A stretch of 64,000 bases of DNA from Allorhizobium borbori (GTDB lineage: Bacteria > Pseudomonadota > Alphaproteobacteria > Rhizobiales > Rhizobiaceae): positions 248,001-312,000 of the forward strand of contig NZ_JACIDU010000003.1 in the NCBI RefSeq assembly GCF_014196535.1, in the 5' to 3' direction. Under the pieces are notes generated by a model. That model had not been told where the DNA came from, searched no databases, and saw only the letters and a list, made by a program, of their open reading frames with translations. Position numbers and translations under genes: made by a program. Shown piece after piece: positions 1 to 64,000 of this stretch (positions are counted from its first letter, which is position 1; every line of letters begins with the position of its first letter).

Positions 1-523
1 TCGACATATGGGTGATGGCGACGAGCTTGGTGCGCTCCGTCAGGCACTTTTCGAAATCTTCGAGGTGGAAAGAGCCGTCTTCGTCCACCGGCACCCAGAC
101 GATCTTTGCGCCCTTGCGTTCCCGCAGAAAGTGCCAGGGCACGATGTTGGAGTGGTGCTCCATGATCGAGATGACGATCTCGTCCCCCTCGCCGATATTG
201 TCCATGGCCCAGCCATAGGCAACCGTGTTGATTGCCTCGGTCGAGGACTTGGTGAAGACAATCTCATCCACCGAACCAGCGTTTAGGAAGCGGCGCACGC
301 TTTCACGGCTTGCCTCGAAAGCTTCTGTCGCCTTGTTGGAAAGGTAATGCAGGCCGCGATGAACATTGGCGTATTCATGGGAATAGGTGTTCGAAACCGC
401 ATCGATCACCACCTGCGGTTTCTGCGCCGAAGCGCCGTTATCCAGATAGACCAGCGGCTTGCCATAGACTTCCCGCGCAAGAATGGGGAAGTCGCGGCGG
501 ATCGCTTCAACATCATAGGCCAT
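1..523 (-). CDS. sufS: Cysteine desulfurase SufS, N-terminal part (cut by window edge)
   Basis: PLP-dependent cysteine desulfurase of the SufS (group II) type, which removes sulfur from cysteine for SufBCD-dependent Fe-S cluster assembly in the cytoplasm. The start ATG is at 523-521 and the frame stays open to base 1, giving 174 residues of a family about 410 long. Typical group II features are visible: YLDNGASAQKP near the N-terminus, then FTKSSTEAIN and the MEHHSNIVPW segment that contributes to the PLP pocket. The PLP lysine and catalytic cysteine lie beyond the window. It follows sufD on the same strand after a 179 bp gap filled by a mosaic repeat. It is the second desulfurase of the operon; the first, at 4472-5635, belongs to the NifS/IscS-like group. 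Confidence 0.93.
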   Translation of the reverse strand, partial: MAYDVEAIRRDFPILAREVYGKPLVYLDNGASAQKPQVVIDAVSNTYSHEYANVHRGLHYLSNKATEAFEASRESVRRFLNAGSVDEIVFTKSSTEAINTVAYGWAMDNIGEGDEIVISIMEHHSNIVPWHFLRERKGAKIVWVPVDEDGSFHLEDFEKCLTERTKLVAITHMS

Positions 524-555
524 GCTTGGCCGTCCTTTCACAATTCAGGGCAGTG

Positions 556-700
556 CAGGCATACCCCTCTGGCTGCCGCCATCTCCCCCACAAGGGGGAG
601 ACAGAAAGATGCATCGGCATCCCATCACGAAGACAATGAGGGTGCCGCACATTTTCTCCCCCTTATGGAGGAGACGACCGGCCAACGGGGGCTTCTGTCC
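556..700. repeat. RIME-like rhizobial intergenic mosaic repeat between sufD and sufS
   Basis: The sufD-sufS gap holds two related hairpins. One is perfect: TCTCCCCC (582-589), loop ACAA, GGGGGAGA (594-601). The other is imperfect: TCTCCCCC (655-662), loop TTAT, GGAGGAGA (667-674), with 7 of 8 pairs. The C-rich/G-rich palindrome is the hallmark I associate with the RIME-type mosaic elements dispersed between genes in rhizobia. The outer boundaries are approximate. Because it lies inside an operon it will be transcribed and could alter mRNA decay between sufD and sufS. Confidence 0.6.
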
Positions 701-702
701 CT

Positions 703-1974
703 TCAGGCGTGCTTTTCCAGCCAGTTGGAAATCACTTCCTCCAGCGCCTCGACCAGCGGTTCGTCCTCAAGCTCTTCCACGACTTCGGCAACGAAGGCGT
801 TGACCAGCATGGCGCGGGCCTTGTTTTCGGGAATACCGCGGGCCCGCAGATAATAGAGGTGGTTGTCGTCGATATCGGCAACCGTCGCACCATGGCCGCA
901 GACCACGTCATCCGCAAAGATTTCCAGTTCCGGCTTGGCGGCAAAATCCGCATCGTCCGAAAGCAGAAGCGTGTTGCAGGCCATCTTGGCGTCGGTCTTC
1001 TGGGCATCCGGCGCAACGCGGATCATGCCCTGGAAAACGCCCCGACCACGGTCGAACAACACGTAACGGAAGACATCCGTGGACGAGGTGTTCGGCACGT
1101 TATGCCCCAGCACCAGCGTCACATCGTTATGCTGCTCGCCGCCGATGAGGTTGACGCCGCGCAGCGTGAGTTCGGCACCCTCACCGCTGGCGTCGATGCG
1201 CAATTCCTGCCGCACCAGCTTGCCGCCGGCATTCACGTCGAACAGCTTCAGCTTGGCATCAGCGCCGAGATCGACGCGAATCTGGCCGAGGAACGTGTCG
1301 GCCGCGCCCTGCTGCTGCAGTACGATCCAGGTGACATCAGCACCGGCACCGATGACCACATCGCTGATGGACGAGACGAAAGCGGCATCGCCTTCGCCAG
1401 CGATATGGCGCTCGATAATCGTGACCCTGGCGCCCGCGCCGATCGTGACAGGAAAGCGGGTGTGAACCTGACCGCCGGTGTGGATCGACTGGATTTCGAT
1501 GGGAGCCTCGATCTCGGCATCCGCCGGAATTTCGAGGGTGAAACCGTCACGAACGAAGGCAGCGTTGATACGGCCAATGGCGTCGTCCGCGGCAACCGCG
1601 TCGAGGCGGGCGGCAGCGGAACCATCCGTCAGGCTTTCGCTGTAGCGGGTTGCGGTGAACGCGTCCTGACGTGTTTCATTGGCCTTGCCCTGCAGCACGG
1701 AAAGGACCGTGGCGCCGCCGACGAACGGCGAAAGCGCCTTGGCGCCTTTCTTCGCGTCGAAGGCCGGAATGTCCTTCAGAAGTGTCTTGAGATCGGTGTA
1801 GTGCCAGCTTTCGATACGGCGTGTCGGCAGGCCGGCGGTCTTCAGATCGTCCAGCAGGCGGTCACGCAGCGTCAGCACATCCGGATCGCCGGGCAGGTCT
1901 GAAAGCTGGGTCGTATAGGCCTCGACCAGCGCCGTTTCGGCGGCGGTCTGGCGTGTGTTGCTCTGAATGGTCAT
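703..1974 (-). CDS. sufD: Fe-S cluster assembly protein SufD
   Basis: SufD is a scaffold subunit of the SufBCD complex, which builds [4Fe-4S] clusters in the cytoplasm; the SufB-SufD heterodimer binds the SufC ATPases. The 423-residue product has the family's beta-helical core (repeated short strands around residues 150-330). Its C-terminal block, near GHGATVADIDDNHLYYLRAR, is the conserved region shared with SufB. The ATG at 1974 lies 14 bp after the sufC stop, so the two are probably co-transcribed and translated in close succession. Length and order (sufB-sufC-sufD-sufS) are normal for alphaproteobacteria. Confidence 0.96.
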   Translation of the reverse strand: MTIQSNTRQTAAETALVEAYTTQLSDLPGDPDVLTLRDRLLDDLKTAGLPTRRIESWHYTDLKTLLKDIPAFDAKKGAKALSPFVGGATVLSVLQGKANETRQDAFTATRYSESLTDGSAAARLDAVAADDAIGRINAAFVRDGFTLEIPADAEIEAPIEIQSIHTGGQVHTRFPVTIGAGARVTIIERHIAGEGDAAFVSSISDVVIGAGADVTWIVLQQQGAADTFLGQIRVDLGADAKLKLFDVNAGGKLVRQELRIDASGEGAELTLRGVNLIGGEQHNDVTLVLGHNVPNTSSTDVFRYVLFDRGRGVFQGMIRVAPDAQKTDAKMACNTLLLSDDADFAAKPELEIFADDVVCGHGATVADIDDNHLYYLRARGIPENKARAMLVNAFVAEVVEELEDEPLVEALEEVISNWLEKHA

Positions 1975-1988
1975 CGCTGATCCCCGCC

Positions 1989-2747
1989 TTATTCGGCTGC
2001 TTCGCCGATGACGTCGGCATAGCCGTTGGCTTCCAGCTCCAGCGCCAGTTCCTTGCCGCCCGTGCGGATGATCTGGCCCTTGTAGAGAACGTGAACGGTG
2101 TCCGGCACGATGTGTTCCAGAAGGCGCTGGTAGTGGGTGATGACCACGAAGGCGCGATCAGGCGACCGCAGCGCATTGACGCCATCCGAGACGATCTTGA
2201 GTGCGTCGATGTCAAGGCCCGAGTCGGTTTCGTCGAGAACGCAGAGTTTCGGCTCCAGAAGCGCCATCTGCAGGATTTCGGCGCGCTTCTTCTCACCGCC
2301 GGAGAAGCCGACGTTGAGCGGACGCTTCAGCATGTCCGGGTCGATCTTGAGCTTCGCAGCACCTTCCTTGACGGTACGGATGAATTCCGGCGTCGTCAGT
2401 TCGGCTTCGCCGCGCGCCTTGCGCTGCTCGTTCATCGCCACCTTGAGGAACTGCATGGTGGCAACGCCCGGAATTTCGACCGGATACTGGAACGCGAGGA
2501 AGATGCCCTTGGCAGCACGCTCGGACGCGTCGAGTTCCAGAATGCTTTCGCCGTTGTAGCGGATGTCACCAGAGGTGACTTCGTAGTCCTCGCGGCCCGA
2601 CAGGATGTAGGAGAGCGTCGACTTGCCGGAGCCGTTCGGGCCCATGATGGCGGCGACTTCGCCGGCCTTCACGGTCAGGTTCAGGCCACGGATGATTTCC
2701 GTGTCAGTGTCGGCGATCTTTGCGTGCAGGTCGATGATTTCAAGCAT
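1989..2747 (-). CDS. sufC: Fe-S cluster assembly ATPase SufC
   Basis: ABC-type ATPase that drives conformational change in the SufBCD scaffold. The sequence shows the Walker A motif GPNGSGKST, the signature FSGGEKKR and the Walker B segment CVLDETDSGLD. The start is placed at the ATG 2747-2745 because AAGGA sits 7 nt upstream and the protein then begins MLEIIDLHAK, as in other SufC proteins. An upstream in-frame start at 2810 would add 21 unconserved residues. The resulting 252 residues match the family length. No membrane segments; acts in the cytosol. Confidence 0.96.
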   Translation of the reverse strand: MLEIIDLHAKIADTDTEIIRGLNLTVKAGEVAAIMGPNGSGKSTLSYILSGREDYEVTSGDIRYNGESILELDASERAAKGIFLAFQYPVEIPGVATMQFLKVAMNEQRKARGEAELTTPEFIRTVKEGAAKLKIDPDMLKRPLNVGFSGGEKKRAEILQMALLEPKLCVLDETDSGLDIDALKIVSDGVNALRSPDRAFVVITHYQRLLEHIVPDTVHVLYKGQIIRTGGKELALELEANGYADVIGEAAE

Positions 2748-2825
2748 TTCGATATCCTTCTCGGATGTAACGGAGATCAGGCGCGCGAAAGGCCGCGCGC
2801 ACCGGTTCAATCGGGTTACGGGACG

Positions 2826-4295
2826 TCAGCCCACGGAGCCTTCCAGCGAGATGCCGATCAGCTTCTGGGCTTCCACGGCAAATTCCATCGGCAGTTCCTG
2901 AATGACTTCCTTGACGAAGCCGTTCACGATGAGGGCGATGGCCGCCTCTTCGGGAATGCCGCGCTGCAGGCAGTAGAAGAGCTGGTCCTCGGAAATCTTC
3001 GAGGTGGTCGCCTCGTGCTCGAACTGGCAGGTGGAGTTCTTCGCCTCGATATAGGGCACGGTATGCGCGCCGCAGGTATCGCCGATCAGAAGGCTGTCGC
3101 ACTGGGTGAAGTTGCGGGCATTCGTCGCCTTGCGATGGGCCGACACCTGGCCGCGATAGGTGTTGTTCGACTTGCCGGCGGAAATGCCCTTGGAGATGAT
3201 GCGGCTCGACGTATTCTTGCCGAGATGGATCATCTTGGTGCCCGAATCGATCTGCTGATGACCGTTCGAGACAGCAATCGAATAGAACTCGCCGCGCGAA
3301 TTATCGCCACGCAGGATGCAGGACGGGTATTTCCAGGTGATCGCCGAGCCGGTTTCCACCTGCGTCCATGAAATCTTCGAGTTCTTGCCACGGCAATCGC
3401 CGCGCTTGGTCACGAAGTTGTAGATGCCACCCTTGCCTTCCATATCGCCCGGATACCAGTTCTGGACGGTAGAATACTTGATTTCGGCGTCATCGAGCGC
3501 AATGAGTTCAACAACGGCAGCGTGAAGCTGGTTTTCATCACGCTGCGGCGCGGTGCAGCCTTCGAGATAGGAGACGTAAGCGCCTTCCTCGCACACGATC
3601 AACGTGCGCTCGAACTGGCCGGTGTTCTTCTCATTGATACGGAAATAGGTCGACAGTTCCATCGGGCAACGAACGCCCTTCGGAACGTATACGAAGGAAC
3701 CGTCGGTGAAGACCGCGCAGTTCAGCGTCGCATAGAAATTGTCGGTCGGCGGCACGACGGAACCGAGATACTTCTTCACGAGATCCGGATGCTCGCGCAC
3801 AGCTTCCGAAATCGACATGAAGATGACCCCGGCCTTCTTCAACTCTTCCTTGAAGGTGGTGACGACCGAAACCGAATCGAAAACGGCATCGACGGCGACC
3901 TTGGAGGTCTGCACGCCGGCCAGAATTTCCTGCTCACGCAGCGGAATGCCGAGCTTCTCATAGGTCTTCAGCAGTTCGGGATCGACGTCATCGATGCTCT
4001 GTGGGCCGGTAACGTTCTTCGGCGCGGCATAGTAATAGATGTCGTTGAAGTCGATCTTCGGATAGTCGACACGCGCCCAGGTGGGCTCGTCCATCGTCAG
4101 CCAGCGGCGGTAGGCGTCCAGACGCCATTCCAGCATCCATTCCGGCTCCTGTTTCTTGGCGGAAATGAAGCGGACAATCTCTTCGCTGAGGCCTTTCGGG
4201 GCCTTGTCCACCTCGATTTCGGTCTCGAAACCGTATTTGTACTGATCGAGGTCAATCTGCTTGACCTGATCGATCGTCTCCTGGACGGCAACCAT
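2826..4295 (-). CDS. sufB: Fe-S cluster assembly protein SufB
   Basis: SufB is the main scaffold of the SufBCD complex, on which sulfur from the desulfurase and iron are assembled. The predicted 489 residues are the usual SufB length and include the conserved blocks [20 protein letters not shown] and [16 protein letters not shown]. The start ATG at 4295 is preceded by GGAG at 6 nt spacing. A longer reading to 4379 has no recognisable ribosome site and adds unconserved residues. It is the second gene of the operon, 176 bp after the first desulfurase, with two hairpins in the gap, so it may not be transcribed at exactly the same level as the gene before it. Confidence 0.96.
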
Positions 4296-4343
4296 TTCAG
4301 TCTCCAATCTCGCCGGGATCAAAGGCCCGGTGGCTTGTCGAAT

Positions 4344-4400
4344 TCCCGGATTTGCGATCCGGGAGCATGTCATTCTCAAAAAAGCGGATGTCCGCTTTTA
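4344..4400 (-). terminator. Intra-operon hairpins, terminator-like, between the desulfurase gene and sufB
   Basis: Reading along the minus strand from the desulfurase gene, a hairpin AAAAGCGG-ATGT-CCGCTTTT (4400-4381) is followed by a run of T, the form of an intrinsic terminator. The T-tail is present on both strands. It is followed by a second stem, TCCCGGAT with ATCCGGGA (4364-4344, 5 nt loop). The pair lies between two genes of one operon, so partial termination or mRNA processing is plausible; neither is proven. Confidence 0.55.
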
Positions 4401-4471
4401 TTTAGTGCGGAACCCGGCAATTTGCACCCGGTTCCTTTCGGAAAACCACGGAAAATCCGGGATTGTCCTGT

Positions 4472-5635
4472 TCAGGCCGCCTCCGTCGCCTTGCGGCGAC
4501 CGGCAATCTTCACAAAAGCCGCCACAGCCCGCTCCACATCCGCCTCATTCGAAGACGTTCCGAGCGAAATGCGCAGCGCTCCGAGCTTCGGATCACAGCC
4601 CATGGCGGCCAGCACATGGCTTTCGCCCACCTTGCCGGAGGAGCAGGCCGAACCGGCGGAAACGGCTACGCCTTCCAGATCGAATGCGATCTGGCCGGTT
4701 TCCGATTTCAGGCCCGGCAGGCTGAAAAAGCAGGTGTTGGCGACACGCGGCACATCCGCACCGTGGATGATGACATCCGCCGCCGCAATCCGCAGGCCCG
4801 CCTCCAGCCGATCGCGCAGCGCGGCGATGCGGGCCATGCGACCCTCAAGCCCTGCCAGGGCCACCTCTGCCGCAGCGCCGAAGCCCAGGATGGCCGCCAG
4901 GTTCTCCGTGCCGGAGCGATGGCCTTTTTCCTGACCGCCACCGCGCACCAGCGGCGCGGGCATCAACACCTCGCCACGCGAAACCAGCGCGCCGACACCC
5001 TTCGGCCCGCCAATCTTGTGCGACGAGAGAATCAGGAAATCGGCGCCCAGCGTGGCGATATCGAGCGGGACGCGGCCGGCTGCCTGCACGGCATCTACGA
5101 CAAGAAGCCCGCCGCGGGCATGCACCAGCGCTGCGGCTTCCGCCACCGGCTGGATCACACCCGTCTCGTTGTTGACGGCCATGAGTGCGACCAACGGCAT
5201 GCCGGAAGCCTCATCATGCGAGGCAAGAAACGCCTTGAGCGCGTCGAGATCGGCAACGCCTTGATGCGTGACCGGTATTTCGCTGATCTTGTCGACAGGA
5301 AAGCGCCCGCCCTCGCGAATTGCCGGATGTTCGATAGCCGACAGATAGACATGCCCGATGCCCACCGGGCGGCGGCCCATGCGATATTCATCGCAAAGCA
5401 GGGTATTCGCGGCTTCCGTCGCACCGGAGGTGAAAACCACATGCGCCGGCTCTGCACCGACGAGCGCCGCGACCTGCCGACGGGCCTTTTCAAGGGCAGC
5501 GCGTGCGGCCCGACCTTCACCATGCACGGAGGACGGATTCATCATGTCCAGACCGGCAAGAACGGCCGCTCGCGCCTCATCGAGAAGCGGCGCGGTCGCG
5601 TTCCAATCCATATAGACACGCGGGCCAATGGCCAT
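4472..5635 (-). CDS. sufS2: Cysteine desulfurase (NifS/IscS-like), first gene of the suf operon
   Basis: Group I (NifS/IscS-like) PLP-dependent cysteine desulfurase of 387 residues supplying sulfur to the Suf machinery. The PLP-binding lysine is K207 in SSHKIGGPKG, and the catalytic cysteine is C331 in SAGSACSSGKVGESH. The N-terminal YMDWNATAPL is also typical. It leads the operon sufS2-sufB-sufC-sufD-sufS. The promoter at 5745-5784 carries an iron-responsive operator, so expression should rise when iron is scarce. The presence of two desulfurases of different groups in one operon is known in rhizobia. The symbol follows Agrobacterium usage as I remember it and should be taken as tentative; the enzyme class is secure. 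Confidence 0.92.
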   Translation of the reverse strand: MAIGPRVYMDWNATAPLLDEARAAVLAGLDMMNPSSVHGEGRAARAALEKARRQVAALVGAEPAHVVFTSGATEAANTLLCDEYRMGRRPVGIGHVYLSAIEHPAIREGGRFPVDKISEIPVTHQGVADLDALKAFLASHDEASGMPLVALMAVNNETGVIQPVAEAAALVHARGGLLVVDAVQAAGRVPLDIATLGADFLILSSHKIGGPKGVGALVSRGEVLMPAPLVRGGGQEKGHRSGTENLAAILGFGAAAEVALAGLEGRMARIAALRDRLEAGLRIAAADVIIHGADVPRVANTCFFSLPGLKSETGQIAFDLEGVAVSAGSACSSGKVGESHVLAAMGCDPKLGALRISLGTSSNEADVERAVAAFVKIAGRRKATEAA

Positions 5636-5744
5636 TCAAACAGTCCCTCGCACGAAGGCGTGCATTTTTGTTGAAATTTCAGGGCGGCTTAGCATATGAA
5701 CACCACAAATCCTACGGCGTTTCCGCCACGAGATTTTTGAACGG

Positions 5745-5784
5745 TTCTAAACTGCGTTTTAGAAAAGATGATTTCCTGAGTCAA
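5745..5784 (-). promoter_or_regulatory. suf operon promoter with RirA-type operator and ICE-like inverted repeat
   Basis: On the minus strand a -35 box TTGACT (5784-5779) and a -10 box TAAAAC (5761-5756) are separated by exactly 17 bp. TGA-N9-TCA (5769-5783), the consensus of the rhizobial iron-responsive operator bound by RirA, overlaps the -35 box. Around the -10 box is the inverted repeat TTCTAAA-N6-TTTAGAA (5745-5764). Its arms equal the half-sites of the Irr iron control element (TTTAGAA-N3-TTCTAAA) but in the opposite order. Iron-replete repression by RirA is a well-founded expectation; Irr binding is speculative. Confidence 0.7.
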
Positions 5785-5839
5785 GTCACCTGACTGCGAC
5801 TTCCGTCTTTTCAGAAGCGAAACCGATACCGGAGTAACG

Positions 5840-6517
5840 ATGCCCGAAGTCATTTTCAACGGCCCTGCCGGCCGTCTCGAAGGCCGCTACCAGCCATCGA
5901 AGGAAAAAAGCGCCCCGATCGCCATCATCCTGCACCCGCATCCGCAGTTCGGCGGCACGATGAACAACCAGATCGTCTACCAGCTCTTCTACATGTTCCA
6001 GAAGCGCGGGTTCACGACGCTGCGTTTCAACTTCCGCAGCATCGGCCGCAGCCAGGGCGAATTCGACCATGGCGCGGGTGAGTTGTCAGATGCCGCCTCC
6101 GCACTCGACTGGGTGCAGTCGCTGCATCCCGATTCCAAGAGCTGCTGGGTTGCCGGCTATTCCTTCGGCGCGTGGATCGGTATGCAGCTCCTGATGCGCC
6201 GTCCGGAAATCGAAGGCTTCATGTCGATTGCGCCACAGCCGAACATCTACGACTTCTCCTTCCTCGCCCCCTGCCCGTCGTCCGGCCTCATCATCCACGG
6301 CGACAGCGACAAGGTGGCACCGGAGAAGGATGTTCAGGGGCTGGTCGACAAGCTGCAGACGCAGAAGGGCATCCTCATCACCCACCGCACCCTGCCGGGC
6401 GCCAACCACTTCTTCAACGGTCAGGTGGATACGCTGATGGGCGAATGCGAGGACTACCTCGACCGTCGCCTGAACGGTGAACTGGTGCCGGAACCGGCCG
6501 CAAAGCGGATTCGATAA
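5840..6517 (+). CDS. Alpha/beta hydrolase (COG2945-type)
   Basis: Cytosolic alpha/beta-hydrolase of 225 residues. The nucleophile elbow GYSFGAW supplies the serine, GDSDKVAP the aspartate, and GANHFF the histidine of the catalytic triad, in the correct order. The N-terminal HPHPQFGGTMNN block is the hallmark of the COG2945 group. Substrate unknown; family members are usually annotated only as hydrolases or dienelactone hydrolase-like. It is divergent from the suf operon, starting 204 bp away, so the iron-responsive operator at 5769 might also touch it. An 11 bp stem hairpin follows its stop codon. Confidence 0.85.
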   Translation: MPEVIFNGPAGRLEGRYQPSKEKSAPIAIILHPHPQFGGTMNNQIVYQLFYMFQKRGFTTLRFNFRSIGRSQGEFDHGAGELSDAASALDWVQSLHPDSKSCWVAGYSFGAWIGMQLLMRRPEIEGFMSIAPQPNIYDFSFLAPCPSSGLIIHGDSDKVAPEKDVQGLVDKLQTQKGILITHRTLPGANHFFNGQVDTLMGECEDYLDRRLNGELVPEPAAKRIR

Positions 6518-6522
6518 GAACC

Positions 6523-6556
6523 ACGGAAGGGCGTCTGTGCGGTCGCCCTTCCGTTT
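6523..6556 (+). terminator. Hairpin after the alpha/beta hydrolase gene
   Basis: ACGGAAGGGCG (6523-6533) pairs perfectly with CGCCCTTCCGT (6544-6554) around a 10 nt loop, 6 bp after the stop codon. Only three T follow, so it is a weak intrinsic terminator by sequence. Confidence 0.6.
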
Positions 6557-6594
6557 GGACGCTCGCGCTTCCCCGCAATCACACGAAAGCTGCC

Positions 6595-6953
6595 ATGCGA
6601 CATATCCGCATTGCCCTCATAGCTCTCGCCTCGATCTTCTGGAGCGTCATGATTGCCGGCACTCTCGCGTCCATGTTCATAGCGCGGCGATATCCGGAAA
6701 TCTGCCGTTTCGATTACGGCTGGCACTGCGACAGCGATGCAATCTGGATCAAGATTGTTGCGGCGCTGGCTAGAATTCCCACCTTCGCCTTTTTTCAAGC
6801 TGGTTCGCCTTGCCCTCGCCCCTTTGGTTTGCGGGCCCTCTTTGGCTGACGGCAATCCTTTTCGTCTCGACATGGATCGTTTACGCAGGCACGGCTCTTC
6901 TTGTCAGCGCTTTGTTACGTAAACTGGTCAGTTGGAAAGCGCGCCACCGTTAG
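6595..6953 (+). pseudogene. Small two-TM membrane protein, apparently frameshifted in a T run
   Basis: The frame opened by ATG 6595 begins with a transmembrane helix (residues about 5-29, IALIALASIFWSVMIAGT) and a soluble stretch with two cysteines, then runs into TGA at 6847. A different frame downstream encodes a clear second membrane segment (WFAGPLWLTAILFVSTWIVY) and a basic tail ending [10 protein letters not shown], with its stop at 6951-6953. Adding one T to the six-T run at 6790-6795 joins the two into a continuous protein of about 119 residues. The gene may therefore be broken, phase-variable, or affected by a one-base sequence error. I do not recognise the family. Its 3' end overlaps the convergent anmK by 4 bp in the repaired frame. 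Confidence 0.6.
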
Positions 6954-8083
6954 CGAGCAGTCACCAGCACCCCACCCGTCACCGGCTCGCTCACTCCAGT
7001 CGTTCCCGGAAAGGTCAGCGGCAAGCCTTCCAGCGAACGCACCGCGAGATAGGCCCAGGCTTCCGCCTCCATCGATCCGCCGTTGAAGCCCGCCTCTTCC
7101 GCCGCGATAACCTTCGCGCCCTGTCTTGCCGCCAAAGTCGCAAACTCTGCCATGATGACCGGGTTGAGCCGCCCGCCACCGCAAACGATCCATGTTCTGG
7201 CCTGTTCCGGCAGATAGCTGGCCGATTTGAGGATAGCCGCCGCCGTGACATGGGCGAGCGTGCGCGCGCCATCCTCCAGCGACGCCTCGCCCTTTTGCGG
7301 CGGCAGGAAATCGCCGCGATCCAGCGAGCGGCGGATGTTGGCGGAGAAGAAGGGGCTGGCGAGATAGCGTTCGGCAAGTGCGGTAATGACCTTGCCGCGG
7401 GCGGCCGTCTGTCCGCCCTTGTCATAGGCTTTACCGGTGTGCGCCTCGATCCACTGATCGATCAGCATGTTGCCGGGTCCGCTGTCGAAGGCGGCAAGCT
7501 CGGCGGGGCGGCCCGCCTGCCCGGTATAGGTAAGGTTCGAAATGCCGCCGATGTTGACGAAAACCGCCGGACGTTCCAGTCCAACCGGCAGGTTTGAAGC
7601 GAGCGCCGCGTGGTAAGCGGGAATGAGCGGCGCACCCTGCCCGCCATGCACCATGTCGTTGGCGCGCATATCGTAGATGACGTCAATACCGGTTTCCTCT
7701 GCCAGAAGAGGCCCGTCGCCGATCTGCACGGTGAGCGCCTCGTCTGGCCGGTGCAGCACCGTCTGGCCGTGAAAACCGATCACATCGATTTCACCGGGCG
7801 TCATGCCAATGCGATGCAGGAACGATTTGATAGCGGCGGCATGCGCGAGTGTCAGGACGCGCTCGGCATCTGCAAGATCGGCGGGGCGCTGCCGCCGTTC
7901 GGTGATTGCCTTCGCCGTGACCAGCGCCTGCTTCCAGCGGGCGCGCAGACCGTCGTCATAGGGCACGTAATGGCTCGGACCGCGCTCGACACGCTCATGT
8001 CCGTCGGTTCTGACCAGCGCGAGGTCAATGCCATCCATCGAGGTGCCGCTCATCAGCCCGATTGCCGTTCTCATCTTCGCCAT
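6950..8083 (-). CDS. anmK: Anhydro-N-acetylmuramic acid kinase
   Basis: AnmK phosphorylates and hydrolyses 1,6-anhydro-MurNAc to MurNAc-6-phosphate in peptidoglycan recycling in the cytoplasm. The 377-residue product opens with [13 protein letters not shown], the phosphate-binding signature of the family. It also has [11 protein letters not shown] and a C-terminal [11 protein letters not shown] block, all typical. The length is normal. The start ATG at 8083 has GGGGA about 7 nt upstream; a second ATG three codons in is an alternative. It is divergent from tyrS, with only 91 bp between them. Confidence 0.95.
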
Positions 8084-8174
8084 AGCCGGTCCCCGGAATC
8101 ACTTTTGGGGTGATTATGCGCCGGAACAATGCTAGAGCGCGACCGCATCAAACCCTTTTTCAGAGAAACAGGTC

Positions 8175-9428
8175 ATGTCCAGGTTCAAATCCGATTTTCT
8201 CCGCACGCTCGACGAACGCGGCTTCATTCACCAGATCTCCGACGAGGCTGGTCTCGATGAACTCTTCGCCAAGGAAACCGTGACGGCCTATATCGGCTTC
8301 GATCCGACCGCGCCTTCGTTGCATGCGGGCGGCCTGATCCAGATCATGATGCTGCATTGGATGCAGAAGACCGGCCATCAGCCGATTTCGCTCATGGGTG
8401 GCGGCACCGGTATGGTTGGCGATCCTTCCTTCAAGGAAGAGGCGCGCAAGCTGATGACCGTCGACATGATCGAGGACAACATCGCCTCCATCAAGCGCGT
8501 CTTCTCCAACTACCTCGATTACGATCAGGCAACGGCTCCGGCGCTGATGATCAACAACGCCGAGTGGCTGCGCCCGCTCAACTACCTCGAATTCCTGCGC
8601 GATGTGGGCCGCCACTTTTCGGTCAACCGCATGCTGTCCTTCGACAGCGTGAAGACGCGCCTCGATCGCGAGCAATCGCTGTCCTTCCTCGAATTCAACT
8701 ACATGATCCTGCAGGCCTACGACTTCGTGGAACTCGCGAAGCGCTACAACTGCCGCCTGCAGATGGGCGGTTCGGATCAGTGGGGCAATATCGTCAACGG
8801 CATCGATCTCGGCCACCGCATGGGCACCAAGCAGCTCTATGCGCTGACCTCTCCGCTTCTGACCACATCCTCCGGCGCCAAGATGGGCAAGTCGGTGAAC
8901 GGTGCCGTGTGGCTGAACCCGGACATGCTCTCGGCCTATGACTTCTGGCAGTACTGGCGCAACACGGAGGACGCCGACGTTTCGCGCTTCCTCAAGCTCT
9001 ACACCACGCTGCCGATGGACGAGATCGCCCGCCTTTCGGCGCTGGCCGGCTCCGAGATCAACGAGGTAAAGAAGATCCTCGCCACCGAGATCACCGCAAT
9101 GCTGCATGGCCGGGCCGCTGCGGAAGAGGCTGCCGAGACAGCACGCAAGACCTTCGAGGAAGGTGCGCTGGCCGACAACCTGCCCTCCATCGAGGTTTCG
9201 GCCGCCGAGCTTGAAGCCGGCATCGGCCTGCTCGCGCTTGTCGTAAAGGCCGGGCTTGCGGGTTCGAACGGCGAAGCCCGCCGCCATGTTCAAGGTGGCG
9301 CGGTGAAGGTGAACGACAAGGGCGTCTCCGACGAACGCCAGATTGTCGGCACCGGCGACATCACCGCCGATGGCGTCATCAAGCTATCGCTCGGCAAGAA
9401 GAAGCACATTCTCGTTCGCCCGGTCTGA
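8175..9428 (+). CDS. tyrS: Tyrosyl-tRNA synthetase
   Basis: Class I aminoacyl-tRNA synthetase charging tRNA-Tyr. The 417-residue product contains the HIGH-equivalent PSLHAGGL near residue 45, the binding segment GGSDQWGNI, and the KMSKS-equivalent AKMGKS. A C-terminal S4-like RNA-binding domain follows (about 350-410, [14 protein letters not shown]). All match bacterial TyrS. The gene stands alone with its own strong terminator at 9453. Confidence 0.98.
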
Positions 9429-9452
9429 ACGGACGGGTACTCCAGAATATCG

Positions 9453-9479
9453 AAAGGCCGGGCATCCCCCGGCCTTTTT
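9453..9479 (+). terminator. Intrinsic terminator of tyrS
   Basis: AAAGGCCGGG (9453-9462) pairs with CCCGGCCTTT (9468-9477) around a 5 nt loop, followed by T to 9479, 24 bp after the tyrS stop. Confidence 0.88.
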
Positions 9480-9550
9480 CACGTCTGCCGTTGACGCAAT
9501 GCGCCGGACAGGCAAACTCGGATGAGTTCACCCGAAAGGAAACGGCATTC

Positions 9551-10432
9551 ATGTCCGGCCATGTGGAAATCTCGAGCTTCGACGGTCTCGATCCGCGCAT
9601 CAGCATCCTGCGCTACAGCAACGAAGTCGATGCCATGTTCGTGCGCACTCGGCGTTTCAATGCGCTGATCGACACGTTGAGCACGCCGGCACTCTGCCGC
9701 GAGGCGTTGGAAAAACTCGGCGCGTCGGCCCATGACCGCCCGTTGATCGTCGTGAATTCGCACATGGACTGGGATCATTTCTGGGGCAATGCGGCGATTG
9801 CTGGCGTTGCTCCGATCATCGCTCACGCCAAAGCGCTCGAGCGGCTGAGCGCACCGGAAGCCGCTTCGACGCTCGCCACAAAGGCTGTCGAAGAGGCCCG
9901 CTTCGCCGAAACCGAACTTGTTGCACCCTCGATCACGTTTTCGGGGGATATGGCGCTGAACGGCGGCGACCTGACACTGGAGCTTCTCCACACGCCGGGC
10001 CATACGCCGGATCATGTCGCCGTATGGATACCGGAGATCTCCACGTTGCTGGCGGTCGATGCGGTGGAAGACCCGGTGCCCTGCGTCTGGGATGACACGC
10101 CGGAAAGCCTGCGGCTCCTGCGCGCTTCGCTCGCGCGGTTGAAGGCGCTCGGCGCAAAGGTCGTCGTGCCGGCCCATGGGCGCACCACGACGCCGGAGGC
10201 CATCGACCGCAATATCGCCTATTTCAATGAACTGGTGGCCCGTGTAGCGCAGATCGACCGGCGCGTTCTGCGTGACAGCGCTCCCGAAACGCTGGACGGT
10301 CTCGCCTTCGAAGACCTGCTGCCCGCTCACCGCACCATGGATGCCGGTGAAACGGACTTCTATCGCGATTTTCACCGCCAGAATCTGTCCGCCGCCATTC
10401 GCACGCATCTTGAAACCATCGAGATCGCCTGA
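9551..10432 (+). CDS. MBL-fold metallo-hydrolase
   Basis: Metallo-beta-lactamase-fold hydrolase of 293 residues. The metal-binding segment reads SHMDWDHFWGN, so the first His, the Asp and the last His of HxHxDH are kept but the middle His is Asp. This NSHxDWDHxWGN form is common in one subgroup of COG0491. Later ligands are visible in LLHTPGHTPDH, VDAVED and VPAHG. Substrate unknown. The start ATG at 9551 follows a GAAAGGAAA stretch; an upstream frame from 9491 looks non-coding. It converges on the large AsmA-like gene, with 9 bp between the stop codons. Confidence 0.85.
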   Translation: MSGHVEISSFDGLDPRISILRYSNEVDAMFVRTRRFNALIDTLSTPALCREALEKLGASAHDRPLIVVNSHMDWDHFWGNAAIAGVAPIIAHAKALERLSAPEAASTLATKAVEEARFAETELVAPSITFSGDMALNGGDLTLELLHTPGHTPDHVAVWIPEISTLLAVDAVEDPVPCVWDDTPESLRLLRASLARLKALGAKVVVPAHGRTTTPEAIDRNIAYFNELVARVAQIDRRVLRDSAPETLDGLAFEDLLPAHRTMDAGETDFYRDFHRQNLSAAIRTHLETIEIA

Positions 10433-10441
10433 AGGACAGGG

Positions 10442-13400
10442 TCAGTATTCGAAGATCTGGCGGAACACGCCCGGCGCGATGATGGACAGCGGATTAACGA
10501 TGATGTTGGGGCGGGTGAAGGTTCCTGACATCTTGAAGGTGATGCCGATCAGGCCCCGGTCGCTGCCATTGCCGAGAATGGTGCCGATGATCGGCAGTTC
10601 CGCAAACAGCCGGTTGAGGCCGTAGGCGGGCATGAACGTGCCCGTCAGGTCCATGTTGCCGCGCCGGTCGCGCACGGTGCCCTGAAAGGTCGCGCCGACC
10701 TGATCGCCGCGCACCACGCCATTCTCTGCCAGCAATACGCCATTGCGGGTAATGATGCGGGCAAAGGCGCGCTGAAAACTGGCCGAACTCACGTCGATGT
10801 CTTTCTTCAGCGCGCTCTTGAGGCTCTGGCCGTCCCGTCCGGCGGGCGTATTGACGATGGATTGCAGGCGCTGTTCGTTCATCAGGCGGAAGCTTCTGAG
10901 ATCGACCGATCCACTCCACGATTCGGCATCGAGCGCGGCCAGTCTGAGGTTCAGAAGCCCGCCGTTCATGTTCTTGTAGAGATCGATGAAGCGGGCGAGC
11001 GCTCCGGCGTCGCCACTGGTGATGGACACCGTGTTGCGATTATCCTTCAACATCTGGCTGACGATAGCCTGACCGCTTTCGGTCACACCGCGAAAATCCA
11101 CGGCATTGGCGGCACCGCCCCGGGTGGCGTAACGGGCCGTCACGCTGGTCAGCACCTCGTCATTGAAACCCGCAAGCGTATCGACATTGATCGTTGCGAC
11201 AAACGCCCCGCCCTTGGCAGCGCCCGCAGCGGCCTTCTCACCCTCATACTCGGTCTTGAGTTTGCGGATAACATGGCGTGCATCGAGCCGTTTGCCGTTG
11301 ATGGCGAGATCGAAACCGGCCTTTCCGGAGCGCATCGTGACGCCAAAATCATCGCCTGGCGAAAGCTGCACGCGGGAAAGCTCGGCAAGAACGAGGTTCC
11401 CCTTGTTGAAGGTCAGGTTGCCATTTGCGCCGAAACCATCACCGCCAAGCTGGAGATTGCGGACGAGATTTTCCTCGCCATTGACGATAAGGTCGAAACT
11501 GACCCTGGCGGGCACGCCCGCCCCCTTCGACCAGCCGATCCACGGCAGCGACAGGCTGGCGGCCGCCAGATCGACCTTGATCGCCTGCTTCTTGTCATCG
11601 ACGCGCGACAGCTCAAACGTCAGCGGTCCATCCACCAGTTCATCCAGATGGGGCGCAAGCTTCGTCCAGTCAGTCTTTTCCAGACGCCCGCGCACCGTCA
11701 GTGCCTGTTTGACGTCGGAGCCACCGAGAGGCTGGGCATAGGAAATCTCGACCGGCGCGTCATCGACCTTTGCCTTGACGTCGACCTTCAGCGCCTGTGG
11801 CGTCACGTCGAGCGCCCCCTGAGCGCCCGAGATACGTCGTCCGGCGATCGGGCGATGAACATCCACGGTTTGCAAGTCGATACGGGCGCTCCAGTCCGGT
11901 GGCGGCGGGTTCTGGCTGGCAAGCAGGCCAAAGCGGGCCGAGACATTCGCCTTGACGGGGCCGGCAAAATCCTCGGGACGGAAGTCCGTGTTCTTCAGGC
12001 TGTTCATCGGTTTGAAGCTGGAAAGCTCCAGCACGGCGGCCGCATCGCCCGAAAGCGCAATCGTCAGGTCAGCGGTCAACGGCTTTTTGTAGACATCGGC
12101 CATGACCAGTCGCCCGCCATCGAGAATGACCGACCGACCGGAACCGAAATAGGAGGTACCCTTTTTTGCGGTGACTTCCGTTCTCGCCCCGTGAATATCG
12201 ACATGGCCGTCCAACTCACGCAGTGGCGGCACATCGGGCGGCAGGTCAAGCCGCATGTGCTCCACGTCGAAGGTGATATGAAGTTCATTTTCATTCAGTT
12301 CCACCGGCACCGGCGGAAAATGCATTCGCCCAGCGGGAATAAAGACCGAGATCGTACCGTTAAGGACCCGGCCGCCGTCGAGATTGGCCACCGCCCATTC
12401 ACGCGGCTTGCGGGCCATCCAGAACGGCCAAAGCTGCTTGACCGCAGCACCCGCCATCTCGGGCACCTGCCCGCCGAAACTGATTTCGGGCGAAAGGCCC
12501 GGCTTGAAGCGAATGACGAAGGAACCGCCCATATTGCCCTGAGGGCTCGTCACCAGCAGCCGGTCAGCGCGCAACTCTTTCAGCACAGGGTCGAAAATGC
12601 CCGTGACGGTCGCGTCGAAAGGCAACGGCGGCGCCTCCGTCGCGCCCGCGCGCGCGCCGCTGAAAAGGAAATCGAGCGCAAAGCCCGCGCCGGCGCCGGG
12701 ATCGATCCGATTGCGATCGAGAACGGCGCCCGTAAACGGCAGCACGGTGCGACCGAACACTACGCGCGACGGCATAAATTCCAGCGAATCCTTGGTGAAA
12801 TCATAGGCGAGATCAAGCGTCGCGCCGCTGAACTCCTGCGTATCTCCATCCATATGGAAAACACCGGGAGTGGCAGTCACGGCGGCAGTCAGTTCCGGTC
12901 CCGCATCCGGGGTGGCGCGACGGGCGGAGAAGGTTGCTCCCACTTCTGTCTCAAGGCCATCATGAATGGAGCCGTCGTCCAGCCTGCGGACGGTCAGGCC
13001 ACCGAGGTCGAGCCCCTCAACCCTGGCACGCAGTTCCGAGACACGGCCATTCTGTGATTCGGCATCGACGGAAAAGGCGATGTCATCGCCGCCGTAGGCC
13101 GCAACGCCGGATAGCGTGAGGATGCCGTCCGCCTGCCGCGCCATCAGGAGATCGTTGACCTCAACGGTAAAGGGCTTACCCCTTCCGGGAAACTGCATTT
13201 TCAGATCGGACAGGGTGATGTCGCCTGCCTGACTGCGATCCAGGAACCGAACCGCCGCATCCAGACGCGTGAAAACGGTTTCCAAAACCTTCGGCGTGGC
13301 GTCGACGCGCAGCGCGGCTATGTCACCGCCTTCGGTCTGCAGCAGCGCGGTATCGATATCGACACCCTCGGCCTCGACCCCGCCGATCTTCAAGCGCCCC

Positions 13401-13831
13401 GTGACGAGTGCGAACGGATCAATCAATAGCCGGATGGACTGGGTGTGGGTGACATGCTTGCCGCTGTCGGTTTCAGTCACCTCCACATCGCGCGCTTCGA
13501 TGGCAAGCGCCATGCGCGAGGAAAAGCGTAACGCAGCACTTCCGACACGGGCTTCGAACAAGCCGTCCAACGCGCCGTTCAGCGCTCCTTCGGCCCGCCT
13601 TGCGAGTTCCCGGTCGAGAAAGCCACCCTCGACGGCTGCGAAAAGCCCGCCGGCTCCGGCAACGAACAGGAAGAGAAGGACGACAAGCGCCTTGGCGACG
13701 AAGCCTCCACGACGGCGCGGCGGCGGGCAATGGACAACAAGCATTTCCTCCGCGTTGTTGGACGGCATATCATCCAGCGCAGCGATTTCCTGCTTGCTGA
13801 AGACCACCTTGTCGCCTCGAATTTCCGCCAT
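10442..13831 (-). CDS. Large AsmA/YhdP-like envelope protein (DUF3971 type)
   Basis: A 1129-residue protein with a short cytoplasmic N-terminus, a single membrane anchor (about residues 44-66, FVAKALVVLLFLFVAGAGGLF) and a very long periplasmic body. The body is rich in alternating strands, as in the AsmA-like/YhdP superfamily, whose members form bridge-like lipid-transfer structures between inner and outer membrane. The last 120 residues (GTFMPAYGLNRLFAELPIIGT) match the conserved AsmA-like C-terminus. I infer a role in phospholipid transport or outer-membrane homeostasis. The assignment rests on architecture and C-terminal similarity; substrate and partners cannot be read from sequence. Confidence 0.82.
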   Translation of the reverse strand: MAEIRGDKVVFSKQEIAALDDMPSNNAEEMLVVHCPPPRRRGGFVAKALVVLLFLFVAGAGGLFAAVEGGFLDRELARRAEGALNGALDGLFEARVGSAALRFSSRMALAIEARDVEVTETDSGKHVTHTQSIRLLIDPFALVTGRLKIGGVEAEGVDIDTALLQTEGGDIAALRVDATPKVLETVFTRLDAAVRFLDRSQAGDITLSDLKMQFPGRGKPFTVEVNDLLMARQADGILTLSGVAAYGGDDIAFSVDAESQNGRVSELRARVEGLDLGGLTVRRLDDGSIHDGLETEVGATFSARRATPDAGPELTAAVTATPGVFHMDGDTQEFSGATLDLAYDFTKDSLEFMPSRVVFGRTVLPFTGAVLDRNRIDPGAGAGFALDFLFSGARAGATEAPPLPFDATVTGIFDPVLKELRADRLLVTSPQGNMGGSFVIRFKPGLSPEISFGGQVPEMAGAAVKQLWPFWMARKPREWAVANLDGGRVLNGTISVFIPAGRMHFPPVPVELNENELHITFDVEHMRLDLPPDVPPLRELDGHVDIHGARTEVTAKKGTSYFGSGRSVILDGGRLVMADVYKKPLTADLTIALSGDAAAVLELSSFKPMNSLKNTDFRPEDFAGPVKANVSARFGLLASQNPPPPDWSARIDLQTVDVHRPIAGRRISGAQGALDVTPQALKVDVKAKVDDAPVEISYAQPLGGSDVKQALTVRGRLEKTDWTKLAPHLDELVDGPLTFELSRVDDKKQAIKVDLAAASLSLPWIGWSKGAGVPARVSFDLIVNGEENLVRNLQLGGDGFGANGNLTFNKGNLVLAELSRVQLSPGDDFGVTMRSGKAGFDLAINGKRLDARHVIRKLKTEYEGEKAAAGAAKGGAFVATINVDTLAGFNDEVLTSVTARYATRGGAANAVDFRGVTESGQAIVSQMLKDNRNTVSITSGDAGALARFIDLYKNMNGGLLNLRLAALDAESWSGSVDLRSFRLMNEQRLQSIVNTPAGRDGQSLKSALKKDIDVSSASFQRAFARIITRNGVLLAENGVVRGDQVGATFQGTVRDRRGNMDLTGTFMPAYGLNRLFAELPIIGTILGNGSDRGLIGITFKMSGTFTRPNIIVNPLSIIAPGVFRQIFEY

Positions 13832-14081
13832 CGATTCCTTGCTGCATCCTCTGCCGGAAGCCGCATGCGACTTCGCCCTGCCTGCGACACTAATACCTTG
13901 TTTTCAGACGATATATTCGCGAGCAATCACACCGTTCGCTTATGTCTACCGGGCCCGCGCGTCCAGAAATCTCGATCCAATCTACAACGTAAATACGGGA
14001 ATATAATGGACGAGGCTGAAAAAAATGCGACATCGCGATAGTCGAAGCCACGCGGATCGACGGACCCGTGATCGCCTGTCC

Positions 14082-14330
14082 TCAGTTTCGGTCCTTGAGA
14101 TGGCAGAGTTTGACGCGACCGCCCTTGCCATCGGATTTCCACACGCAGCCCTCCCTTGCCGGCCTGGTCTTGTGCAGATAGACCACGCCGCGCTTTCTGG
14201 CATTGAAAGTCTGGTGTGAAAAATCATTGCCACCAATGCGGACATTCCTGCCGAACCGGACCTCCGCCTGTGCCGGAACGGCCATTGCAATCGCCGCCGT
14301 GCATAGAATGAGCCTGACCATCGAAACCAT
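14082..14330 (-). CDS. Small secreted protein, unknown function
   Basis: An 82-residue protein with a clear signal peptide (MVSMVRLILCTAAIAMAVPAQA, predicted cut after AQA near residue 22). The basic mature part of about 60 residues holds two cysteines (EGCVW and LCHL) that could form a disulfide in the periplasm. The start ATG at 14330 is preceded by a strong AGGAGG site at about 8 nt spacing, which rules out the longer reading to 14474. I do not recognise a family. Confidence 0.75.
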   Translation of the reverse strand: MVSMVRLILCTAAIAMAVPAQAEVRFGRNVRIGGNDFSHQTFNARKRGVVYLHKTRPAREGCVWKSDGKGGRVKLCHLKDRN

Positions 14331-14497
14331 GGACTTTCCTCCTGCCTTAACCCGGGCACGTCGCGAATCGCCCGCTGCCCTGCCAATGGTGCTGAAAATC
14401 GCAGATGACGTGAACGACAACTGAACCGAACGCCTCTTCTGGCGTATAAGGGAATGCGAACGACCCGGAACCATCCGAAACGAATGAAGGAATAGAC

Positions 14498-14968
14498 ATG
14501 AGCGAAATGATCCCCGGCATGAGCGCCCCCCTTTTCACCCTTCCGCGCGACGGCGGCGGCACGGTATCGCTTGAGGCTTTCAAGGGACGGAAGGTCGTTC
14601 TCTATTTCTACCCCAAGGACAATACGAGCGGCTGCACGGTGGAAGCGATCGACTTCACCGCGCTGCTTCCCGAATTCGAGAAGGCCGACACCGTGGTCAT
14701 CGGCCTGTCGCCCGATAGCGCCGCCAGCCACGACAAGTTCTGCAAGAAGCACAATCTTGGCGTCATCCTCGCCGCGGATGAGGACAAGAGCACCCTTTCC
14801 GCCTATGGCGTTTGGACGGAAAAGAGCATGTACGGCCGCAAATATATGGGCGTGGAGCGCACAACCGTCCTCGTTGGCCGCGATGGCACCATTGCGCAGG
14901 TCTGGCCGAAGGTGAAGGTCAAAGGCCACGCACAGGAGGTGCTGGACGCCACCCGAAATCTGGGATGA
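14498..14968 (+). CDS. bcp: Thiol peroxidase of the Bcp/PrxQ family
   Basis: Peroxiredoxin reducing H2O2 and organic peroxides in the cytoplasm. The 156 residues carry the peroxidatic cysteine in NTSGCTVEAIDF. In many Bcp proteins the resolving cysteine lies five residues later; that position here is isoleucine. Another cysteine in DKFCKKHN is a candidate resolving residue, otherwise the enzyme works as a 1-Cys type. The usual TPGC is SGC here. The ATG has AAGGAA 6 nt upstream. Confidence 0.92.
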   Translation: MSEMIPGMSAPLFTLPRDGGGTVSLEAFKGRKVVLYFYPKDNTSGCTVEAIDFTALLPEFEKADTVVIGLSPDSAASHDKFCKKHNLGVILAADEDKSTLSAYGVWTEKSMYGRKYMGVERTTVLVGRDGTIAQVWPKVKVKGHAQEVLDATRNLG

Positions 14969-15068
14969 ACTGGTTGCAAGTCCGGTCGGATCCGCTCTTC
15001 GTCAAGGAAATATTAACCTTAAAAATGTGTAATTCCCTGTGACATGAGAGTCGGCGGGAGTGTATGTC

Positions 15069-16382
15069 GTGACCAGAAAAGCGCATGGCCGGATTTTCGG
15101 AGAGCGGTCGCAACAGCACGTTCTGATTCTGGCCAGTGGCGACAAGGTTCGCCACATGGCCATTCGCCCATGGATGACGATTGCCGGCGTCGCGTTTGTC
15201 GGCCTGTTTTCGGTGGGCTACCTTGCCGCCACCTCCTATCTTGTTCTGCGTGACGATCTCATCGGCGCAACGATGGCGCGGCAGGCCCGCATCCAGCATG
15301 ATTACGAGGACCGGATTTCCGCCCTGCGTTCCCAACTCGACCGTGTGACATCGCGGCAGTTGCTCGATCAGCAGGTGGTGGAAGAGAAGGTCGAAAAGCT
15401 TCTTGAACAACAGATGGCGCTGTCGCTGCGGCAAGGCAAGATCGGTAGCCTCCTCGACAAGGCGGATGACAGCGGAGTAACGACGGGTTCGGTTCCCGTG
15501 CCGACGGTCAAGCCACTGGCGCTTGGCAAGCAGGCTTCGCTCGCTCCGAAGGCCGACAGCCTGAAAGCGCTTGAGACACTTCTTACAGGCGAACCAAAGA
15601 AAACCCACAGCGCGCCGGCGAGCACGCCCGGCATGCTGGCCTATGCGCCGGCACAGGAAACCGTATCAGAACGCGCCGACCGGGTTTTCAGCACCGTGAC
15701 CCGCTCGCTGAAGAGCATCGAGGTCGAGCAGCTTGCCCACATCCAGGGCCTTGCCAAGGACGCCAGCGGCCAGGCGGATGCTATTGCACGCATCCTGCGC
15801 GGCACCGGCGTCAGCGTGCCCGACACACAGCATGTGGCTTCAAACAACACTGCCATGGGGGGGCCTTTCATTGCGCCCGACAGCCCGGAAGCCTTCAACG
15901 TTTCGCTGAACGAGCTTGATTCGGCGCTTTCCCACCTTGAGTCGGTGCGCGACACGGCGCGCAAGCTGCCTTACGGCAACCCGGCGCCGGGCCGCGAGAT
16001 CACCTCCAGTTTCGGAACACGGCTCGATGCCTTTTTCAACCGTCCGGCCCTTCATGCCGGCATCGACTTCCGCTCGGATATCGGCGCGCCGGTGCGCGCC
16101 AGCGGCGCGGGTCGCGTCATCACGGCGGGATACTCCGGTGGTTACGGCAACATGGTCGAAATCGATCACGGACAGGGCCTGACCAGCCGCTACGGCCATC
16201 TTTCCCGCATTTCCGTCTCCGAGGGCGATACGATTTCGCTCGGCCAGAAGATCGGCGAGGCCGGCAATACCGGCCGTTCCACCGGCCCGCATCTTCACTA
16301 CGAAGTACGCCGCGACGGCACCGCCCTTGACCCGATGCGCTTCGTCACGGCCGGCACAAAGCTCACCAGCTACATGCGCTGA
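15069..16382 (+). CDS. M23-family envelope peptidase
   Basis: A peptidoglycan endopeptidase-like protein of about 437 residues anchored in the inner membrane. It has a basic cytoplasmic N-terminus, one membrane segment (WMTIAGVAFVGLFSVGYLAATSY region) and a coiled-coil stretch (about 80-130, many Q/E/L/R). The C-terminal M23 (LytM) domain keeps the zinc ligands in HAGIDF and in GPHLHYEV, so it could be an active endopeptidase. GTG 15069 is chosen because GGGAG lies 8 nt upstream; GTG 15060 is an alternative. It is an orphan gene, and the coiled-coil plus LytM layout recalls division or envelope-remodelling factors. Confidence 0.88.
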   Translation: MTRKAHGRIFGERSQQHVLILASGDKVRHMAIRPWMTIAGVAFVGLFSVGYLAATSYLVLRDDLIGATMARQARIQHDYEDRISALRSQLDRVTSRQLLDQQVVEEKVEKLLEQQMALSLRQGKIGSLLDKADDSGVTTGSVPVPTVKPLALGKQASLAPKADSLKALETLLTGEPKKTHSAPASTPGMLAYAPAQETVSERADRVFSTVTRSLKSIEVEQLAHIQGLAKDASGQADAIARILRGTGVSVPDTQHVASNNTAMGGPFIAPDSPEAFNVSLNELDSALSHLESVRDTARKLPYGNPAPGREITSSFGTRLDAFFNRPALHAGIDFRSDIGAPVRASGAGRVITAGYSGGYGNMVEIDHGQGLTSRYGHLSRISVSEGDTISLGQKIGEAGNTGRSTGPHLHYEVRRDGTALDPMRFVTAGTKLTSYMR

Positions 16383-16435
16383 GCCCTGCCCGTAACGCGG
16401 TACCGTATTTTATCGCGGTGTTCCGCCCGGTTTTC

Positions 16436-16464
16436 TTGACTTTCCGGCATTTTAAGACTATTGG
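16436..16464 (+). promoter_or_regulatory. Predicted sigma-70 promoter of the DEAD-box helicase gene
   Basis: TTGACT (16436-16441) and TATTGG (16459-16464) at 17 bp spacing, giving a leader of about 57 nt before the TTG start at 16528. Confidence 0.5.
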
Positions 16465-16527
16465 CCGCTGCATTGTCATGCACCTTCACCAGAGTTCGAC
16501 AGAACCGGAACGGAAGCAGTTTTCCCT

Positions 16528-18036
16528 TTGACGACATTTGCTGATCTTGGACTGAGCCAGAAAGTCCTTTCCGCCGTTACCGACGCGGGCTACACAAACC
16601 CTACCCCGATCCAGGCAGGCGCCATTCCGCCGGCTCTCCAGCGCCGCGACATTCTGGGGATTGCCCAGACCGGGACAGGCAAGACAGCCTCTTTCGTACT
16701 GCCGATGCTAACCCTTCTGGAAACGGGTCGCGCCCGTGCGCGCATGCCGCGCACGCTCATTCTGGAGCCGACACGCGAACTCGCGGCACAGGTAGCGGAA
16801 AACTTCGAGAAATACGGCAAGAATCACCGCCTCAACATTTCGCTGCTGATCGGCGGCGTGTCCTTCGATGAGCAGGACCGCAAGCTGGAACGCGGTGCCG
16901 ACGTGCTGATCGCCACCCCCGGCCGCCTGCTCGACCACTGCGAACGCGGCAAGCTCCTCATGACCGGCGTCGATATCTTCGTTATCGATGAAGCCGACCG
17001 CATGCTCGACATGGGCTTCATTCCCGACATCGAGCGCATTGCCAAGATCATTCCCTTCACGCGCCAGACCCTGTTCTTCTCGGCCACCATGCCGCCGGAA
17101 ATCCAGAAGCTGGCCGATCGCTTCCTTCAAAATCCGGTTCGCGTCGAAGTGGCCCCGCCGTCTTCGACCGCCAAGACCGTGACGCAGCGTCTGGTTGCAT
17201 CCAATGGCAAGGATTACGAAAAGCGTGCGGTTCTTCGCGATCTCATCAAGGCGCAGGACGACCTGAAGAACGCCATTATCTTCTGCAACCGCAAGAAGGA
17301 TGTGGCCGACCTCTTCCGTTCGCTCGATCGCCACGGCTTTTCCGCCGGCGCCCTGCACGGCGACATGGACCAGCGTTCGCGCACGACCATGCTCCAGAAC
17401 TTCAAGGACGGTCACCTCCAGCTTCTGGTGGCCTCCGACGTGGCCGCCCGCGGCCTCGACATCCCGGACGTGAGCCACGTCTTCAACTTCGATGTGCCGA
17501 TCCACGCGGAGGACTATGTTCACCGCATCGGCCGCACGGGCCGCGCCGGTCGTTCCGGTCGCGCCTTCACCATTGTCACGCGACGCGAGACCAAGCATCT
17601 CGATGCCATCGAGAAGCTGATCGGCCAGTCGATCGAGTGGCTGAGCGGCGACCTCGCTGCCCTGCCCGCCGAATCCGAAGCGAGCGAAAACGACCGCGGC
17701 AACCGCAAGGGCGGTCGTGGACGGGATCGCGACCGTGATCGGGATCGCAAGCGTGACCGGAGCTCTGCTCCGACGGCGGAAACGGTGGCCTTTGTCGCCG
17801 CGCCGGTACAGGAACCCATCGAGGCTGAAGCAAGGAGCACGAGTGTGAAGGCAGAGCGCAAGACGGACCGCAAGCCCCGCGAGGAGGCCCGCCCGGCCCG
17901 CCAGTATCCGGCGAATGACGATCACCGCGAACAGCAGCGCCGCCGCCACCGTGACCACGACGATGGCCCGACGCCGGTTGGCTTCGGTGACGACATCCCG
18001 GCCTTCATGCTGATCGTCGCAAACGCGAAGAGCTGA
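16528..18036 (+). CDS. rhlE: DEAD-box ATP-dependent RNA helicase (RhlE type)
   Basis: RNA helicase of 502 residues acting in RNA unwinding, ribosome maturation or mRNA decay. It has the Q motif (NPTPIQ), Walker A AQTGTGKT (46-53), the DEAD box in VIDEADRMLD, SAT in FFSATMPPE, and the C-terminal helicase motif HRIGRTGRAGRSG. After residue about 390 comes a long charged tail with an Arg/Asp repeat (RGRDRDRDRDRKRDRS), likely disordered and RNA-binding. The start is TTG at 16528: the protein then begins TTFADLGLS, as in related RhlE proteins, and a GGAA-rich site precedes it. Its stop overlaps the start of the next gene. Confidence 0.92.
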   Translation: MTTFADLGLSQKVLSAVTDAGYTNPTPIQAGAIPPALQRRDILGIAQTGTGKTASFVLPMLTLLETGRARARMPRTLILEPTRELAAQVAENFEKYGKNHRLNISLLIGGVSFDEQDRKLERGADVLIATPGRLLDHCERGKLLMTGVDIFVIDEADRMLDMGFIPDIERIAKIIPFTRQTLFFSATMPPEIQKLADRFLQNPVRVEVAPPSSTAKTVTQRLVASNGKDYEKRAVLRDLIKAQDDLKNAIIFCNRKKDVADLFRSLDRHGFSAGALHGDMDQRSRTTMLQNFKDGHLQLLVASDVAARGLDIPDVSHVFNFDVPIHAEDYVHRIGRTGRAGRSGRAFTIVTRRETKHLDAIEKLIGQSIEWLSGDLAALPAESEASENDRGNRKGGRGRDRDRDRDRKRDRSSAPTAETVAFVAAPVQEPIEAEARSTSVKAERKTDRKPREEARPARQYPANDDHREQQRRRHRDHDDGPTPVGFGDDIPAFMLIVANAKS

Positions 18037-18440
18037 TGGGTCTTCCCGGTCTCGATTTTCCCGGCGTCGGTGTGGGCCTCGTGCTTTACCGCGACGGGAA
18101 AATTCTGCTTTGCCGTCGCCTGAAGGAACCCGAAGCCGGCTTCTGGAACATTCCGGGCGGCAAGGTCGATTTCATGGAAAAGGCAGAGGATGCGGCCCGC
18201 CGCGAGACGTCGGAGGAAACCGGCCTGACGGTGGGTTCGCTGCGTCTCCTCTGCGTCGATGAGGAGATCTTTCCCGATATCCGGCACCATTGGGTTTCGC
18301 TGCTTTACGTAACGGAAGACTTTTCCGGCGAGGCGCGCATCATGGAACCGACCAAGCATGACGGCCTCGAATGGTTTGCCCTCGATGCCTTGCCCGAAAA
18401 CCTCTCGGAATTCGTGAAAAGCGCCGTTCGGTACCTCTGA
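18036..18440 (+). CDS. Nudix hydrolase
   Basis: Small cytosolic pyrophosphohydrolase of 134 residues with a complete Nudix box at residues 42-64 (G42, E48, R56-E57, E60-E61, G63). The order GVGLVLYRDGKILL...EPEAGFWNIPGGKVDF resembles ADP-ribose or nucleoside-diphosphate-sugar Nudix enzymes, but the substrate cannot be told. Its ATG overlaps the helicase stop (TGATG), so translation is probably coupled. Confidence 0.9.
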   Translation: MGLPGLDFPGVGVGLVLYRDGKILLCRRLKEPEAGFWNIPGGKVDFMEKAEDAARRETSEETGLTVGSLRLLCVDEEIFPDIRHHWVSLLYVTEDFSGEARIMEPTKHDGLEWFALDALPENLSEFVKSAVRYL

Positions 18441-18444
18441 TCTT

Positions 18445-18762
18445 TCACCCAGCCCTGAGTGCGGCTTCGAATGCGAGCCGGACCCATTTTGCCATGATAT
18501 CCGGATCGTCCCATGCCTCGTCGGGGACCGACCAATAAGGCATGGCGGCGGAACGGCCGTCCTTGCGGGTGTAGGTCCATTGCCGAGCACCGACCTCGTC
18601 GAAGTGCTGAGCGCTTTGCGCATCCACCTTCAGCAGAATCTCGCCGTCCAGTTCGATCGCCAGAATGCGGCCGTCACAATAAATGCCCTTGCCGCCGAAC
18701 ATGCGACGGATGCTGACAGGCCCGAGCGACTGGAACATCTCCTCGATCTCTGCCCGGTCCAT
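18445..18762 (-). CDS. TfoX N-terminal domain protein
   Basis: A 105-residue protein consisting of one TfoX/Sxy N-terminal domain: SIRRMFGGKGIYCDGRILA followed by LKVD and the WTYTRKDGR...MPYWSVPDEA stretch. In gammaproteobacteria TfoX affects competence gene expression; the stand-alone domain in rhizobia has no established role. It lies 3 bp after the flavin reductase gene on the same strand, so the two probably form an operon. It converges on the Nudix gene with a gap of 4 bp. Confidence 0.86.
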   Translation of the reverse strand: MDRAEIEEMFQSLGPVSIRRMFGGKGIYCDGRILAIELDGEILLKVDAQSAQHFDEVGARQWTYTRKDGRSAAMPYWSVPDEAWDDPDIMAKWVRLAFEAALRAG

Positions 18763-18765
18763 GGC

Positions 18766-19260
18766 TCAGAGTTCCTTGAAGGCGCGTTCGAAATAGATGA
18801 GCGCCGGCGATGGCGGGCCCATATGGAGCGCCTCGACCTTGCCCAGCAGAACGATGTGGGTGGCCACCACTTTCGCCTCGAGCAGGGTGCAGTCGAAAGA
18901 TGCCAGCGCATCGGACAGCACGGGCGCACCGGTTACAAGCGAAAGCCATTGCGCCTTAGCGAACCGTTCTTCCGCCGGCAGCTTGCCGATGCCCGCGAAG
19001 GCTTCGGCCAGCGGGCGATGATGGCCAGCGAGCGAATTCAGCGCGAAACGCCCACTTTTTTCGAAGATCGCATTCGATGCATTGGTGGCATTGACGCAGA
19101 CCAGCACGGTTGCCGGACTGTCGGAAACCGAACAGGCCGCCGTGACGGTCACGCCGCGCCGTTCCTGGCCGTCCGTCGTCGTCACGATCTGCACATGACC
19201 GGCATAGCGGCTCATGGCGTTGCGATAAAGGGCGGGGTCAATCATCTCGGCGTTGGTCAT
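18766..19260 (-). CDS. Flavin reductase domain protein
   Basis: A 164-residue flavin reductase-like (HpaC/RutF type) protein, expected to supply reduced flavin to a partner monooxygenase using NAD(P)H. Typical features are YAGHVQIVTT near the N-terminus, VTVTAACSVSDSPATVLVCVN, and FALNSLAGHHRPLAEAFAG. ATG 19260 is chosen because AGGA lies 7 nt upstream; 15 further in-frame codons upstream look non-coding. No monooxygenase gene is adjacent, so the partner must be encoded elsewhere. Confidence 0.86.
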   Translation of the reverse strand: MTNAEMIDPALYRNAMSRYAGHVQIVTTTDGQERRGVTVTAACSVSDSPATVLVCVNATNASNAIFEKSGRFALNSLAGHHRPLAEAFAGIGKLPAEERFAKAQWLSLVTGAPVLSDALASFDCTLLEAKVVATHIVLLGKVEALHMGPPSPALIYFERAFKEL

Positions 19261-19395
19261 GCTTTTGTCCTGAAGCCGGCGTCCATCGCCGGAAAATGCC
19301 AACATTAGACGGGAAGAATTACCAACTCACCTAACGGACATCATTTTTCCGACAAGAAACGGAAAGCCTTTCAACCGCCGGACGGCTTGGATAAG

Positions 19396-20490
19396 ATGCG
19401 CGCCAACATTAACCGCTGGTCTTTCATGTTTCGATCTGTCGTTCCGCTCGCCACCCTTGCCCTTGTCGCCTCCTTCCTTCCGGCGGGGGCAGCAACCCTG
19501 GCCGTGGTCGCCCCTACATCCGGGCCGTTCGCAAGCCTTGGCGCGCAGATCTTTGCCGGCGCCGAAAAGCTTGCGGCGGAAAAGAAACTGACCGCAGTCC
19601 GCATTCCGGAAAGCTGCGAGCCTGGCAGCGGCGACAAGGTGGCCGCCGCCATCGTCGCGGCCAAAGCCTCCGCAGCCGTTGGCTTCCTCTGTGCGGAAAG
19701 CCTGGAAACGGGAGCGGGGTCACTGGAAAGTGCTGGCATTCCCGCCATTTCCGTTTCCGTTCGCTCGAAAATTCTGTTCGAAGACGTTGCGAAGGAAGGA
19801 TGGCCCATCTTCAGCCTCGCGCCGCACTTTGACGACGAAGCCGAGAAGTTGATTTCGGTTATCGCCGAGGGCTGGCAGGGGGCGGCCTTCGCCATTGTTG
19901 ATGACGGCACGCTTCCGGCCCGCGAACTGACGGAGGCCGTGCGGACCGGCCTTGATGACAAGGGGATGAAGCCGCAATTCGCCGACACGTTCCGCCCCGG
20001 CCTCGACAACCAGATCGCGCTGGTGCGGCGCCTCCAGAAGGCCAATGCAACGCATGTTCTCTTTGCCGGCGATCGTAGCGATGCTGCGATCATCGCTCGC
20101 GATGCAGCGGCGGAAAACATTCCGCTGACGCTACTGGGTGGCGAGGCGCTGAATGCTGCGGATCAGTCCGTGCCGCTCGCAGACGGCGTTCTCGCTGTTC
20201 TGCCGCCCGAGAAGCCGGAGACGGCAAAACCCGTTATCGACGCGCTGGCGAAAGTTGGCGTGATCGCCGAAGGCTATGTACTACCCGCCTATGCCGCCGC
20301 AACGATCGCCGCCAGCGCCATCGAGACCGCTACCCGCAATGGCAAGCCGGTCGCGTCCACGCTGGCCGGCGGCCAATACGATACCGTGATTGGCAGTTTC
20401 ACCTTCGGCAAGGATGCGCCGCACCGCAATCCCTATCTTCTGATGGCTTGGAAGAATGGCCTGTTCACCCCCGTGGATGCCATGCGATAA
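19396..20490 (+). CDS. ABC transporter substrate-binding protein (Leu/Ile/Val-binding fold)
   Basis: Periplasmic binding protein of 364 residues with an N-terminal signal (MRANINRWSFMFRSVVPLATLALVASF region, cut after GAA near residue 36). The two-lobed type I fold is suggested by TLAVVAPTSGPFASLGAQIFAGA at the start, typical of branched-chain amino-acid binding proteins. No permease or ATPase gene is nearby, so it is an orphan and the ligand is unknown. ATG 19396 is preferred over the TTG at 19387. It is divergent from the flavin reductase gene. Confidence 0.82.
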   Translation: MRANINRWSFMFRSVVPLATLALVASFLPAGAATLAVVAPTSGPFASLGAQIFAGAEKLAAEKKLTAVRIPESCEPGSGDKVAAAIVAAKASAAVGFLCAESLETGAGSLESAGIPAISVSVRSKILFEDVAKEGWPIFSLAPHFDDEAEKLISVIAEGWQGAAFAIVDDGTLPARELTEAVRTGLDDKGMKPQFADTFRPGLDNQIALVRRLQKANATHVLFAGDRSDAAIIARDAAAENIPLTLLGGEALNAADQSVPLADGVLAVLPPEKPETAKPVIDALAKVGVIAEGYVLPAYAAATIAASAIETATRNGKPVASTLAGGQYDTVIGSFTFGKDAPHRNPYLLMAWKNGLFTPVDAMR

Positions 20491-20595
20491 AGCGTTTGCG
20501 CGCGGTTGTTTGCCCGCCGGACGGATGGTAAAGGAGCGCCAGAAGCGCAAAGCCCGTGCGTCCAGAGCCGACACGCCGATGAGAGAGACCTGCCC

Positions 20596-21276
20596 ATGAC
20601 TGCCGCCCCGATCCTGATCGCCCCCTCCATTCTCGCCTCGAATTTCGCCCGTCTGGGAGACGAGGTGCGCGACGTGGCCGAAGCCGGAGCGGACTGGATT
20701 CACCTCGACGTCATGGACGGCCATTTCGTTCCCAACATTTCCTTCGGCCCTGCCATCATCCAGTCCCTGCGGCCCTACACCAAGGCGGTGTTCGATTGCC
20801 ATCTGATGATCGCGCCGGCCGACCCCTATCTCGAAGCCTTCGCCAAGGCCGGCTGTGACTACATCACCGTTCATGCCGAAGCCGGCCCGCACCTGCACCG
20901 CTCGCTGCAGACCATCCGCGCGCTCGGCAAGAAGGCCGGCGTTTCGCTGAACCCGGCCACGCCGCTTTCGGCCATCGAACAGGTCATCGGTGATATCGAC
21001 CTCATCCTTATCATGAGCGTCAATCCGGGTTTTGGCGGCCAGAAATTCATCCATTCGCAGGTCGAGAAGATCGCGCAGGCCCGCGCCCTGATCGGCGACC
21101 GCCCCATCGCGCTTGAGGTCGATGGCGGCGTGACCGTCGAAACCGCGCCGCTGTGCACGAGAGCGGGCGCCAATGTGCTGGTGGCGGGCTCGGCCGTCTT
21201 CAAGGGTGAAGGCGTCGAAGCCTACCGCTCCACCGTCTCGGCGCTGCGTCAGGCCGCCGAAGCAGGCCGGGGCTGA
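20596..21276 (+). CDS. rpe: Ribulose-phosphate 3-epimerase
   Basis: TIM-barrel enzyme interconverting ribulose-5-phosphate and xylulose-5-phosphate in the pentose phosphate (and, where present, Calvin) pathway. The 226 residues include [15 protein letters not shown], the metal-binding [26 protein letters not shown] and the phosphate-binding VDGGV block. ATG 20596 gives the standard N-terminus; the frame upstream to 20506 is not conserved. A membrane-protein gene starts 7 bp downstream. Confidence 0.96.
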
Positions 21277-21283
21277 GGGGGCC

Positions 21284-21778
21284 ATGCCGTTGAGGGCAAG
21301 GCTCAAGGCAAGTCTCCCCTCAACCGCCACCATTCTGGCTGGCGGGCCGCTGTGGGGCATCCTCATGGCGCTTTCCGCCGCAACCTCTCTTTATGCGCAG
21401 GACCGGCTCTGGCTTTCCGCCGATCTCGATATTCTCGGCCTCTATTTCGTCGGCGGGCTGATCGGCTGGGTTCTCGCTCTACCCTTTGCCCGCTTCTGTG
21501 CGGCAGGACGACGGCCTGAGACGCGGTTCGCCGCCTGGCTGCTGTGGCTCGCCATTGGCACCATCGGCGTCACCGCCGGTCTGTTTGCCCTGCAATACCG
21601 GTCCTTCTATTCGCAGTGGCATGCGCCTTTCCTCAGCCGCATCTGGGTCTATCAGCTCGTCTTCACATCGGCGTCAGCGGTCTATCAGTTCGCCGTCATC
21701 GGGCTCAGGCTCTTCATGCCGCTCGGATTCATGCTTCTCATCGCGACCAGTGCGATAATGGCGCGTCGCATGCGTTGA
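21284..21778 (+). CDS. Four-helix integral membrane protein, unknown
   Basis: A 164-residue protein with four predicted membrane helices: about 17-36, 52-70, 84-104 and 124-160, the last long enough for two passes. Start ATG 21284 follows GAGGGGG, 7 bp after the rpe stop, so it is probably co-transcribed with rpe. I recognise no family. It sits between rpe and purB but there is no functional link I can support. Confidence 0.75.
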   Translation: MPLRARLKASLPSTATILAGGPLWGILMALSAATSLYAQDRLWLSADLDILGLYFVGGLIGWVLALPFARFCAAGRRPETRFAAWLLWLAIGTIGVTAGLFALQYRSFYSQWHAPFLSRIWVYQLVFTSASAVYQFAVIGLRLFMPLGFMLLIATSAIMARRMR

Positions 21779-21837
21779 GATTACGGGCAGCATTTGCTAA
21801 AGCGGCCCCATGTTTTCCGCTTGAGAAGGACCAGCCC

Positions 21838-23145
21838 ATGATCCCCCGTTATTCCCGGCCCGAAATGGTCGCCATCTGGTCGCCCGAAACCCGGTTCCGC
21901 ATCTGGTTCGAAATCGAGTCCCACGCCTGCGACGCGCTGGCTGCCATCGGCGTCATCCCGCAGTCCGCTGCCGATACGATCCGCGAGAAGGGGTCCGCCG
22001 CGCAGTTCGATACCGCCCGCATCGATGAAATCGAGGCCGTCACCAAGCATGACGTCATCGCCTTCCTGACGCATTTGGCCGAATTCGTCGGTCCGGACAG
22101 TCGTTTTGTCCACCAGGGCATGACCTCCTCCGACGTGCTCGACACCTGCCTCAATGTGCAGTTGACCCGCGCCTCCGACATTCTGCTGGCCGACCTCGAC
22201 AAGTTGCTGGCCGCACTGAAGCGCCGTGCTTTCGAGCACAAGGACACCGTCACCATCGGCCGCTCGCACGGCATCCATGCCGAGCCGACCACTTTCGGCG
22301 TCAAGCTGGCGCTTGCCTACGCGGAGTTCGACCGCTGCAAGACGCGCCTGATGGCGGCCCGCGAGGAAATCGCCACCTGCGCCATTTCGGGCGCTGTCGG
22401 CACCTTCGCCAATATCGACCCGCGTGTGGAAGAGCATGTTGCCGCCGCCATGGGTCTGAAGCCCGAGCCGGTTTCGACACAGGTCATCCCGCGCGACCGT
22501 CATGCCATGTTCTTCGCAACGCTCGGCGTCATTGCCTCGTCGGTCGAGCGTCTGGCCATCGAGATCCGCCACCTGCAGCGCACGGAAGTTCTGGAAGCGG
22601 AAGAATATTTCTCGCCGGGCCAGAAGGGCTCTTCCGCCATGCCGCACAAGCGCAACCCGGTTCTGACCGAAAACCTGACGGGTCTTGCCCGCATGGTTCG
22701 TTCCTACGCCTTCCCGGCGATGGAAAACGTGGCCTTGTGGCATGAGCGCGATATCTCGCACTCCTCCGTGGAGCGCATGATCGGCCCGGATGCGACTATC
22801 ACCCTCGACTTCGCGCTGGCCCGCCTCACCGGCGTTGTCGACAAGCTGCTCGTCTATCCGGAAAACATGCTGAAGAACATGAACAAGTTCCGCGGCCTCG
22901 TGCATTCCCAGCGCGTGCTGCTGGCACTGACGCAGGCCGGCGTTTCCCGCGAGGACGCCTATCGCCTCGTGCAGCGCAACGCCATGAAGGTGTGGGAACA
23001 GGGCAAGGACTTCCTTGAGGAACTGCTGGCCGATCCGGAAGTGCGCGCCGCCCTTCCGGAAGCCGACATTCGCGAGAAGTTCGACCTCGGCTACCACACC
23101 AAGCATGTGGATACGATCTTCCGCCGCGTCTTCGGCGAAGTCTGA
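21838..23145 (+). CDS. purB: Adenylosuccinate lyase
   Basis: Catalyses two fumarate-releasing steps of purine synthesis (SAICAR to AICAR and adenylosuccinate to AMP). The 435 residues contain the superfamily signature GSSAMPHKRNP, and TIGRSHGIHAEPTTFG with the catalytic-region histidine. ATG 21838 begins MIPRYSRPEM as in other alphaproteobacterial PurB; the open frame before it overlaps the membrane-protein gene and is not coding. A terminator follows at 23153. The downstream purine genes are about 4.6 kb further on, on the same strand. Confidence 0.97.
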   Translation: MIPRYSRPEMVAIWSPETRFRIWFEIESHACDALAAIGVIPQSAADTIREKGSAAQFDTARIDEIEAVTKHDVIAFLTHLAEFVGPDSRFVHQGMTSSDVLDTCLNVQLTRASDILLADLDKLLAALKRRAFEHKDTVTIGRSHGIHAEPTTFGVKLALAYAEFDRCKTRLMAAREEIATCAISGAVGTFANIDPRVEEHVAAAMGLKPEPVSTQVIPRDRHAMFFATLGVIASSVERLAIEIRHLQRTEVLEAEEYFSPGQKGSSAMPHKRNPVLTENLTGLARMVRSYAFPAMENVALWHERDISHSSVERMIGPDATITLDFALARLTGVVDKLLVYPENMLKNMNKFRGLVHSQRVLLALTQAGVSREDAYRLVQRNAMKVWEQGKDFLEELLADPEVRAALPEADIREKFDLGYHTKHVDTIFRRVFGEV

Positions 23146-23152
23146 TCCCGGA

Positions 23153-23174
23153 GGGCGGCGCAGGCCGCCCTTTT
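23153..23174 (+). terminator. Intrinsic terminator of purB
   Basis: GGGCGGC (23153-23159), loop GCAG, GCCGCCC (23164-23170), then TTTT, 7 bp after the purB stop. Confidence 0.85.
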
Positions 23175-23207
23175 CATTCCAGCGCATCGAGAAACAGGGG
23201 CATTTCC

Positions 23208-23774
23208 ATGAAAGTCGCGGAAGCGGACATCCTCATCGTTCCCGGTTATGGCGATTCCGGCGACGGACACTGGCAGACCCGCTGGGAGCAGCGCCTTTCG
23301 ACCGCACGCCGCGTCGAACAGGCCGACTGGAACAACCCTGTTCTGGAACACTGGACGGCCCGCATCGTGCGCGAGGTTTCGGTGGCAACCCGCCCCGTGG
23401 TCTTTGTCGCCCATTCGCTTGGTGTTGCGACCGTGCTGCACGCCCTGCCCAATCTGGGCGCCAAGGTGGCCGGCGCCTTCTTCGTCGCCCCGCCGGATAT
23501 CGAGGATGCGCGCCGCGTGCCCGAGGGGCTCACCGCCTTTGGTCCCTACCCGCTGGCGCGTCTTCCCTTTCCGGCGATCACCATCGCCAGCCGCAACGAT
23601 CCCTATTGCGCGTTCGAGACGGCGGAACGGCTGACGCAAAACTGGGGCTCCCTGCTCATCGATGCCGGAGAGTCCGGGCATATCAACGTCGATTCCGGCC
23701 ATGGTCCCTGGCCGGAAGGCACGATGGTCTTTGCTGAATTCCTCAGCCGGCTGCAACCTCCGAAGGTGCATTAA
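23208..23774 (+). CDS. RBBP9/YdeN-family serine hydrolase
   Basis: Small alpha/beta hydrolase of 188 residues. The nucleophile elbow is AHSLG; ASRNDPY supplies the aspartate; the histidine lies in the C-terminal GHI/GHGPWPEG segment. The N-terminal VPGYGDSGDGHWQTRWE and the GHGPWPEG end are diagnostic of the RBBP9/YdeN family. Physiological substrate unknown. It has its own ribosome site just after the purB terminator. Confidence 0.9.
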   Translation: MKVAEADILIVPGYGDSGDGHWQTRWEQRLSTARRVEQADWNNPVLEHWTARIVREVSVATRPVVFVAHSLGVATVLHALPNLGAKVAGAFFVAPPDIEDARRVPEGLTAFGPYPLARLPFPAITIASRNDPYCAFETAERLTQNWGSLLIDAGESGHINVDSGHGPWPEGTMVFAEFLSRLQPPKVH

Positions 23775-24028
23775 GCGCGCCTGTAACCTTTCAAGCCAGA
23801 GCGGGATTGCCACTTTTCGGGGATGTTCTTCGCCCGGAAGCCCTTTCCCGCCGGATACTGCCTTCTCCAAAAGTCGAAACGGGGGGAGATTGCGGTTTAA
23901 GCGTAATTAAACTTCATTCTTGTATTTATATCGTTCATTCTTCCCATACAGTGGGGAGCGATGGCATGATGCCGGTCGAATGCGAATGAAATCACGCGCC
24001 GAAACTGATACGAGGCAAGGAATTCGGG

Positions 24029-26590
24029 TTGCGCACGACCACCACTTTCGTGAGCGGACAGCCGTCCGGGACAGGTATGGGCGACGACAAGCGCTGTGCG
24101 TTGACGATGATGCTTGCGCCCCTTCCCTTTGCCGCCGCCGCTTTGGCGATGGATGGACGGATCGTTGCGACCAACGCGCTGTTCGAGACACAATGGGGTG
24201 GGCAGGCACCGCAGACGGGAAACCGGGCCCTTGGCGAAATCGTCGCAGAGGCTGACCTCGCCAAGCTTGCAACCCTGTTTGCCGATCTCACACGAGGTGA
24301 AAAGGCCGGGCCGCTCACCGTCGAACTGCGTTTTCCCGCCGCCGAAGGCCGATTGCGCGTCGGCCTTGCCGGCTTCACTCCCTATGAATACGAAAAAACG
24401 CCGCTGCTTTTGATGCAGATCGCGCCGCTTGACGAGCAGGTTGCCCGCGAGGAAGCGCTCAGGGCGCAGGAGCAGCGGGCGGAATATGCTCTGACCGCAT
24501 CGAAGCTCGGCGTCTGGGACCATAACCTCAAGACCGGCGTTTTCGAATTTTCGGACCTCTGGCTCAGCATTCGTGGCTTCACGTCGCCAGACCAGTTGAT
24601 CCACAATAACGAGGAATGGATCAACCAGCTTCACCCCGACGACCGGGAGCGGACGCTCCACGCTATCGAACGCCAGAACCGCGGCGATCCGGATTACGCG
24701 GTATTCCGCTATCGCATCCGCCACAAGAACGGCAACTGGATCTGGATCGAGTGCCGCGGCATGTGCGTGGAGTGGGATGAGTACGGCAATCCGCTCCGCT
24801 CCACCGGCACCGATGCGGACGTCACCAGCCGCCAGGACTGGGAAGACAACATGACCGCGCAGGCGCAGCGCCTGCGGCTGGCTCTGGACGTATCGCGTAT
24901 CGGCGTATTCGAGGCCAATCTGACGACGGGAACCAGCAACTGGGATGAGCGGATGTACGCCATCTACGGGGTGCCGGTGGAACAGGAAATCCCCGTCGGT
25001 TCGGCGTGGGAAAGCATGCTGCATCCGGAAGATAAAGCCCGGGTTCTTGCGAAGATGGAGTACCATCTCGAAAACCTTCTGCCACATTCCGACGAGTTCC
25101 GAGTCATTCGTGCCGACGGCACGATTGCCTATATTCGCTCCCGTTCGCTGCCATTCATCGAGCCGGGCACCGGTCATCGCAAGGTCATCGGCGCCGACTG
25201 GGACGTGTCCGAGGATGTGGAACTGCAAAAGCAGTTGCGGCAGGCGCGCGATCTGGCGGAGGCCAGAAATGTCGCCCTTGAAGCCGCCCGCGCCAGCATC
25301 GAGCACAATGCACTTCATGACCACCTGACGGGGCTGCCGAACCGCCGTTATCTCGACCGCGTGCTTCATGACGAGGCTGACGGCGGCAACCTGTCTATTC
25401 TCCACATAGACCTCGACCGCTTCAAGCAGATCAACGATACGCAGGGCCACAGCGTCGGCGATGCCATGCTCAAGCATGCCGCCGCCGTTCTTGCACGCTG
25501 CGCCCGTGCGGAAGACTTCCTCGCCCGGATCGGCGGTGACGAGTTCGTCATCGTTGCCCGCTCCAAGGGGCCGCAACACCACCTCGTCTCGCTAGCCGAC
25601 CGCATCATCAACGAACTGCGCAAGCCGATTTCCGTCGACGGTAACCAGTGCCGCATCGGCGCCAGCATCGGGATCGCCAGTCGCGACGATGCCTCGCTCG
25701 ATGCCCGACAGTTGCTGCAAAATGCCGACATCGCCCTTTACCGGGCCAAAAATCTCGGTCGAAACCGTTTCGAGGTCTTCTCCTCGGGCATGCAGCACGA
25801 GATCGTCAATGCCAAGAAGGTTTCCGACGAGATACTGCGCGCACTGGAACAGAGTGAATTCGTCCCCTGGTACCAGTTTCAGTTCGATGCCCGCACGCTC
25901 GATATCTGCGGTGCCGAGACGCTGGCCCGGTGGCAACACCCGGAACGGGGCATCCTGACGCCGGACCGGTTCCTGCCGATCGCGGAAGACCTGGACGCTG
26001 TCGCCGACATCGACGCCCAGATCCTCGAAAAGGGGCTGATCGATTTCCGTCGCTGGCAGTCTACGGGGCTTGGCATACCGAAGATTTCCGTCAATGTCTC
26101 CGCCCGCCGGCTTCACGATCCCCATCTCCATCAAACCGTTCGCGAACTTGGCATCCAGCCGGGCACAGTCTCCTTCGAGCTTCTGGAGTCGATCTTTCTC
26201 GATGATTTCGACGCAGCGGTAGCGGAAAACCTCAAGAATCTTCGCAGGCAGGGCATTGCGATCGAGATCGATGATTTCGGCTCCGGCCATGCCTCCATCG
26301 TCAGCCTGGTGAGACTTGCTCCCGCGACACTCAAGATCGACCGTGAACTCGTTACGCCGCTCTCCAATTCGCAGGAGCAGCGCAAGCTTGTCGGCTCGAT
26401 CATCGACATAGGCCGATCGCTGAACATCCGCGTCGTAGCAGAAGGCGTGGAAACGGCGGAGCACATCCGCATCCTGCGCGATCTGGGATGCGACGCGCTG
26501 CAGGGTTATGCGCTGGCACGCCCGATCCCGGCCTCGCAGGTGGAAGCTTTCGTTCGCAGCGATGCCTGGCGCAGCGCAGACCCGGATTGA
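24029..26590 (+). CDS. PAS-PAS-PAS-GGDEF-EAL c-di-GMP protein
   Basis: An 853-residue soluble sensor and c-di-GMP enzyme with no membrane segment. Three PAS-like regions (about 30-130, 150-270 and 280-400) precede a GGDEF domain (430-585, IGGDEF at 501-506). The GGDEF carries an I-site RxxD (R493-D496) for product inhibition. The EAL domain (605-845) has ETL at 630-632 instead of EAL, but keeps the Glu and the later ELLES and EIDDFGSGHAS motifs, so phosphodiesterase activity is plausible. The start is TTG 24029 with AAGGA about 8 nt upstream; ATG 24077 is an alternative. The 254 bp before it is AT-richer than the surroundings and contains no gene I can support. Confidence 0.9.
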   Translation: MRTTTTFVSGQPSGTGMGDDKRCALTMMLAPLPFAAAALAMDGRIVATNALFETQWGGQAPQTGNRALGEIVAEADLAKLATLFADLTRGEKAGPLTVELRFPAAEGRLRVGLAGFTPYEYEKTPLLLMQIAPLDEQVAREEALRAQEQRAEYALTASKLGVWDHNLKTGVFEFSDLWLSIRGFTSPDQLIHNNEEWINQLHPDDRERTLHAIERQNRGDPDYAVFRYRIRHKNGNWIWIECRGMCVEWDEYGNPLRSTGTDADVTSRQDWEDNMTAQAQRLRLALDVSRIGVFEANLTTGTSNWDERMYAIYGVPVEQEIPVGSAWESMLHPEDKARVLAKMEYHLENLLPHSDEFRVIRADGTIAYIRSRSLPFIEPGTGHRKVIGADWDVSEDVELQKQLRQARDLAEARNVALEAARASIEHNALHDHLTGLPNRRYLDRVLHDEADGGNLSILHIDLDRFKQINDTQGHSVGDAMLKHAAAVLARCARAEDFLARIGGDEFVIVARSKGPQHHLVSLADRIINELRKPISVDGNQCRIGASIGIASRDDASLDARQLLQNADIALYRAKNLGRNRFEVFSSGMQHEIVNAKKVSDEILRALEQSEFVPWYQFQFDARTLDICGAETLARWQHPERGILTPDRFLPIAEDLDAVADIDAQILEKGLIDFRRWQSTGLGIPKISVNVSARRLHDPHLHQTVRELGIQPGTVSFELLESIFLDDFDAAVAENLKNLRRQGIAIEIDDFGSGHASIVSLVRLAPATLKIDRELVTPLSNSQEQRKLVGSIIDIGRSLNIRVVAEGVETAEHIRILRDLGCDALQGYALARPIPASQVEAFVRSDAWRSADPD

Positions 26591-26671
26591 CTGCACTCGC
26601 AAACTGCACGGCAAAAAGGCCGCGCGCAACAGCGCACGGCCTGCTCATGACGTCAGATCGGATCGACGGTA

Positions 26672-26986
26672 TCAGGAATTGGTGATCTGGTCGATGGCTT
26701 CGCCGAGGAGATCAACCATCTTGGTGCGCAGGTCTTCGTCGGAAAGCGTAACGCCAGCGGCATCGAGATCGGCGCGCAGCTTGCGGAACACATCCTCATT
26801 GCCGGCCTCGGCGAGATCGGCCATCACGACTTCCTTGGCATAGGCTTCTGCGTCGTCCTTGCCAATCAGACCGGCAACCCAGAGACCAAGAAGCTTGTTG
26901 CGGCGGGCTTCCGCCTTGAACTTCAGCTCCTGATCGTGGGCGAACTTGTTTTCAAAGGCCTTCTCGCGATCGCTCAAACCACTCAT
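26672..26986 (-). CDS. DUF1476 protein, F1-ATPase inhibitor zeta subunit type
   Basis: A 104-residue protein of DUF1476, the family of the alphaproteobacterial F1Fo-ATPase zeta inhibitor. The N-terminal SDREKAFENKFAHDQEL block is the conserved inhibitory region that inserts into F1 in Paracoccus. The rest (FKAEARRNKLLGLWVAG, then a C-terminal helical bundle) is the usual domain. ATG 26986 has GGGAGAC 5 nt upstream; 15 in-frame codons before it are not conserved. A second family member lies 206 bp upstream on the same strand. Confidence 0.9.
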   Translation of the reverse strand: MSGLSDREKAFENKFAHDQELKFKAEARRNKLLGLWVAGLIGKDDAEAYAKEVVMADLAEAGNEDVFRKLRADLDAAGVTLSDEDLRTKMVDLLGEAIDQITNS

Positions 26987-27192
26987 CTGGCGTCTCCCTA
27001 TACGGTCGGTTTCGGTTTTCTGAGCCACCATTAATCAAAAGCACGCTCAAAGTGCAATGCGAAGTTTGGCTATGATCGGCTCAATTTCCGGTGCGGGACG
27101 AAGCGCGGCACAAACGACAGCAAAGCCCCCGCGAACCTGACGCCCGCGGAGGCCCGAAACATTTATCTGGCGGGAAATGTCTGCGTCGTCGA

Positions 27193-27501
27193 TCAGACTT
27201 TACGCATCTCCAGCAGCACGTCGCGCAGCATGTTGCTCATCTGGGAGTGGATGTCCTCGTCGGAGACACCGACGCCGGCGGAATCGAAATCCCGGCGGAT
27301 GTGGGCGAATTCACCATTGTGGCGCTCAAGGCCGCTCAGCACCACCGCGTCGGCATAGGCATCGACGTCCGACTTGCCAAGCATTTCGCCGGCCCACTGG
27401 CCAAGACGCTTGTTACGGCGCGCGCTGGCAAGGAATTGGTTCTTCTCATCGAGAGCATAGCCGATTTCGTGGGCGTTGGCCCGAAGCTTCAAAGCGTTCA
27501 T
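27193..27501 (-). CDS. Second DUF1476 protein with divergent N-terminus
   Basis: A 102-residue paralog of the preceding gene. The middle and C-terminus align well (ASARRNKRLGQWAGEMLGKSDVDAYAD and a terminal DVLLEM helix). The first 20 residues (MNALKLRANAHEIGYALDEK) lack the DREKAFENKF inhibitory motif. It is therefore either a non-inhibitory zeta-like protein or has another target. No purine or ATP-synthase genes flank it directly, and the 257 bp on the purC side contains no gene I can support. Confidence 0.82.
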   Translation of the reverse strand: MNALKLRANAHEIGYALDEKNQFLASARRNKRLGQWAGEMLGKSDVDAYADAVVLSGLERHNGEFAHIRRDFDSAGVGVSDEDIHSQMSNMLRDVLLEMRKV

Positions 27502-27758
27502 TATGTCGTCCCCGTTTGTTTTCCGTTGTGACCGGCCGTCTCAAGCTGACCGTGACTGGATTGATAGCGGGAATTTTTTGAAATTCGGTGTAGGGTATAG
27601 GTGAACGATTCCCCAATGCAGGAGGCCAGAATTCGCATACAGGAAAGCCCTTCGACCGGGACAGAGTGATTGTGAAATCCATTCTTTTCCGATAAGGGGA
27701 CCGCAATCATTATCTATCTGCGCGGCCCAGGCCAGCGCCAACCATGAGAACGAACGAT

Positions 27759-28523
27759 ATGAACCGTCGCCGCCGCATTTACGAAGGCAAGGCCAAGATC
27801 CTTTACGAAGGTCCCGAGCCGGGCACGCTGATCCAGTTCTTCAAGGACGATGCGACCGCATTCAACAAGAAGAAGCACGCCATCATCGACGGCAAGGGCG
27901 TGCTGAACAACCGCATCTCCGAATATCTCTTCACGCACCTGAACAAGATCGGGATCCCGACCCACTTTATCCGCCGGCTGAACATGCGCGAGCAGCTCAT
28001 CCGCGAAGTGGAAATGATTCCGCTCGAAATCGTGGTGCGCAATGTCGCCGCCGGTTCTCTGTCCGAACGTCTCGGCATCGAGGAAGGCGTCGTTCTGCCG
28101 CGCTCGATTATCGAATTCTATTACAAGTCCGATGCGCTGGGCGACCCGATGGTTTCGGAAGAGCACATCACCGCTTTCGGCTGGGCCAACCCCGCCGAGC
28201 TGGACGACATGATGGCGCTCGCCATCCGCGTCAACGACTTCCTGTCGGGCCTTTTCCTGGGCGTCGGCATCCAGCTCGTTGATTTCAAGATCGAATGCGG
28301 CCGCCTGTTCGAAGGCGACATGATGCGCATTATCCTGGCCGACGAGATTTCGCCGGATAGCTGCCGTCTATGGGATATCGAAACCCACAAGAAGATGGAC
28401 AAGGACCTGTTCCGCCGCGATCTGGGCGGCCTTCTCGAAGCCTATTCGGAAGTGGCCCGCCGCCTCGGCATCATCAATGAAAACGAACCGGTCCGCGGTA
28501 CGGGCCCGGTTCTCGTCAAGTAA
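27759..28523 (+). CDS. purC: SAICAR synthetase
   Basis: Phosphoribosylaminoimidazole-succinocarboxamide synthase, joining aspartate to CAIR in purine synthesis. The 254 residues show [20 protein letters not shown], the [17 protein letters not shown] signature and [14 protein letters not shown] 27759 ([10 protein letters not shown]) is the family start; an ATG five codons upstream is possible. purS starts 19 bp after its stop, indicating an operon purC-purS-purQ. Confidence 0.97.
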
Positions 28524-28542
28524 GCGAGAGGCTTGGAAGACT

Positions 28543-28785
28543 GTGATCAAGGCACGCGTCACCGTAACGCTCAAGAACGGCGTTCTCGACCCGCAGGGCA
28601 AGGCAATCGAAGGCGCGCTCGGCGCGCTCGGTTTTGAAGGCGTCGGCCATGTCCGTCAGGGCAAGGTCTTCGACCTGGAACTGGAAGGCGCGGACAAGGC
28701 AAAGGCCGAAGCCGACCTGAAGGCAATGTGCGAAAAGCTTCTCGCCAACACCGTCATCGAGAACTACTCGATCGCCATTCTCTGA
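28543..28785 (+). CDS. purS: FGAM synthase subunit PurS
   Basis: Small (80-residue) subunit of the three-part formylglycinamidine ribonucleotide synthase, bridging PurL and PurQ. It begins at GTG 28543 with GGAAG a few bases upstream, giving the standard [19 protein letters not shown] start and the conserved [13 protein letters not shown] longer reading from 28477 would start inside purC. Confidence 0.95.
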
Positions 28786-28802
28786 ACCCAAGGATAGCCG
28801 CC

Positions 28803-29474
28803 ATGAAATCTGCCGTCCTCCAGCTTCCGGGTCTCAACCGTGACCGTGACATGATCGCGGCGCTGACCAAGATTTCCGGTCAGGCGCCCGTTACCGTGTG
28901 GCAGACCGAAACGGAACTGCCCGATGTCGATCTCATCGTCATTCCCGGCGGCTTTTCCTACGGCGACTATCTGCGTTGCGGCGCAATTGCCGCCCGCATG
29001 CCGGTGATGCAGGCCGTCAAGAAGGCTGCTGAAAAGGGTGTGAAGGTTCTGGGCGTATGCAACGGTTTCCAGATCCTGCTTGAAGCCGGCCTTCTGCCCG
29101 GTGCGTTGATGCGCAACGCCTCGCTGCGTTTTGTCTGCCGCGAAATCAAGCTGTCGGTTGCCAACGCCTCGACGGATTTCACCCGCGCCTATGCCGAGGG
29201 CCAGATCATCCGCTGCCCGGTTGCTCACCATGACGGCAACTTCTTCGCGGATGCCGAGACGCTGGCCCGCATCGAAGGCAACGGCCAGGTCGTGTTCCGC
29301 TATGCCGAAGGTACCAATCCGAACGGCTCGATCAACGACATCGCCGGCGTCATCAACGAGAAAGGCAACGTTCTCGGCATGATGCCGCACCCGGAAAACC
29401 TGATCGAAGCCGCCCATGGCGGCAATGATGGCCGCGGTATCTTCGCTTCGGCCCTCGACGTCATCGCCGCCTGA
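28803..29474 (+). CDS. purQ: FGAM synthase glutaminase subunit PurQ
   Basis: Class I glutamine amidotransferase subunit feeding ammonia to PurL. The 223 residues contain the catalytic cysteine in GVCNGFQIL and the His-Glu pair in [11 protein letters not shown] 28803 follows AAGGA, 17 bp after purS. The third subunit, purL, is not adjacent: it lies 2.5 kb further on, past a lipoprotein gene and the DUF1127/MocR pair. Confidence 0.97.
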
Positions 29475-29605
29475 TTTCAGGCGTTTTCGAACCCGTTGCA
29501 GCGAAGGCGCGCCGCGTTTTCGCTGCAATTTCGTGTTGAAAGCGGCTCACTTGCCCGCTTTGCCGGGCGGAAGCCTTCTCCCTCTCCTGTTCTGGACACG
29601 TCCTC

Positions 29606-30016
29606 ATGCGCCTTGCTCGCACCTCGCTTCTCGCCTCCGCAGTGGTTTGTGCCGCCGCCATCATCCTTTCCGGCTGCCAGTCGAAGCGCGCACCCGCCCC
29701 CATTGCGCCCGGCCGTGCCGCCCTGCCAACCATGGAACGCGTCGCGCTTGGTGCGAATGCCTGCTGGTTCAAATCGGGTGATGCCGCCTTCCGCTCCTAC
29801 AAGCTGGCGCCGGAACTCAATTCATTCTCCGGCCGCCCGCGCATTTTGGTCGTGCCCGCCCACAGCCCGGAAGCGCGCCCGCTTCTCGTCGTCGAGGCCG
29901 AAGGCAATCCGGCCCGCGTCGCGACCTACGGACCGCTCCTGAACGATGCTTCCGCCGCCCGCATCAATGCCGATGTCAGCCGCTGGGCGGCTGGCGGCAG
30001 CGGTTGCCGCTCCTGA
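29606..30016 (+). CDS. Putative small lipoprotein
   Basis: A 136-residue protein with a lipoprotein signal: hydrophobic ASAVVCAAAIIL then the lipobox LSGC (C24), so it should be lipid-anchored in the envelope. The mature part has two further cysteines (NACWF and GSGC near the end) that may pair. I recognise no domain. The ribosome site is weak. It interrupts the purine cluster between purQ and the DUF1127 gene. Confidence 0.72.
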   Translation: MRLARTSLLASAVVCAAAIILSGCQSKRAPAPIAPGRAALPTMERVALGANACWFKSGDAAFRSYKLAPELNSFSGRPRILVVPAHSPEARPLLVVEAEGNPARVATYGPLLNDASAARINADVSRWAAGGSGCRS

Positions 30017-30133
30017 CAAAGGCATAGAAAAGCCCGCCGCAGCCGGTTGGGACTGGCTGGGCGGGTGTAGCCGGACGGGGAAGACCGGCAAAGTTTTGTA
30101 GGCGGGTGGCGCGAAGCCGGGTCTTTCAGCGCC

Positions 30134-30421
30134 TCAGTCGAAGAAGCAGGACTTGTTCACCTCGCGACGCGCCTCGAAGGGCGTCACCCCGATATCATCC
30201 AGTTCGAAATCCGTCAGTTCGCGCAGCACGGCGCGTCCGCGACGCTTCGCGTGCCAGCCACGGATCGCGGCTACCATCTTTGAAAACAAGCTGCCATTGT
30301 GGGCATAGACCAGCGGCTGCGGCTCCAGCATGTCGCCAGTGTCGCGAAAATAATGCTCTCGTACATAGCCATCCGGGTATATTGTATCGATTGTCGAGAG
30401 ATATTGATCGAGCTTGCGCAT
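30134..30421 (-). CDS. DUF1127 domain protein
   Basis: A 95-residue protein whose C-terminal half is a DUF1127 (YjiS-like) domain: RAVLRELTDFELDDIGVTPFEARREV, an Arg-rich helix-turn motif. In alphaproteobacteria such small proteins can act in RNA maturation and phosphate or carbon metabolism, but this extended form with an N-terminal tail has no assigned role. The start is ATG 30421; GTG 30427 would add two residues. It is divergent from the MocR gene and shares the operator region at 30429-30514, so the MocR protein probably controls it. Confidence 0.8.
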   Translation of the reverse strand: MRKLDQYLSTIDTIYPDGYVREHYFRDTGDMLEPQPLVYAHNGSLFSKMVAAIRGWHAKRRGRAVLRELTDFELDDIGVTPFEARREVNKSCFFD

Positions 30422-30428
30422 TTCCACA

Positions 30429-30514
30429 CCAATTTGTCATAATTGAACCTGTCGCCTCACTATCATTGACAAAGACAGGGATGCAATTTACAAATTGTCT
30501 CCATGACAAATTGG
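30429..30514. promoter_or_regulatory. Shared operator/promoter region of the DUF1127 and MocR genes
   Basis: CCAATTTGTCAT (30429-30440) is exactly inverted at 30503-30514 (ATGACAAATTGG), and the second copy includes the MocR start codon. Between them is the palindrome CAATTT-AC-AAATTG (30484-30497). The core ACAAATTG therefore occurs three times. A promoter TTGACA (30466-30471), 17 bp, TACAAA (30489-30494) reads toward MocR, and its -10 lies inside the palindrome. This is the layout of a self-regulated divergent control region. Its predicted start at about 30501-30502 leaves almost no 5' leader. Confidence 0.65.
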
Positions 30515-31924
30515 CTTCCGAACATTTCCGAGGGCAATGGCCCGTTCTATCTTCGCCTTGCAGACGCCATCGAGGCCGCAATTGGCGATGGCACCCTGCC
30601 GGCAGGCGCAAAATTGCCGCCGCAGCGGAACATTGCCTATGATCTCGGCGTGACAATCGGCACGATCAGCCGCGCCTATGCCACTGTTCATGAACGCGGG
30701 CTGGTGAGTGGCGAGGTCGGTCGCGGCACCTATGTCAACGATCGCAAGACGCCAGCCGCCACCGCTGCGCATGACCCCGTGGTGGCTACGCTGGCCGGAA
30801 CCCGCCTCATCGCACCGCCCTCTGCCGATCATTATCGCTTCGATACGACGGGCGCTCCGAACATTGGCCAGGACAGCATTCTGGAGCGACATCTGGCCGA
30901 GATCACCCGCGACAGCCCGCTCGGGCTCGTCAATTACACGAATGTCTTTCCCGATCACTGGTGCAGGGCCGGCGCTTCCTGGCTGGCGCAGGGCAACTGG
31001 ACACCCTTGCCCGAAAGCGTCGTCACGACGCTTGGCGCCCATGCCGGCATCATGAGTGTCATCACGGCCATGACCGCGCCTGGTGACAAGATCGTGTTCG
31101 AGAACCTCACCTATTCCCACATCAGCCGCAGCGCGGCGCTCGTCGGCCGCCGCATTGCGCTGACGGAAATCGATGATCAGGGCATCATTCCCGAAGAATT
31201 CGAAAAGGTCTGCGCGCAGCAACATCCGAAACTCGTCTTCCTGATGCCGTCTGCGCAGAACCCGACATGCATCACGCTCTCGGTGGAGCGACGGCAGGCC
31301 ATTGCGGAGATCGCCCGCCGTTACAATGTCTGGATCGTCGAGGACATTCTCTATGGCGGCATGCGTAACGACGATCTGCCACCCATTGCCTCGTTTGCAC
31401 CCGAACTCACGTTCGTGGTCGGGGGGCTGTCGAAATCGGTTGCGGCGGGGGTCCGTGGCGGCTGGGTCGCCTGCCCGACCCATTTCGCACCGCGTGTGCG
31501 CATTGCCCACAAGATGCTGAGCGGTGGTCAGCCGTTCCTGCTCGCCGAACTTGCCGCACGCCTGGTGCTGAGCGGTGATGCCGCCGCCATCCGTCGCCGC
31601 TGCCTGACCGAAATCGGTGCCCGCGAGGCGATTGCCCGCAAGATTCTCGCCGGGCTCGAGTTCGAATCGCACCCCAATACGCCGTTCCTGTGGCTGCACC
31701 TGCCCGACCCCTGGCTGTCCAGTACATTCCGGGCTGCGGCACTCAGCGAGGGGGTGCTGGTCGATGACGAGGACGAGTTCAAGGCGGCCCGCACGGACCG
31801 GGTCTACCATCGGGTACGTATCGGCTTCTCCATGCCGCCCACGCAGGCTGACGTGGCAGAAGGGCTCACCATTCTGCGCCGGCTGCTGGATCACGGCGCA
31901 ACGGGCTGTGACAGCTTGGCGTGA
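30503..31924 (+). CDS. MocR/PdxR-family regulator (GntR domain plus aminotransferase-like domain)
   Basis: A 473-residue transcription factor. Residues 10-75 form a GntR winged helix (KLPPQRNIAYDLGVTIGTISRAY). Residues 105-470 form a fold-type I aminotransferase domain, with the PLP lysine in GGLSKSVAAG (K311). PLP or an amino compound bound there is the expected effector. No Shine-Dalgarno sequence precedes ATG 30503, and the predicted promoter puts the transcript start at or next to it, so it may be a leaderless mRNA. Conservation of the MTNW start in related regulators supports this start codon. Likely autoregulated through the operators at 30429-30514. Confidence 0.88.
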   Translation: MTNWLPNISEGNGPFYLRLADAIEAAIGDGTLPAGAKLPPQRNIAYDLGVTIGTISRAYATVHERGLVSGEVGRGTYVNDRKTPAATAAHDPVVATLAGTRLIAPPSADHYRFDTTGAPNIGQDSILERHLAEITRDSPLGLVNYTNVFPDHWCRAGASWLAQGNWTPLPESVVTTLGAHAGIMSVITAMTAPGDKIVFENLTYSHISRSAALVGRRIALTEIDDQGIIPEEFEKVCAQQHPKLVFLMPSAQNPTCITLSVERRQAIAEIARRYNVWIVEDILYGGMRNDDLPPIASFAPELTFVVGGLSKSVAAGVRGGWVACPTHFAPRVRIAHKMLSGGQPFLLAELAARLVLSGDAAAIRRRCLTEIGAREAIARKILAGLEFESHPNTPFLWLHLPDPWLSSTFRAAALSEGVLVDDEDEFKAARTDRVYHRVRIGFSMPPTQADVAEGLTILRRLLDHGATGCDSLA

Positions 31925-32011
31925 GAACACATTTTCCTGTCGCGCTTGCGGATGACATGGGTTAAAGAGGGCGCGAAACCAATCCCCTGCGCTCACGGAC
32001 TTCATCGCCCC

Positions 32012-34234
32012 ATGACCATCCCCAACGATATCCAGATCACCCCGGAACTCGTCGCCGCTCATGGCCTGAAGCCGGACGAATATCAGCGCATTCTGGATCT
32101 CATCGGTCGCGTGCCGAGCTTCACCGAACTCGGCATTTTTTCGGCCATGTGGAACGAGCACTGCTCCTACAAGTCCTCGAAGAAATGGCTGAAGACGCTG
32201 CCCACCACCGGTGCGGTCGTCATTCAGGGTCCGGGCGAAAATGCCGGCGTGGTCGATATCGGCGATGGCGAGACGGTCGTCTTCAAGATGGAAAGCCACA
32301 ACCACCCGTCCTACATCGAGCCCTATCAGGGCGCTGCGACCGGCGTTGGCGGTATTCTGCGTGACGTATTCACCATGGGTGCCCGCCCGATTGCCGCAAT
32401 GAACGCACTGCGCTTTGGCGCGCCGGATCATCCGCGCACCCGCCACCTCGTTGCCGGCGTCGTCGCCGGCGTCGGCGGTTACGGCAATTCCTTCGGCGTG
32501 CCGACAGTTGGCGGCGAAGTGGAATTCGACGCCCGCTATAACGGCAACATCCTCGTCAACGCCTTTGCCGCCGGTCTGGCAAGGGCCGATTCCATCTTCC
32601 TGTCGGAAGCTAAGGGCGTGGGCCTGCCGGTGGTCTATCTGGGCGCAAAGACCGGCCGTGACGGTGTCGGCGGCGCCACCATGGCATCCGCCGAATTCGA
32701 CGAGAGCATCGAGGAAAAGCGCCCCACCGTTCAGGTCGGTGACCCCTTCACCGAAAAGTGCCTGCTGGAAGCCTGCCTCGAGCTGATGAAGACCGGCGCG
32801 GTCATCGCCATTCAGGACATGGGCGCGGCCGGCCTCACCTGCTCCGCCGTCGAAATGGGCGCCAAGGGCGACCTCGGCATCGAGCTTGTCCTTGACCAGG
32901 TGCCTGTGCGCGAAGAGCGCATGACCGCCTATGAAATGATGCTTTCGGAAAGCCAGGAGCGCATGCTCATGGTGTTGAAGCCGGAGAAGGAAGAGGAAGC
33001 CAAGGCGATCTTCGTCAAGTGGGGCCTCGACTTCGCCATCGTCGGCAAGACCACCGACGACCTGCGTTTCCGCGTCATTCATCAGGGCGAGGAAGTCGCC
33101 AACCTGCCGATCAAGGATCTGGGCGACCAGGCCCCTGAATACGACCGTCCGTGGATCGAGCCGAAGCCGGCGGCGAGCCTCGATCTCGCCTCCATTCCGG
33201 CGGGCGATGTCTCCGAGGGCCTGCTCAAGCTCGTCGGCTCCGCCAACAATTCCTCGCGCCGCTGGATTTACGAGCAGTATGACACGCTCATCCAGGGCAA
33301 TTCGCTCCAGCTTCCGGGTGGCGATGCCGGCGTCGTACGCGTCGATACTCACCCCAGGAAGGCGCTTGCCTTCTCCTCCGACGTCACGCCGCGTTACGTC
33401 GAGGCCGATCCGTTCGAGGGCGGCAAGCAGGCGGTGGCCGAATGCTGGCGCAACATTACAGCAACGGGCGCCCTTCCGCTCGCTGCGACCGACAACCTTA
33501 ACTTCGGCAATCCCGAGCGCCCGGAAATCATGGGGCAGCTCGTCTTCGCCATCAAGGGCATCGGCGAGGCCTGCCGCGCGCTGGATTTCCCGATCGTTTC
33601 GGGCAACGTGTCGCTCTACAACGAGACCAACGGTCAGGCCATTCTGCCCACCCCCACGATCGGTGGCGTTGGTCTTCTGGCGGACTGGTCGAAGATGGCG
33701 CGCATCCGCTTTGCGGCACAGGGCGAAGCCATCCTTCTCGCTGGCGCTCCGGCCAACTGGGGTTCTCATCTCGGCCAGTCGGTCTATCTGCGCGATGTGC
33801 TCGGCCGCATCGAAGGCCCTGCCCCGCATGTCGATCTGGCGCACGAAAAGAAGACCGGCGAATTCGTCCGCGCGCTCATTCAGGACGGTCTCGCAACTGC
33901 CGTTCACGATTGCTCGTCGGGCGGCCTCGGCCTTGCCGTCGCCGAAATGGCGATTGCTTCGGGTATCGGCGCGAAGATCTCGCCGCTCAACGGTGAAAAC
34001 CCGATCGCCACCTTCTTCGGCGAAGACCAGGGCCGTTATGTCCTGACGATCAAGGAAGAGAACCTCGACACCGTTCAGGCGCGCGCCAGCGAAGCCGGCG
34101 TCTTCACGCCCTTCATCGGCCGCACCGGCGGTAACAGCGTCGTGCTTGGGGATGCGCGTCCTGTTTCAATTGAGGAATTGCGTTCGGCCCATGAATCGTG
34201 GTTCCCTGACTTCATGGAACGCGGCAAGCTTTGA
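32012..34234 (+). CDS. purL: FGAM synthase large subunit PurL
   Basis: Catalytic subunit converting FGAR to FGAM with ammonia from PurQ. The 740 residues are the length of the short (Bacillus-type) PurL that works with PurS and PurQ. Visible are [14 protein letters not shown] near the N-terminus, [23 protein letters not shown], and the GDGQ-type ATP region. ATG 32012 is the family start (MTIPNDI); the frame from 31946 is not conserved. bolA starts 34 bp downstream. Confidence 0.97.
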
Positions 34235-34268
34235 TCGCCGCGTTCCTCGCAATGAAGGAGGAACGACC

Positions 34269-34502
34269 ATGCCCATGAAGCCCGGCGAAATCGAAGACAT
34301 GATCAAATCCGGAATTCCCGGGGCGAAGGTGGTTATCCGCGACCTTGCCGGCGATGGCGACCACTATGCCGCGGAAGTCGTGGCTGAAGCCTTCCGGGGC
34401 AAGAGCCGCGTGCAGCAGCACCAGATGGTCTATGAAGCCCTCAGGGGCAATATGGGCGGCGTTCTGCACGCACTGGCGTTGCAGACATCCGCGCCCGAAT
34501 AA
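34269..34502 (+). CDS. BolA-family protein
   Basis: A 77-residue single BolA domain. The signature VAEAFRGKSRVQQHQMVYEAL carries a histidine typical of a [2Fe-2S] ligand shared with a monothiol glutaredoxin. ATG 34269 follows a perfect GAAGGAGG site. It is two genes upstream of the CGFS glutaredoxin at 34927, the usual BolA partner, so a role in Fe-S cluster or iron-status signalling is likely. Confidence 0.93.
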   Translation: MPMKPGEIEDMIKSGIPGAKVVIRDLAGDGDHYAAEVVAEAFRGKSRVQQHQMVYEALRGNMGGVLHALALQTSAPE

Positions 34503-34515
34503 AAAAGGCAAGCGA

Positions 34516-34770
34516 ATGGCTGGTGTGATCGAGGATCTGGTATCCGGCGTCGTCAAGAGCGCCGTCTCCGAAATTCTGAAGAAGACGCGTTCAACGACCA
34601 CGAAGCGCACCAAGCGTCGCACCCGGAAGGCCGCCAGCGGCGACCTTCTCGGTTCGATCATCGATGCGGCGCTCGGCAAGCCGGAAAAGAAAACGGTTCG
34701 CAAACCGGCCCGCAAGCAGGTGAGCCGCCGGCGCAGCGCCACCGCGCGCTCCAAGCAACGCAGCCGCTAA
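34516..34770 (+). CDS. Small, very basic protein between bolA and grxD
   Basis: An 84-residue protein with a helical start (MAGVIEDLVSGVVKSAVSEI) and a tail rich in Lys and Arg (TTTKRTKRRTRKAAS, then RKQVSRRRSATARSKQRSR). Charge and composition suggest nucleic-acid or ribosome binding, but there is no recognisable family. The start follows an AAAAGG site 13 bp after the bolA stop, so it is probably in the same operon. Confidence 0.68.
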   Translation: MAGVIEDLVSGVVKSAVSEILKKTRSTTTKRTKRRTRKAASGDLLGSIIDAALGKPEKKTVRKPARKQVSRRRSATARSKQRSR

Positions 34771-34836
34771 ATTCGCTCCGCGCCAAAGCTGACATCTGGT
34801 AATTGCCGAATTCAGTGCTAATTATCGGACACAGGT

Positions 34837-34871
34837 GACTGCAGACAGCTTGTAGCCGTAAATCTGCAGTC
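34837..34871 (+). repeat. Nine-base inverted repeat in the grxD leader
   Basis: GACTGCAGA (34837-34845) and TCTGCAGTC (34863-34871) are perfectly complementary with a 17 nt loop. It lies 55-90 bp before the grxD start codon and could be an operator or a leader stem-loop. Confidence 0.55.
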
Positions 34872-34926
34872 GCGCTTGTTTTAACCCGTGCGGGCCTTGA
34901 AACCGCAAAGGCAGAGAGTGTTTCCC

Positions 34927-35259
34927 ATGACCGCTATTCTCGACTTCATCGCCAACGAGATCAAGACCAACGACGTTGTCCTGTTCATGAAGGGCACGCC
35001 GCAGTTTCCGCAGTGTGGCTTCTCCGGCCAGGTCGTCCAGATCCTCGACTATCTCGGCGTTCCCTACAAGGGCATCAACGTGCTGGCAGATGGCGACATC
35101 CGCCAGGGCATCAAGGACTATTCCAACTGGCCGACCATTCCGCAGCTCTACATCAAGGGCGAGTTCATCGGCGGTTGCGATATCGTGCGCGAAATGTTCC
35201 AGAACGGCGAGCTTCAGACCCAGTTCGAGGAACAGGGCATCGCTGTTCGCGCGGCCTGA
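34927..35259 (+). CDS. grxD: Monothiol glutaredoxin GrxD (CGFS type)
   Basis: A 110-residue Grx4-type monothiol glutaredoxin. The active-site CGFS is at residues 30-33 ([12 protein letters not shown]), with [21 protein letters not shown] for glutathione binding. These proteins hold a glutathione-ligated [2Fe-2S] cluster, usually in a complex with BolA, and deliver it to target proteins or report iron status. The start at 34927 has GAGAG upstream; a 13-codon longer reading is not conserved. A terminator follows at 35308. Confidence 0.96.
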
Positions 35260-35307
35260 GAAGACAGTGCGCCTTTTCGGCGCCCGTCCATATTTTTTGC
35301 TTTTGAG

Positions 35308-35340
35308 AGGCGTTGCGTCACAGCAACGCCTTCTCGTCTT
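35308..35340 (+). terminator. Intrinsic terminator of grxD
   Basis: AGGCGTTGC (35308-35316), loop GTCACA, GCAACGCCT (35323-35331), then a T-rich tail. It separates grxD from the exporter gene. Confidence 0.85.
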
Positions 35341-35355
35341 TAAGAGATTATTTCC

Positions 35356-36600
35356 GTGAACCATTCTCCCGAAAACGTTTCCCGACTCGGCCGCATGGGC
35401 AGGGCCGAATTCATCGCGATGATCGCGATGCTGATGGCGCTGAATGCGCTCGCCATCGACATCATGCTCCCCGGCCTGCAACAGATCGGCGCCACGCTTG
35501 GCGTGGAAAACGAGAACCATCGCCAGTATATCGTTTCCGCCTACCTCATCGGCTTCGGGTTGGCGCAACTCGTCTATGGGCCGCTAGCCGACCGGTTCGG
35601 CCGCCGCATTCCGCTGCTTGCCGGCCTTTCGATCTACATTATCGCCGCGATCTTCGGGGCGTTCATTCCCTCGTTCACCGCCCTGCTCGTGCTCCGCTTC
35701 ATCCAGGGCCTGGGCGCGGCCTCGATGCGCGTCGTTACCGTTTCCATCGTGCGCGACATCTATGGCGGGCGGCAGATGGCCGAAGCCATGTCGCTGATCA
35801 TGATGGTGTTCATGATCGTGCCGGTCATCGCGCCGGGCATCGGCCAGACGATTCTTCTGTTTGCCGACTGGCATACGATCTTCGTCTTCATGGCTGTTGC
35901 CGGTCTTGGCATCGCAGCCTGGACCCATCTGCGCCTTCCCGAAACGCTGTCTCCGTCCGATGTCAGGCCGTTCACCATCCGGTCCATCGCGACCGGCTTC
36001 AAGATCGTTCTGACGGATCGCATCGCGCTGAACTACACGCTGGCCAGCACCTTCATCTTCGGGGCGCTGTTCGGCTTTATCAACTCGGCACAGCAGATCT
36101 ATACGCAGGTCTACGACCTCGGAAAACTGATGCCGATCGCCTTCGGCAGCGTGGCGCTGTTCATGTCGTTTTCCTCCTTCGTCAACGCGCGCATGGTGGG
36201 GCGCGTCGGCATGCGGCGGCTGTCACACGGCGCGCTCGTGGCGTTCCTGGCCATCAACTTCGTCTGGTTGATGATCGAGATTCTGGGACCTCGCCCCATG
36301 CCGTTCCCGTTGTTCATCTGTCTCTTCGCGATTTCGATGTTCATGTTCGGCTGGATTGGCGCGAACTTCAACTCGCTGGCCATGGAGCCGCTTGGCCATG
36401 TGGCGGGCACGGCCTCCTCCGTTCTCGGCTTCCTCAGCACGGTTGGCGGGGCATCCATCGGCGCGCTGATCGGGCAAGCCTTCGATGGTACGGCGCTGCC
36501 GCTGATCGCCGGTTTCTTCGTCGTCTCACTGATCGGCTTCGTCTTCGTGATGATTGCGGAAAAGGGAAAGCTCTTCCAGCCGCACAACCAGCGGCACTGA
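35356..36600 (+). CDS. Bcr/CflA-type MFS drug exporter
   Basis: A 414-residue major facilitator with about 12 predicted membrane helices. It has the MFS loop motif GPLADRFGRRIPLL after helix 2 and the Bcr/CflA-typical N-terminus LNALAIDIMLPGLQQIGATLG, with MAPAVIAPGIG-like elements around helix 5. Probable multidrug or bicyclomycin-type efflux in the inner membrane. The start is GTG 35356. A bidirectional terminator follows. Confidence 0.9.
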   Translation: MNHSPENVSRLGRMGRAEFIAMIAMLMALNALAIDIMLPGLQQIGATLGVENENHRQYIVSAYLIGFGLAQLVYGPLADRFGRRIPLLAGLSIYIIAAIFGAFIPSFTALLVLRFIQGLGAASMRVVTVSIVRDIYGGRQMAEAMSLIMMVFMIVPVIAPGIGQTILLFADWHTIFVFMAVAGLGIAAWTHLRLPETLSPSDVRPFTIRSIATGFKIVLTDRIALNYTLASTFIFGALFGFINSAQQIYTQVYDLGKLMPIAFGSVALFMSFSSFVNARMVGRVGMRRLSHGALVAFLAINFVWLMIEILGPRPMPFPLFICLFAISMFMFGWIGANFNSLAMEPLGHVAGTASSVLGFLSTVGGASIGALIGQAFDGTALPLIAGFFVVSLIGFVFVMIAEKGKLFQPHNQRH

Positions 36601-36603
36601 ACG

Positions 36604-36633
36604 AAAAAGGGGCGCTTGAAGCGCCCCCTTTTT
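36604..36633. terminator. Bidirectional terminator between MFS and inositol phosphatase genes
   Basis: AAAAAGGGGCGCT (36604-36616) and AGCGCCCC followed by CTTTTT (36620-36633) form a strong stem with a 3 nt loop. T runs on both strands serve the two convergent genes. Confidence 0.88.
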
Positions 36634-36635
36634 CC

Positions 36636-37466
36636 TCAGATGGTGAAGACTTCCCGCCGCAAGATTTCCCAACTTTCGCGATCAGGCGTTACAAGCAGGC
36701 CACCGGCTGTGTGATGCGGGCGGTAGGCGGAACCATCGAAGCGAGAGGCATAGGCACCGGCCTCCTGGGCAATCAGCACGCCGGGCAGATGATCCCAAGG
36801 CATCAGCTTGTTATACATCAGATAATGCGCGAAGCCGCCGACGAAGGCGCGGTATTCGACCGCCGCGCAACGGTAACTCATGGCATAGCGCACCTTGGCG
36901 AGATTGCTCAGGATCTCCGGCTTTACATCGGCTGGCAGAAAGCCGGTGGAGGCCATGCCGATCATCTGGGCGAGCGGCACGGGGTCGGCCACCTTCAGGC
37001 GCTGGGAAGACCCGTCCGGACGTTTGAGAACGGCCCCGGCCCCCTTTTCCGCGATCAGCCAGTCGTCGCCCAGCGGATCGTGGATGATGGCGGCAACGGT
37101 TTCACCATTTTCTACGACGGCGGCCATGACGCCGAACGCACCGATACCGGACGCAAAGTTATAGGTGCCGTCGATGGGGTCGACCACAACGGCCTTCTCC
37201 ACATCAGCCAGACGCGCCAGCAGCGCGGGATCAGCGGCGACCGACTCCTCTCCGACAAAAAGGCTACCCGGCGCGAGGCGCGAGACCTCAGCCTTGATCA
37301 TGCGCTCGGCAGCTTCATCCGCATCCGTCACCAGATCGCTGGCCTCGGACTTGGCGCGAATGTCACCATCGCCCAGCCTGCGGAAGCGCGGCAGGATCTC
37401 CGCCTTGGCGGCATCGCGCAAGAGGTTGGCAAGGGCTTCGACGTCGATGCTGGCGGCCATGGTCAT
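36636..37466 (-). CDS. Inositol monophosphatase family protein
   Basis: A 276-residue Mg-dependent phosphatase of the IMPase/CysQ/SuhB superfamily. It contains GEES and [11 protein letters not shown] (metal-binding Asp residues), and the C-terminal [16 protein letters not shown] signature. Candidate substrates are inositol or histidinol phosphate or 3'-phosphoadenosine; the sequence does not decide. Its ATG overlaps the ttcA stop (ATGA), so translation is coupled to ttcA. A second ATG two codons in has better spacing to AAGGA. Confidence 0.88.
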
Positions 37467-38335
37467 TCGTCCTTCGGTGTGGTGGAAATTCCGGAGAAAT
37501 CGAACAGCGCGGGATCGAGCAGATGCGAGGGGTTCACATGGCCAAGGGCGCGCAGCATGCGCTCCTTGCGGCCCGGCATGCGTCGTTCCATCTCCGCCAG
37601 CATGTCCTTCATCGCATTGCGTTGCAGCCCGTCCTGCGAGCCACAGAGGTCGCAGGGAATGATCGGAAAGCGCATCGCTTCCGCAAATTTCGCGAGATCG
37701 TCCTCCGCCGCATAGGCCAGTGGCCTGAGTACGGTCAGATCGCCTTCATCGTTCATCAGTTTCGCCGGCATCGCCGCCAGTCGGCCACCATGGAAAAGGT
37801 TCATGAAGAAGGTTTCGAGGATGTCCTCGCGATGATGGCCGAGCACGAGCGCATCACACCCTTCTTCACGGGCAATGCGGTAGAGATTGCCGCGCCGAAG
37901 CCGCGAACAGAGCGAGCAATAGGTCGCGCCCTCCGGCATCTTCTCCTTCACGATGGAATAGGTATCGCGATACTCGATCCGGTGGGACACACCGATGGAC
38001 GTCAGGTATTCCGGCAGGATGTGCTTCGGAAAATTCGGCTGACCCTGATCGAGATTGCAGGCGATGAGATCGACCGGCAACAGGCCGCGCCATTTGAGAT
38101 CGAGCAACAGGGCGAGAAGACCGTAACTGTCCTTGCCACCGGAAAGCGCGACCAGCCAGCGTTTCTGGCCCTTCAGCATGGAGAAATCCTCCATGGCCTG
38201 CCGCACCTGCCGAAGCAGACGCTTGCGCAGCTTGTTGAAGGACACGGAACGCGGCGCATCGGCAAAGAGCGGATGGACGGGCGCACCGTCATCCGCTTCG
38301 GGCGTCAGGTCGTCCGGTTCGGTCAGAACGTTCAA
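37463..38335 (-). CDS. ttcA: tRNA 2-thiocytidine(32) synthetase TtcA
   Basis: Inserts sulfur at C32 of certain tRNAs in an ATP- and [4Fe-4S]-dependent reaction. The 290 residues contain the PP-loop SGGKDS and two CxxC pairs ([10 protein letters not shown] and PCDLCGS), which hold the cluster. The start is TTG 38335, because a perfect AGGAGG lies 8 nt upstream; the TTG at 38365 lies upstream of that site. It probably forms an operon glsA-ttcA-inositol phosphatase, and it depends on the Suf system for its cluster. Confidence 0.94.
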
Positions 38336-38386
38336 AAGCGTTGCCTCCTGCTTTCCGTTACGCAATGCCCTTCCGGCCCGGCAATA

Positions 38387-39313
38387 TCAAGAGCCGAAGA
38401 CGGACCAGCCGGTTTTCTGGGCGATCAGTTCGAGGGCTGCCGAGCCGAGTGCGGAATTGCCGACCTTGTTCAGCCCCGGTGACCACACGGCAATCGCCGC
38501 ATCGCCGGGTGCAATCGCCATGATGCCGCCGCCGACACCGCTCTTGCCCGGCAGGCCGACATGATAGGCAAAGTCGCCGGAGCCATCATAGTGGCCGCAG
38601 GTGAGCATCAGTGCATTGATGCGCCGCGCCCGTTTCGGCGAAACCACGGAATGGCCCGTCAGCGGATTGACGCCGCGATTGGCGAGGTAAAGCCCTGCAC
38701 GGGCCAATTGCTGGCAGGTCATAGACAGCGCGCACTGGTGGAAATAGACGCCGAGAACCTGTTCCACCGGATGATCGAGATTACCAAAAGCGCGCATGAA
38801 ATTGGCGAGCGCGAAATTACGATAGCCCGTCGCCGTCTCGGATTTGGCAACCGTATTGTCGATGGAGATCGTCTCGTCGTCGGCAACATAGCGAATGAAG
38901 CGCAGCAGCTCGCCAATAGCTTCCTTCGGTTGATGACCTGCCAGAACCACATCCGCCACCGCAATCGCTCCGGCGTTGATGAAGGGGTTGCGCGGAATGC
39001 CGCTCTCATGCTCGAGCTGGACAATCGAGTTGAAGGCAGAGCCGGAGGGCTCGCGGCCCACACGCTTCCATATACCCTCGCCCACCTTGCCGAGCGCCAG
39101 CGTCAGCATGAAAACCTTGGAAATACTCTGGATGGAGAAAGGCGTCGCTGCATCACCGGCGACATAAAGCTCGCCGCTGACCGTGGCCACTGCAATGCCG
39201 AGCTGGTTCGGCGGCACCTTGGCAAGCTCGGGAATGTAATCCGCCACCTTGCCTTCACCGATGCGCGGCGTCAGCTCGGAGTAAACCTGATCGACAATTG
39301 CCTGCATATCCAT
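38387..39313 (-). CDS. glsA: Glutaminase A
   Basis: Beta-lactamase-fold glutaminase (glutamine to glutamate and ammonia), 308 residues. The SxxK motif is in [34 protein letters not shown] and [12 protein letters not shown] are all family blocks. ATG 39313 is the start; a longer frame to 39544 runs into the rpsD gene. It lies 51 bp upstream of ttcA. Confidence 0.95.
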
Positions 39314-39345
39314 TGTGCGACTCGTTCTTTGACCCTGTTCTCCAT

Positions 39346-39375
39346 AACAAAAAAGCCGCCCCGAAGGGCGGCTTT
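39346..39375 (-). terminator. rpsD terminator with cUUCGg tetraloop
   Basis: On the minus strand AAAGCCGCCC-TTCG-GGGCGGCTTT is followed by further T residues. The UUCG tetraloop closed by C-G makes it exceptionally stable. It sits 21 bp after the rpsD stop. Confidence 0.9.
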
Positions 39376-39395
39376 CGAAACCAAATCCCGAGGGA

Positions 39396-40013
39396 TTAGC
39401 GCGAATAGAATTCGACGACCAGGTGCGGTTCCATGACGACGGCATAGGGCACGTCAGACAGGGTCGGAACGCGAACGAAGGTTGCAACCATCTTGTTGTG
39501 GTCGACTTCGATGTAGTCCGGAACGTCACGTTCAGCGAGAGCAACCGATTCGAGAACGGTCACGAGCTGCTTGGACTTCTGGCGAACTTCGATCACGTCG
39601 CCGGCCTTGCAACGGTAGGAACCGATGTTGACGCGGACGCCGTTGACCGTGACGTGGCCGTGGTTCACGAACTGACGGGCAGCGAAGACCGTCGGGACGA
39701 ACTTGGCGCGGTAGACGATCGCGTCCAGACGCGACTCGAGCAGGCCGATCAGGTTTTCGGAGGTGTCGCCCTTGCGGCGGTTGGCCTCTTCATAGGTGGC
39801 GCGGAACTGCTTTTCACGCAGGTCGCCGTAGTAGCCCTTGAGCTTCTGCTTGGCGCGGAGCTGAACACCGAAGTCGGACAGCTTGCCCTTGCGGCGCTGA
39901 CCGTGCTGGCCCGGGCCGTATTCGCGACGGTTCACCGGGGACTTCGGACGGCCCCAGATGTTTTCGCCCATGCGGCGGTCAATTTTGTACTTGGACGAAG
40001 AACGCTTGCTCAT
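39396..40013 (-). CDS. rpsD: 30S ribosomal protein S4
   Basis: Primary 16S rRNA-binding protein that starts 30S assembly. The 205 residues have the S4 N-terminal domain ([20 protein letters not shown]) and the S4 RNA-binding domain ([31 protein letters not shown]). The gene stands alone, as is usual in alphaproteobacteria, with its own promoter at 40180-40208 and a leader of about 160 nt that can form several stems. Confidence 0.98.
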
Positions 40014-40179
40014 CGTATTTCCTCAAATAAAAGTGGGCCGGCACGTTTCCATACCGGCAAGGAAACACGCCCTCCTCTGAACCCTATCGGGCTCTGACAG
40101 GTTTCTCACGAAAAGCGAACGGAGAAGCCACGGGACATGTCAGTGAAACACCGGGCGTTTCCGTCCGGCGTTGGCGCGG

Positions 40180-40208
40180 TGAATAGTAGATCGAAAGCAC
40201 CTTGTCAA
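40180..40208 (-). promoter_or_regulatory. Predicted sigma-70 promoter of rpsD
   Basis: TTGACA (40208-40203) and TATTCA (40185-40180) at 17 bp spacing on the minus strand. The perfect -35 box fits strong ribosomal-protein expression. Confidence 0.72.
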
Positions 40209-40221
40209 CGCGAGAAATTAC

Positions 40222-40249
40222 TTGACGAAACACTAATTGGTTGCATAAT
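40222..40249 (+). promoter_or_regulatory. Predicted promoter of the membrane/SPOR-like gene
   Basis: TTGACG (40222-40227) and CATAAT (40244-40249) at 16 bp spacing, placing the transcript start about 20 bp before ATG 40275. It is divergent from the rpsD promoter 14 bp away. Confidence 0.6.
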
Positions 40250-40274
40250 TCACCGAAACAACAATAGGTGGAAC

Positions 40275-41018
40275 ATGGCTCCGATCGTCGACGCAACGCC
40301 CGCTCCGCACTCTGCCAAAGCACTTACCCTGCCCTCCCGGATAGTCATCGGTGCATTGGGAGGCTTTGCAGCCGTTGCATCAAAGCTTCTCGGCTTCGAC
40401 CAGAAGGTGATCGCAGCCTTTCTTGACAGCGGGCTTCCGGAAGAGGCCGGAGCGATCAAGGTTTTACTTCTGGTACATGCGCCGATCCTGATCATCCTAG
40501 GCGCCATCGTGGCTGCGGTTGTGGATGAAACGGTCAAACTCAAACTGTTCGCCATCGGCGTCTCGGCGCCGGCAGTGCTTACCCCATGGCTTGCGAACGG
40601 CCCAGTGGTGGACCTGACCGAAAAGCTTAACCAGACCTCGGCGGGCCTGTTCATCTCGAATGCCTATGCCGACGACCCTTCGGCCGGCACCACCACACAA
40701 ACGAACGGACTGGGCTATATTTTCGGCGTCGCGCCCGAGCCGCGTTATCGGGTGGTGGTGGGTTCCTACACTACAATTGATGCTGCAATTGCCGCAGCGG
40801 AGAAGATGAAAAGCGAGGTTCCGGACATCGACATTTATGTGGGCGAGAAACGTCCGGGCAACGATAACTATCCTGTCGTTGTCGGCGGAGAGAATGACTT
40901 CCTGCCCTACAGTGACGCCAAAGCCCTCAAGAGCCAGGTCGACGCAGAAAAAGATGTGTTCGTCAACGGGAGCTATTACTCCTCCTACGACTTCCCAGTC
41001 CACCAGGAAATCAAGTGA
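40275..41018 (+). CDS. Membrane protein with SPOR-like C-terminal region, unknown
   Basis: A 247-residue protein with three hydrophobic segments (about 23-40, 62-83 and 89-106) and a soluble tail of about 140 residues. The part from about 157 to 190 (RYRVVVGSYTTIDAAIAAAEKMKSE) has the sequence rhythm of a SPOR peptidoglycan-binding repeat: a strand, then a helix in which residues are counted off by alanines. It may recur more loosely at 195-235. ATG 40275 is preceded by AGGTGGA and by its own promoter. I cannot assign a family. The tail could face the periplasm. Confidence 0.72.
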   Translation: MAPIVDATPAPHSAKALTLPSRIVIGALGGFAAVASKLLGFDQKVIAAFLDSGLPEEAGAIKVLLLVHAPILIILGAIVAAVVDETVKLKLFAIGVSAPAVLTPWLANGPVVDLTEKLNQTSAGLFISNAYADDPSAGTTTQTNGLGYIFGVAPEPRYRVVVGSYTTIDAAIAAAEKMKSEVPDIDIYVGEKRPGNDNYPVVVGGENDFLPYSDAKALKSQVDAEKDVFVNGSYYSSYDFPVHQEIK

Positions 41019-41118
41019 CACATGGCGATGCGAACATGAAATGAGCGCCTCCTCCCATTCCCGTCCAATGTCGGCCACGGTATAGCTTGCTCTTCCTGCA
41101 AGTGAATCGGATAAAGCC

Positions 41119-42357
41119 ATGACCGACACCGTTCTCGACCGCCTGCTTCGCTATGTCGTCATCGACACCCAGTCGGACGCCTCGTCTTCCGCCCAGCCTT
41201 CCACCGAAAAGCAGAAGGATCTCGGGCGGGTTCTGGAAAAGGAGTTGCTGGCGCTTGGCCTGACCGACGCGCATCTCGACGAGCATGGCAACGTCTATGC
41301 CACGATCCCGGCCAATGTCGACAAGCCGGTCCCGGTGATCTGCTTCTGCTCGCATATGGATACGGCTCCGGATTTTACCGGCACCAATGTCAGGCCGCAA
41401 CTCGTCAGGAACTATCAGGGCGGCGACATCCAGCTTGTCGGCGATCCGTCGCGTGTGATCCGCGTCACCGAGCACCCCGACCTTAACGACCAGATCGGCC
41501 ACGATATCGTTACAACAGACGGCACGACGCTGCTGGGTGCCGACGACAAGGCGGGCATCGCCGAGATCATGACGGCTGCGGCCGCAATTCTCGCCGACCC
41601 CTCGATCAGGCATGGCGCGATCAAGATCCTCTTCACCACCGACGAGGAAATCGGCCGCGGCGCCGACAAGGTGGACCTGAAGAAGCTCGGCGCGGCTTTC
41701 GGCTACACGATGGACGGCGGTCGGATTGGCGAGATCGAGGACGAGACCTTTTCGGCCGATGGCGTGGTGATCGACATCACCGGCGTGGCCATGCATCCGG
41801 GCTATGCGAAGGACCGGATGGAGAATGCCATCAAGATTGCCGGCGATATCATTAGCCGGCTACCGAAAGAGCTTTCACCGGAGACGACCGAGGGCAAGGC
41901 CGGTTTTATCCATCCCGTCGGCGTGACCGGCGCCATGGAAAGCGCGAAACTCACCTTCATCATCCGCGACTTCACGGAGGAGGGCCTGAAGGCAAAGGAG
42001 GCGCTTCTGAAGGGTATTGCCGACGAGGTCATCGCGCTTTATCCGCGCTCTTCCCTCACCTTTACCGTGAAGGAACAATATCGCAACATGAAGGTGGTGC
42101 TCGATCAGTATCCTGACGTGGTGGACAACCTCGTCGAAGCCGTCCGCCGGGTCGGCCTCACGCCCGAACGCCACAGCATTCGCGGCGGCACGGATGGCTC
42201 GCGCCTGTCCTTCATGGGGCTGCCCTGCCCGAACATTTACACCGGCGGCCACGCTTATCACTCGCCACTGGAATGGGTGAGCGTACAGGACATGGAGATG
42301 TCGGTGAAGACGATCATCGAGCTGGTGAAGGTCTGGGAAGAGAGGACGGCGGGCTGA
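41119..42357 (+). CDS. pepT: Peptidase T
   Basis: Zinc aminotripeptidase of the M20B family, 412 residues, releasing N-terminal residues from tripeptides in the cytoplasm. Metal and active-site motifs are FCSHMDTAPDF, GADDKAGIAEI, FTTDEEIGRGAD and GGTDGSRLSFMGLP. The length and order match PepT. The start ATG 41119 begins MTDTVLDRLL. Confidence 0.96.
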   Translation: MTDTVLDRLLRYVVIDTQSDASSSAQPSTEKQKDLGRVLEKELLALGLTDAHLDEHGNVYATIPANVDKPVPVICFCSHMDTAPDFTGTNVRPQLVRNYQGGDIQLVGDPSRVIRVTEHPDLNDQIGHDIVTTDGTTLLGADDKAGIAEIMTAAAAILADPSIRHGAIKILFTTDEEIGRGADKVDLKKLGAAFGYTMDGGRIGEIEDETFSADGVVIDITGVAMHPGYAKDRMENAIKIAGDIISRLPKELSPETTEGKAGFIHPVGVTGAMESAKLTFIIRDFTEEGLKAKEALLKGIADEVIALYPRSSLTFTVKEQYRNMKVVLDQYPDVVDNLVEAVRRVGLTPERHSIRGGTDGSRLSFMGLPCPNIYTGGHAYHSPLEWVSVQDMEMSVKTIIELVKVWEERTAG

Positions 42358-42380
42358 AGCCCACCGTCACCGCACGCGGA

Positions 42381-43277
42381 TCAAAGCCGGGCGAGAAGCT
42401 CGGCTTTTTTCGTCTGGAATTCGTCATCCGTCAGAATGCCCTTGGCATGAAGGGCGGCGATGCGTTCGATCTTCTCGAAGACATCATCCGCGGAGATGGC
42501 CGGCGCTGCGGCAACGACCGGAGCCTGAACCGACGCTTCAACGAACGGCGCGGGAGCGGGAACAAACACGGGTTCCGGCACATAGGCTGTGACCGGAGGC
42601 TCGTAGGCCGGGGCGGCCTGTACCGGCGGCGTTGCCGCGTTGACGCCGGAAATGATCGGCAGGTCGGCAACGCGCACCAGACCATATTGGGAAGTAAACG
42701 TCAGGCTCTGGTCGCCGCCCTGCTGCTGCGAAAAGCCGCCGATGCTGTGATCGCCGGTGTCATAGACCGTAACGCTGCCGCCGAGATCAATGGCGAGGCG
42801 GCGCGTGGCGGGGAAGAAGGCGTAGCGCAGATTGTTCTGCGCGCCCGTGGAAGCCGGGAAGCCGAGATCCTGCGGCCACCAGTTGCCCGAGGACAGGGAG
42901 CCCGGCACGAACAGGCTGGTGCCGCCACCGTTGTTCCAGCTTTGCTGGCTGCCATAACCACCGCCCTGCGATTGCGACTGGAACGAACTTGAGGCCTGCA
43001 TGAGCCCGCTGGTGGAGCGCACCAGGTTGGAAAGCTCGGTGCAGAGCGCATCGACGCGCGCCTTCAGGCTGTTGTTGAACATGTCTCCGACCATGGTCAT
43101 ACCACCAAGCGACCATTGACCCATGCCGCCGAGATCGGGATGGTTGAACTGGGCCTGATTGCCCTGCCCGGCCATGACGGCCATCAGCAGATGTTCAACA
43201 GCGCCGAAACTGACGCCGTGGCGGTTGGCGATCTCGCTCAGGCGCTGGCGGCCCTCTTCACTCAGTTGCTGCATCAT
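42381..43277 (-). CDS. SHOCT-domain protein, unknown
   Basis: A 298-residue protein ending in a SHOCT domain (about 264-298, KIERIAALHAKGILTDDEFQTKKAEL), a short helical oligomerisation module. The N-terminal half has a conserved EGRQRLSEIANRHGVSFGAVEHLL stretch that may be helix-turn-helix-like. The middle is low-complexity (Q/S/G-rich, then proline- and alanine-rich). Start 43277 follows AAGGA at 6 nt spacing. Function unknown; no membrane segment is evident. Confidence 0.78.
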   Translation of the reverse strand: MMQQLSEEGRQRLSEIANRHGVSFGAVEHLLMAVMAGQGNQAQFNHPDLGGMGQWSLGGMTMVGDMFNNSLKARVDALCTELSNLVRSTSGLMQASSSFQSQSQGGGYGSQQSWNNGGGTSLFVPGSLSSGNWWPQDLGFPASTGAQNNLRYAFFPATRRLAIDLGGSVTVYDTGDHSIGGFSQQQGGDQSLTFTSQYGLVRVADLPIISGVNAATPPVQAAPAYEPPVTAYVPEPVFVPAPAPFVEASVQAPVVAAAPAISADDVFEKIERIAALHAKGILTDDEFQTKKAELLARL

Positions 43278-43398
43278 GCGCGTCCTTCTGTTGGGGCCCG
43301 GCGGCGTTCCGGCCAAGGCCGGAGCGAAACGGTTGCCCACGCCTTAGCATGGACACCTACCCCATGATAGGCCGCAGATGCAGCATGATTACGACGCT

Positions 43399-44925
43399 TC
43401 ACTCCGCCGCGTCGGTGGCCACGGCTTCCTCGTCCGGCCCGTCGGCATTGCCCGGCGCGGTCTCGGCATCGAGATCCGGGAAGGCGACAATGCGCTTGCC
43501 CGTGAAATCGGTATGGGCAACCGCCAGCCCCTGCTCCTCGAAGTAGCCGATCAGGCGGCGGGCGCGGCGGGCGGAATGGGTGCCATAGGCGCGGGCAATG
43601 CGGGCGTCGGACGGACAGGGCTCCTTGCGCAGCGCCGCCTTGGCCAGCAGCAGGAAAACGCCCTGCAGATCATCGGACACGCGGCGGGAAAGATCGAGCG
43701 CCGTCTGCCAGCCTTCGCTGGCCGCCGTCTCCTCATCCACGCCCGAGCGCGTAATCGCCACCCGACGACGGAACTCGGAAAGCGACAGGGGTGGTCCCGG
43801 CAGACGACGCATGCGGGCGCGCACCAGAAAGTCCTGGTACAGAACAGAATCCGTGCGGAACGCCGCTTGCGGGTCGTCGATGATTTCGGAGAGCACCGTG
43901 GAAAGGCGCGCTTCACGCTCCTCCGGTGAAAGCTCCGGCTGGCCGGACGAGCGGGCAGTTTCAGCCTGCGGCGCTGTCGCCACCGGCGTAGCGCGGGAGA
44001 GTTCGGCAAGAATATCGACGGTCGGGCGCGGCGCGGGTGTGAGGCGGCGCGGTGTCAGCGGGCGGGTGAATTCTTCCGGATCGGGCGTGAAAATCAGGTC
44101 TTCCACATCCTCGCGGCTTTCCGGCAGAGGCATCAGCTTGGGGCTCGAAGAGCGCGCCGAGGTTTCCACCGGGCCGATGGCGATCGGCAACGGGCGACGC
44201 GACAGCGCCGGACCGAGCGCGACGAAATTGCCGCGCTTCAGATCGCGGAACATTTCCGCCTGCCGCCGGTCGAGACCAAGCAGATCGGCAGCACGGGCCA
44301 TGTCGATATCGAGAAAGGTGCGCCCCATGAGGAAGTTCGAGGCTTCAGCCGCAACATTCTTGGCGAGCTTCGCCAGCCGCTGGGTAGCGATGACGCCCGC
44401 CAGACCGCGCTTTCTGCCTCGGCACATCAGGTTGGTCATGGCGGAAAGCGACACCTTGCGGGCATCGTCGGATACGTCGCCGGCAGCGGCCGGCGCAAAC
44501 ATCTGCGCTTCATCCACTACAACCAGAACCGGGAACCAGTATTCGCGGTCGGCATCGAACAGGCCATTGAGGAACGAGGCGGCAGCGCGCATCTGATCCT
44601 CGACCTCCAGACCTTCCAGCGTCAGAACGCAGGACACGCGGTGCTGGCGGATGCGGTTGGCGATGCCAACCAGTTCAGCCTCCGTGCGCTCGCCATCCAC
44701 GACGAGATGGCCGTATTTATCGGCCAGTGTGACGAAGTCGCCTTCAGGATCGATGATGACCTGCTGCACCCACTCGGCCGATTGCTCCAGCAGACGGCGC
44801 AGGAGATGCGACTTGCCCGAGCCGGAATTGCCCTGAACGAGAAGGCGGGTTGCCAGAAGCTCCTCGATATCGAGACGTGCCTGCTGGCCGCCCGAGACCG
44901 TTCCCATGTCGATTCCGACCTGCAA
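43399..44925 (-). CDS. HerA/DUF87-type ATPase
   Basis: A P-loop ATPase of about 508 residues of the HerA/FtsK-like (DUF87) class. Walker A is GNSGSGKSH at about 32-40 and Walker B is FPVLVVVDEAQ at about 131-141. An internal CRGRKRGLAGVIATQRLAKL resembles the sensor/arginine region of HerA-like DNA-translocating ATPases. The C-terminal 200 residues are proline- and serine-rich and look like a disordered linker plus a winged-helix-like end. The start is uncertain: TTG 44925 (used), GTG 44952 or TTG 45006. No nuclease partner is adjacent, so its target is unknown. Confidence 0.8.
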   Translation of the reverse strand: MQVGIDMGTVSGGQQARLDIEELLATRLLVQGNSGSGKSHLLRRLLEQSAEWVQQVIIDPEGDFVTLADKYGHLVVDGERTEAELVGIANRIRQHRVSCVLTLEGLEVEDQMRAAASFLNGLFDADREYWFPVLVVVDEAQMFAPAAAGDVSDDARKVSLSAMTNLMCRGRKRGLAGVIATQRLAKLAKNVAAEASNFLMGRTFLDIDMARAADLLGLDRRQAEMFRDLKRGNFVALGPALSRRPLPIAIGPVETSARSSSPKLMPLPESREDVEDLIFTPDPEEFTRPLTPRRLTPAPRPTVDILAELSRATPVATAPQAETARSSGQPELSPEEREARLSTVLSEIIDDPQAAFRTDSVLYQDFLVRARMRRLPGPPLSLSEFRRRVAITRSGVDEETAASEGWQTALDLSRRVSDDLQGVFLLLAKAALRKEPCPSDARIARAYGTHSARRARRLIGYFEEQGLAVAHTDFTGKRIVAFPDLDAETAPGNADGPDEEAVATDAAE

Positions 44926-45070
44926 TTCCGTATCACTCCCCGTGAAAGTCACCGAATACGCCCGAAGCGGGAATCGCTTCGCTGAAGGATTATAGGCTAC
45001 AGGCAACGGTAAAGCGGGGTTTTATCAGGAAATCGCCATCCCTCACCCACGCTTCACGGGAATTCACAGA

Positions 45071-45952
45071 TCATTTCACCCGAAGCGCCGTCATGATGCG
45101 CCCGCCGAAAACATTGAGAACCAGTCCAAGGGCAATCAAGGCCGCTCCAATGGTCTCCACGCCCGACACGCGCTCATGGAACACGATGGCCGCGCTTGCC
45201 ATGCCAACGACCGGAACGAGAAGCGAGAACGGGGCGACTACCGCTGCCGGGTAACGCGCCATCAGGAAGCTCCATATGCTGGCGCCGATCAACGTCGCAC
45301 CGAACACCAGATAGGCGATGGAGCCGATGGCTGCGGGCGATGGCGATGACGCGGCGGCCCAGATCGCTTCCGGCCCCTCCACGATCCACGACAGGGCAAA
45401 CAACGGCACGATGGGCACGAGGCTTGTCCAGACGATGAAGGCGATAGGATCGACCTTGCTGACACCTCTGTTGACGATGTTGGCCGCTGCCCATGACAGC
45501 GCGGCGCCAACGCACATCAACAGAGGCACAAAGGCAGTTGCGGCGTGCATGCGGTCAACGGCGATGACACCCAGTCCACCGAAGGCAACGGCAGCGCCGA
45601 AAATGCGGGCCGGCCCCGCCTTTTCTCCGAGAAGAACCGCCGCGAGAACCATGGTGAAGAACGCCTGCACCTGCAGAACAAGCGAAGCAAGCCCCGCCGG
45701 CAAGCCCAGTTTGAGCGCGGGAAACAGCAGGGCAAACTGGCCGAAACCGATCGTCATGCCGAAGAGGATGATCGTCTTCCATGGGACGTCCGGCTTGCGA
45801 AAGAACAGAATGAACGGCAGCGACGAAAAAACGTAACGCATCGATGACAGAAACAGCGGCGGCACATCGCTGACGCCTAGCTTGATAACGACGAAATTGA
45901 AGCCCCACAGCACGACATTGACGAGGGCAAGCAGGATATGGGGCAGACTCAT
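45071..45952 (-). CDS. EamA-family transporter
   Basis: A 293-residue DMT-superfamily protein with about ten predicted membrane helices in two EamA repeats (1-135 and 150-290). N-terminal LLALVNVVLWGFNFVVIKLG and LPAGLASLVLQVQAFFTMVLA are typical of the O-acetylserine/cysteine exporter-like subgroup. Probable metabolite exporter in the inner membrane; the substrate cannot be read. A 16 bp palindrome (46042-46057) lies about 90 bp upstream of its start and may be its operator. Confidence 0.88.
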   Translation of the reverse strand: MSLPHILLALVNVVLWGFNFVVIKLGVSDVPPLFLSSMRYVFSSLPFILFFRKPDVPWKTIILFGMTIGFGQFALLFPALKLGLPAGLASLVLQVQAFFTMVLAAVLLGEKAGPARIFGAAVAFGGLGVIAVDRMHAATAFVPLLMCVGAALSWAAANIVNRGVSKVDPIAFIVWTSLVPIVPLFALSWIVEGPEAIWAAASSPSPAAIGSIAYLVFGATLIGASIWSFLMARYPAAVVAPFSLLVPVVGMASAAIVFHERVSGVETIGAALIALGLVLNVFGGRIMTALRVK

Positions 45953-46041
45953 TTCATTCTCCGCGACGGACAGAGGTCGAAAGTAATCTCCCTTGCACGC
46001 GACAAACAGCGAATCCTGTTTCTGCCGCCATGAAAAATATT

Positions 46042-46057
46042 GATATATCGATATATC
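46042..46057. promoter_or_regulatory. Sixteen-base palindrome, possible operator
   Basis: GATATATC is repeated twice head to tail (46042-46049 and 46050-46057). Each half is itself a palindrome, so the whole is palindromic. It lies between murI and the EamA gene, upstream of the latter. AT-rich symmetrical sites of this form are typical of dimeric repressors; the protein is unknown. Confidence 0.5.
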
Positions 46058-46075
46058 GCGACACTGATGACGTCG

Positions 46076-46906
46076 TTACGCCCTCAAGCCGAAGCCCTGC
46101 ATCAACCGACGCGTGGCGAAATCGGGATTGCCGGACGTGAAGATCGCGAAGTCCTGATCCTCGGGGTGCTGGAGCGCATCGCGGACGAAAGGCACGAGAC
46201 GCCGGGCCTGCCGGGCAATCGCCTCGGCCGGGTCGAGCCAGTCCACCGGCCAGGGCGCATATTTGCGGAAGAGATTGGCCATGAAGGGATAATGCGTGCA
46301 GGCCAGCACGACGATATCCGTGCGTCGCCCGTCCTTCTCGATGAAGCAGGGCAGAATTTCCGCCTTCACCGCTTCCTCCGAAACCGGCTCACCGCGAATA
46401 TAGGCTTCCGCCATGCGGGCCAGGTTTTCCGAACCGACAAGCCGCACATGGCACTGGCTGGCAAAGGACTGGATGAGATCGCGGGTATAGGCGCGCTTCA
46501 CCGTGCCGGGCGTGGCGAGAACCGAAACGAGGCCGGAGCGGGTGCGTTCCGCGGCCGGCTTGATGGCCGGAACCGTGCCGACGAAGGTCATGTCCGGAAA
46601 AGCTTCCCGGAGTGCTGCACCCGCCAGCGTGAAGGCGGTGTTGCAGGCGATGATGCAAAGCTCGGGTGCTTGCTCCGCCAAAAGCCGGGCAAAGAGCGCG
46701 ATGATTCGCTCCTGAAGCGCCCCCTCCTCCCAGCCTCCGTAAGGGAAGCCGGCATCGTCCGCTACGTAAATGAAACCGCGCTCTGGCATCAGGACGCGCG
46801 CCTCGCGCAGCACCGTAAGGCCGCCAATACCGGAATCGAAGACCAGAACGGGCTTCAGGTCAGTCCTGTTCGTTGCGGGAGACGTCGCCGCCGTCATGTT
46901 CGCCAT
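46076..46906 (-). CDS. murI: Glutamate racemase
   Basis: Provides D-glutamate for peptidoglycan. The 276 residues contain [11 protein letters not shown], the first catalytic cysteine in IIACNT (C88) and the second in VLACTHYP (C203), as in all glutamate racemases. Its start lies inside the end of the trmJ-like gene, overlapping it by 47 bp, so the two are transcribed together. Confidence 0.95.
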
Positions 46907-47720
46907 CCTCGGTGGAAAACGCCGCCGGAACGGAAGGCGCCCTTGTGCCGCGCGGATTCTTGCGGGAAAACCGGTCCAGAGAGGAAATCACCCCGCGCAG
47001 CACGCTGATTTCCTGCTCGCTGAAGGCGGGCCGGGACAGAACAGCCCGGAGGTTGTCCATCATTTTCGGCTTTTTTCCGGCGGGGCGAAAATAACCGCGC
47101 GAATCGAGCGCCTCTTCCAACTGCTCGACCATGCCGAAAAGCTGTTCCTTGGTGGCGGGGGTCTGGTCCGGCGCCTGAAACAGCGTGGCCGTTACATCCT
47201 CCATGCCGGATTTCATCCACTCATAGGACATCAAAAGCACCGCCTGGGCGATGTTGAGCGAGGCAAAGGCCGGATTGACCGGGAAAGTGACGATCTCGTC
47301 CGCCAGTGCCACTTCCTCATTGGAAAGACCCCAGCGCTCGCGACCGAAGAGGATGCCCGTCGCTTCGCCAGCCTTGAAGCGGGCACGCAAAGCGGTCGTC
47401 GCCTCGACGGGCGAGGCCACACGCTTGAAGCCGTCACGCAACCGCGCCGTGGTGGCATAGACGAAGTTCAGGTCTGCGATCGCCTCTTCCAGCGTATCGA
47501 ACACTTTCGTCGCGTCGATCACATGATCGGCCTTGGAGGCCGCCGCGCGCGCCTTCTCGTTCGGCCAGCCATCACGCGGGTTCACCAGCCTGAGTTCAAC
47601 GAGGCCGAAATTGGCCATGGCGCGGGCCACCATGCCGATATTCTCGCCGAGTTGCGGCTCCACGAGCACGATGACCGGCCCCTCGCGGAGAAGTTCAAGC
47701 TCGCTGTTCGTTCCTGCCAT
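46860..47720 (-). CDS. TrmJ-type tRNA 2'-O-methyltransferase
   Basis: A 286-residue SPOUT (TrmH-like) methyltransferase. [25 protein letters not shown], the knot-forming [15 protein letters not shown] and [13 protein letters not shown] identify the TrmJ/LasT group, which methylates residue 32 of tRNAs. The C-terminal helical extension (about 175-260) resembles TrmJ. The last 30 residues are acidic and overlap murI. ATG 47720 is used; the frame upstream is not conserved. Confidence 0.9.
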
Positions 47721-47797
47721 GCCTCTTGCCTCTTTCTGGTCTTCGGCGTTCCCTGACAAGATCAGCCGCAAAAATCAAGCAAGACGCGGCAAAAGCC

Positions 47798-48343
47798 TCA
47801 CTCTTCCTGCGCGATGATGGCTTTCAGCTCTTCGATCACGGAATCGCGCTCGCCATCGGCAACATGGTGAATGTCACGAATCACGGCCTTGCCGTCTTCC
47901 TGCACCACATCGAAATGGACTTCGGAAACGAGGTTCTTGGTGTCGGCGTTGTCTTCGCAGGCCCATAGCCGGAAGCTGACGGCAACATCGGAAACACCAT
48001 CCTTCTCGCCGGCCAGCGCGATCTTCACATCCTGCAGCGGGCAACCATCCTGCGAATTGGTCACCACGTCATAGTCGAAGGGATCGACAGGCTCTTCGCT
48101 TTCGAAGATCTTCGCCGCTTTTTCGGAAGCCTTCTTGTAAAGCTCCACCAGTTCCTTGGTGTACAGCCGGTTCAGGCGATCGCCTTCGAAAATGCCCTTC
48201 CATTCATCGACGGAGTCGGACCAGTTGGTCACGGTGACATCCATCACTTCCTTGACCGGCGCAACGGGATCGGGGCTTTGCGCCGCGACCGGCGCCGCAA
48301 GCGTGACGAAACCGGCCACGAAGAGAGAAAAGGCCAAGCGCAT
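47798..48343 (-). CDS. Exported protein of unknown function
   Basis: A 181-residue protein with a signal peptide (MRLAFSLFVAGFVTLAAPVAAQ, cut after VAA or AAQ). The helical acidic mature part contains two cysteines (DGCPL and WACED) that may form a disulfide in the periplasm. Composition and length suggest a conserved rhizobial secreted protein, but I know no family. The trmJ-like gene follows 77 bp downstream. Confidence 0.75.
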   Translation of the reverse strand: MRLAFSLFVAGFVTLAAPVAAQSPDPVAPVKEVMDVTVTNWSDSVDEWKGIFEGDRLNRLYTKELVELYKKASEKAAKIFESEEPVDPFDYDVVTNSQDGCPLQDVKIALAGEKDGVSDVAVSFRLWACEDNADTKNLVSEVHFDVVQEDGKAVIRDIHHVADGERDSVIEELKAIIAQEE

Positions 48344-48670
48344 GGGAAATCGACTCCTAAAGGGCGTGATGCTTTAAAGCATATCGCGCAAAAGTGTGCG
48401 GCGGTTTTGCGTCCACGACTTGCACGAACTGAAAGATTTGAAACAGGGCGCGAATCTGAAAGATAGCGACCGCCGTGGCGCACAATATCCGCAGATCGGC
48501 GTTTGGCAATCGGAAACCTCAAGGCGCTTTTTCATGGCTGATTCTCGCAAAAAGAGGGCCAAAAAAGGGTTCAACGCTTTGCGATACGATTTCCCGGTGC
48601 TATAGGCGCACGGGACTTTATTTCAAAGGCGCGGAACACCTCCGTTCCGGTTCATTACGGTGAGGACTTC
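48344..48670. repeat. 327 bp gap with a degenerate rhizobial dispersed repeat
   Basis: This gap contains no gene I can support. It holds the inverted repeat CGCAAAA (48387-48393) / TTTTGCG (48405-48411) set in the context AAAGCATATCGCG-CAAAAGTGTGC. This resembles a widespread intergenic palindrome of Rhizobium and Agrobacterium genomes, so 48369-48460 is probably a decayed copy. The rest is the upstream region of icd, with a weak -10-like TATAGG at about 48603. Confidence 0.5.
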
Positions 48671-49885
48671 ATGGCAAAGATCAAGGTTGCAAATCCGGTC
48701 GTCGATCTCGACGGCGACGAAATGACCCGCATTATCTGGCAGCTCATCAAGGACAAGCTGATCCTGCCTTATCTCGATCTTGACATCGAATATTACGACC
48801 TTTCCGTCGAAAACCGCGATGCCACGAACGACCAGGTCACGGTCGATGCCGCCAATGCCATCAAGAAACACGGCGTCGGCATCAAGTGCGCCACGATCAC
48901 GCCGGACGAAGCCCGCGTGAAGGAATTCAACCTCAAGGAAATGTGGAAGTCTCCAAACGGCACGATCCGCAACATCCTCGGCGGCGTCATCTTCCGCGAA
49001 CCGATCATCTGCAAGAACGTTCCGCGTCTGGTTCCGGGCTGGACCAAGCCGATCGTCGTCGGCCGCCACGCCTTCGGCGACCAGTACAAGGCAACCGACT
49101 TCAAGTTCCCCGGCAAGGGCACCCTGTCGATCAAGTTCGTCGGTGAAGACGGCGCTGTGATCGAAAAGGAAGTCTACAAGGCTCCGGGCGCTGGCGTTGC
49201 CATGGCCATGTACAACCTCGACGAATCGATCCGCGAATTCGCCCGCGCATCCATGATGTACGGCCTGATGCGCAAGTGGCCGGTCTACCTCTCCACGAAG
49301 AACACCATCCTGAAGGCCTATGACGGCCGCTTCAAGGACATCTTCGAAGAAGTCTACCAGACCGAGTTCAAGGCCCAGTTCGACGAAATCGGCATTGTCT
49401 ACGAACACCGCCTGATCGACGACATGGTCGCCTCCGCCCTGAAGTGGTCCGGCGGCTATGTCTGGGCCTGCAAGAACTACGATGGCGACGTGCAGTCCGA
49501 TACGGTTGCGCAGGGCTTCGGTTCGCTCGGCCTGATGACCTCCGTTCTCCTTTCGCCCGATGGCCGCACGGTGGAAGCCGAAGCCGCCCACGGCACGGTG
49601 ACGCGCCACTACCGCCAGCACCAGAAGGGTCAGGAAACCTCGACCAACTCGATCGCCTCGATCTTCGCCTGGACGCGTGGCCTCGCCCACCGCGCCAAGC
49701 TGGACGACAACGCCGAACTCGCCAAGTTCGCGACCACGCTGGAGCGTGTCTGCGTCGACACCGTCGAGTCCGGCTTCATGACCAAGGATCTGGCGCTTCT
49801 GATCGGTCCCGATCAGCCGTGGCTCTCCACGACCGCCTTCCTCGACAAGATCGATGAAAACCTGCAGAAGGCCATGGCCGCCTGA
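48671..49885 (+). CDS. icd: Isocitrate dehydrogenase (NADP+)
   Basis: TCA-cycle enzyme oxidising isocitrate to 2-oxoglutarate. The 404 residues are of the eukaryote-like (type II, about 400-residue) [19 protein letters not shown], the [10 protein letters not shown] substrate block, and [31 protein letters not shown] near the C-terminus. The gene is monocistronic with a strong terminator at 49913. Confidence 0.97.
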
Positions 49886-49912
49886 GGTTCGATCCCGGAT
49901 CGAAAATGACCG

Positions 49913-49942
49913 TCGCCCGCGATGCAAATCGCGGGCGATTTT
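49913..49942 (+). terminator. Intrinsic terminator of icd
   Basis: TCGCCCGCGAT (49913-49923), loop GCAA, ATCGCGGGCGA (49928-49938), then TTTT. The GNRA-type loop adds stability. Confidence 0.9.
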
Positions 49943-50008
49943 CGTTAGGGCGCTTGCAAGTTCGTGAGCGCCCAACTAGAACATAAAAAGAACATTTGGG
50001 AGAGGATC

Positions 50009-50632
50009 ATGCCGGAACTGCTGCTCTACAGTAACCCGATGTCGCGCGGTCGCATCGCGCGCTGGATGCTTGAAGAAATTGGCCAACCCTATCGGATGGA
50101 GACGCTGGCTTGGGGTGCGCCGATGAAGAGCCCCGCCTTTCTGGCGCTCAACCCCATGGGCAAGGTTCCCGTTCTCGTTCATGGCAATGCCGTGGTCAGT
50201 GAAACCGCCGCCATCTGCGCCTATCTCGGCGACACCTTTTCGGAAGCAGGCCTTGCACCACGCATGAACACCGAGCGGGCCGCCTATTATCGGTGGCTTT
50301 TCTTCACCGCGGGCCCCCTTGAAGCCGCCATCACGAACCGGGCCTTCAATTGCGAGCCGCCGGAGGAAAAGTCGCGCGCAGTGGGTTACGGCACGTTCAA
50401 CGATGTCATGAATGCTCTTGAAGTCGCTGTCAGCACGACGGCCTATATCGCCGGCGACCGCTTCACGGCGGCCGATGTCTATGTTGGGGGGCAGATCCAG
50501 TTCGGCTTGCAGTTCGGCACGCTTGAGAAGAAACCCGCCTTTCTGGCCTACTGGGATCGCCTCAAGAGCCGTCCCGCCTATCTGCGCGCGGCCGACCTGG
50601 ACAACGCTGCAGCGGAAGCCATGAAGCCGTGA
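50009..50632 (+). CDS. Glutathione S-transferase family protein
   Basis: A 207-residue GST with a thioredoxin-fold N-terminus (LLLYSNPMSRGRIARWMLEE, in which the Ser region contacts glutathione). VPVLVHGNAVVSETAAICAYLG carries the glutathione-binding SE pair, and an all-helical C-terminal domain follows. ATG 50009 follows GGGAGAGG. Substrate unknown. Confidence 0.9.
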   Translation: MPELLLYSNPMSRGRIARWMLEEIGQPYRMETLAWGAPMKSPAFLALNPMGKVPVLVHGNAVVSETAAICAYLGDTFSEAGLAPRMNTERAAYYRWLFFTAGPLEAAITNRAFNCEPPEEKSRAVGYGTFNDVMNALEVAVSTTAYIAGDRFTAADVYVGGQIQFGLQFGTLEKKPAFLAYWDRLKSRPAYLRAADLDNAAAEAMKP

Positions 50633-50766
50633 CCTTTTGACATATCAATGATCGAACCATTGCGCCAAATGCACGACTCATTATGCATTAAGGGGTAGTG
50701 TTTCTCATTCCAGCAACGGGCGCGACCTCGAGAGGCCGCGCCTTCCGCAGTACGAAGGGCATGCGC

Positions 50767-52410
50767 ATGATCGACGTGCTTTTGCCAAAGCTTGTTTCCG
50801 TCTTTCGCGAAGGATACGACGCCAGTCGCCTGAAAGCCGATGCCCTGGCGGGGCTTACGGTTGCCATCGTGGCACTGCCGCTCTCCATGGCGATTGCGAT
50901 TGCCTCGGGCGTAGGACCGGACCGGGGGCTCTATACGGCCATTGTCGGTGGCTTTCTCGTATCGTTGTTCGGCGGCAGCCGTCACCAGATCGGCGGACCG
51001 GCGGGCGCCTTCATCGTTCTGGTCTCGGCCACCGTTGCCCGGCAGGGCATCGACGGGTTGATACTCGCAGTGTTCATCTCGGGCGTACTGCTGATCGCCG
51101 CCGGTTATCTTCGCCTCGGAAAATACATCAAGTTCATCCCCTACCCGGTTACGGTCGGCTTCACCGCCGGTATTGCTGTCATCATCTTTGCCAGCCAGCT
51201 TTCCGAGCTGTTCGGCCTGACGTTACCGGGCAAGGAGCCGGGGCCGCTGGTCGAGAAACTGGAGGCGCTGGCGGGCGCAGCGGGAACCTTCAACCTTCCC
51301 TCCTTCGGCATCGCGCTCATCACCATCCTCATCATCGCGCTCATCAAGCAATACCGGCCGAACTGGCCAAGCCTTCTTATCGCTGTTTGCGCAGCCTCCG
51401 TCTTCGCAACCATCCTGTCGCTTCCCGTCGCCACTGTCGGGAGCCGCTTCGGCGGCATTCCAGGCAGTCTGCCCTCACCGGCCTTGCCCACCTTCTCGCT
51501 CGACAAGCTGATCGCCGTCTTTCCGGATGCGATCGCCTTCACCTTGCTCGGTGCCATCGAATCCCTGCTGTCGGCCGTTGTGGCCGACGGCATGACCGGG
51601 CGGCGCCACCGCTCCAGCATGGAGCTGATCGGCCAAGGGGTCGCCAATATGGGCTCGGCCGTCTTTGGAGGTATATGCGTCACCGGCACTATTGCCCGCA
51701 CCGCCACCAATGTGCGCGCCGGTGGTACAAGCCCCGTCGCCGGCATGTTGCATGCGGTCTTCCTGCTGCTGTTCATGCTCGTTGCAGCACCGCTTGCCAG
51801 CTACATACCGCTTGCCGCCCTTGCCGGCGTTCTGGCCATCGTATCCTGGAACATGATCGAGAAGCCGGCGATCGCCGCACTTCTCAAAGGTAGCCGCGGC
51901 GAGGCCGTGGTGCTGGTCGTAACCTTCCTGTTCGTGATTTTCCGGGACCTGACGGAAGGCATCATCGTGGGTTTCGCCCTCGGTGCCGTTCTCTTCATAG
52001 ACCGCATGGGCAAAACCATCCGCGTCGATATAGAGGATGCAGAGGATGAGGAAGCGCCGGTTGACAACACGGACCGCGACACGGTCGTCTATCACATCAA
52101 CGGCGCCTTCTTTTTCGGCGCGGCTGCCACCGTCGGTTCGGTGCTCGACCGCATAGCAGCGCGCTACCGGAACTTCGTCCTCGACTGCTCCGGCATTTCC
52201 CTGATGGATTCCACCGGCGCAAATGTCATCGAGGGGCTGGTGAACAAGGCCGAGCGAAGCGGCATTGCAATCTACATCGCCGGTGCCGCGCCCGAGTTGC
52301 GCAGACTTCTCGAAACCCACGAGATCCACGAGCCGCGCGTTTCCTTCACAACGGATGTGAACACCGCGAAGAGCATGGCCCGCGCCCGGCGCAGCCAGGC
52401 GGCCTGCTGA
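50767..52410 (+). CDS. SulP-family anion transporter with STAS domain
   Basis: A 547-residue inner-membrane transporter of the SLC26/SulP family. It has about 10-14 membrane segments (VAIVALPLSMAIAIASGV...GGPAGAFIVLVSATVA is the family signature) and a C-terminal cytoplasmic STAS domain (about 425-535, LDCSGISLMDSTGANVIEGL). Members move sulfate, bicarbonate or dicarboxylates; the substrate is not evident. GAAGGG lies 7 nt before ATG 50767. It converges on alaS with a shared terminator. Confidence 0.93.
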   Translation: MIDVLLPKLVSVFREGYDASRLKADALAGLTVAIVALPLSMAIAIASGVGPDRGLYTAIVGGFLVSLFGGSRHQIGGPAGAFIVLVSATVARQGIDGLILAVFISGVLLIAAGYLRLGKYIKFIPYPVTVGFTAGIAVIIFASQLSELFGLTLPGKEPGPLVEKLEALAGAAGTFNLPSFGIALITILIIALIKQYRPNWPSLLIAVCAASVFATILSLPVATVGSRFGGIPGSLPSPALPTFSLDKLIAVFPDAIAFTLLGAIESLLSAVVADGMTGRRHRSSMELIGQGVANMGSAVFGGICVTGTIARTATNVRAGGTSPVAGMLHAVFLLLFMLVAAPLASYIPLAALAGVLAIVSWNMIEKPAIAALLKGSRGEAVVLVVTFLFVIFRDLTEGIIVGFALGAVLFIDRMGKTIRVDIEDAEDEEAPVDNTDRDTVVYHINGAFFFGAAATVGSVLDRIAARYRNFVLDCSGISLMDSTGANVIEGLVNKAERSGIAIYIAGAAPELRRLLETHEIHEPRVSFTTDVNTAKSMARARRSQAAC

Positions 52411-52416
52411 CACGAA

Positions 52417-52451
52417 AAAGCCGGCGAACATGAGCTCACCGGCTTTGCTTT
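52417..52451. terminator. Shared terminator of the SulP gene and alaS
   Basis: AAAGCCGG (52417-52424) and CCGGCTTT (52439-52446) around a 14 nt loop, with T runs on both strands, between the two convergent stop codons. Confidence 0.82.
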
Positions 52452-52464
52452 TTGGGTCTCTACT

Positions 52465-55125
52465 TCAGCCCGCGATCGAAGCTGCGACCGCTTCGATGGC
52501 CTCGGCTGCCTTCTCGCCATCCGGCCCGCCAGCCTGCGCCATATCCGCACGACCGCCGCCACCCTTGCCACCGAGAGCGGCCGAAGCAACACGCACGAGA
52601 TCGACAGCGCTTGCCTTGTCCGTCAGGTCGGGCGTAACCGCCACAACCGCACTGGCCTTGCCGTCTTCAGAGACACCGACCAGCGCAACCACGCCCGAGC
52701 CGAGTGATGCCTTGGCTTCATCGGCCATGCCCTTGAGATCGCGCGGTTCAACGCCGGTGACGACACGACCGAGGAAGCGCACGCCGCCAAGATCACGGAC
52801 TTCGCTGGCAGAATCGCCCGCGCCGCCGCCCATTGCCAGCTTGCGCTTGGCTTCCGCCAGTTCCTTTTCGAGCTTTTTGCGCTCGTCCAGCAGCGCCTCG
52901 ACGCGCGAGAGAACATCATTCGGCTGTACCTTGAGCGCACCGGCCAGCGCTTTGACGCGCTCGTCCTGCTCGGCGAGATAAGTCAGCGCGCCTTCGCCGG
53001 TCACAGCCTCGACGCGGCGAACACCGGCGCCCACGGCGCTTTCGCCGAGGACGCGGATCATGCCAATCTCGCCGGTGGCGCGGACATGCGTACCGCCGCA
53101 AAGCTCGATCGAATAGGGCTTGCCGGCCTTCGGGCCCTCGATGGTCGTGCCCATCGATACGACGCGGACCTCGTCACCATACTTTTCGCCAAAGAGCGCC
53201 ATTGCGCCTTCGGCAATCGCATCATCGACACTCATCAGGCGCGTCGTGACCGGCGCGTTCTGGAGTACGATGGCGTTTGCCATTTCCTCGACCTGCTTCA
53301 GCTCTTCCGCCGTCATCGGCTTCGGATGCGAAACGTCGAAACGCAGCCGCTCGGGCGCGACCAGAGAGCCCTTCTGGGCGACATGGGTACCGAGAACGCT
53401 GCGCAGTGCTTCATGCAGGAGGTGCGTTGCCGAGTGATTGGAGCGCAAACGGAAACGGCGACCGTGATCCACCGTCAAAGCGACAGGCTCACCCACTTTC
53501 AGTGTGCCCTTGGCGACCGTTGCGCGATGAACGAAAAGACCCTCGCCCTTCTTCTGCGTGTCCGTCACGTCAAGGCGAGCCGTGTCGGTTTCGATAACGC
53601 CGGTGTCGCCCGTCTGGCCGCCGGACTCGCCATAGAACGGCGTCTGATTGACGACAACCTGAACTTCGTCGCCTTCGGAAACTGTATCGACCGATGCGCC
53701 GTCCTTCACAAGCGCCTGGATCACGCCTTCCGCCGTTTCGGTGTCATAGCCCAGGAATTCCGTTGCGCCGAGCTTTTCCTTGAGTTCGAACCAGATGGTC
53801 TCGGTCGCCTTCTCACCGGAGCCAGCCCAATGCGAGCGCGCCTCGGCCTTCTGACGCTCCATGGCATCGGTGAAGCTGGAAATATCGACGCCAATGCCGC
53901 GGGCCCTCAGTGCATCCTGTGTCAGGTCAAGCGGGAAACCATAGGTGTCGTAAAGCTTGAACGCGGTCTCGCCATCGAGGCTGTCGCCCTTGGAAAGGCT
54001 GGCCGTGGCATCGTTCAGGAGCGAAAGGCCGCGCTCCAGCGTCTTGCGGAATCGGGTTTCCTCGAGCTTCAGCGTCTCGGTGATCAGGGCTTCGGCTCGC
54101 ACCAGTTCCGGATAGGCACGGCCCATCTGCTGGATCAGCGTCGGCAGGAGCTTCCACAGCAGCGGATCGCGCGAACCGAGCAACTCGGCATGGCGCATCG
54201 CGCGCCGCATGATGCGGCGCAGAACATAGCCACGACCTTCGTTCGACGGTAGAACACCATCGGCAATCAGGAAGGCGGAAGAGCGCAGATGATCGGCGAT
54301 GACACGGTGGCTGGCACGACGCTCACCTTCGGCCGGTACGCCCGTCGCCTCGACTGAAGCCGCGATCAGGGCGCGGAACAGATCGATGTCGTAGTTGTCA
54401 TGCTTGCCCTGCAGCAGGGCGGCGATACGCTCGAGCCCCATGCCGGTATCGATCGACGGACGTGGCAGGTTGACCCGTTCTTCCTTCGTCACCTGCTCGT
54501 ATTGCATGAAGACGAGGTTCCAGATCTCGATGAAACGATCGCCATCCTCATCAGGTGAACCGGGAGGGCCGCCCCAGATATGATCGCCGTGGTCGTAGAA
54601 AATTTCCGAGCACGGGCCGCACGGGCCGGTGTCACCCATGGCCCAGAAATTATCGCTGGTCGGAATGCGGATGATGCGGTCGTCGGAGAAACCGGCGATC
54701 TTCTTCCACAGGTCAAAGGCTTCGTCGTCCGTGTGGTAGACCGTGACCAGAAGGCGCTTGGCGTCTATGCCGAACTCCTTGGTGATCAGGTTCCAGGCAA
54801 GCTCGATAGCCTGTTCCTTGAAATAATCGCCGAACGAGAAATTGCCGAGCATTTCAAAGAAGGTATGATGGCGGGCCGTGTAGCCGACATTGTCGAGGTC
54901 GTTATGCTTGCCGCCGGCACGAACGCATTTCTGCGCCGAAACCGCCGTGGAATAAGGACGGTGCTCAAGCCCGGTGAAAACATTCTTGAACTGCACCATG
55001 CCCGCGTTGGTGAACATGAGCGTCGGATCGTTGCGCGGCACCAGAGGACTGGAGGACACGACCTCGTGTCCGTTCTTCTTGAAATAGTCGAGGAAGGTCG
55101 ACCGGATCTCGTTCACACCGCTCAT
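52465..55125 (-). CDS. alaS: Alanyl-tRNA synthetase
   Basis: Class II aminoacyl-tRNA synthetase of 886 residues, a normal length. It has an N-terminal catalytic domain ([25 protein letters not shown]), the editing domain with [11 protein letters not shown] and the zinc-type CGGTHV, and the C-terminal glycine-rich [16 protein letters not shown] stretch. ATG 55125 follows GAAGGG; an upstream 30-residue extension is not conserved. Downstream of recA on the same strand, separated by a strong terminator. Confidence 0.98.
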
Positions 55126-55214
55126 GCTACGCCCTTCATTCGCCGCCATACGCGGCCATAATATAAAAAACCAAAGGCTTTTATCTCCGGGGCTTAGCCC
55201 TGTCCAGCCGCGCA

Positions 55215-55257
55215 AAGAAAAACCGACCGCATATCGACGGGATATGCGGTCGGTTTT
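55215..55257 (-). terminator. Intrinsic terminator of recA
   Basis: On the minus strand AAAACCGACCGCATATC (55257-55241) pairs over 17 bp with 55235-55219 around a 5 nt loop, then T residues follow. It lies 33 bp after the recA stop. Confidence 0.92.
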
Positions 55258-55290
55258 CCGGGATTTCGCGCCTAGCGGCGAAGATATGGC

Positions 55291-56379
55291 TCAGAGGCCG
55301 GCGGCATCATCGACATCGTCAGGATCGGGCCCGCCATTTTCCAGGAAGCGATCAGCAATCAGGCCGGCATTCTGCCGCAGCGACAGCTCGATCTCATTCA
55401 TGAGCTCCGGATGATCGCGCAGGAACTGCTTGGAGTTCTCGCGACCCTGCCCCAGACGTTGGCTGTTATAGGAGAACCAGGCACCGGACTTGTCGACAAG
55501 ACCCGCCTTGACCCCGAGGTCGATCAGTTCACCGACCTTGGAAACGCCCTCACCATACATGATGTCGAACTCGACCTGCTTGAAGGGCGGCGCCATCTTG
55601 TTCTTGACGACCTTCACACGGGTCTGGTTACCCGTAACTTCCTCGCGTTCCTTGATCGAGCCGACGCGGCGGATATCGAGACGCACCGAAGCGTAGAACT
55701 TCAGCGCGTTGCCGCCCGTCGTGACTTCCGGCGAACCGTAGCTGATGCCGATCTTCATGCGGATCTGGTTGATGAAGATGACCATGGTGTTGGACTTCGA
55801 AATCGAGGCGGTCAGCTTGCGCAGCGCCTGACTCATCAGGCGAGCCTGTAGACCCGGCAGGCTCTCACCCATTTCGCCTTCGATTTCGGCACGCGGCGTC
55901 AATGCAGCAACGGAATCAACGACGAGAACGTCAACGGCACCCGAACGCACCAGCGTATCCGTAATTTCAAGCGCCTGCTCGCCCGTATCCGGCTGTGAGA
56001 TCAGAAGATTGTGCAGATCGACGCCCAGCTTGCGCGCATAGATCGGATCGAGCGCATGTTCGGCATCGACAAAGGCGCAGATGCCACCCTTCTTCTGCGC
56101 TTCCGCAATCGTGTGCAGCGCAAGCGTCGTCTTACCCGAGCTTTCCGGACCGTAGATTTCGATGATACGCCCCTTGGGAAGGCCGCCAATGCCAAGCGCG
56201 ATGTCGAGACCAAGCGAACCGGTCGAAACCGTCTCGATCTCCACGATGTTCTCGTTGGAGCCGAGCTTCATGATCGACCCCTTGCCGAAAGCGCGCTCGA
56301 TCTGGGAAAGTGCCGCTTCCAATGCCTTGCTTTTATCCACCGCTTTGTCCTCTACAAGCCGCAAAGAATTCTGTGCCAT
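55291..56379 (-). CDS. recA: Recombinase A
   Basis: DNA strand-exchange protein and SOS co-protease, 362 residues. Walker A is GPESSGKTT (77-85); Walker B is in [12 protein letters not shown]; the DNA-binding loops are around [19 protein letters not shown] and [20 protein letters not shown]. The C-terminus is acidic ([16 protein letters not shown]), as usual. The promoter carries an SOS-type box at 56438-56452. Confidence 0.99.
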
Positions 56380-56434
56380 TTTCCCACCTTTAGGTTATTG
56401 AGAGCGCGCAGGCAATCAATCAGCCAGCCCGGAT

Positions 56435-56463
56435 TTTGTACGCTTTTTGTTCTCATTTTGCAA
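56435..56463 (-). promoter_or_regulatory. recA promoter with LexA (SOS) box
   Basis: On the minus strand TTGCAA (56463-56458) and TACAAA (56440-56435) are 17 bp apart. On the plus strand 56438-56452 reads GTAC-N7-GTTC, one mismatch from the alphaproteobacterial LexA box GTTC-N7-GTTC. The box spans the spacer and enters the -10 hexamer, where LexA would block polymerase. Confidence 0.7.
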
Positions 56464-56601
56464 CCCCTTGCCAAGACATTGAAAACAAAATAGAAAACTA
56501 CGAATGTTCTTTTTTCGTTTTCACAAGGATGCCAGATTGTGGAGAACAGGCGTGCGATCCAGCTGGCCGAATCGGCAGAGGCTGAGCAACGGATGGTTTC
56601 G

Positions 56602-57552
56602 ATGAACGATACACACCGCGTCCTGGTGCTTGGCGGCGCTCATATCGATCGTCGCGGGCGCATTTTCGGCGAGACCATACCGGGCGCGAGCAACCCGGGC
56701 CATTTCATTGTCGAGCCCGGCGGCGGCGGCTTCAATGCGGCGCGCAATCTGGGTCTTCTCGACGTTCCCGTGCGGATGATCGCGCCGCGCGGCGGTGACG
56801 CCGATGGTGAAACCGTTGCCGAGGCGGCGGCCGCCTGCGGTGTCGATGACCACCCCTTCGTCTTTCTCGACCGACAAACGCCAAGCTATACGGCCATCCT
56901 TTCGCATGATGGCAATCTTGTTGTCGCACTGGCGGATATGGAGCTTTATCAAGCATTTTCCCCGCGCCGCCTGCAGGTGCGGGCCGTGCGTGACGCGGTG
57001 GCTGGAACGGACTGGATGCTCTGCGATGCCAACCTGCCGGAACTGACGATTGCGGCGATTGCCGCGCTGGCGCGCGACCTCAGCAAACCGCTTGCCGCCA
57101 TTGCGATTTCTCCGGCCAAGGTCGTGCGGCTCAAAGGTTCGCTCTCGCTGTTCAATCACATTTTCATGAACGAAGCCGAAGCCCAGGCACTGTGCGGCGA
57201 GCGACCCGACAATGCCGAGGCGTGGCCGGAACTGTTGCGCGACGCTGGCCTCAGAAGCGGCGTCATCACGCGCGGCTCCAAACCGGTCGTCGCCTTTGAC
57301 GAAAGCGGCGCCTTCACCCTCGCCCCTCCGCCGTTGGAACGGCTGGTGGACGTGACCGGCGCCGGTGATGCGCTGGCTGCCGGCACACTTTCTGGCCTGC
57401 TGGACGGCTTGCCGCTGGCCGAAGCCCTAAGACGCGGTATCGCCCTTGCGGCGATTACCCTTTCCTCCCCACATGCCGTTGCGCCCGAGGTCAATCGGGC
57501 ACGACTTGAAACGATGGTCGGGCTTGTCGCTCAGGCCTGCCATCTGGCATGA
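56602..57552 (+). CDS. psuK: PfkB-family sugar kinase, probable pseudouridine kinase
   Basis: A 316-residue PfkB-type kinase with GGGGFNAARNLGLL near residue 45 and the C-terminal DVTGAGDALAAGTLSGLL signature that contains the catalytic aspartate. The neighbour 35 bp downstream is psuG, so pseudouridine is the likely substrate: the kinase makes pseudouridine-5'-phosphate for psuG to split. The start is uncertain between 56593, 56602 and GTG 56539. Confidence 0.9.
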   Translation: MNDTHRVLVLGGAHIDRRGRIFGETIPGASNPGHFIVEPGGGGFNAARNLGLLDVPVRMIAPRGGDADGETVAEAAAACGVDDHPFVFLDRQTPSYTAILSHDGNLVVALADMELYQAFSPRRLQVRAVRDAVAGTDWMLCDANLPELTIAAIAALARDLSKPLAAIAISPAKVVRLKGSLSLFNHIFMNEAEAQALCGERPDNAEAWPELLRDAGLRSGVITRGSKPVVAFDESGAFTLAPPPLERLVDVTGAGDALAAGTLSGLLDGLPLAEALRRGIALAAITLSSPHAVAPEVNRARLETMVGLVAQACHLA

Positions 57553-57587
57553 AATGCTCCTACGCCACGCAGCGGAAACAATGACCC

Positions 57588-58517
57588 ATGACCCGAGCTA
57601 TCTCGCCCCTTTTGCCGATTCACTATTCCAAGGAAGTTGCCGCCGCAAAAAGCCGCGGAGCGCCCCTTGTTGCGCTTGAATCGACGATCATCACCCACGG
57701 CATGCCCTATCCCGGCAATCTGGACATGGCGATGAGCGTCGAGAATATCATCCGCTCCCAAGGGGCCGTCCCCGCCACGATTGCCGTCATCAATGGTAGC
57801 CTGCATATCGGACTTGAAGAGGCGGAGCTGCGCAGCCTGGCGCAGACCGAGGGCGCCATGAAGCTGTCTCGCGCCGATCTGGCCTTCGCCATTGCGGAGC
57901 GCCGCACCGGCGCCACCACGGTGGCAGCGACGATGATTGCCGCCGCGCGGGCGGGTATCAAGGTGTTCGCAACCGGCGGCATTGGCGGCGTGCATCGCGG
58001 CGCGGAGGAAAGTTTCGATATTTCCGCCGATCTGGAGGAACTGGCTCGCAGCAATGTTGCTGTCGTATGTGCCGGCGCCAAGGCGATCCTCGACATTCCG
58101 AAGACGCTCGAAGTGCTGGAAACCCATGGCGTGCCGGTCGTCACCTATGGCAGCGACGAGTTCCCGGCCTTCTGGTCACGCTCATCCGGCCTGGCCAGCC
58201 CGCTGGTTCTGGACAGCCCGGAAGCCATCGCCAATTTCCAGCGGGTCCGTGAACAGCTCGGACTGGATGGCGGCATGCTGATTGCCAATCCCGTGCCGGA
58301 AGAACACGAAATTCCGCGTGAGGAAATGGAAATCTACATTGGCCGGGCGCTTGCCAACGCCGAACGGGAGGAAGTGACCGGCAAGGCGGTAACACCGTTC
58401 CTGCTCGATGCGATCTTCCATTTGACCCATGGCCGCAGCCTGAAGACGAATATCGCCCTGGTGCAGAACAATGCCCGGCTGGCCGCCGGCATCGCGGTGG
58501 CGATGAAGGACAACTGA
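57588..58517 (+). CDS. psuG: Pseudouridine-5'-phosphate glycosidase
   Basis: Cleaves pseudouridine-5'-phosphate to uracil and ribose-5-phosphate in pseudouridine salvage. The 309 residues carry ALESTIITHGMPYPGNLDMA, GIGGVHRGAEESFDISADL, SAKAILDIP-like elements and the metal-binding EEHEIPREEME region. It is the second gene of the psuK-psuG pair. Confidence 0.95.
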   Translation: MTRAISPLLPIHYSKEVAAAKSRGAPLVALESTIITHGMPYPGNLDMAMSVENIIRSQGAVPATIAVINGSLHIGLEEAELRSLAQTEGAMKLSRADLAFAIAERRTGATTVAATMIAAARAGIKVFATGGIGGVHRGAEESFDISADLEELARSNVAVVCAGAKAILDIPKTLEVLETHGVPVVTYGSDEFPAFWSRSSGLASPLVLDSPEAIANFQRVREQLGLDGGMLIANPVPEEHEIPREEMEIYIGRALANAEREEVTGKAVTPFLLDAIFHLTHGRSLKTNIALVQNNARLAAGIAVAMKDN

Positions 58518-58542
58518 AATTTTGACGAAGCCCGGCGGGCGC

Positions 58543-59808
58543 TCAGGCGTCCGCCACAGAGCCGCTCGGCTGACCGCACACACGGTTTCGCCCCTCGCCC
58601 TTGGCCGTGTAGAGGCGCTCGTCGGCACTCGAGATGAGTTCTGCGAAATTCACACCATCTTCAGGGCCGGACGCCACGCCGCAACTGATCGTAACCGCAA
58701 CCCGGTCGGCTGTCGAAAGCGTCGATGCCACGAGGCGTCGCAGATGTTCGGCCCGCTCCATGGCCTGCGGATGGTCCAGCCGTGGCAGCATGATGACGAA
58801 CTCCTCGCCACCAAACCGGTAGAGCCGGTCTTCCCCGCGAATGGCATTACGCAGAAGGTCCGCAAGGGCCTTCAGCACCTCGTCACCCGCTAGGTGCCCG
58901 AAACGATCATTGACGGATTTGAAGTGATCGACATCAAGAATAACGGTGCTGATCGCTTCGCCGGATTGCAGGCTTTCGCGAATCATCGCTGGCACGTCGA
59001 TTTCCATGCGGGCGCGGTCGAAGACGCCTGTCAGCGTATCGCGGCCGGACCTGGCCAGCAGGTCTTCGTAGCGCTCGCGGAAGGTCAGATCGCCGAAGAC
59101 ATCGGCCAGCGGACGGGTCGCCGCATAGGGTTCGCCTGCCCGACGCATGTGGCGGTAGAGAAAATAAATGGTGGCGTAGATGAAGGCCGCGAGCATCTTG
59201 CCGGCCCATCCGCTCCAGAAAGCCGACGACGGCACATCGAAGAAGGCATGAAGCATACCGAAAAAGGCGATCTGATCAAATGTCAGCAGCGCGATACCGG
59301 ATAGCAGGAAACGCGGCACCACCCGGCGCGGCATGAACCGCCCCAGTCTTTCGTAGAGCAGGATGATCGCGACGGAGTCGAGATAGAGCAACGTTGTGCC
59401 CCAGAGCATCAGCCAGCCCATTTCCTTGATGAAGGCTGCATCCTTGACCGGTCCGACACCATCAACCGCGTGAAACTGCAGCAGAAGGCCAATTGCGACA
59501 GTCATCAGATTGCCCAGGAACAGGCCATAGATCGGCTGACGTACCGTCTCCGCATCTTCCTTGATGTAGAGGAGCAGGATAAGCATCAGCTTTCCCGCGA
59601 ACAGGATTGATGATCCCGGCGAAACCGTGCCGAAGGGAAGCTCGACGTAAAAGACGGCCGCCAGATAGGTTTCAAGAAAGTGCATGACGCCGAGCGCGGT
59701 CAGAAAGACGCCCAGCCCGAGCCGCCTGCGAAAATGCAGGAGCGTCAGCATGACCGTGAAATAGAACACAGCCTCAACGAAAAAGACAAAGAGGTTGAAA
59801 AACGGCAA
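58543..59808 (-). CDS. Seven-helix membrane diguanylate cyclase
   Basis: A 421-residue diguanylate cyclase. Residues 1-225 form about seven membrane helices of an unassigned sensor module, with some resemblance to transporter-like sensor domains. Residues 250-410 are a GGDEF domain with an intact GGEEF (333-337) and an I-site R324-x-x-D327 five residues before it, so it should make c-di-GMP with product inhibition. The start is TTG 59808. The Amt-PAS-GGDEF-EAL gene ends 89 bp upstream on the same strand; a long structured hairpin fills the gap (59826-59868). Confidence 0.88.
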   Translation of the reverse strand: MPFFNLFVFFVEAVFYFTVMLTLLHFRRRLGLGVFLTALGVMHFLETYLAAVFYVELPFGTVSPGSSILFAGKLMLILLLYIKEDAETVRQPIYGLFLGNLMTVAIGLLLQFHAVDGVGPVKDAAFIKEMGWLMLWGTTLLYLDSVAIILLYERLGRFMPRRVVPRFLLSGIALLTFDQIAFFGMLHAFFDVPSSAFWSGWAGKMLAAFIYATIYFLYRHMRRAGEPYAATRPLADVFGDLTFRERYEDLLARSGRDTLTGVFDRARMEIDVPAMIRESLQSGEAISTVILDVDHFKSVNDRFGHLAGDEVLKALADLLRNAIRGEDRLYRFGGEEFVIMLPRLDHPQAMERAEHLRRLVASTLSTADRVAVTISCGVASGPEDGVNFAELISSADERLYTAKGEGRNRVCGQPSGSVADA

Positions 59809-59825
59809 ATGCGCTCATTCCGGAA

Positions 59826-59868
59826 CGACAGGGCTATGACCTTTACGCGCTGGCGCGTGCCCCTGTCG
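59826..59868 (-). repeat. Nested inverted repeat in the leader of the cyclase gene
   Basis: CGACAGGG (59826-59833) pairs with CCCTGTCG (59861-59868). Inside it ACGCGC (59845-59850) pairs with GCGCGT (59853-59858). It lies 18-60 bp before the TTG start of the diguanylate cyclase, without a T run, so it looks like a leader structure rather than a terminator. Confidence 0.6.
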
Positions 59869-59897
59869 AGATTATCGAATGTTTGGTACTGTGATTA

Positions 59898-62800
59898 TCA
59901 CGCCGAAACAGCGCTGGGTAGTGTCGGGTTGTCTGCCTCTGCACGCCGGGAGAGATTGGCAAGCGCAGTCCGGTCGGCATCGGCCTGCAGCAGACGGCGG
60001 CGCATTTCTGACATGAGCATGGGGTCACACCACCGCTGCACCTGCGAAAGCGGTTGCGGACGCCCGAACAGGAAGCCCTGCAATTCGTTGCATCCACTCG
60101 CTGACAGGAAGATGGCCTCATCGATCGTCTCGACCCCTTCAGCGACAACCTTCATACCCAAGCCGCGACCGAGATCGATAATGCTGCGCACGATGACTTC
60201 TGCGCTGTTCACAACACCGAGATTGGCCACGAAGCGGCGATCGAGCTTGATCGTATCGAAGGGATAGCGGCTGAGATAGCTGAGTGAGGAATAGCCGGTG
60301 CCGAAATCGTCAAGCGCCACGCCGAATCCCATGCGCTTCAGGCTCCTGAGGATCTGCTGCGCGCGGCGGTCGTCATCGATCAGCACGCTTTCCGTGATCT
60401 CAAGTTCGATCTGGTCCGGGTGTACGCCGCTGCGGTGGACGATTTCGCCCAACGCATCCAGGAAACCGGGATGGCGGAACTGCACCGGGCTGACATTGAC
60501 GCTGACACGCTGGCCGGGCAGCTCAGTGGAGAGCAGCCGGCATGCCTCGCGAAACACCCATTCGCCGATCGGAATGATCGTGCCGGAGGCCTCCGCGACA
60601 GGAATGAAATCGCCCGGGTTCACGAAACCGCGCGCGGGGTTATGCCAGCGAATCAGCGCCTCGTGGCTGGAGACAGAGCCGGTCGCGGGATCGATGCGCG
60701 GCTGGAGGTAGAGTTCGAATTCGTGGCGATCGAGTGCCTGCTTCAGCTCGACCTCGATCTCGCGGCGGCGCTCAACCTCCGCATTCATGCCGGGCCGGAA
60801 AACATGCCAGGTGTTGCGGCCGGAATTCTTGGACTGGTAGAGTGCGACATCGGCGCAGGCGAACAGGTCTTCGGGATCGGTGGCGTGCAGCGGGCAAAGG
60901 GCACCGCCCACGCTGACGCTCCCGGATACCTTTTCCCCGAATCCGATATCGAAGGGTTCGGCAAAGACGGAGACGATCCGACGGCAAAAGTCCTCGAGCT
61001 GGTTCTCGAACACGACGTTATTGAGGATGATGGCAAATTCATCGCCACCCAGCCGCGCAGCGGCATCGTGACGGCCGATGAGACCGTGAAGGCGACGGGC
61101 CGCTTCACGAATGACCGCGTCGCCGGCGAGGTGGCCGTGAATGTCGTTGATATCCTTGAAATGATCCAGATCGATCAGGATGAGCGCCGTGCTGCGATGA
61201 CCTTCCAGCGGGCCTGTCGCCCTGGCCAGCCGCTCGTTGAACAGGCCGCGATTTGGCAGCCCGGTCAACGGGTCGTGTTGGGCAAGATGGCGAATGCGGC
61301 TTTCGGCCTCCTTGCGTTCCGTCAGATCGACAAGGCAGCCGACGCGCACCTTCTCACCACGAAACACGATGTCACGCCCCCTTGCCTCGACCGGCACGCG
61401 ACGACCATCGGGCAGGCATATCTCGATCTCGTAGCCCGAGACCCGGTCGTCATCCATGACGGAAAATACTTTTTCGCGCGACTCTTCGGTCAGGTAATCG
61501 GAAAAACGTGAACCGATGATTTGTGCACTCGACAGGCCTGTCAGGCGTTCCAGTTGGCGATTGCAATCGAGGATGAGGCCGTCGCGGTGGATGACGATCG
61601 CTTCGAAAGTGGCGTTGGCCAGTGCGGTCACGCGTTCGGCCTCCTCCATATCACGGGACATCGCCTGAAGCTGGCTCTTCTGGCGTTCCTCATCCTCAAT
61701 CGTATCCATCAGGCGGTTGAAAAGGCCGGTGAGCTTTTCCGCCTCATCACCGGCGACAACCGGCAGGCGCTTCGAAAGATTGACAGTACCGTTCAGCAAT
61801 CCGCTGATCGCCTCTTCCACATGACCGACGCCCATGCGTGATGCGTGTTCGGCAACGTTGAGGCCGACATCCTCGGCCTCCGGGGACACACGGACAGTCA
61901 TGATGCGGTTGAGGCCATAGAAGAAAAGGAAGCCTAGGCCGAAGCACCAGAGGAAATTGACGCCGACACCAAGCGCCTGGATCTGCAATTGCGCCAGCTT
62001 GCCACCGGCCGGTAAGAGTTCGGCTGGAGCCAGCAGCGCAAGACCGAGCGTTCCCGCAACTCCGGCAAAAGCATGCACGCCGACGGCACCGACCGCGTCA
62101 TCGACCCGAAAGCGCGTTTCCAGAAGATGATTACCCCAGAGCGAAACGGCGGCCCCCACCAGCCCGATCAGCGCGGCACTGGCGCCATCGAAGAGGTGGC
62201 ATCCAGCGGTCACGGCCACGAGCCCGCCCAGCATGCCGCAAAGCGTCTTCTCCGGCAGCACCACCCGGTCCTGCCAATAGCCGATCACATAACCAGCGCA
62301 GGTGCCAACGGCACCGGCCAGAACCGTATTGAGAATAACGTGCCCGACATTGGACGTGACAGCCAGCGTCGAGCCACCGTTGAAACCGATCCAGCCGAAG
62401 AACAGCAACATGCCGCCAGCCATCGAGAGGACCGGATTGTGACCGGCGATGCGAACGGGTCGGCCGTATTCATCGAAGCGTCCCATGCGCGGGCCGATCA
62501 CCAGACAGGCGGCCAGTGAAATCCAGCCACCCGTCGCGTGAACCACGCTCGAACCGGCGAAGTCGACAAAACCCAGATTGGCAAGCCATGCGCCCTGATT
62601 GGGACCGAGGACCCCGCCCCAGGCCCAGTGGGCGAAAACGGGATAGATCACCGCCGAGAGGGCAACGGTTCCCGCCACATAAGCCGTCAGCCCCATACGC
62701 TCGGCAACAGCTCCCGAAACGATCGTGGCGGATGTACCGCAGAACATCACCTGGAAAACGAAGAAGGTAGCCTGCCATGAATCGAGCTTCGACAGAAAGA

Positions 62801-63137
62801 ACAGATCGCCATCAAGGCCCACCGGCAGGAACCCGGATGAACCGAAGGCAAACATGAAGCCGACGGCGGCGAAAACAACCACGCCAAAGACGAAATCGAG
62901 GACGTTTTTCTGGGCGACATTGATGGAATTACGCGAGCGCACCATGCCGGCTTCAAGAAGCAGAAAGCCGACCTGCATCATCAGCACCAGTGCGGCGGCA
63001 ACGAGAACCCACGCGACATCAAGCCGATGCGCGAGTTCGCTCAACCCTTGGCCATCCGCCGCCCACGCAAATGGGGGCGCCGCTGCCAGCGCTGCAAGAA
63101 ACACCATTGCATGAAAGCCCTTGGCCGCCAATCGCAT
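59898..63137 (-). CDS. Ammonium channel (Amt)-PAS-GGDEF-EAL fusion protein
   Basis: A 1079-residue protein. After a signal-like N-terminus, residues 35-415 are a complete Amt/Rh-type channel. The pore histidines are at H200 (DFAGSSVVHATGG) and H355 (GVHAFAGVAGT); HWAWGG and FGWIGFNGGS correspond to other pore motifs, so conduction or at least ammonium binding is plausible. The conserved Amt cytoplasmic tail (PEAEDVGLNVAEHASR) leads into a coiled linker, a PAS domain (about 505-605), a GGDEF (615-780, LGGDEF at 696-701) and an EAL (795-1045, EAL at 826-828, DDFGTGYSSL at 943-952). No RxxD I-site is visible before the GGDEF. It is best read as an ammonium sensor for c-di-GMP turnover, making or degrading it by an undetermined balance. 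Confidence 0.93.
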   Translation of the reverse strand: MRLAAKGFHAMVFLAALAAAPPFAWAADGQGLSELAHRLDVAWVLVAAALVLMMQVGFLLLEAGMVRSRNSINVAQKNVLDFVFGVVVFAAVGFMFAFGSSGFLPVGLDGDLFFLSKLDSWQATFFVFQVMFCGTSATIVSGAVAERMGLTAYVAGTVALSAVIYPVFAHWAWGGVLGPNQGAWLANLGFVDFAGSSVVHATGGWISLAACLVIGPRMGRFDEYGRPVRIAGHNPVLSMAGGMLLFFGWIGFNGGSTLAVTSNVGHVILNTVLAGAVGTCAGYVIGYWQDRVVLPEKTLCGMLGGLVAVTAGCHLFDGASAALIGLVGAAVSLWGNHLLETRFRVDDAVGAVGVHAFAGVAGTLGLALLAPAELLPAGGKLAQLQIQALGVGVNFLWCFGLGFLFFYGLNRIMTVRVSPEAEDVGLNVAEHASRMGVGHVEEAISGLLNGTVNLSKRLPVVAGDEAEKLTGLFNRLMDTIEDEERQKSQLQAMSRDMEEAERVTALANATFEAIVIHRDGLILDCNRQLERLTGLSSAQIIGSRFSDYLTEESREKVFSVMDDDRVSGYEIEICLPDGRRVPVEARGRDIVFRGEKVRVGCLVDLTERKEAESRIRHLAQHDPLTGLPNRGLFNERLARATGPLEGHRSTALILIDLDHFKDINDIHGHLAGDAVIREAARRLHGLIGRHDAAARLGGDEFAIILNNVVFENQLEDFCRRIVSVFAEPFDIGFGEKVSGSVSVGGALCPLHATDPEDLFACADVALYQSKNSGRNTWHVFRPGMNAEVERRREIEVELKQALDRHEFELYLQPRIDPATGSVSSHEALIRWHNPARGFVNPGDFIPVAEASGTIIPIGEWVFREACRLLSTELPGQRVSVNVSPVQFRHPGFLDALGEIVHRSGVHPDQIELEITESVLIDDDRRAQQILRSLKRMGFGVALDDFGTGYSSLSYLSRYPFDTIKLDRRFVANLGVVNSAEVIVRSIIDLGRGLGMKVVAEGVETIDEAIFLSASGCNELQGFLFGRPQPLSQVQRWCDPMLMSEMRRRLLQADADRTALANLSRRAEADNPTLPSAVSA

Positions 63138-63233
63138 CTAAAAACCGTCATACTCCTCAAGAAGACATCCGCACGCTACCGATGTCGACTTAATGAAATA
63201 TGATAATTCGGCTGTTACTTCTTTAGGCAGAAC

Positions 63234-63551
63234 TCATACGCTGCCGTTTTCTGCGCCATCCGCAAAAATACCACCTCGACCTTGCTGCAGGATTTGCTCT
63301 CCCTTGCGGAAAGTGAACTCCACCGCATCGGCTTCATTCGTGAAAATATCGGCGCGAATGAAGTTGCGTACCCGCACCTGTCCGTCGAACACCTTCTCGA
63401 TGCGGCCCGCCAGACGAAACTGCGATCCCTCGCGGATTGGCGTCGCAAATATGCGGCAACCGTCGTATTCGCGCGGTTCCACCTCTTTGGGTGCTGCGGG
63501 CGCGGCATTGCCGCCAAAGGCCGAGAGGATTTTCGAGAAGAACGAAGCCAT
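63234..63551 (-). CDS. HlyU-family protein
   Basis: A 105-residue protein with a helical start (MASFFSKILSAFGG), then a HlyU-like domain: EYDGCRIFATPIREGSQFRLAGRIE, then FIRADIFTNEADAVEFTFRKGEQILQQ, ending with the GRGGIF strand. HlyU is a transcription activator of hemolysin genes in Vibrio; rhizobial members are stand-alone and of unknown role. It lies 32 bp downstream of the ilvA stop on the same strand and may be co-transcribed with it. Confidence 0.8.
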   Translation of the reverse strand: MASFFSKILSAFGGNAAPAAPKEVEPREYDGCRIFATPIREGSQFRLAGRIEKVFDGQVRVRNFIRADIFTNEADAVEFTFRKGEQILQQGRGGIFADGAENGSV

Positions 63552-63583
63552 GTTGTTTCCTTCCTGCGCGCGGCACCGGCCGC

Positions 63584-64000
63584 TCAGATGATGAGATTGG
63601 CGAGGATGTCGTTTTCGGTGATATCCTCGAAGCCGATGCCGGCCTTGTCGAAGCGCGCCGTCAGCAGGGCAAAGCTTGCCGGGTCCCGCGTTTCGATACC
63701 GATCAGGATCGAGCCGAAATTGCGGGCGCTTTTCTTCAGATATTCGAAGCGCGCGATATCGTCGTCCGGTCCAAGAAGGTTGAGGAAGTCACGCAGGGCA
63801 CCGGGGCGCTGGGCCAGTCGCAAGATGAAGTATTTCTTCAACCCGGCATAGCGCATGGCCCTTTCCTTGACGTCGGGCAGTCGCTCGAAATCGAAATTGC
63901 CACCGGAAACGACGCAGACAATGGTCTTGCCGGTGAGTTCGTCCGGTTCCAATTGCGCCAGCGTCGCGATGGACAACGCGCCTGCCGGCTCCAGCACGAC
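63584..64000 (-). CDS. ilvA: Threonine dehydratase, C-terminal part (cut by window edge)
   Basis: PLP enzyme deaminating threonine to 2-oxobutyrate. The visible 138 residues include EPAGALSIATL and CVVSGGNFDFERL (the phosphate-binding end of the PLP domain) and a C-terminal ACT-like region (KKYFILRLAQRPGALRDFL...IGIETRDP). The ACT-like end favours a threonine dehydratase; biosynthetic versus catabolic type cannot be told. It ends at 63584 and continues beyond base 64000. Confidence 0.9.
   Translation of the reverse strand, partial: VVLEPAGALSIATLAQLEPDELTGKTIVCVVSGGNFDFERLPDVKERAMRYAGLKKYFILRLAQRPGALRDFLNLLGPDDDIARFEYLKKSARNFGSILIGIETRDPASFALLTARFDKAGIGFEDITENDILANLII

Follow-up and report, generated by a model that had tools for sequence, protein, structure and literature searches.

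A single reading frame in the 64,000-nucleotide stretch of Allorhizobium borbori DNA analysed here (the window) joins an ammonium transporter (Amt) domain to GGDEF and EAL domains, which raises the question of whether an Amt can serve as a receptor that acts on c-di-GMP and, if so, in which direction. The frame opens with an ATG, encodes 1079 residues and occupies positions 59898 to 63137 of the reverse strand, on which all features below also lie; the initial annotation had its coordinates, strand and length right. The gene was delimited by its open frame, Pfam and an alignment with seven full-length homologs, and reads Amt-HAMP-like linker-PAS-GGDEF-EAL. Pfam bore out the four domains originally named (Amt, PAS, GGDEF and EAL), all of them matched above the gathering score within this one protein. 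Because 7 of 60 relatives, and named genomes as well, carry full-length homologs, a chance fusion or an assembly artefact could be ruled out. The fused architecture recurs across several genera akin to root-nodule bacteria, often beside a second c-di-GMP-making gene. Compared with the same-genus ortholog, dN is below dS in each domain, with most dS values above 1, near saturation. Among the matches listed, up to a limit of 5000 records, none of the plasmid records held 80% of the fused protein, and records near its own genome were possibly left out.

The Amt domain (residues 42-433, positions 61839 to 63014) matched PF00909 with 323 bits over profile positions 1-396 of 399 and is full length. 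Both pore histidines annotated for it, H200 and H355, are found unchanged in all eight full-length proteins aligned, that of the window among them, as are the gate phenylalanines F132 and F252 and residues W173, S256 and D192. No loss of pore residues was seen across homologs, with H200 and H355 kept in 44 of 44 GGDEF-EAL fusions. Plain Amts have the same residues too, so the pore cannot tell sensor from transporter, and we rejected it as a sensor hallmark.

Residues that do set the two classes apart are found at the ammonium site of Ks-Amt5, an Amt receptor of Candidatus Kuenenia stuttgartiensis (PDB 6EU6). This intramembrane site has the ligands Q24, E31, N47, D50, T51, T109 and T112 (PMC5764959). 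By alignment and conservation, Q55 (positions 62973 to 62975), D81 (62895 to 62897) and T138 (62724 to 62726) are the equivalents of Q24, D50 and T109. All three were present in 120 of 121 sensor-type Amts versus none of 54 plain Amts, the single exception being an incomplete row with gaps at 55 and 81. The 121 sensor rows, whose outputs are c-di-GMP enzymes, kinases, chemoreceptors or others, comprise among them three pairs of identical sequences (L015/L091, L037/L087 and L039/L109) and two PDB chains; two copies of the window gene (L003 and L035) were excluded from the residue counts, while the partial sequences L063, L064 and L088 were kept there and excluded from the trees. In an unguided scan of the alignment, Q55, D81 and T138 were the sole columns conserved in at least 99% of sensors and 0% of plain Amts. 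I72, N73 and A75 also split the two groups, and were set aside since loci had been chosen on the basis of the peptides [KR]NSINVAQ and GF[VI]DFAGS; Q55, D81 and T138 fall outside both.

Over all seven ligand positions of Ks-Amt5, five are identical in the fused Amt (Q55, E62, N78, D81 and T138). The change of T112 to S141 is conservative and that of T51 to F82 is not, which counts against a receptor, as does the presence of E62, N78 and S141 in 20 of the 24 nearest plain Amts, which makes them not sensor-specific. The same two changes are found in Sd-Amt1, an Amt-GGDEF protein of Shewanella denitrificans, whose residues are identical to those of the fused Amt at all seven positions. In addition, the top structural matches of the predicted Amt fold are these two solved receptors, Ks-Amt5 (6EU6; Z 63.8, rmsd 1.2 over 398) and Sd-Amt1 (8QJ3/8QJ4; Z 62.7-62.8, rmsd 1.4 over 395).

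It is conceivable that the Amt domain still conducts ammonium and that the output senses transport flux, not the occupancy of a dead-end site. Every known pore residue is kept, and the bulky F27, Y30 and F34 that close the Ks-Amt5 pore (PMC5764959) correspond here to F58, L61 and M65; only one of the three is matched, and F58 is common to 20 of the 24 nearest plain Amts. With two of the three blockers missing, Y30 and F34 being replaced by L61 and M65, transport by the fused Amt may persist. Against flux sensing stand the conserved Q/D/T positions of the binding site and the case of Ks-Amt5 itself, which reportedly translocates ammonium poorly yet keeps all known pore motifs (PMC5764959), so that pore residues do not show transport. 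We thus regard flux sensing as quite unlikely. As just one of three pore closers is present, the fused Amt was not filed as a Ks-Amt5 copy; judged by its residues, it likely works similarly at the binding site alone. Its own genome holds three other Amts, one of them adjoining a PII gene, and the fused gene therefore need not serve uptake.

A survey of the class, covering 385 genomes, returned sensor-type matches that, among those listed, scored at least 364.6 bits against the Amt model, followed by a next match at 285.1; several lie outside the compared set, for example a 1039-aa frame (G184:C392). In a 118-row tree, which omits five distant plain Amts (AfAmt1, EcAmtB, L001, L002 and L004) and some near-duplicates, all 13 plain Amts kept fall on one side of a branch with an SH-aLRT of 100; in the 139-row tree, those five sit on long branches inside the sensor group. 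The hypothesis that all GGDEF-EAL fusions had one origin was rejected with an AU p of 3.2e-5 (thinned 118 rows, 42 fusions), as computed on a quick tree for a group picked after the first tree had been viewed. Judging from these phylogenies, GGDEF-EAL fusions to sensor Amts arose more than once. Output classes were assigned by motifs and then by local profiles from the same set, with a Pfam check on ten proteins. The nearest tree neighbours of the window Amt clade are Amt-chemoreceptor (MCP) fusions such as L013 and L084, which differ in having an MCP signalling domain as output, and on which the papers listed in one literature search showed nothing.

Some of these chemoreceptor fusions carry a HAMP domain above the cut-off (L084, L085, L038 and L116 among the seven scanned). 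The fused protein has a HAMP-like linker at residues 434-494 (positions 61656 to 61838), where the Pfam HAMP match stays below the cut-off (E 0.011, 16.4 bits versus 25); HAMP was detected at E<=1 in six of the eight aligned proteins, window included. A local linker profile matched nearly all fused classes, although it carries no weight because it was derived from the same fusions. HAMP and GGDEF-EAL units usually work as dimers and the Amt family is trimeric, so such outputs sit awkwardly on an Amt trimer, which counts against a receptor. So does the predicted model, with pLDDT below 50 in the linker region (462-464 and 491-510) and a pTM of 0.48; coupling between domains therefore lies outside it.

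Following the linker, the PAS domain (residues 502-607, positions 61317 to 61634) was matched above the gathering score by PAS_9 at 513-607 and PAS at 502-599. Its presence would fit a protein in which the Amt merely anchors the chain in the membrane or offers PII a docking platform, with the signal coming from PAS or from PII binding; GlnZ, a PII protein of Azospirillum, has two c-di-GMP enzymes as binding partners (PMC7646526). Nevertheless, the Amt domain shows a dN of 0.12 versus a dS of 1.23 against the same-genus ortholog, none of its pore and site residues varies among the eight proteins, and both PII genes of the genome are located elsewhere, one at C9 beside another Amt and one at C3:42807, with the fused gene at C3:307898-311137. 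We consider an anchor or platform very improbable. A PII gene beside the fused gene, as in AmtB-GlnK pairs, was not found. AmtB shares the Amt fold and pore with the fused protein, but has neither the Q/D/T triplet nor a fused output.

The cytoplasmic enzymes comprise a GGDEF domain (residues 619-775, positions 60813 to 61283; 138.5 bits) and an EAL domain (residues 797-1027, positions 60057 to 60749; 233 bits). As originally described, their catalytic motifs are intact, with GGDEF at 697-701 and every EAL position that we take to be catalytic present, the pattern of a bifunctional GGDEF-EAL protein. Catalytic residues are conserved, with some exceptions, across 45 GGDEF-EAL fusions (45 of 46 rows, L139 having been assigned to this class only later): the GGDEF motif is intact in 44 of 45, and EAL metal and catalytic positions are largely kept in 45 of 45. 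The product-inhibition I-site is indeed missing, since the four residues at its position are GRHD instead of RxxD; it is present in 20 of the 45 fusions, and its loss is therefore lineage-specific. The further suggestion of a cyclase free of product inhibition presupposes a working GGDEF cyclase. Since the EAL domain is intact, net phosphodiesterase activity appears at least as likely as a working uninhibited cyclase. Among the equivalog profiles for GGDEF-EAL proteins, the highest scores went to phosphodiesterases, DibA (405 bits, E 4e-121) and PRK10060 (397 bits), both far under their cut-offs of 980 and 782. The same cytoplasmic chain is found in PAS-GGDEF-EAL enzymes such as PA0861 and in the GGDEF-EAL enzymes MorA, PA0575, MucR and DibA, whose matched chains, unlike the fused protein, have no Amt domain. 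PA0861 structures matched with a Foldseek E of 6.8e-34 and an rmsd of 20.8, indicating that the domains are arranged differently.

A second c-di-GMP gene lies 89 bp after the fused gene in the same direction (positions 58543 to 59808) and encodes a 421-aa protein with a VUPS membrane sensor and a GGDEF domain, in which both GGEEF and the I-site, RGED, are intact. A VUPS-GGDEF gene 3' of the fused gene on the same strand was found in the window and ten relatives (11 loci); the neighbour keeps GGEEF and I-site in 11 of 11, while the fused partner has an I-site in 0 of 11. It is absent beside the fused gene in L065, L075, L076 and L077-L083, which counts against the pairing, and the flanks of L007-L012, only ~1.5 kb, are too short for a fair test. 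The two genes probably share an operon here and in Rhizobiaceae relatives. No terminator-like site was listed between them; promoter-like sites (2 versus 1.5 in shuffles) and terminator-like sites (6 versus 5.6) were about as many as in shuffled sequence. Scanning upstream of the fused gene with what we take to be the sigma-54 consensus, we found no conserved site, which counts against a receptor: the best sites had two mismatches in ortholog L006 (at -80), four in the window gene and at least three in the other 25 alphaproteobacterial loci. A nitrogen (sigma-54) promoter was thus rejected for the window gene.

The same receptor could act as a net cyclase, with ammonium turning on the GGDEF domain, loss of the I-site removing feedback and the EAL domain trimming basal c-di-GMP. 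The nearly invariant GGDEF motif and the missing I-site in the window and all ten relatives with a VUPS neighbour are in line with this, and GGDEF is the matched output of Sd-Amt1. However, the EAL positions are largely kept in all 45, a dedicated cyclase already adjoins in 11 loci, and the I-site survives in 20 of the 45 fusions; we therefore hold a net cyclase to be unlikely. Rather, the fused protein is probably an ammonium receptor in the membrane that controls how c-di-GMP turns over, most plausibly as a net phosphodiesterase, opposed by the neighbouring cyclase. The architecture, residue conservation, gene neighbourhood and phylogeny are observed; that the protein binds ammonium, by which path and in which direction it responds, that it is a net phosphodiesterase and that the two genes are co-transcribed is inferred. 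In the proposed mechanism, ammonium would enter the N-terminal Amt, which keeps the transporter pore and carries the ammonium-binding residues of the Ks-Amt5 receptor, and would stay held there. A change in the Amt C-terminal helix would then pass through the HAMP-like linker and PAS to the GGDEF-EAL unit, with the EAL phosphodiesterase as the probable main output, the GGDEF domain serving as an additional activity or, by sensing GTP, as a regulator, and the adjacent VUPS-GGDEF cyclase in opposition.

An ammonium-to-c-di-GMP sensor, as first proposed, is supported in part, by the Ks-Amt5-type site residues, missing in 54 plain Amts, and by the conserved output residues; it is not new in kind. 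Amt-GGDEF structures of Sd-Amt1 are already deposited (8QJ3, titled OFF-state, and 8QJ4, ON-state receptor; also 8QPF; released 2024-06-12), and none of the papers listed in our literature searches was on Sd-Amt1. Sd-Amt1 likewise joins a sensor-type Amt to an intact GGDEF domain, with 44% identity and a Z of 62.5-62.8 over the Amt domain, but its chains (644 and 661 aa) were matched in the Amt and GGDEF parts alone, so that no PAS or EAL was seen there, and its Amt sits in another part of the tree. Ks-Amt5, an Amt-kinase and thus a known Amt fusion, has a histidine kinase output and, by its authors' account, no HAMP (PMC5764959).

Tentatively, and with more doubt than confidence, bacteria may have joined one intramembrane Q-D-T ammonium-receptor module to chemoreceptors, to histidine kinases, in at least one case to a SpoIIE-type phosphatase and, on more than one occasion, to c-di-GMP enzymes. 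Among Rhizobiaceae, the module would be half of a two-gene push-pull between transporter-like sensors, Amt versus VUPS: the VUPS cyclase, subject to product inhibition, and the Amt-gated enzyme, free of it, would jointly adjust c-di-GMP to external ammonium without going through PII. The nitrogen status that PII proteins signal is that of the cell interior. If true, a receptor of external ammonium acting directly on c-di-GMP would connect attachment and motility in Rhizobium, Neorhizobium and their relatives with a nutrient of soil and roots. Should the Q-D-T signature be valid beyond the present sample, it would give a quick genome test for ammonium receptors versus transporters. The reuse of one sensor with varied outputs lends itself to asking how a transporter built as a trimer can drive outputs that are usually dimeric. 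Beyond the initial annotation, the present analysis adds the sub-threshold HAMP-like linker, the VUPS-GGDEF gene that follows in the same direction and the solved receptor Sd-Amt1.

The fused gene (59898-63137, minus strand) is a single open frame of 1079 aa with an ATG start. As the initial annotation had claimed, four domains are joined in this one frame, all above Pfam cut-offs: an ammonium transporter domain (Amt, residues 42-433), PAS (502-607), GGDEF (619-775) and EAL (797-1027). Between Amt and PAS lies a HAMP-like stretch (residues 434-494) below the cut-off (Pfam HAMP E 0.011). HAMP matches with E<=1 occur in six of eight aligned full-length proteins, this one included, and among ten proteins scanned the cut-off was passed by four of seven Amt-chemoreceptor relatives (L084, L085, L038 and L116). 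The predicted structure (mean pLDDT 85.2, pTM 0.48, 32 sequences) has confident domains, but residues 462-464 and 491-510 are poorly predicted, and the mutual arrangement of the domains is therefore not given by the model.

Full-length homologs were found in 7 of 60 related genomes: of 36 same-family genomes six carry one (50-78% identity), and of 24 genomes drawn from the order's other families one does (53%). Pfam detected PAS, GGDEF and EAL in all eight aligned proteins. Against the same-genus ortholog, dN was below dS in every domain (Amt, 0.12 and 1.23; EAL, 0.15 and 0.88), with most dS values exceeding 1 and near saturation. The fused gene is a real, conserved gene, and its product is confirmed as a conserved receptor-type Amt joined to PAS-GGDEF-EAL.

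Amt receptors with a fused output are already known, and the variant here is the junction to PAS-GGDEF-EAL. Amts fused to other domains had been noted earlier, for which PMC5764959 cites Tremblay and Hallenbeck 2009. Solved receptors are the Amt-kinase Ks-Amt5 (6EU6) and Sd-Amt1 (8QJ3, OFF-state; 8QJ4, ON-state), which carries a GGDEF domain by sequence. A term search of the available text of two reviews (PMC10433425, PMC10794816) gave no match to GGDEF or c-di-GMP, and no paper evidently on an Amt-GGDEF-EAL protein or Sd-Amt1 was among the matches listed in a search that most subscription papers lay outside. We consider the most useful results to be a Q-D-T residue signature, the probably repeated emergence of the link to c-di-GMP and a conserved VUPS-GGDEF neighbour.

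According to PMC5764959, Ks-Amt5 binds ammonium with an apparent Kd of 41 uM without efficient translocation, at an intramembrane site formed by Q24, E31, N47, D50, T51, T109 and T112, its pore being closed by F27, Y30 and F34. By alignment, the seven ligand positions correspond to Q55, E62, N78, D81, F82, T138 and S141 of the fused protein, and the three pore-closing positions to F58, L61 and M65. We compared 121 sensor-type Amts, including Ks-Amt5 and Sd-Amt1 (46 with GGDEF-EAL, 3 GGDEF, 38 kinase, 24 chemoreceptor and 6 other outputs, plus 4 short frames, one cut by a contig end), with 54 plain Amts. The latter comprised 24 (19 of the nearest hits, three others of the own genome, A. fulgidus Amt1 and E. 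coli AmtB) and 30 from an independent ranking by PF00909 in a phylum survey. The triplet Q55-D81-T138 was present in 120 of 121 sensors, the remaining row being partial and gapped at two positions, versus 0 of 54 plain Amts. An all-column scan, with none named beforehand, returned only these three columns at >=99% in sensors and 0% in plain Amts; the chance of three random columns from 465 all falling among the seven ligand columns is about 2e-6, although columns are not truly independent. Of the first 24 plain Amts, 20 also have E62, N78, S141 and F58, and the pore residues are common to both groups and thus uninformative on sensing. On these alignments, the Q-D-T signature separates Amt receptors from plain Amts across output types. 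Y153 and the C-terminal-tail residue N427 are further separating columns, the latter N in sensors versus D in plain Amts.

The own genome has 39 GGDEF matches, two PII genes, neither near the fused gene, and three other Amts, one adjoining a PII gene. Counting the fused one, the fourth Amt of the genome (L004, G000:C25:16373-17569) is very divergent, with an end branch of 8.48 in the tree and H/A/S at the triplet, unlike AmtB and sensors alike.

Both output domains are well preserved. Of 45 GGDEF-EAL fusions, 44 have an intact GGDEF motif; the exception, a Pseudorhizobium homolog (L065:5638-9147, plus strand), reads AGDEF and also lacks the VUPS-GGDEF neighbour. EAL residues E826, N881, E913, E916, D943, D944, K964, E1000, E1003 and Q1020 are kept in 45 of 45. 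Elsewhere in EAL, nine fusions have Val or Ser in place of T947 and position A827 is variable in seven, while E911 becomes Cys and Y949 Leu in the same five fusions (L097, L099, L100, L104 and L137). Of the 45 fusions, 20 carry the product-inhibition site RxxD. It is missing from the fused protein, as first proposed, and, L007 apart, from its homologs in the same family and in named Rhizobiaceae. In many proteins with tandem GGDEF-EAL domains, phosphodiesterase is the main activity. Because of this tendency, and because the output part scores best, among chain-length profiles, with the phosphodiesterases DibA and PRK10060 (well below cut-offs), we choose to read the fused protein as a net phosphodiesterase, a preference rather than a demonstration.

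The next same-strand gene, 89 bp past the fused gene (58543-59808, minus strand, 421 aa), codes for a protein combining a VUPS membrane sensor and GGDEF. The pair recurs in the same-genus ortholog L006, where the longest frames overlap, and in L066-L074, with spacing of 28-131 bp; that is, in 9 of 12 long-flank loci (L065-L076) plus L006. The neighbour is absent in L065, L075, L076 and L077-L083, and flanks are too short to judge in L007-L012. Upstream, HlyU and threonine dehydratase genes are present in each of the ten relatives that have the pair. In every one of the 11 pairs, counting that of the window, the VUPS cyclase retains both GGEEF and RxxD, and RxxD is kept in 0 of 11 fused partners. 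No terminator-like site is listed between the two genes, which likely form an operon. Our literature search found no paper on the VUPS sensor.

Relatives of the Amt domain occupy at least 80 loci in the named genomes scanned. Among the matches listed in a class-level survey of 385 genomes, sensor-type Amts scored >=364.6 bits and the next match 285.1. The first tree placed five distant plain Amts among sensors on long branches; in a thinned tree without these rows, a branch with support 100 sets the 13 retained plain Amts apart from the rest. The window's Amt falls in a clade of 27 alphaproteobacterial GGDEF-EAL fusions (Rhizobium, Neorhizobium, Pseudorhizobium, Agrobacterium albertimagni, Stappia, Roseibium and Novosphingobium among them), neighboured by Amt-chemoreceptor fusions (these make up 14 of the 15 further rows under a branch with SH-aLRT 99). 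The nearest named relatives suggest a Rhizobiaceae-like affiliation for the genome that holds the window. The GGDEF-EAL fusions of gamma- and betaproteobacteria sit in other parts of the tree, among fusions with kinase and other outputs; those outside the clade include Marinomonas, Methylophaga and Alteromonas. A single grouping of the GGDEF-EAL fusions (42 of 118 rows) was rejected (p-AU 3.2e-5, log-likelihood lower by 143.8), so a sensor Amt was probably linked to GGDEF-EAL on more than one occasion.

Additionally, other outputs were observed. In Colwellia, a sensor-type Amt has no fused output (L135:6001-7293, plus strand); a 1182-aa frame that follows in the same direction after 46 bp (7340-10888), in which no GGDEF or EAL motif was found, may be its separate partner. 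Fusions of a sensor-type Amt to an MCP signalling domain (L013, L015, L036, L084, L085, L093, L113 and others) occur in alphaproteobacteria, Bacillaceae, Planctomycetota and Verrucomicrobiota, and are candidate ammonium chemoreceptors. A further output type is seen in the cyanobacterium Roseofilum (L111:5989-8490, plus strand), where a sensor-type Amt carries PAS plus a SpoIIE-type phosphatase domain.
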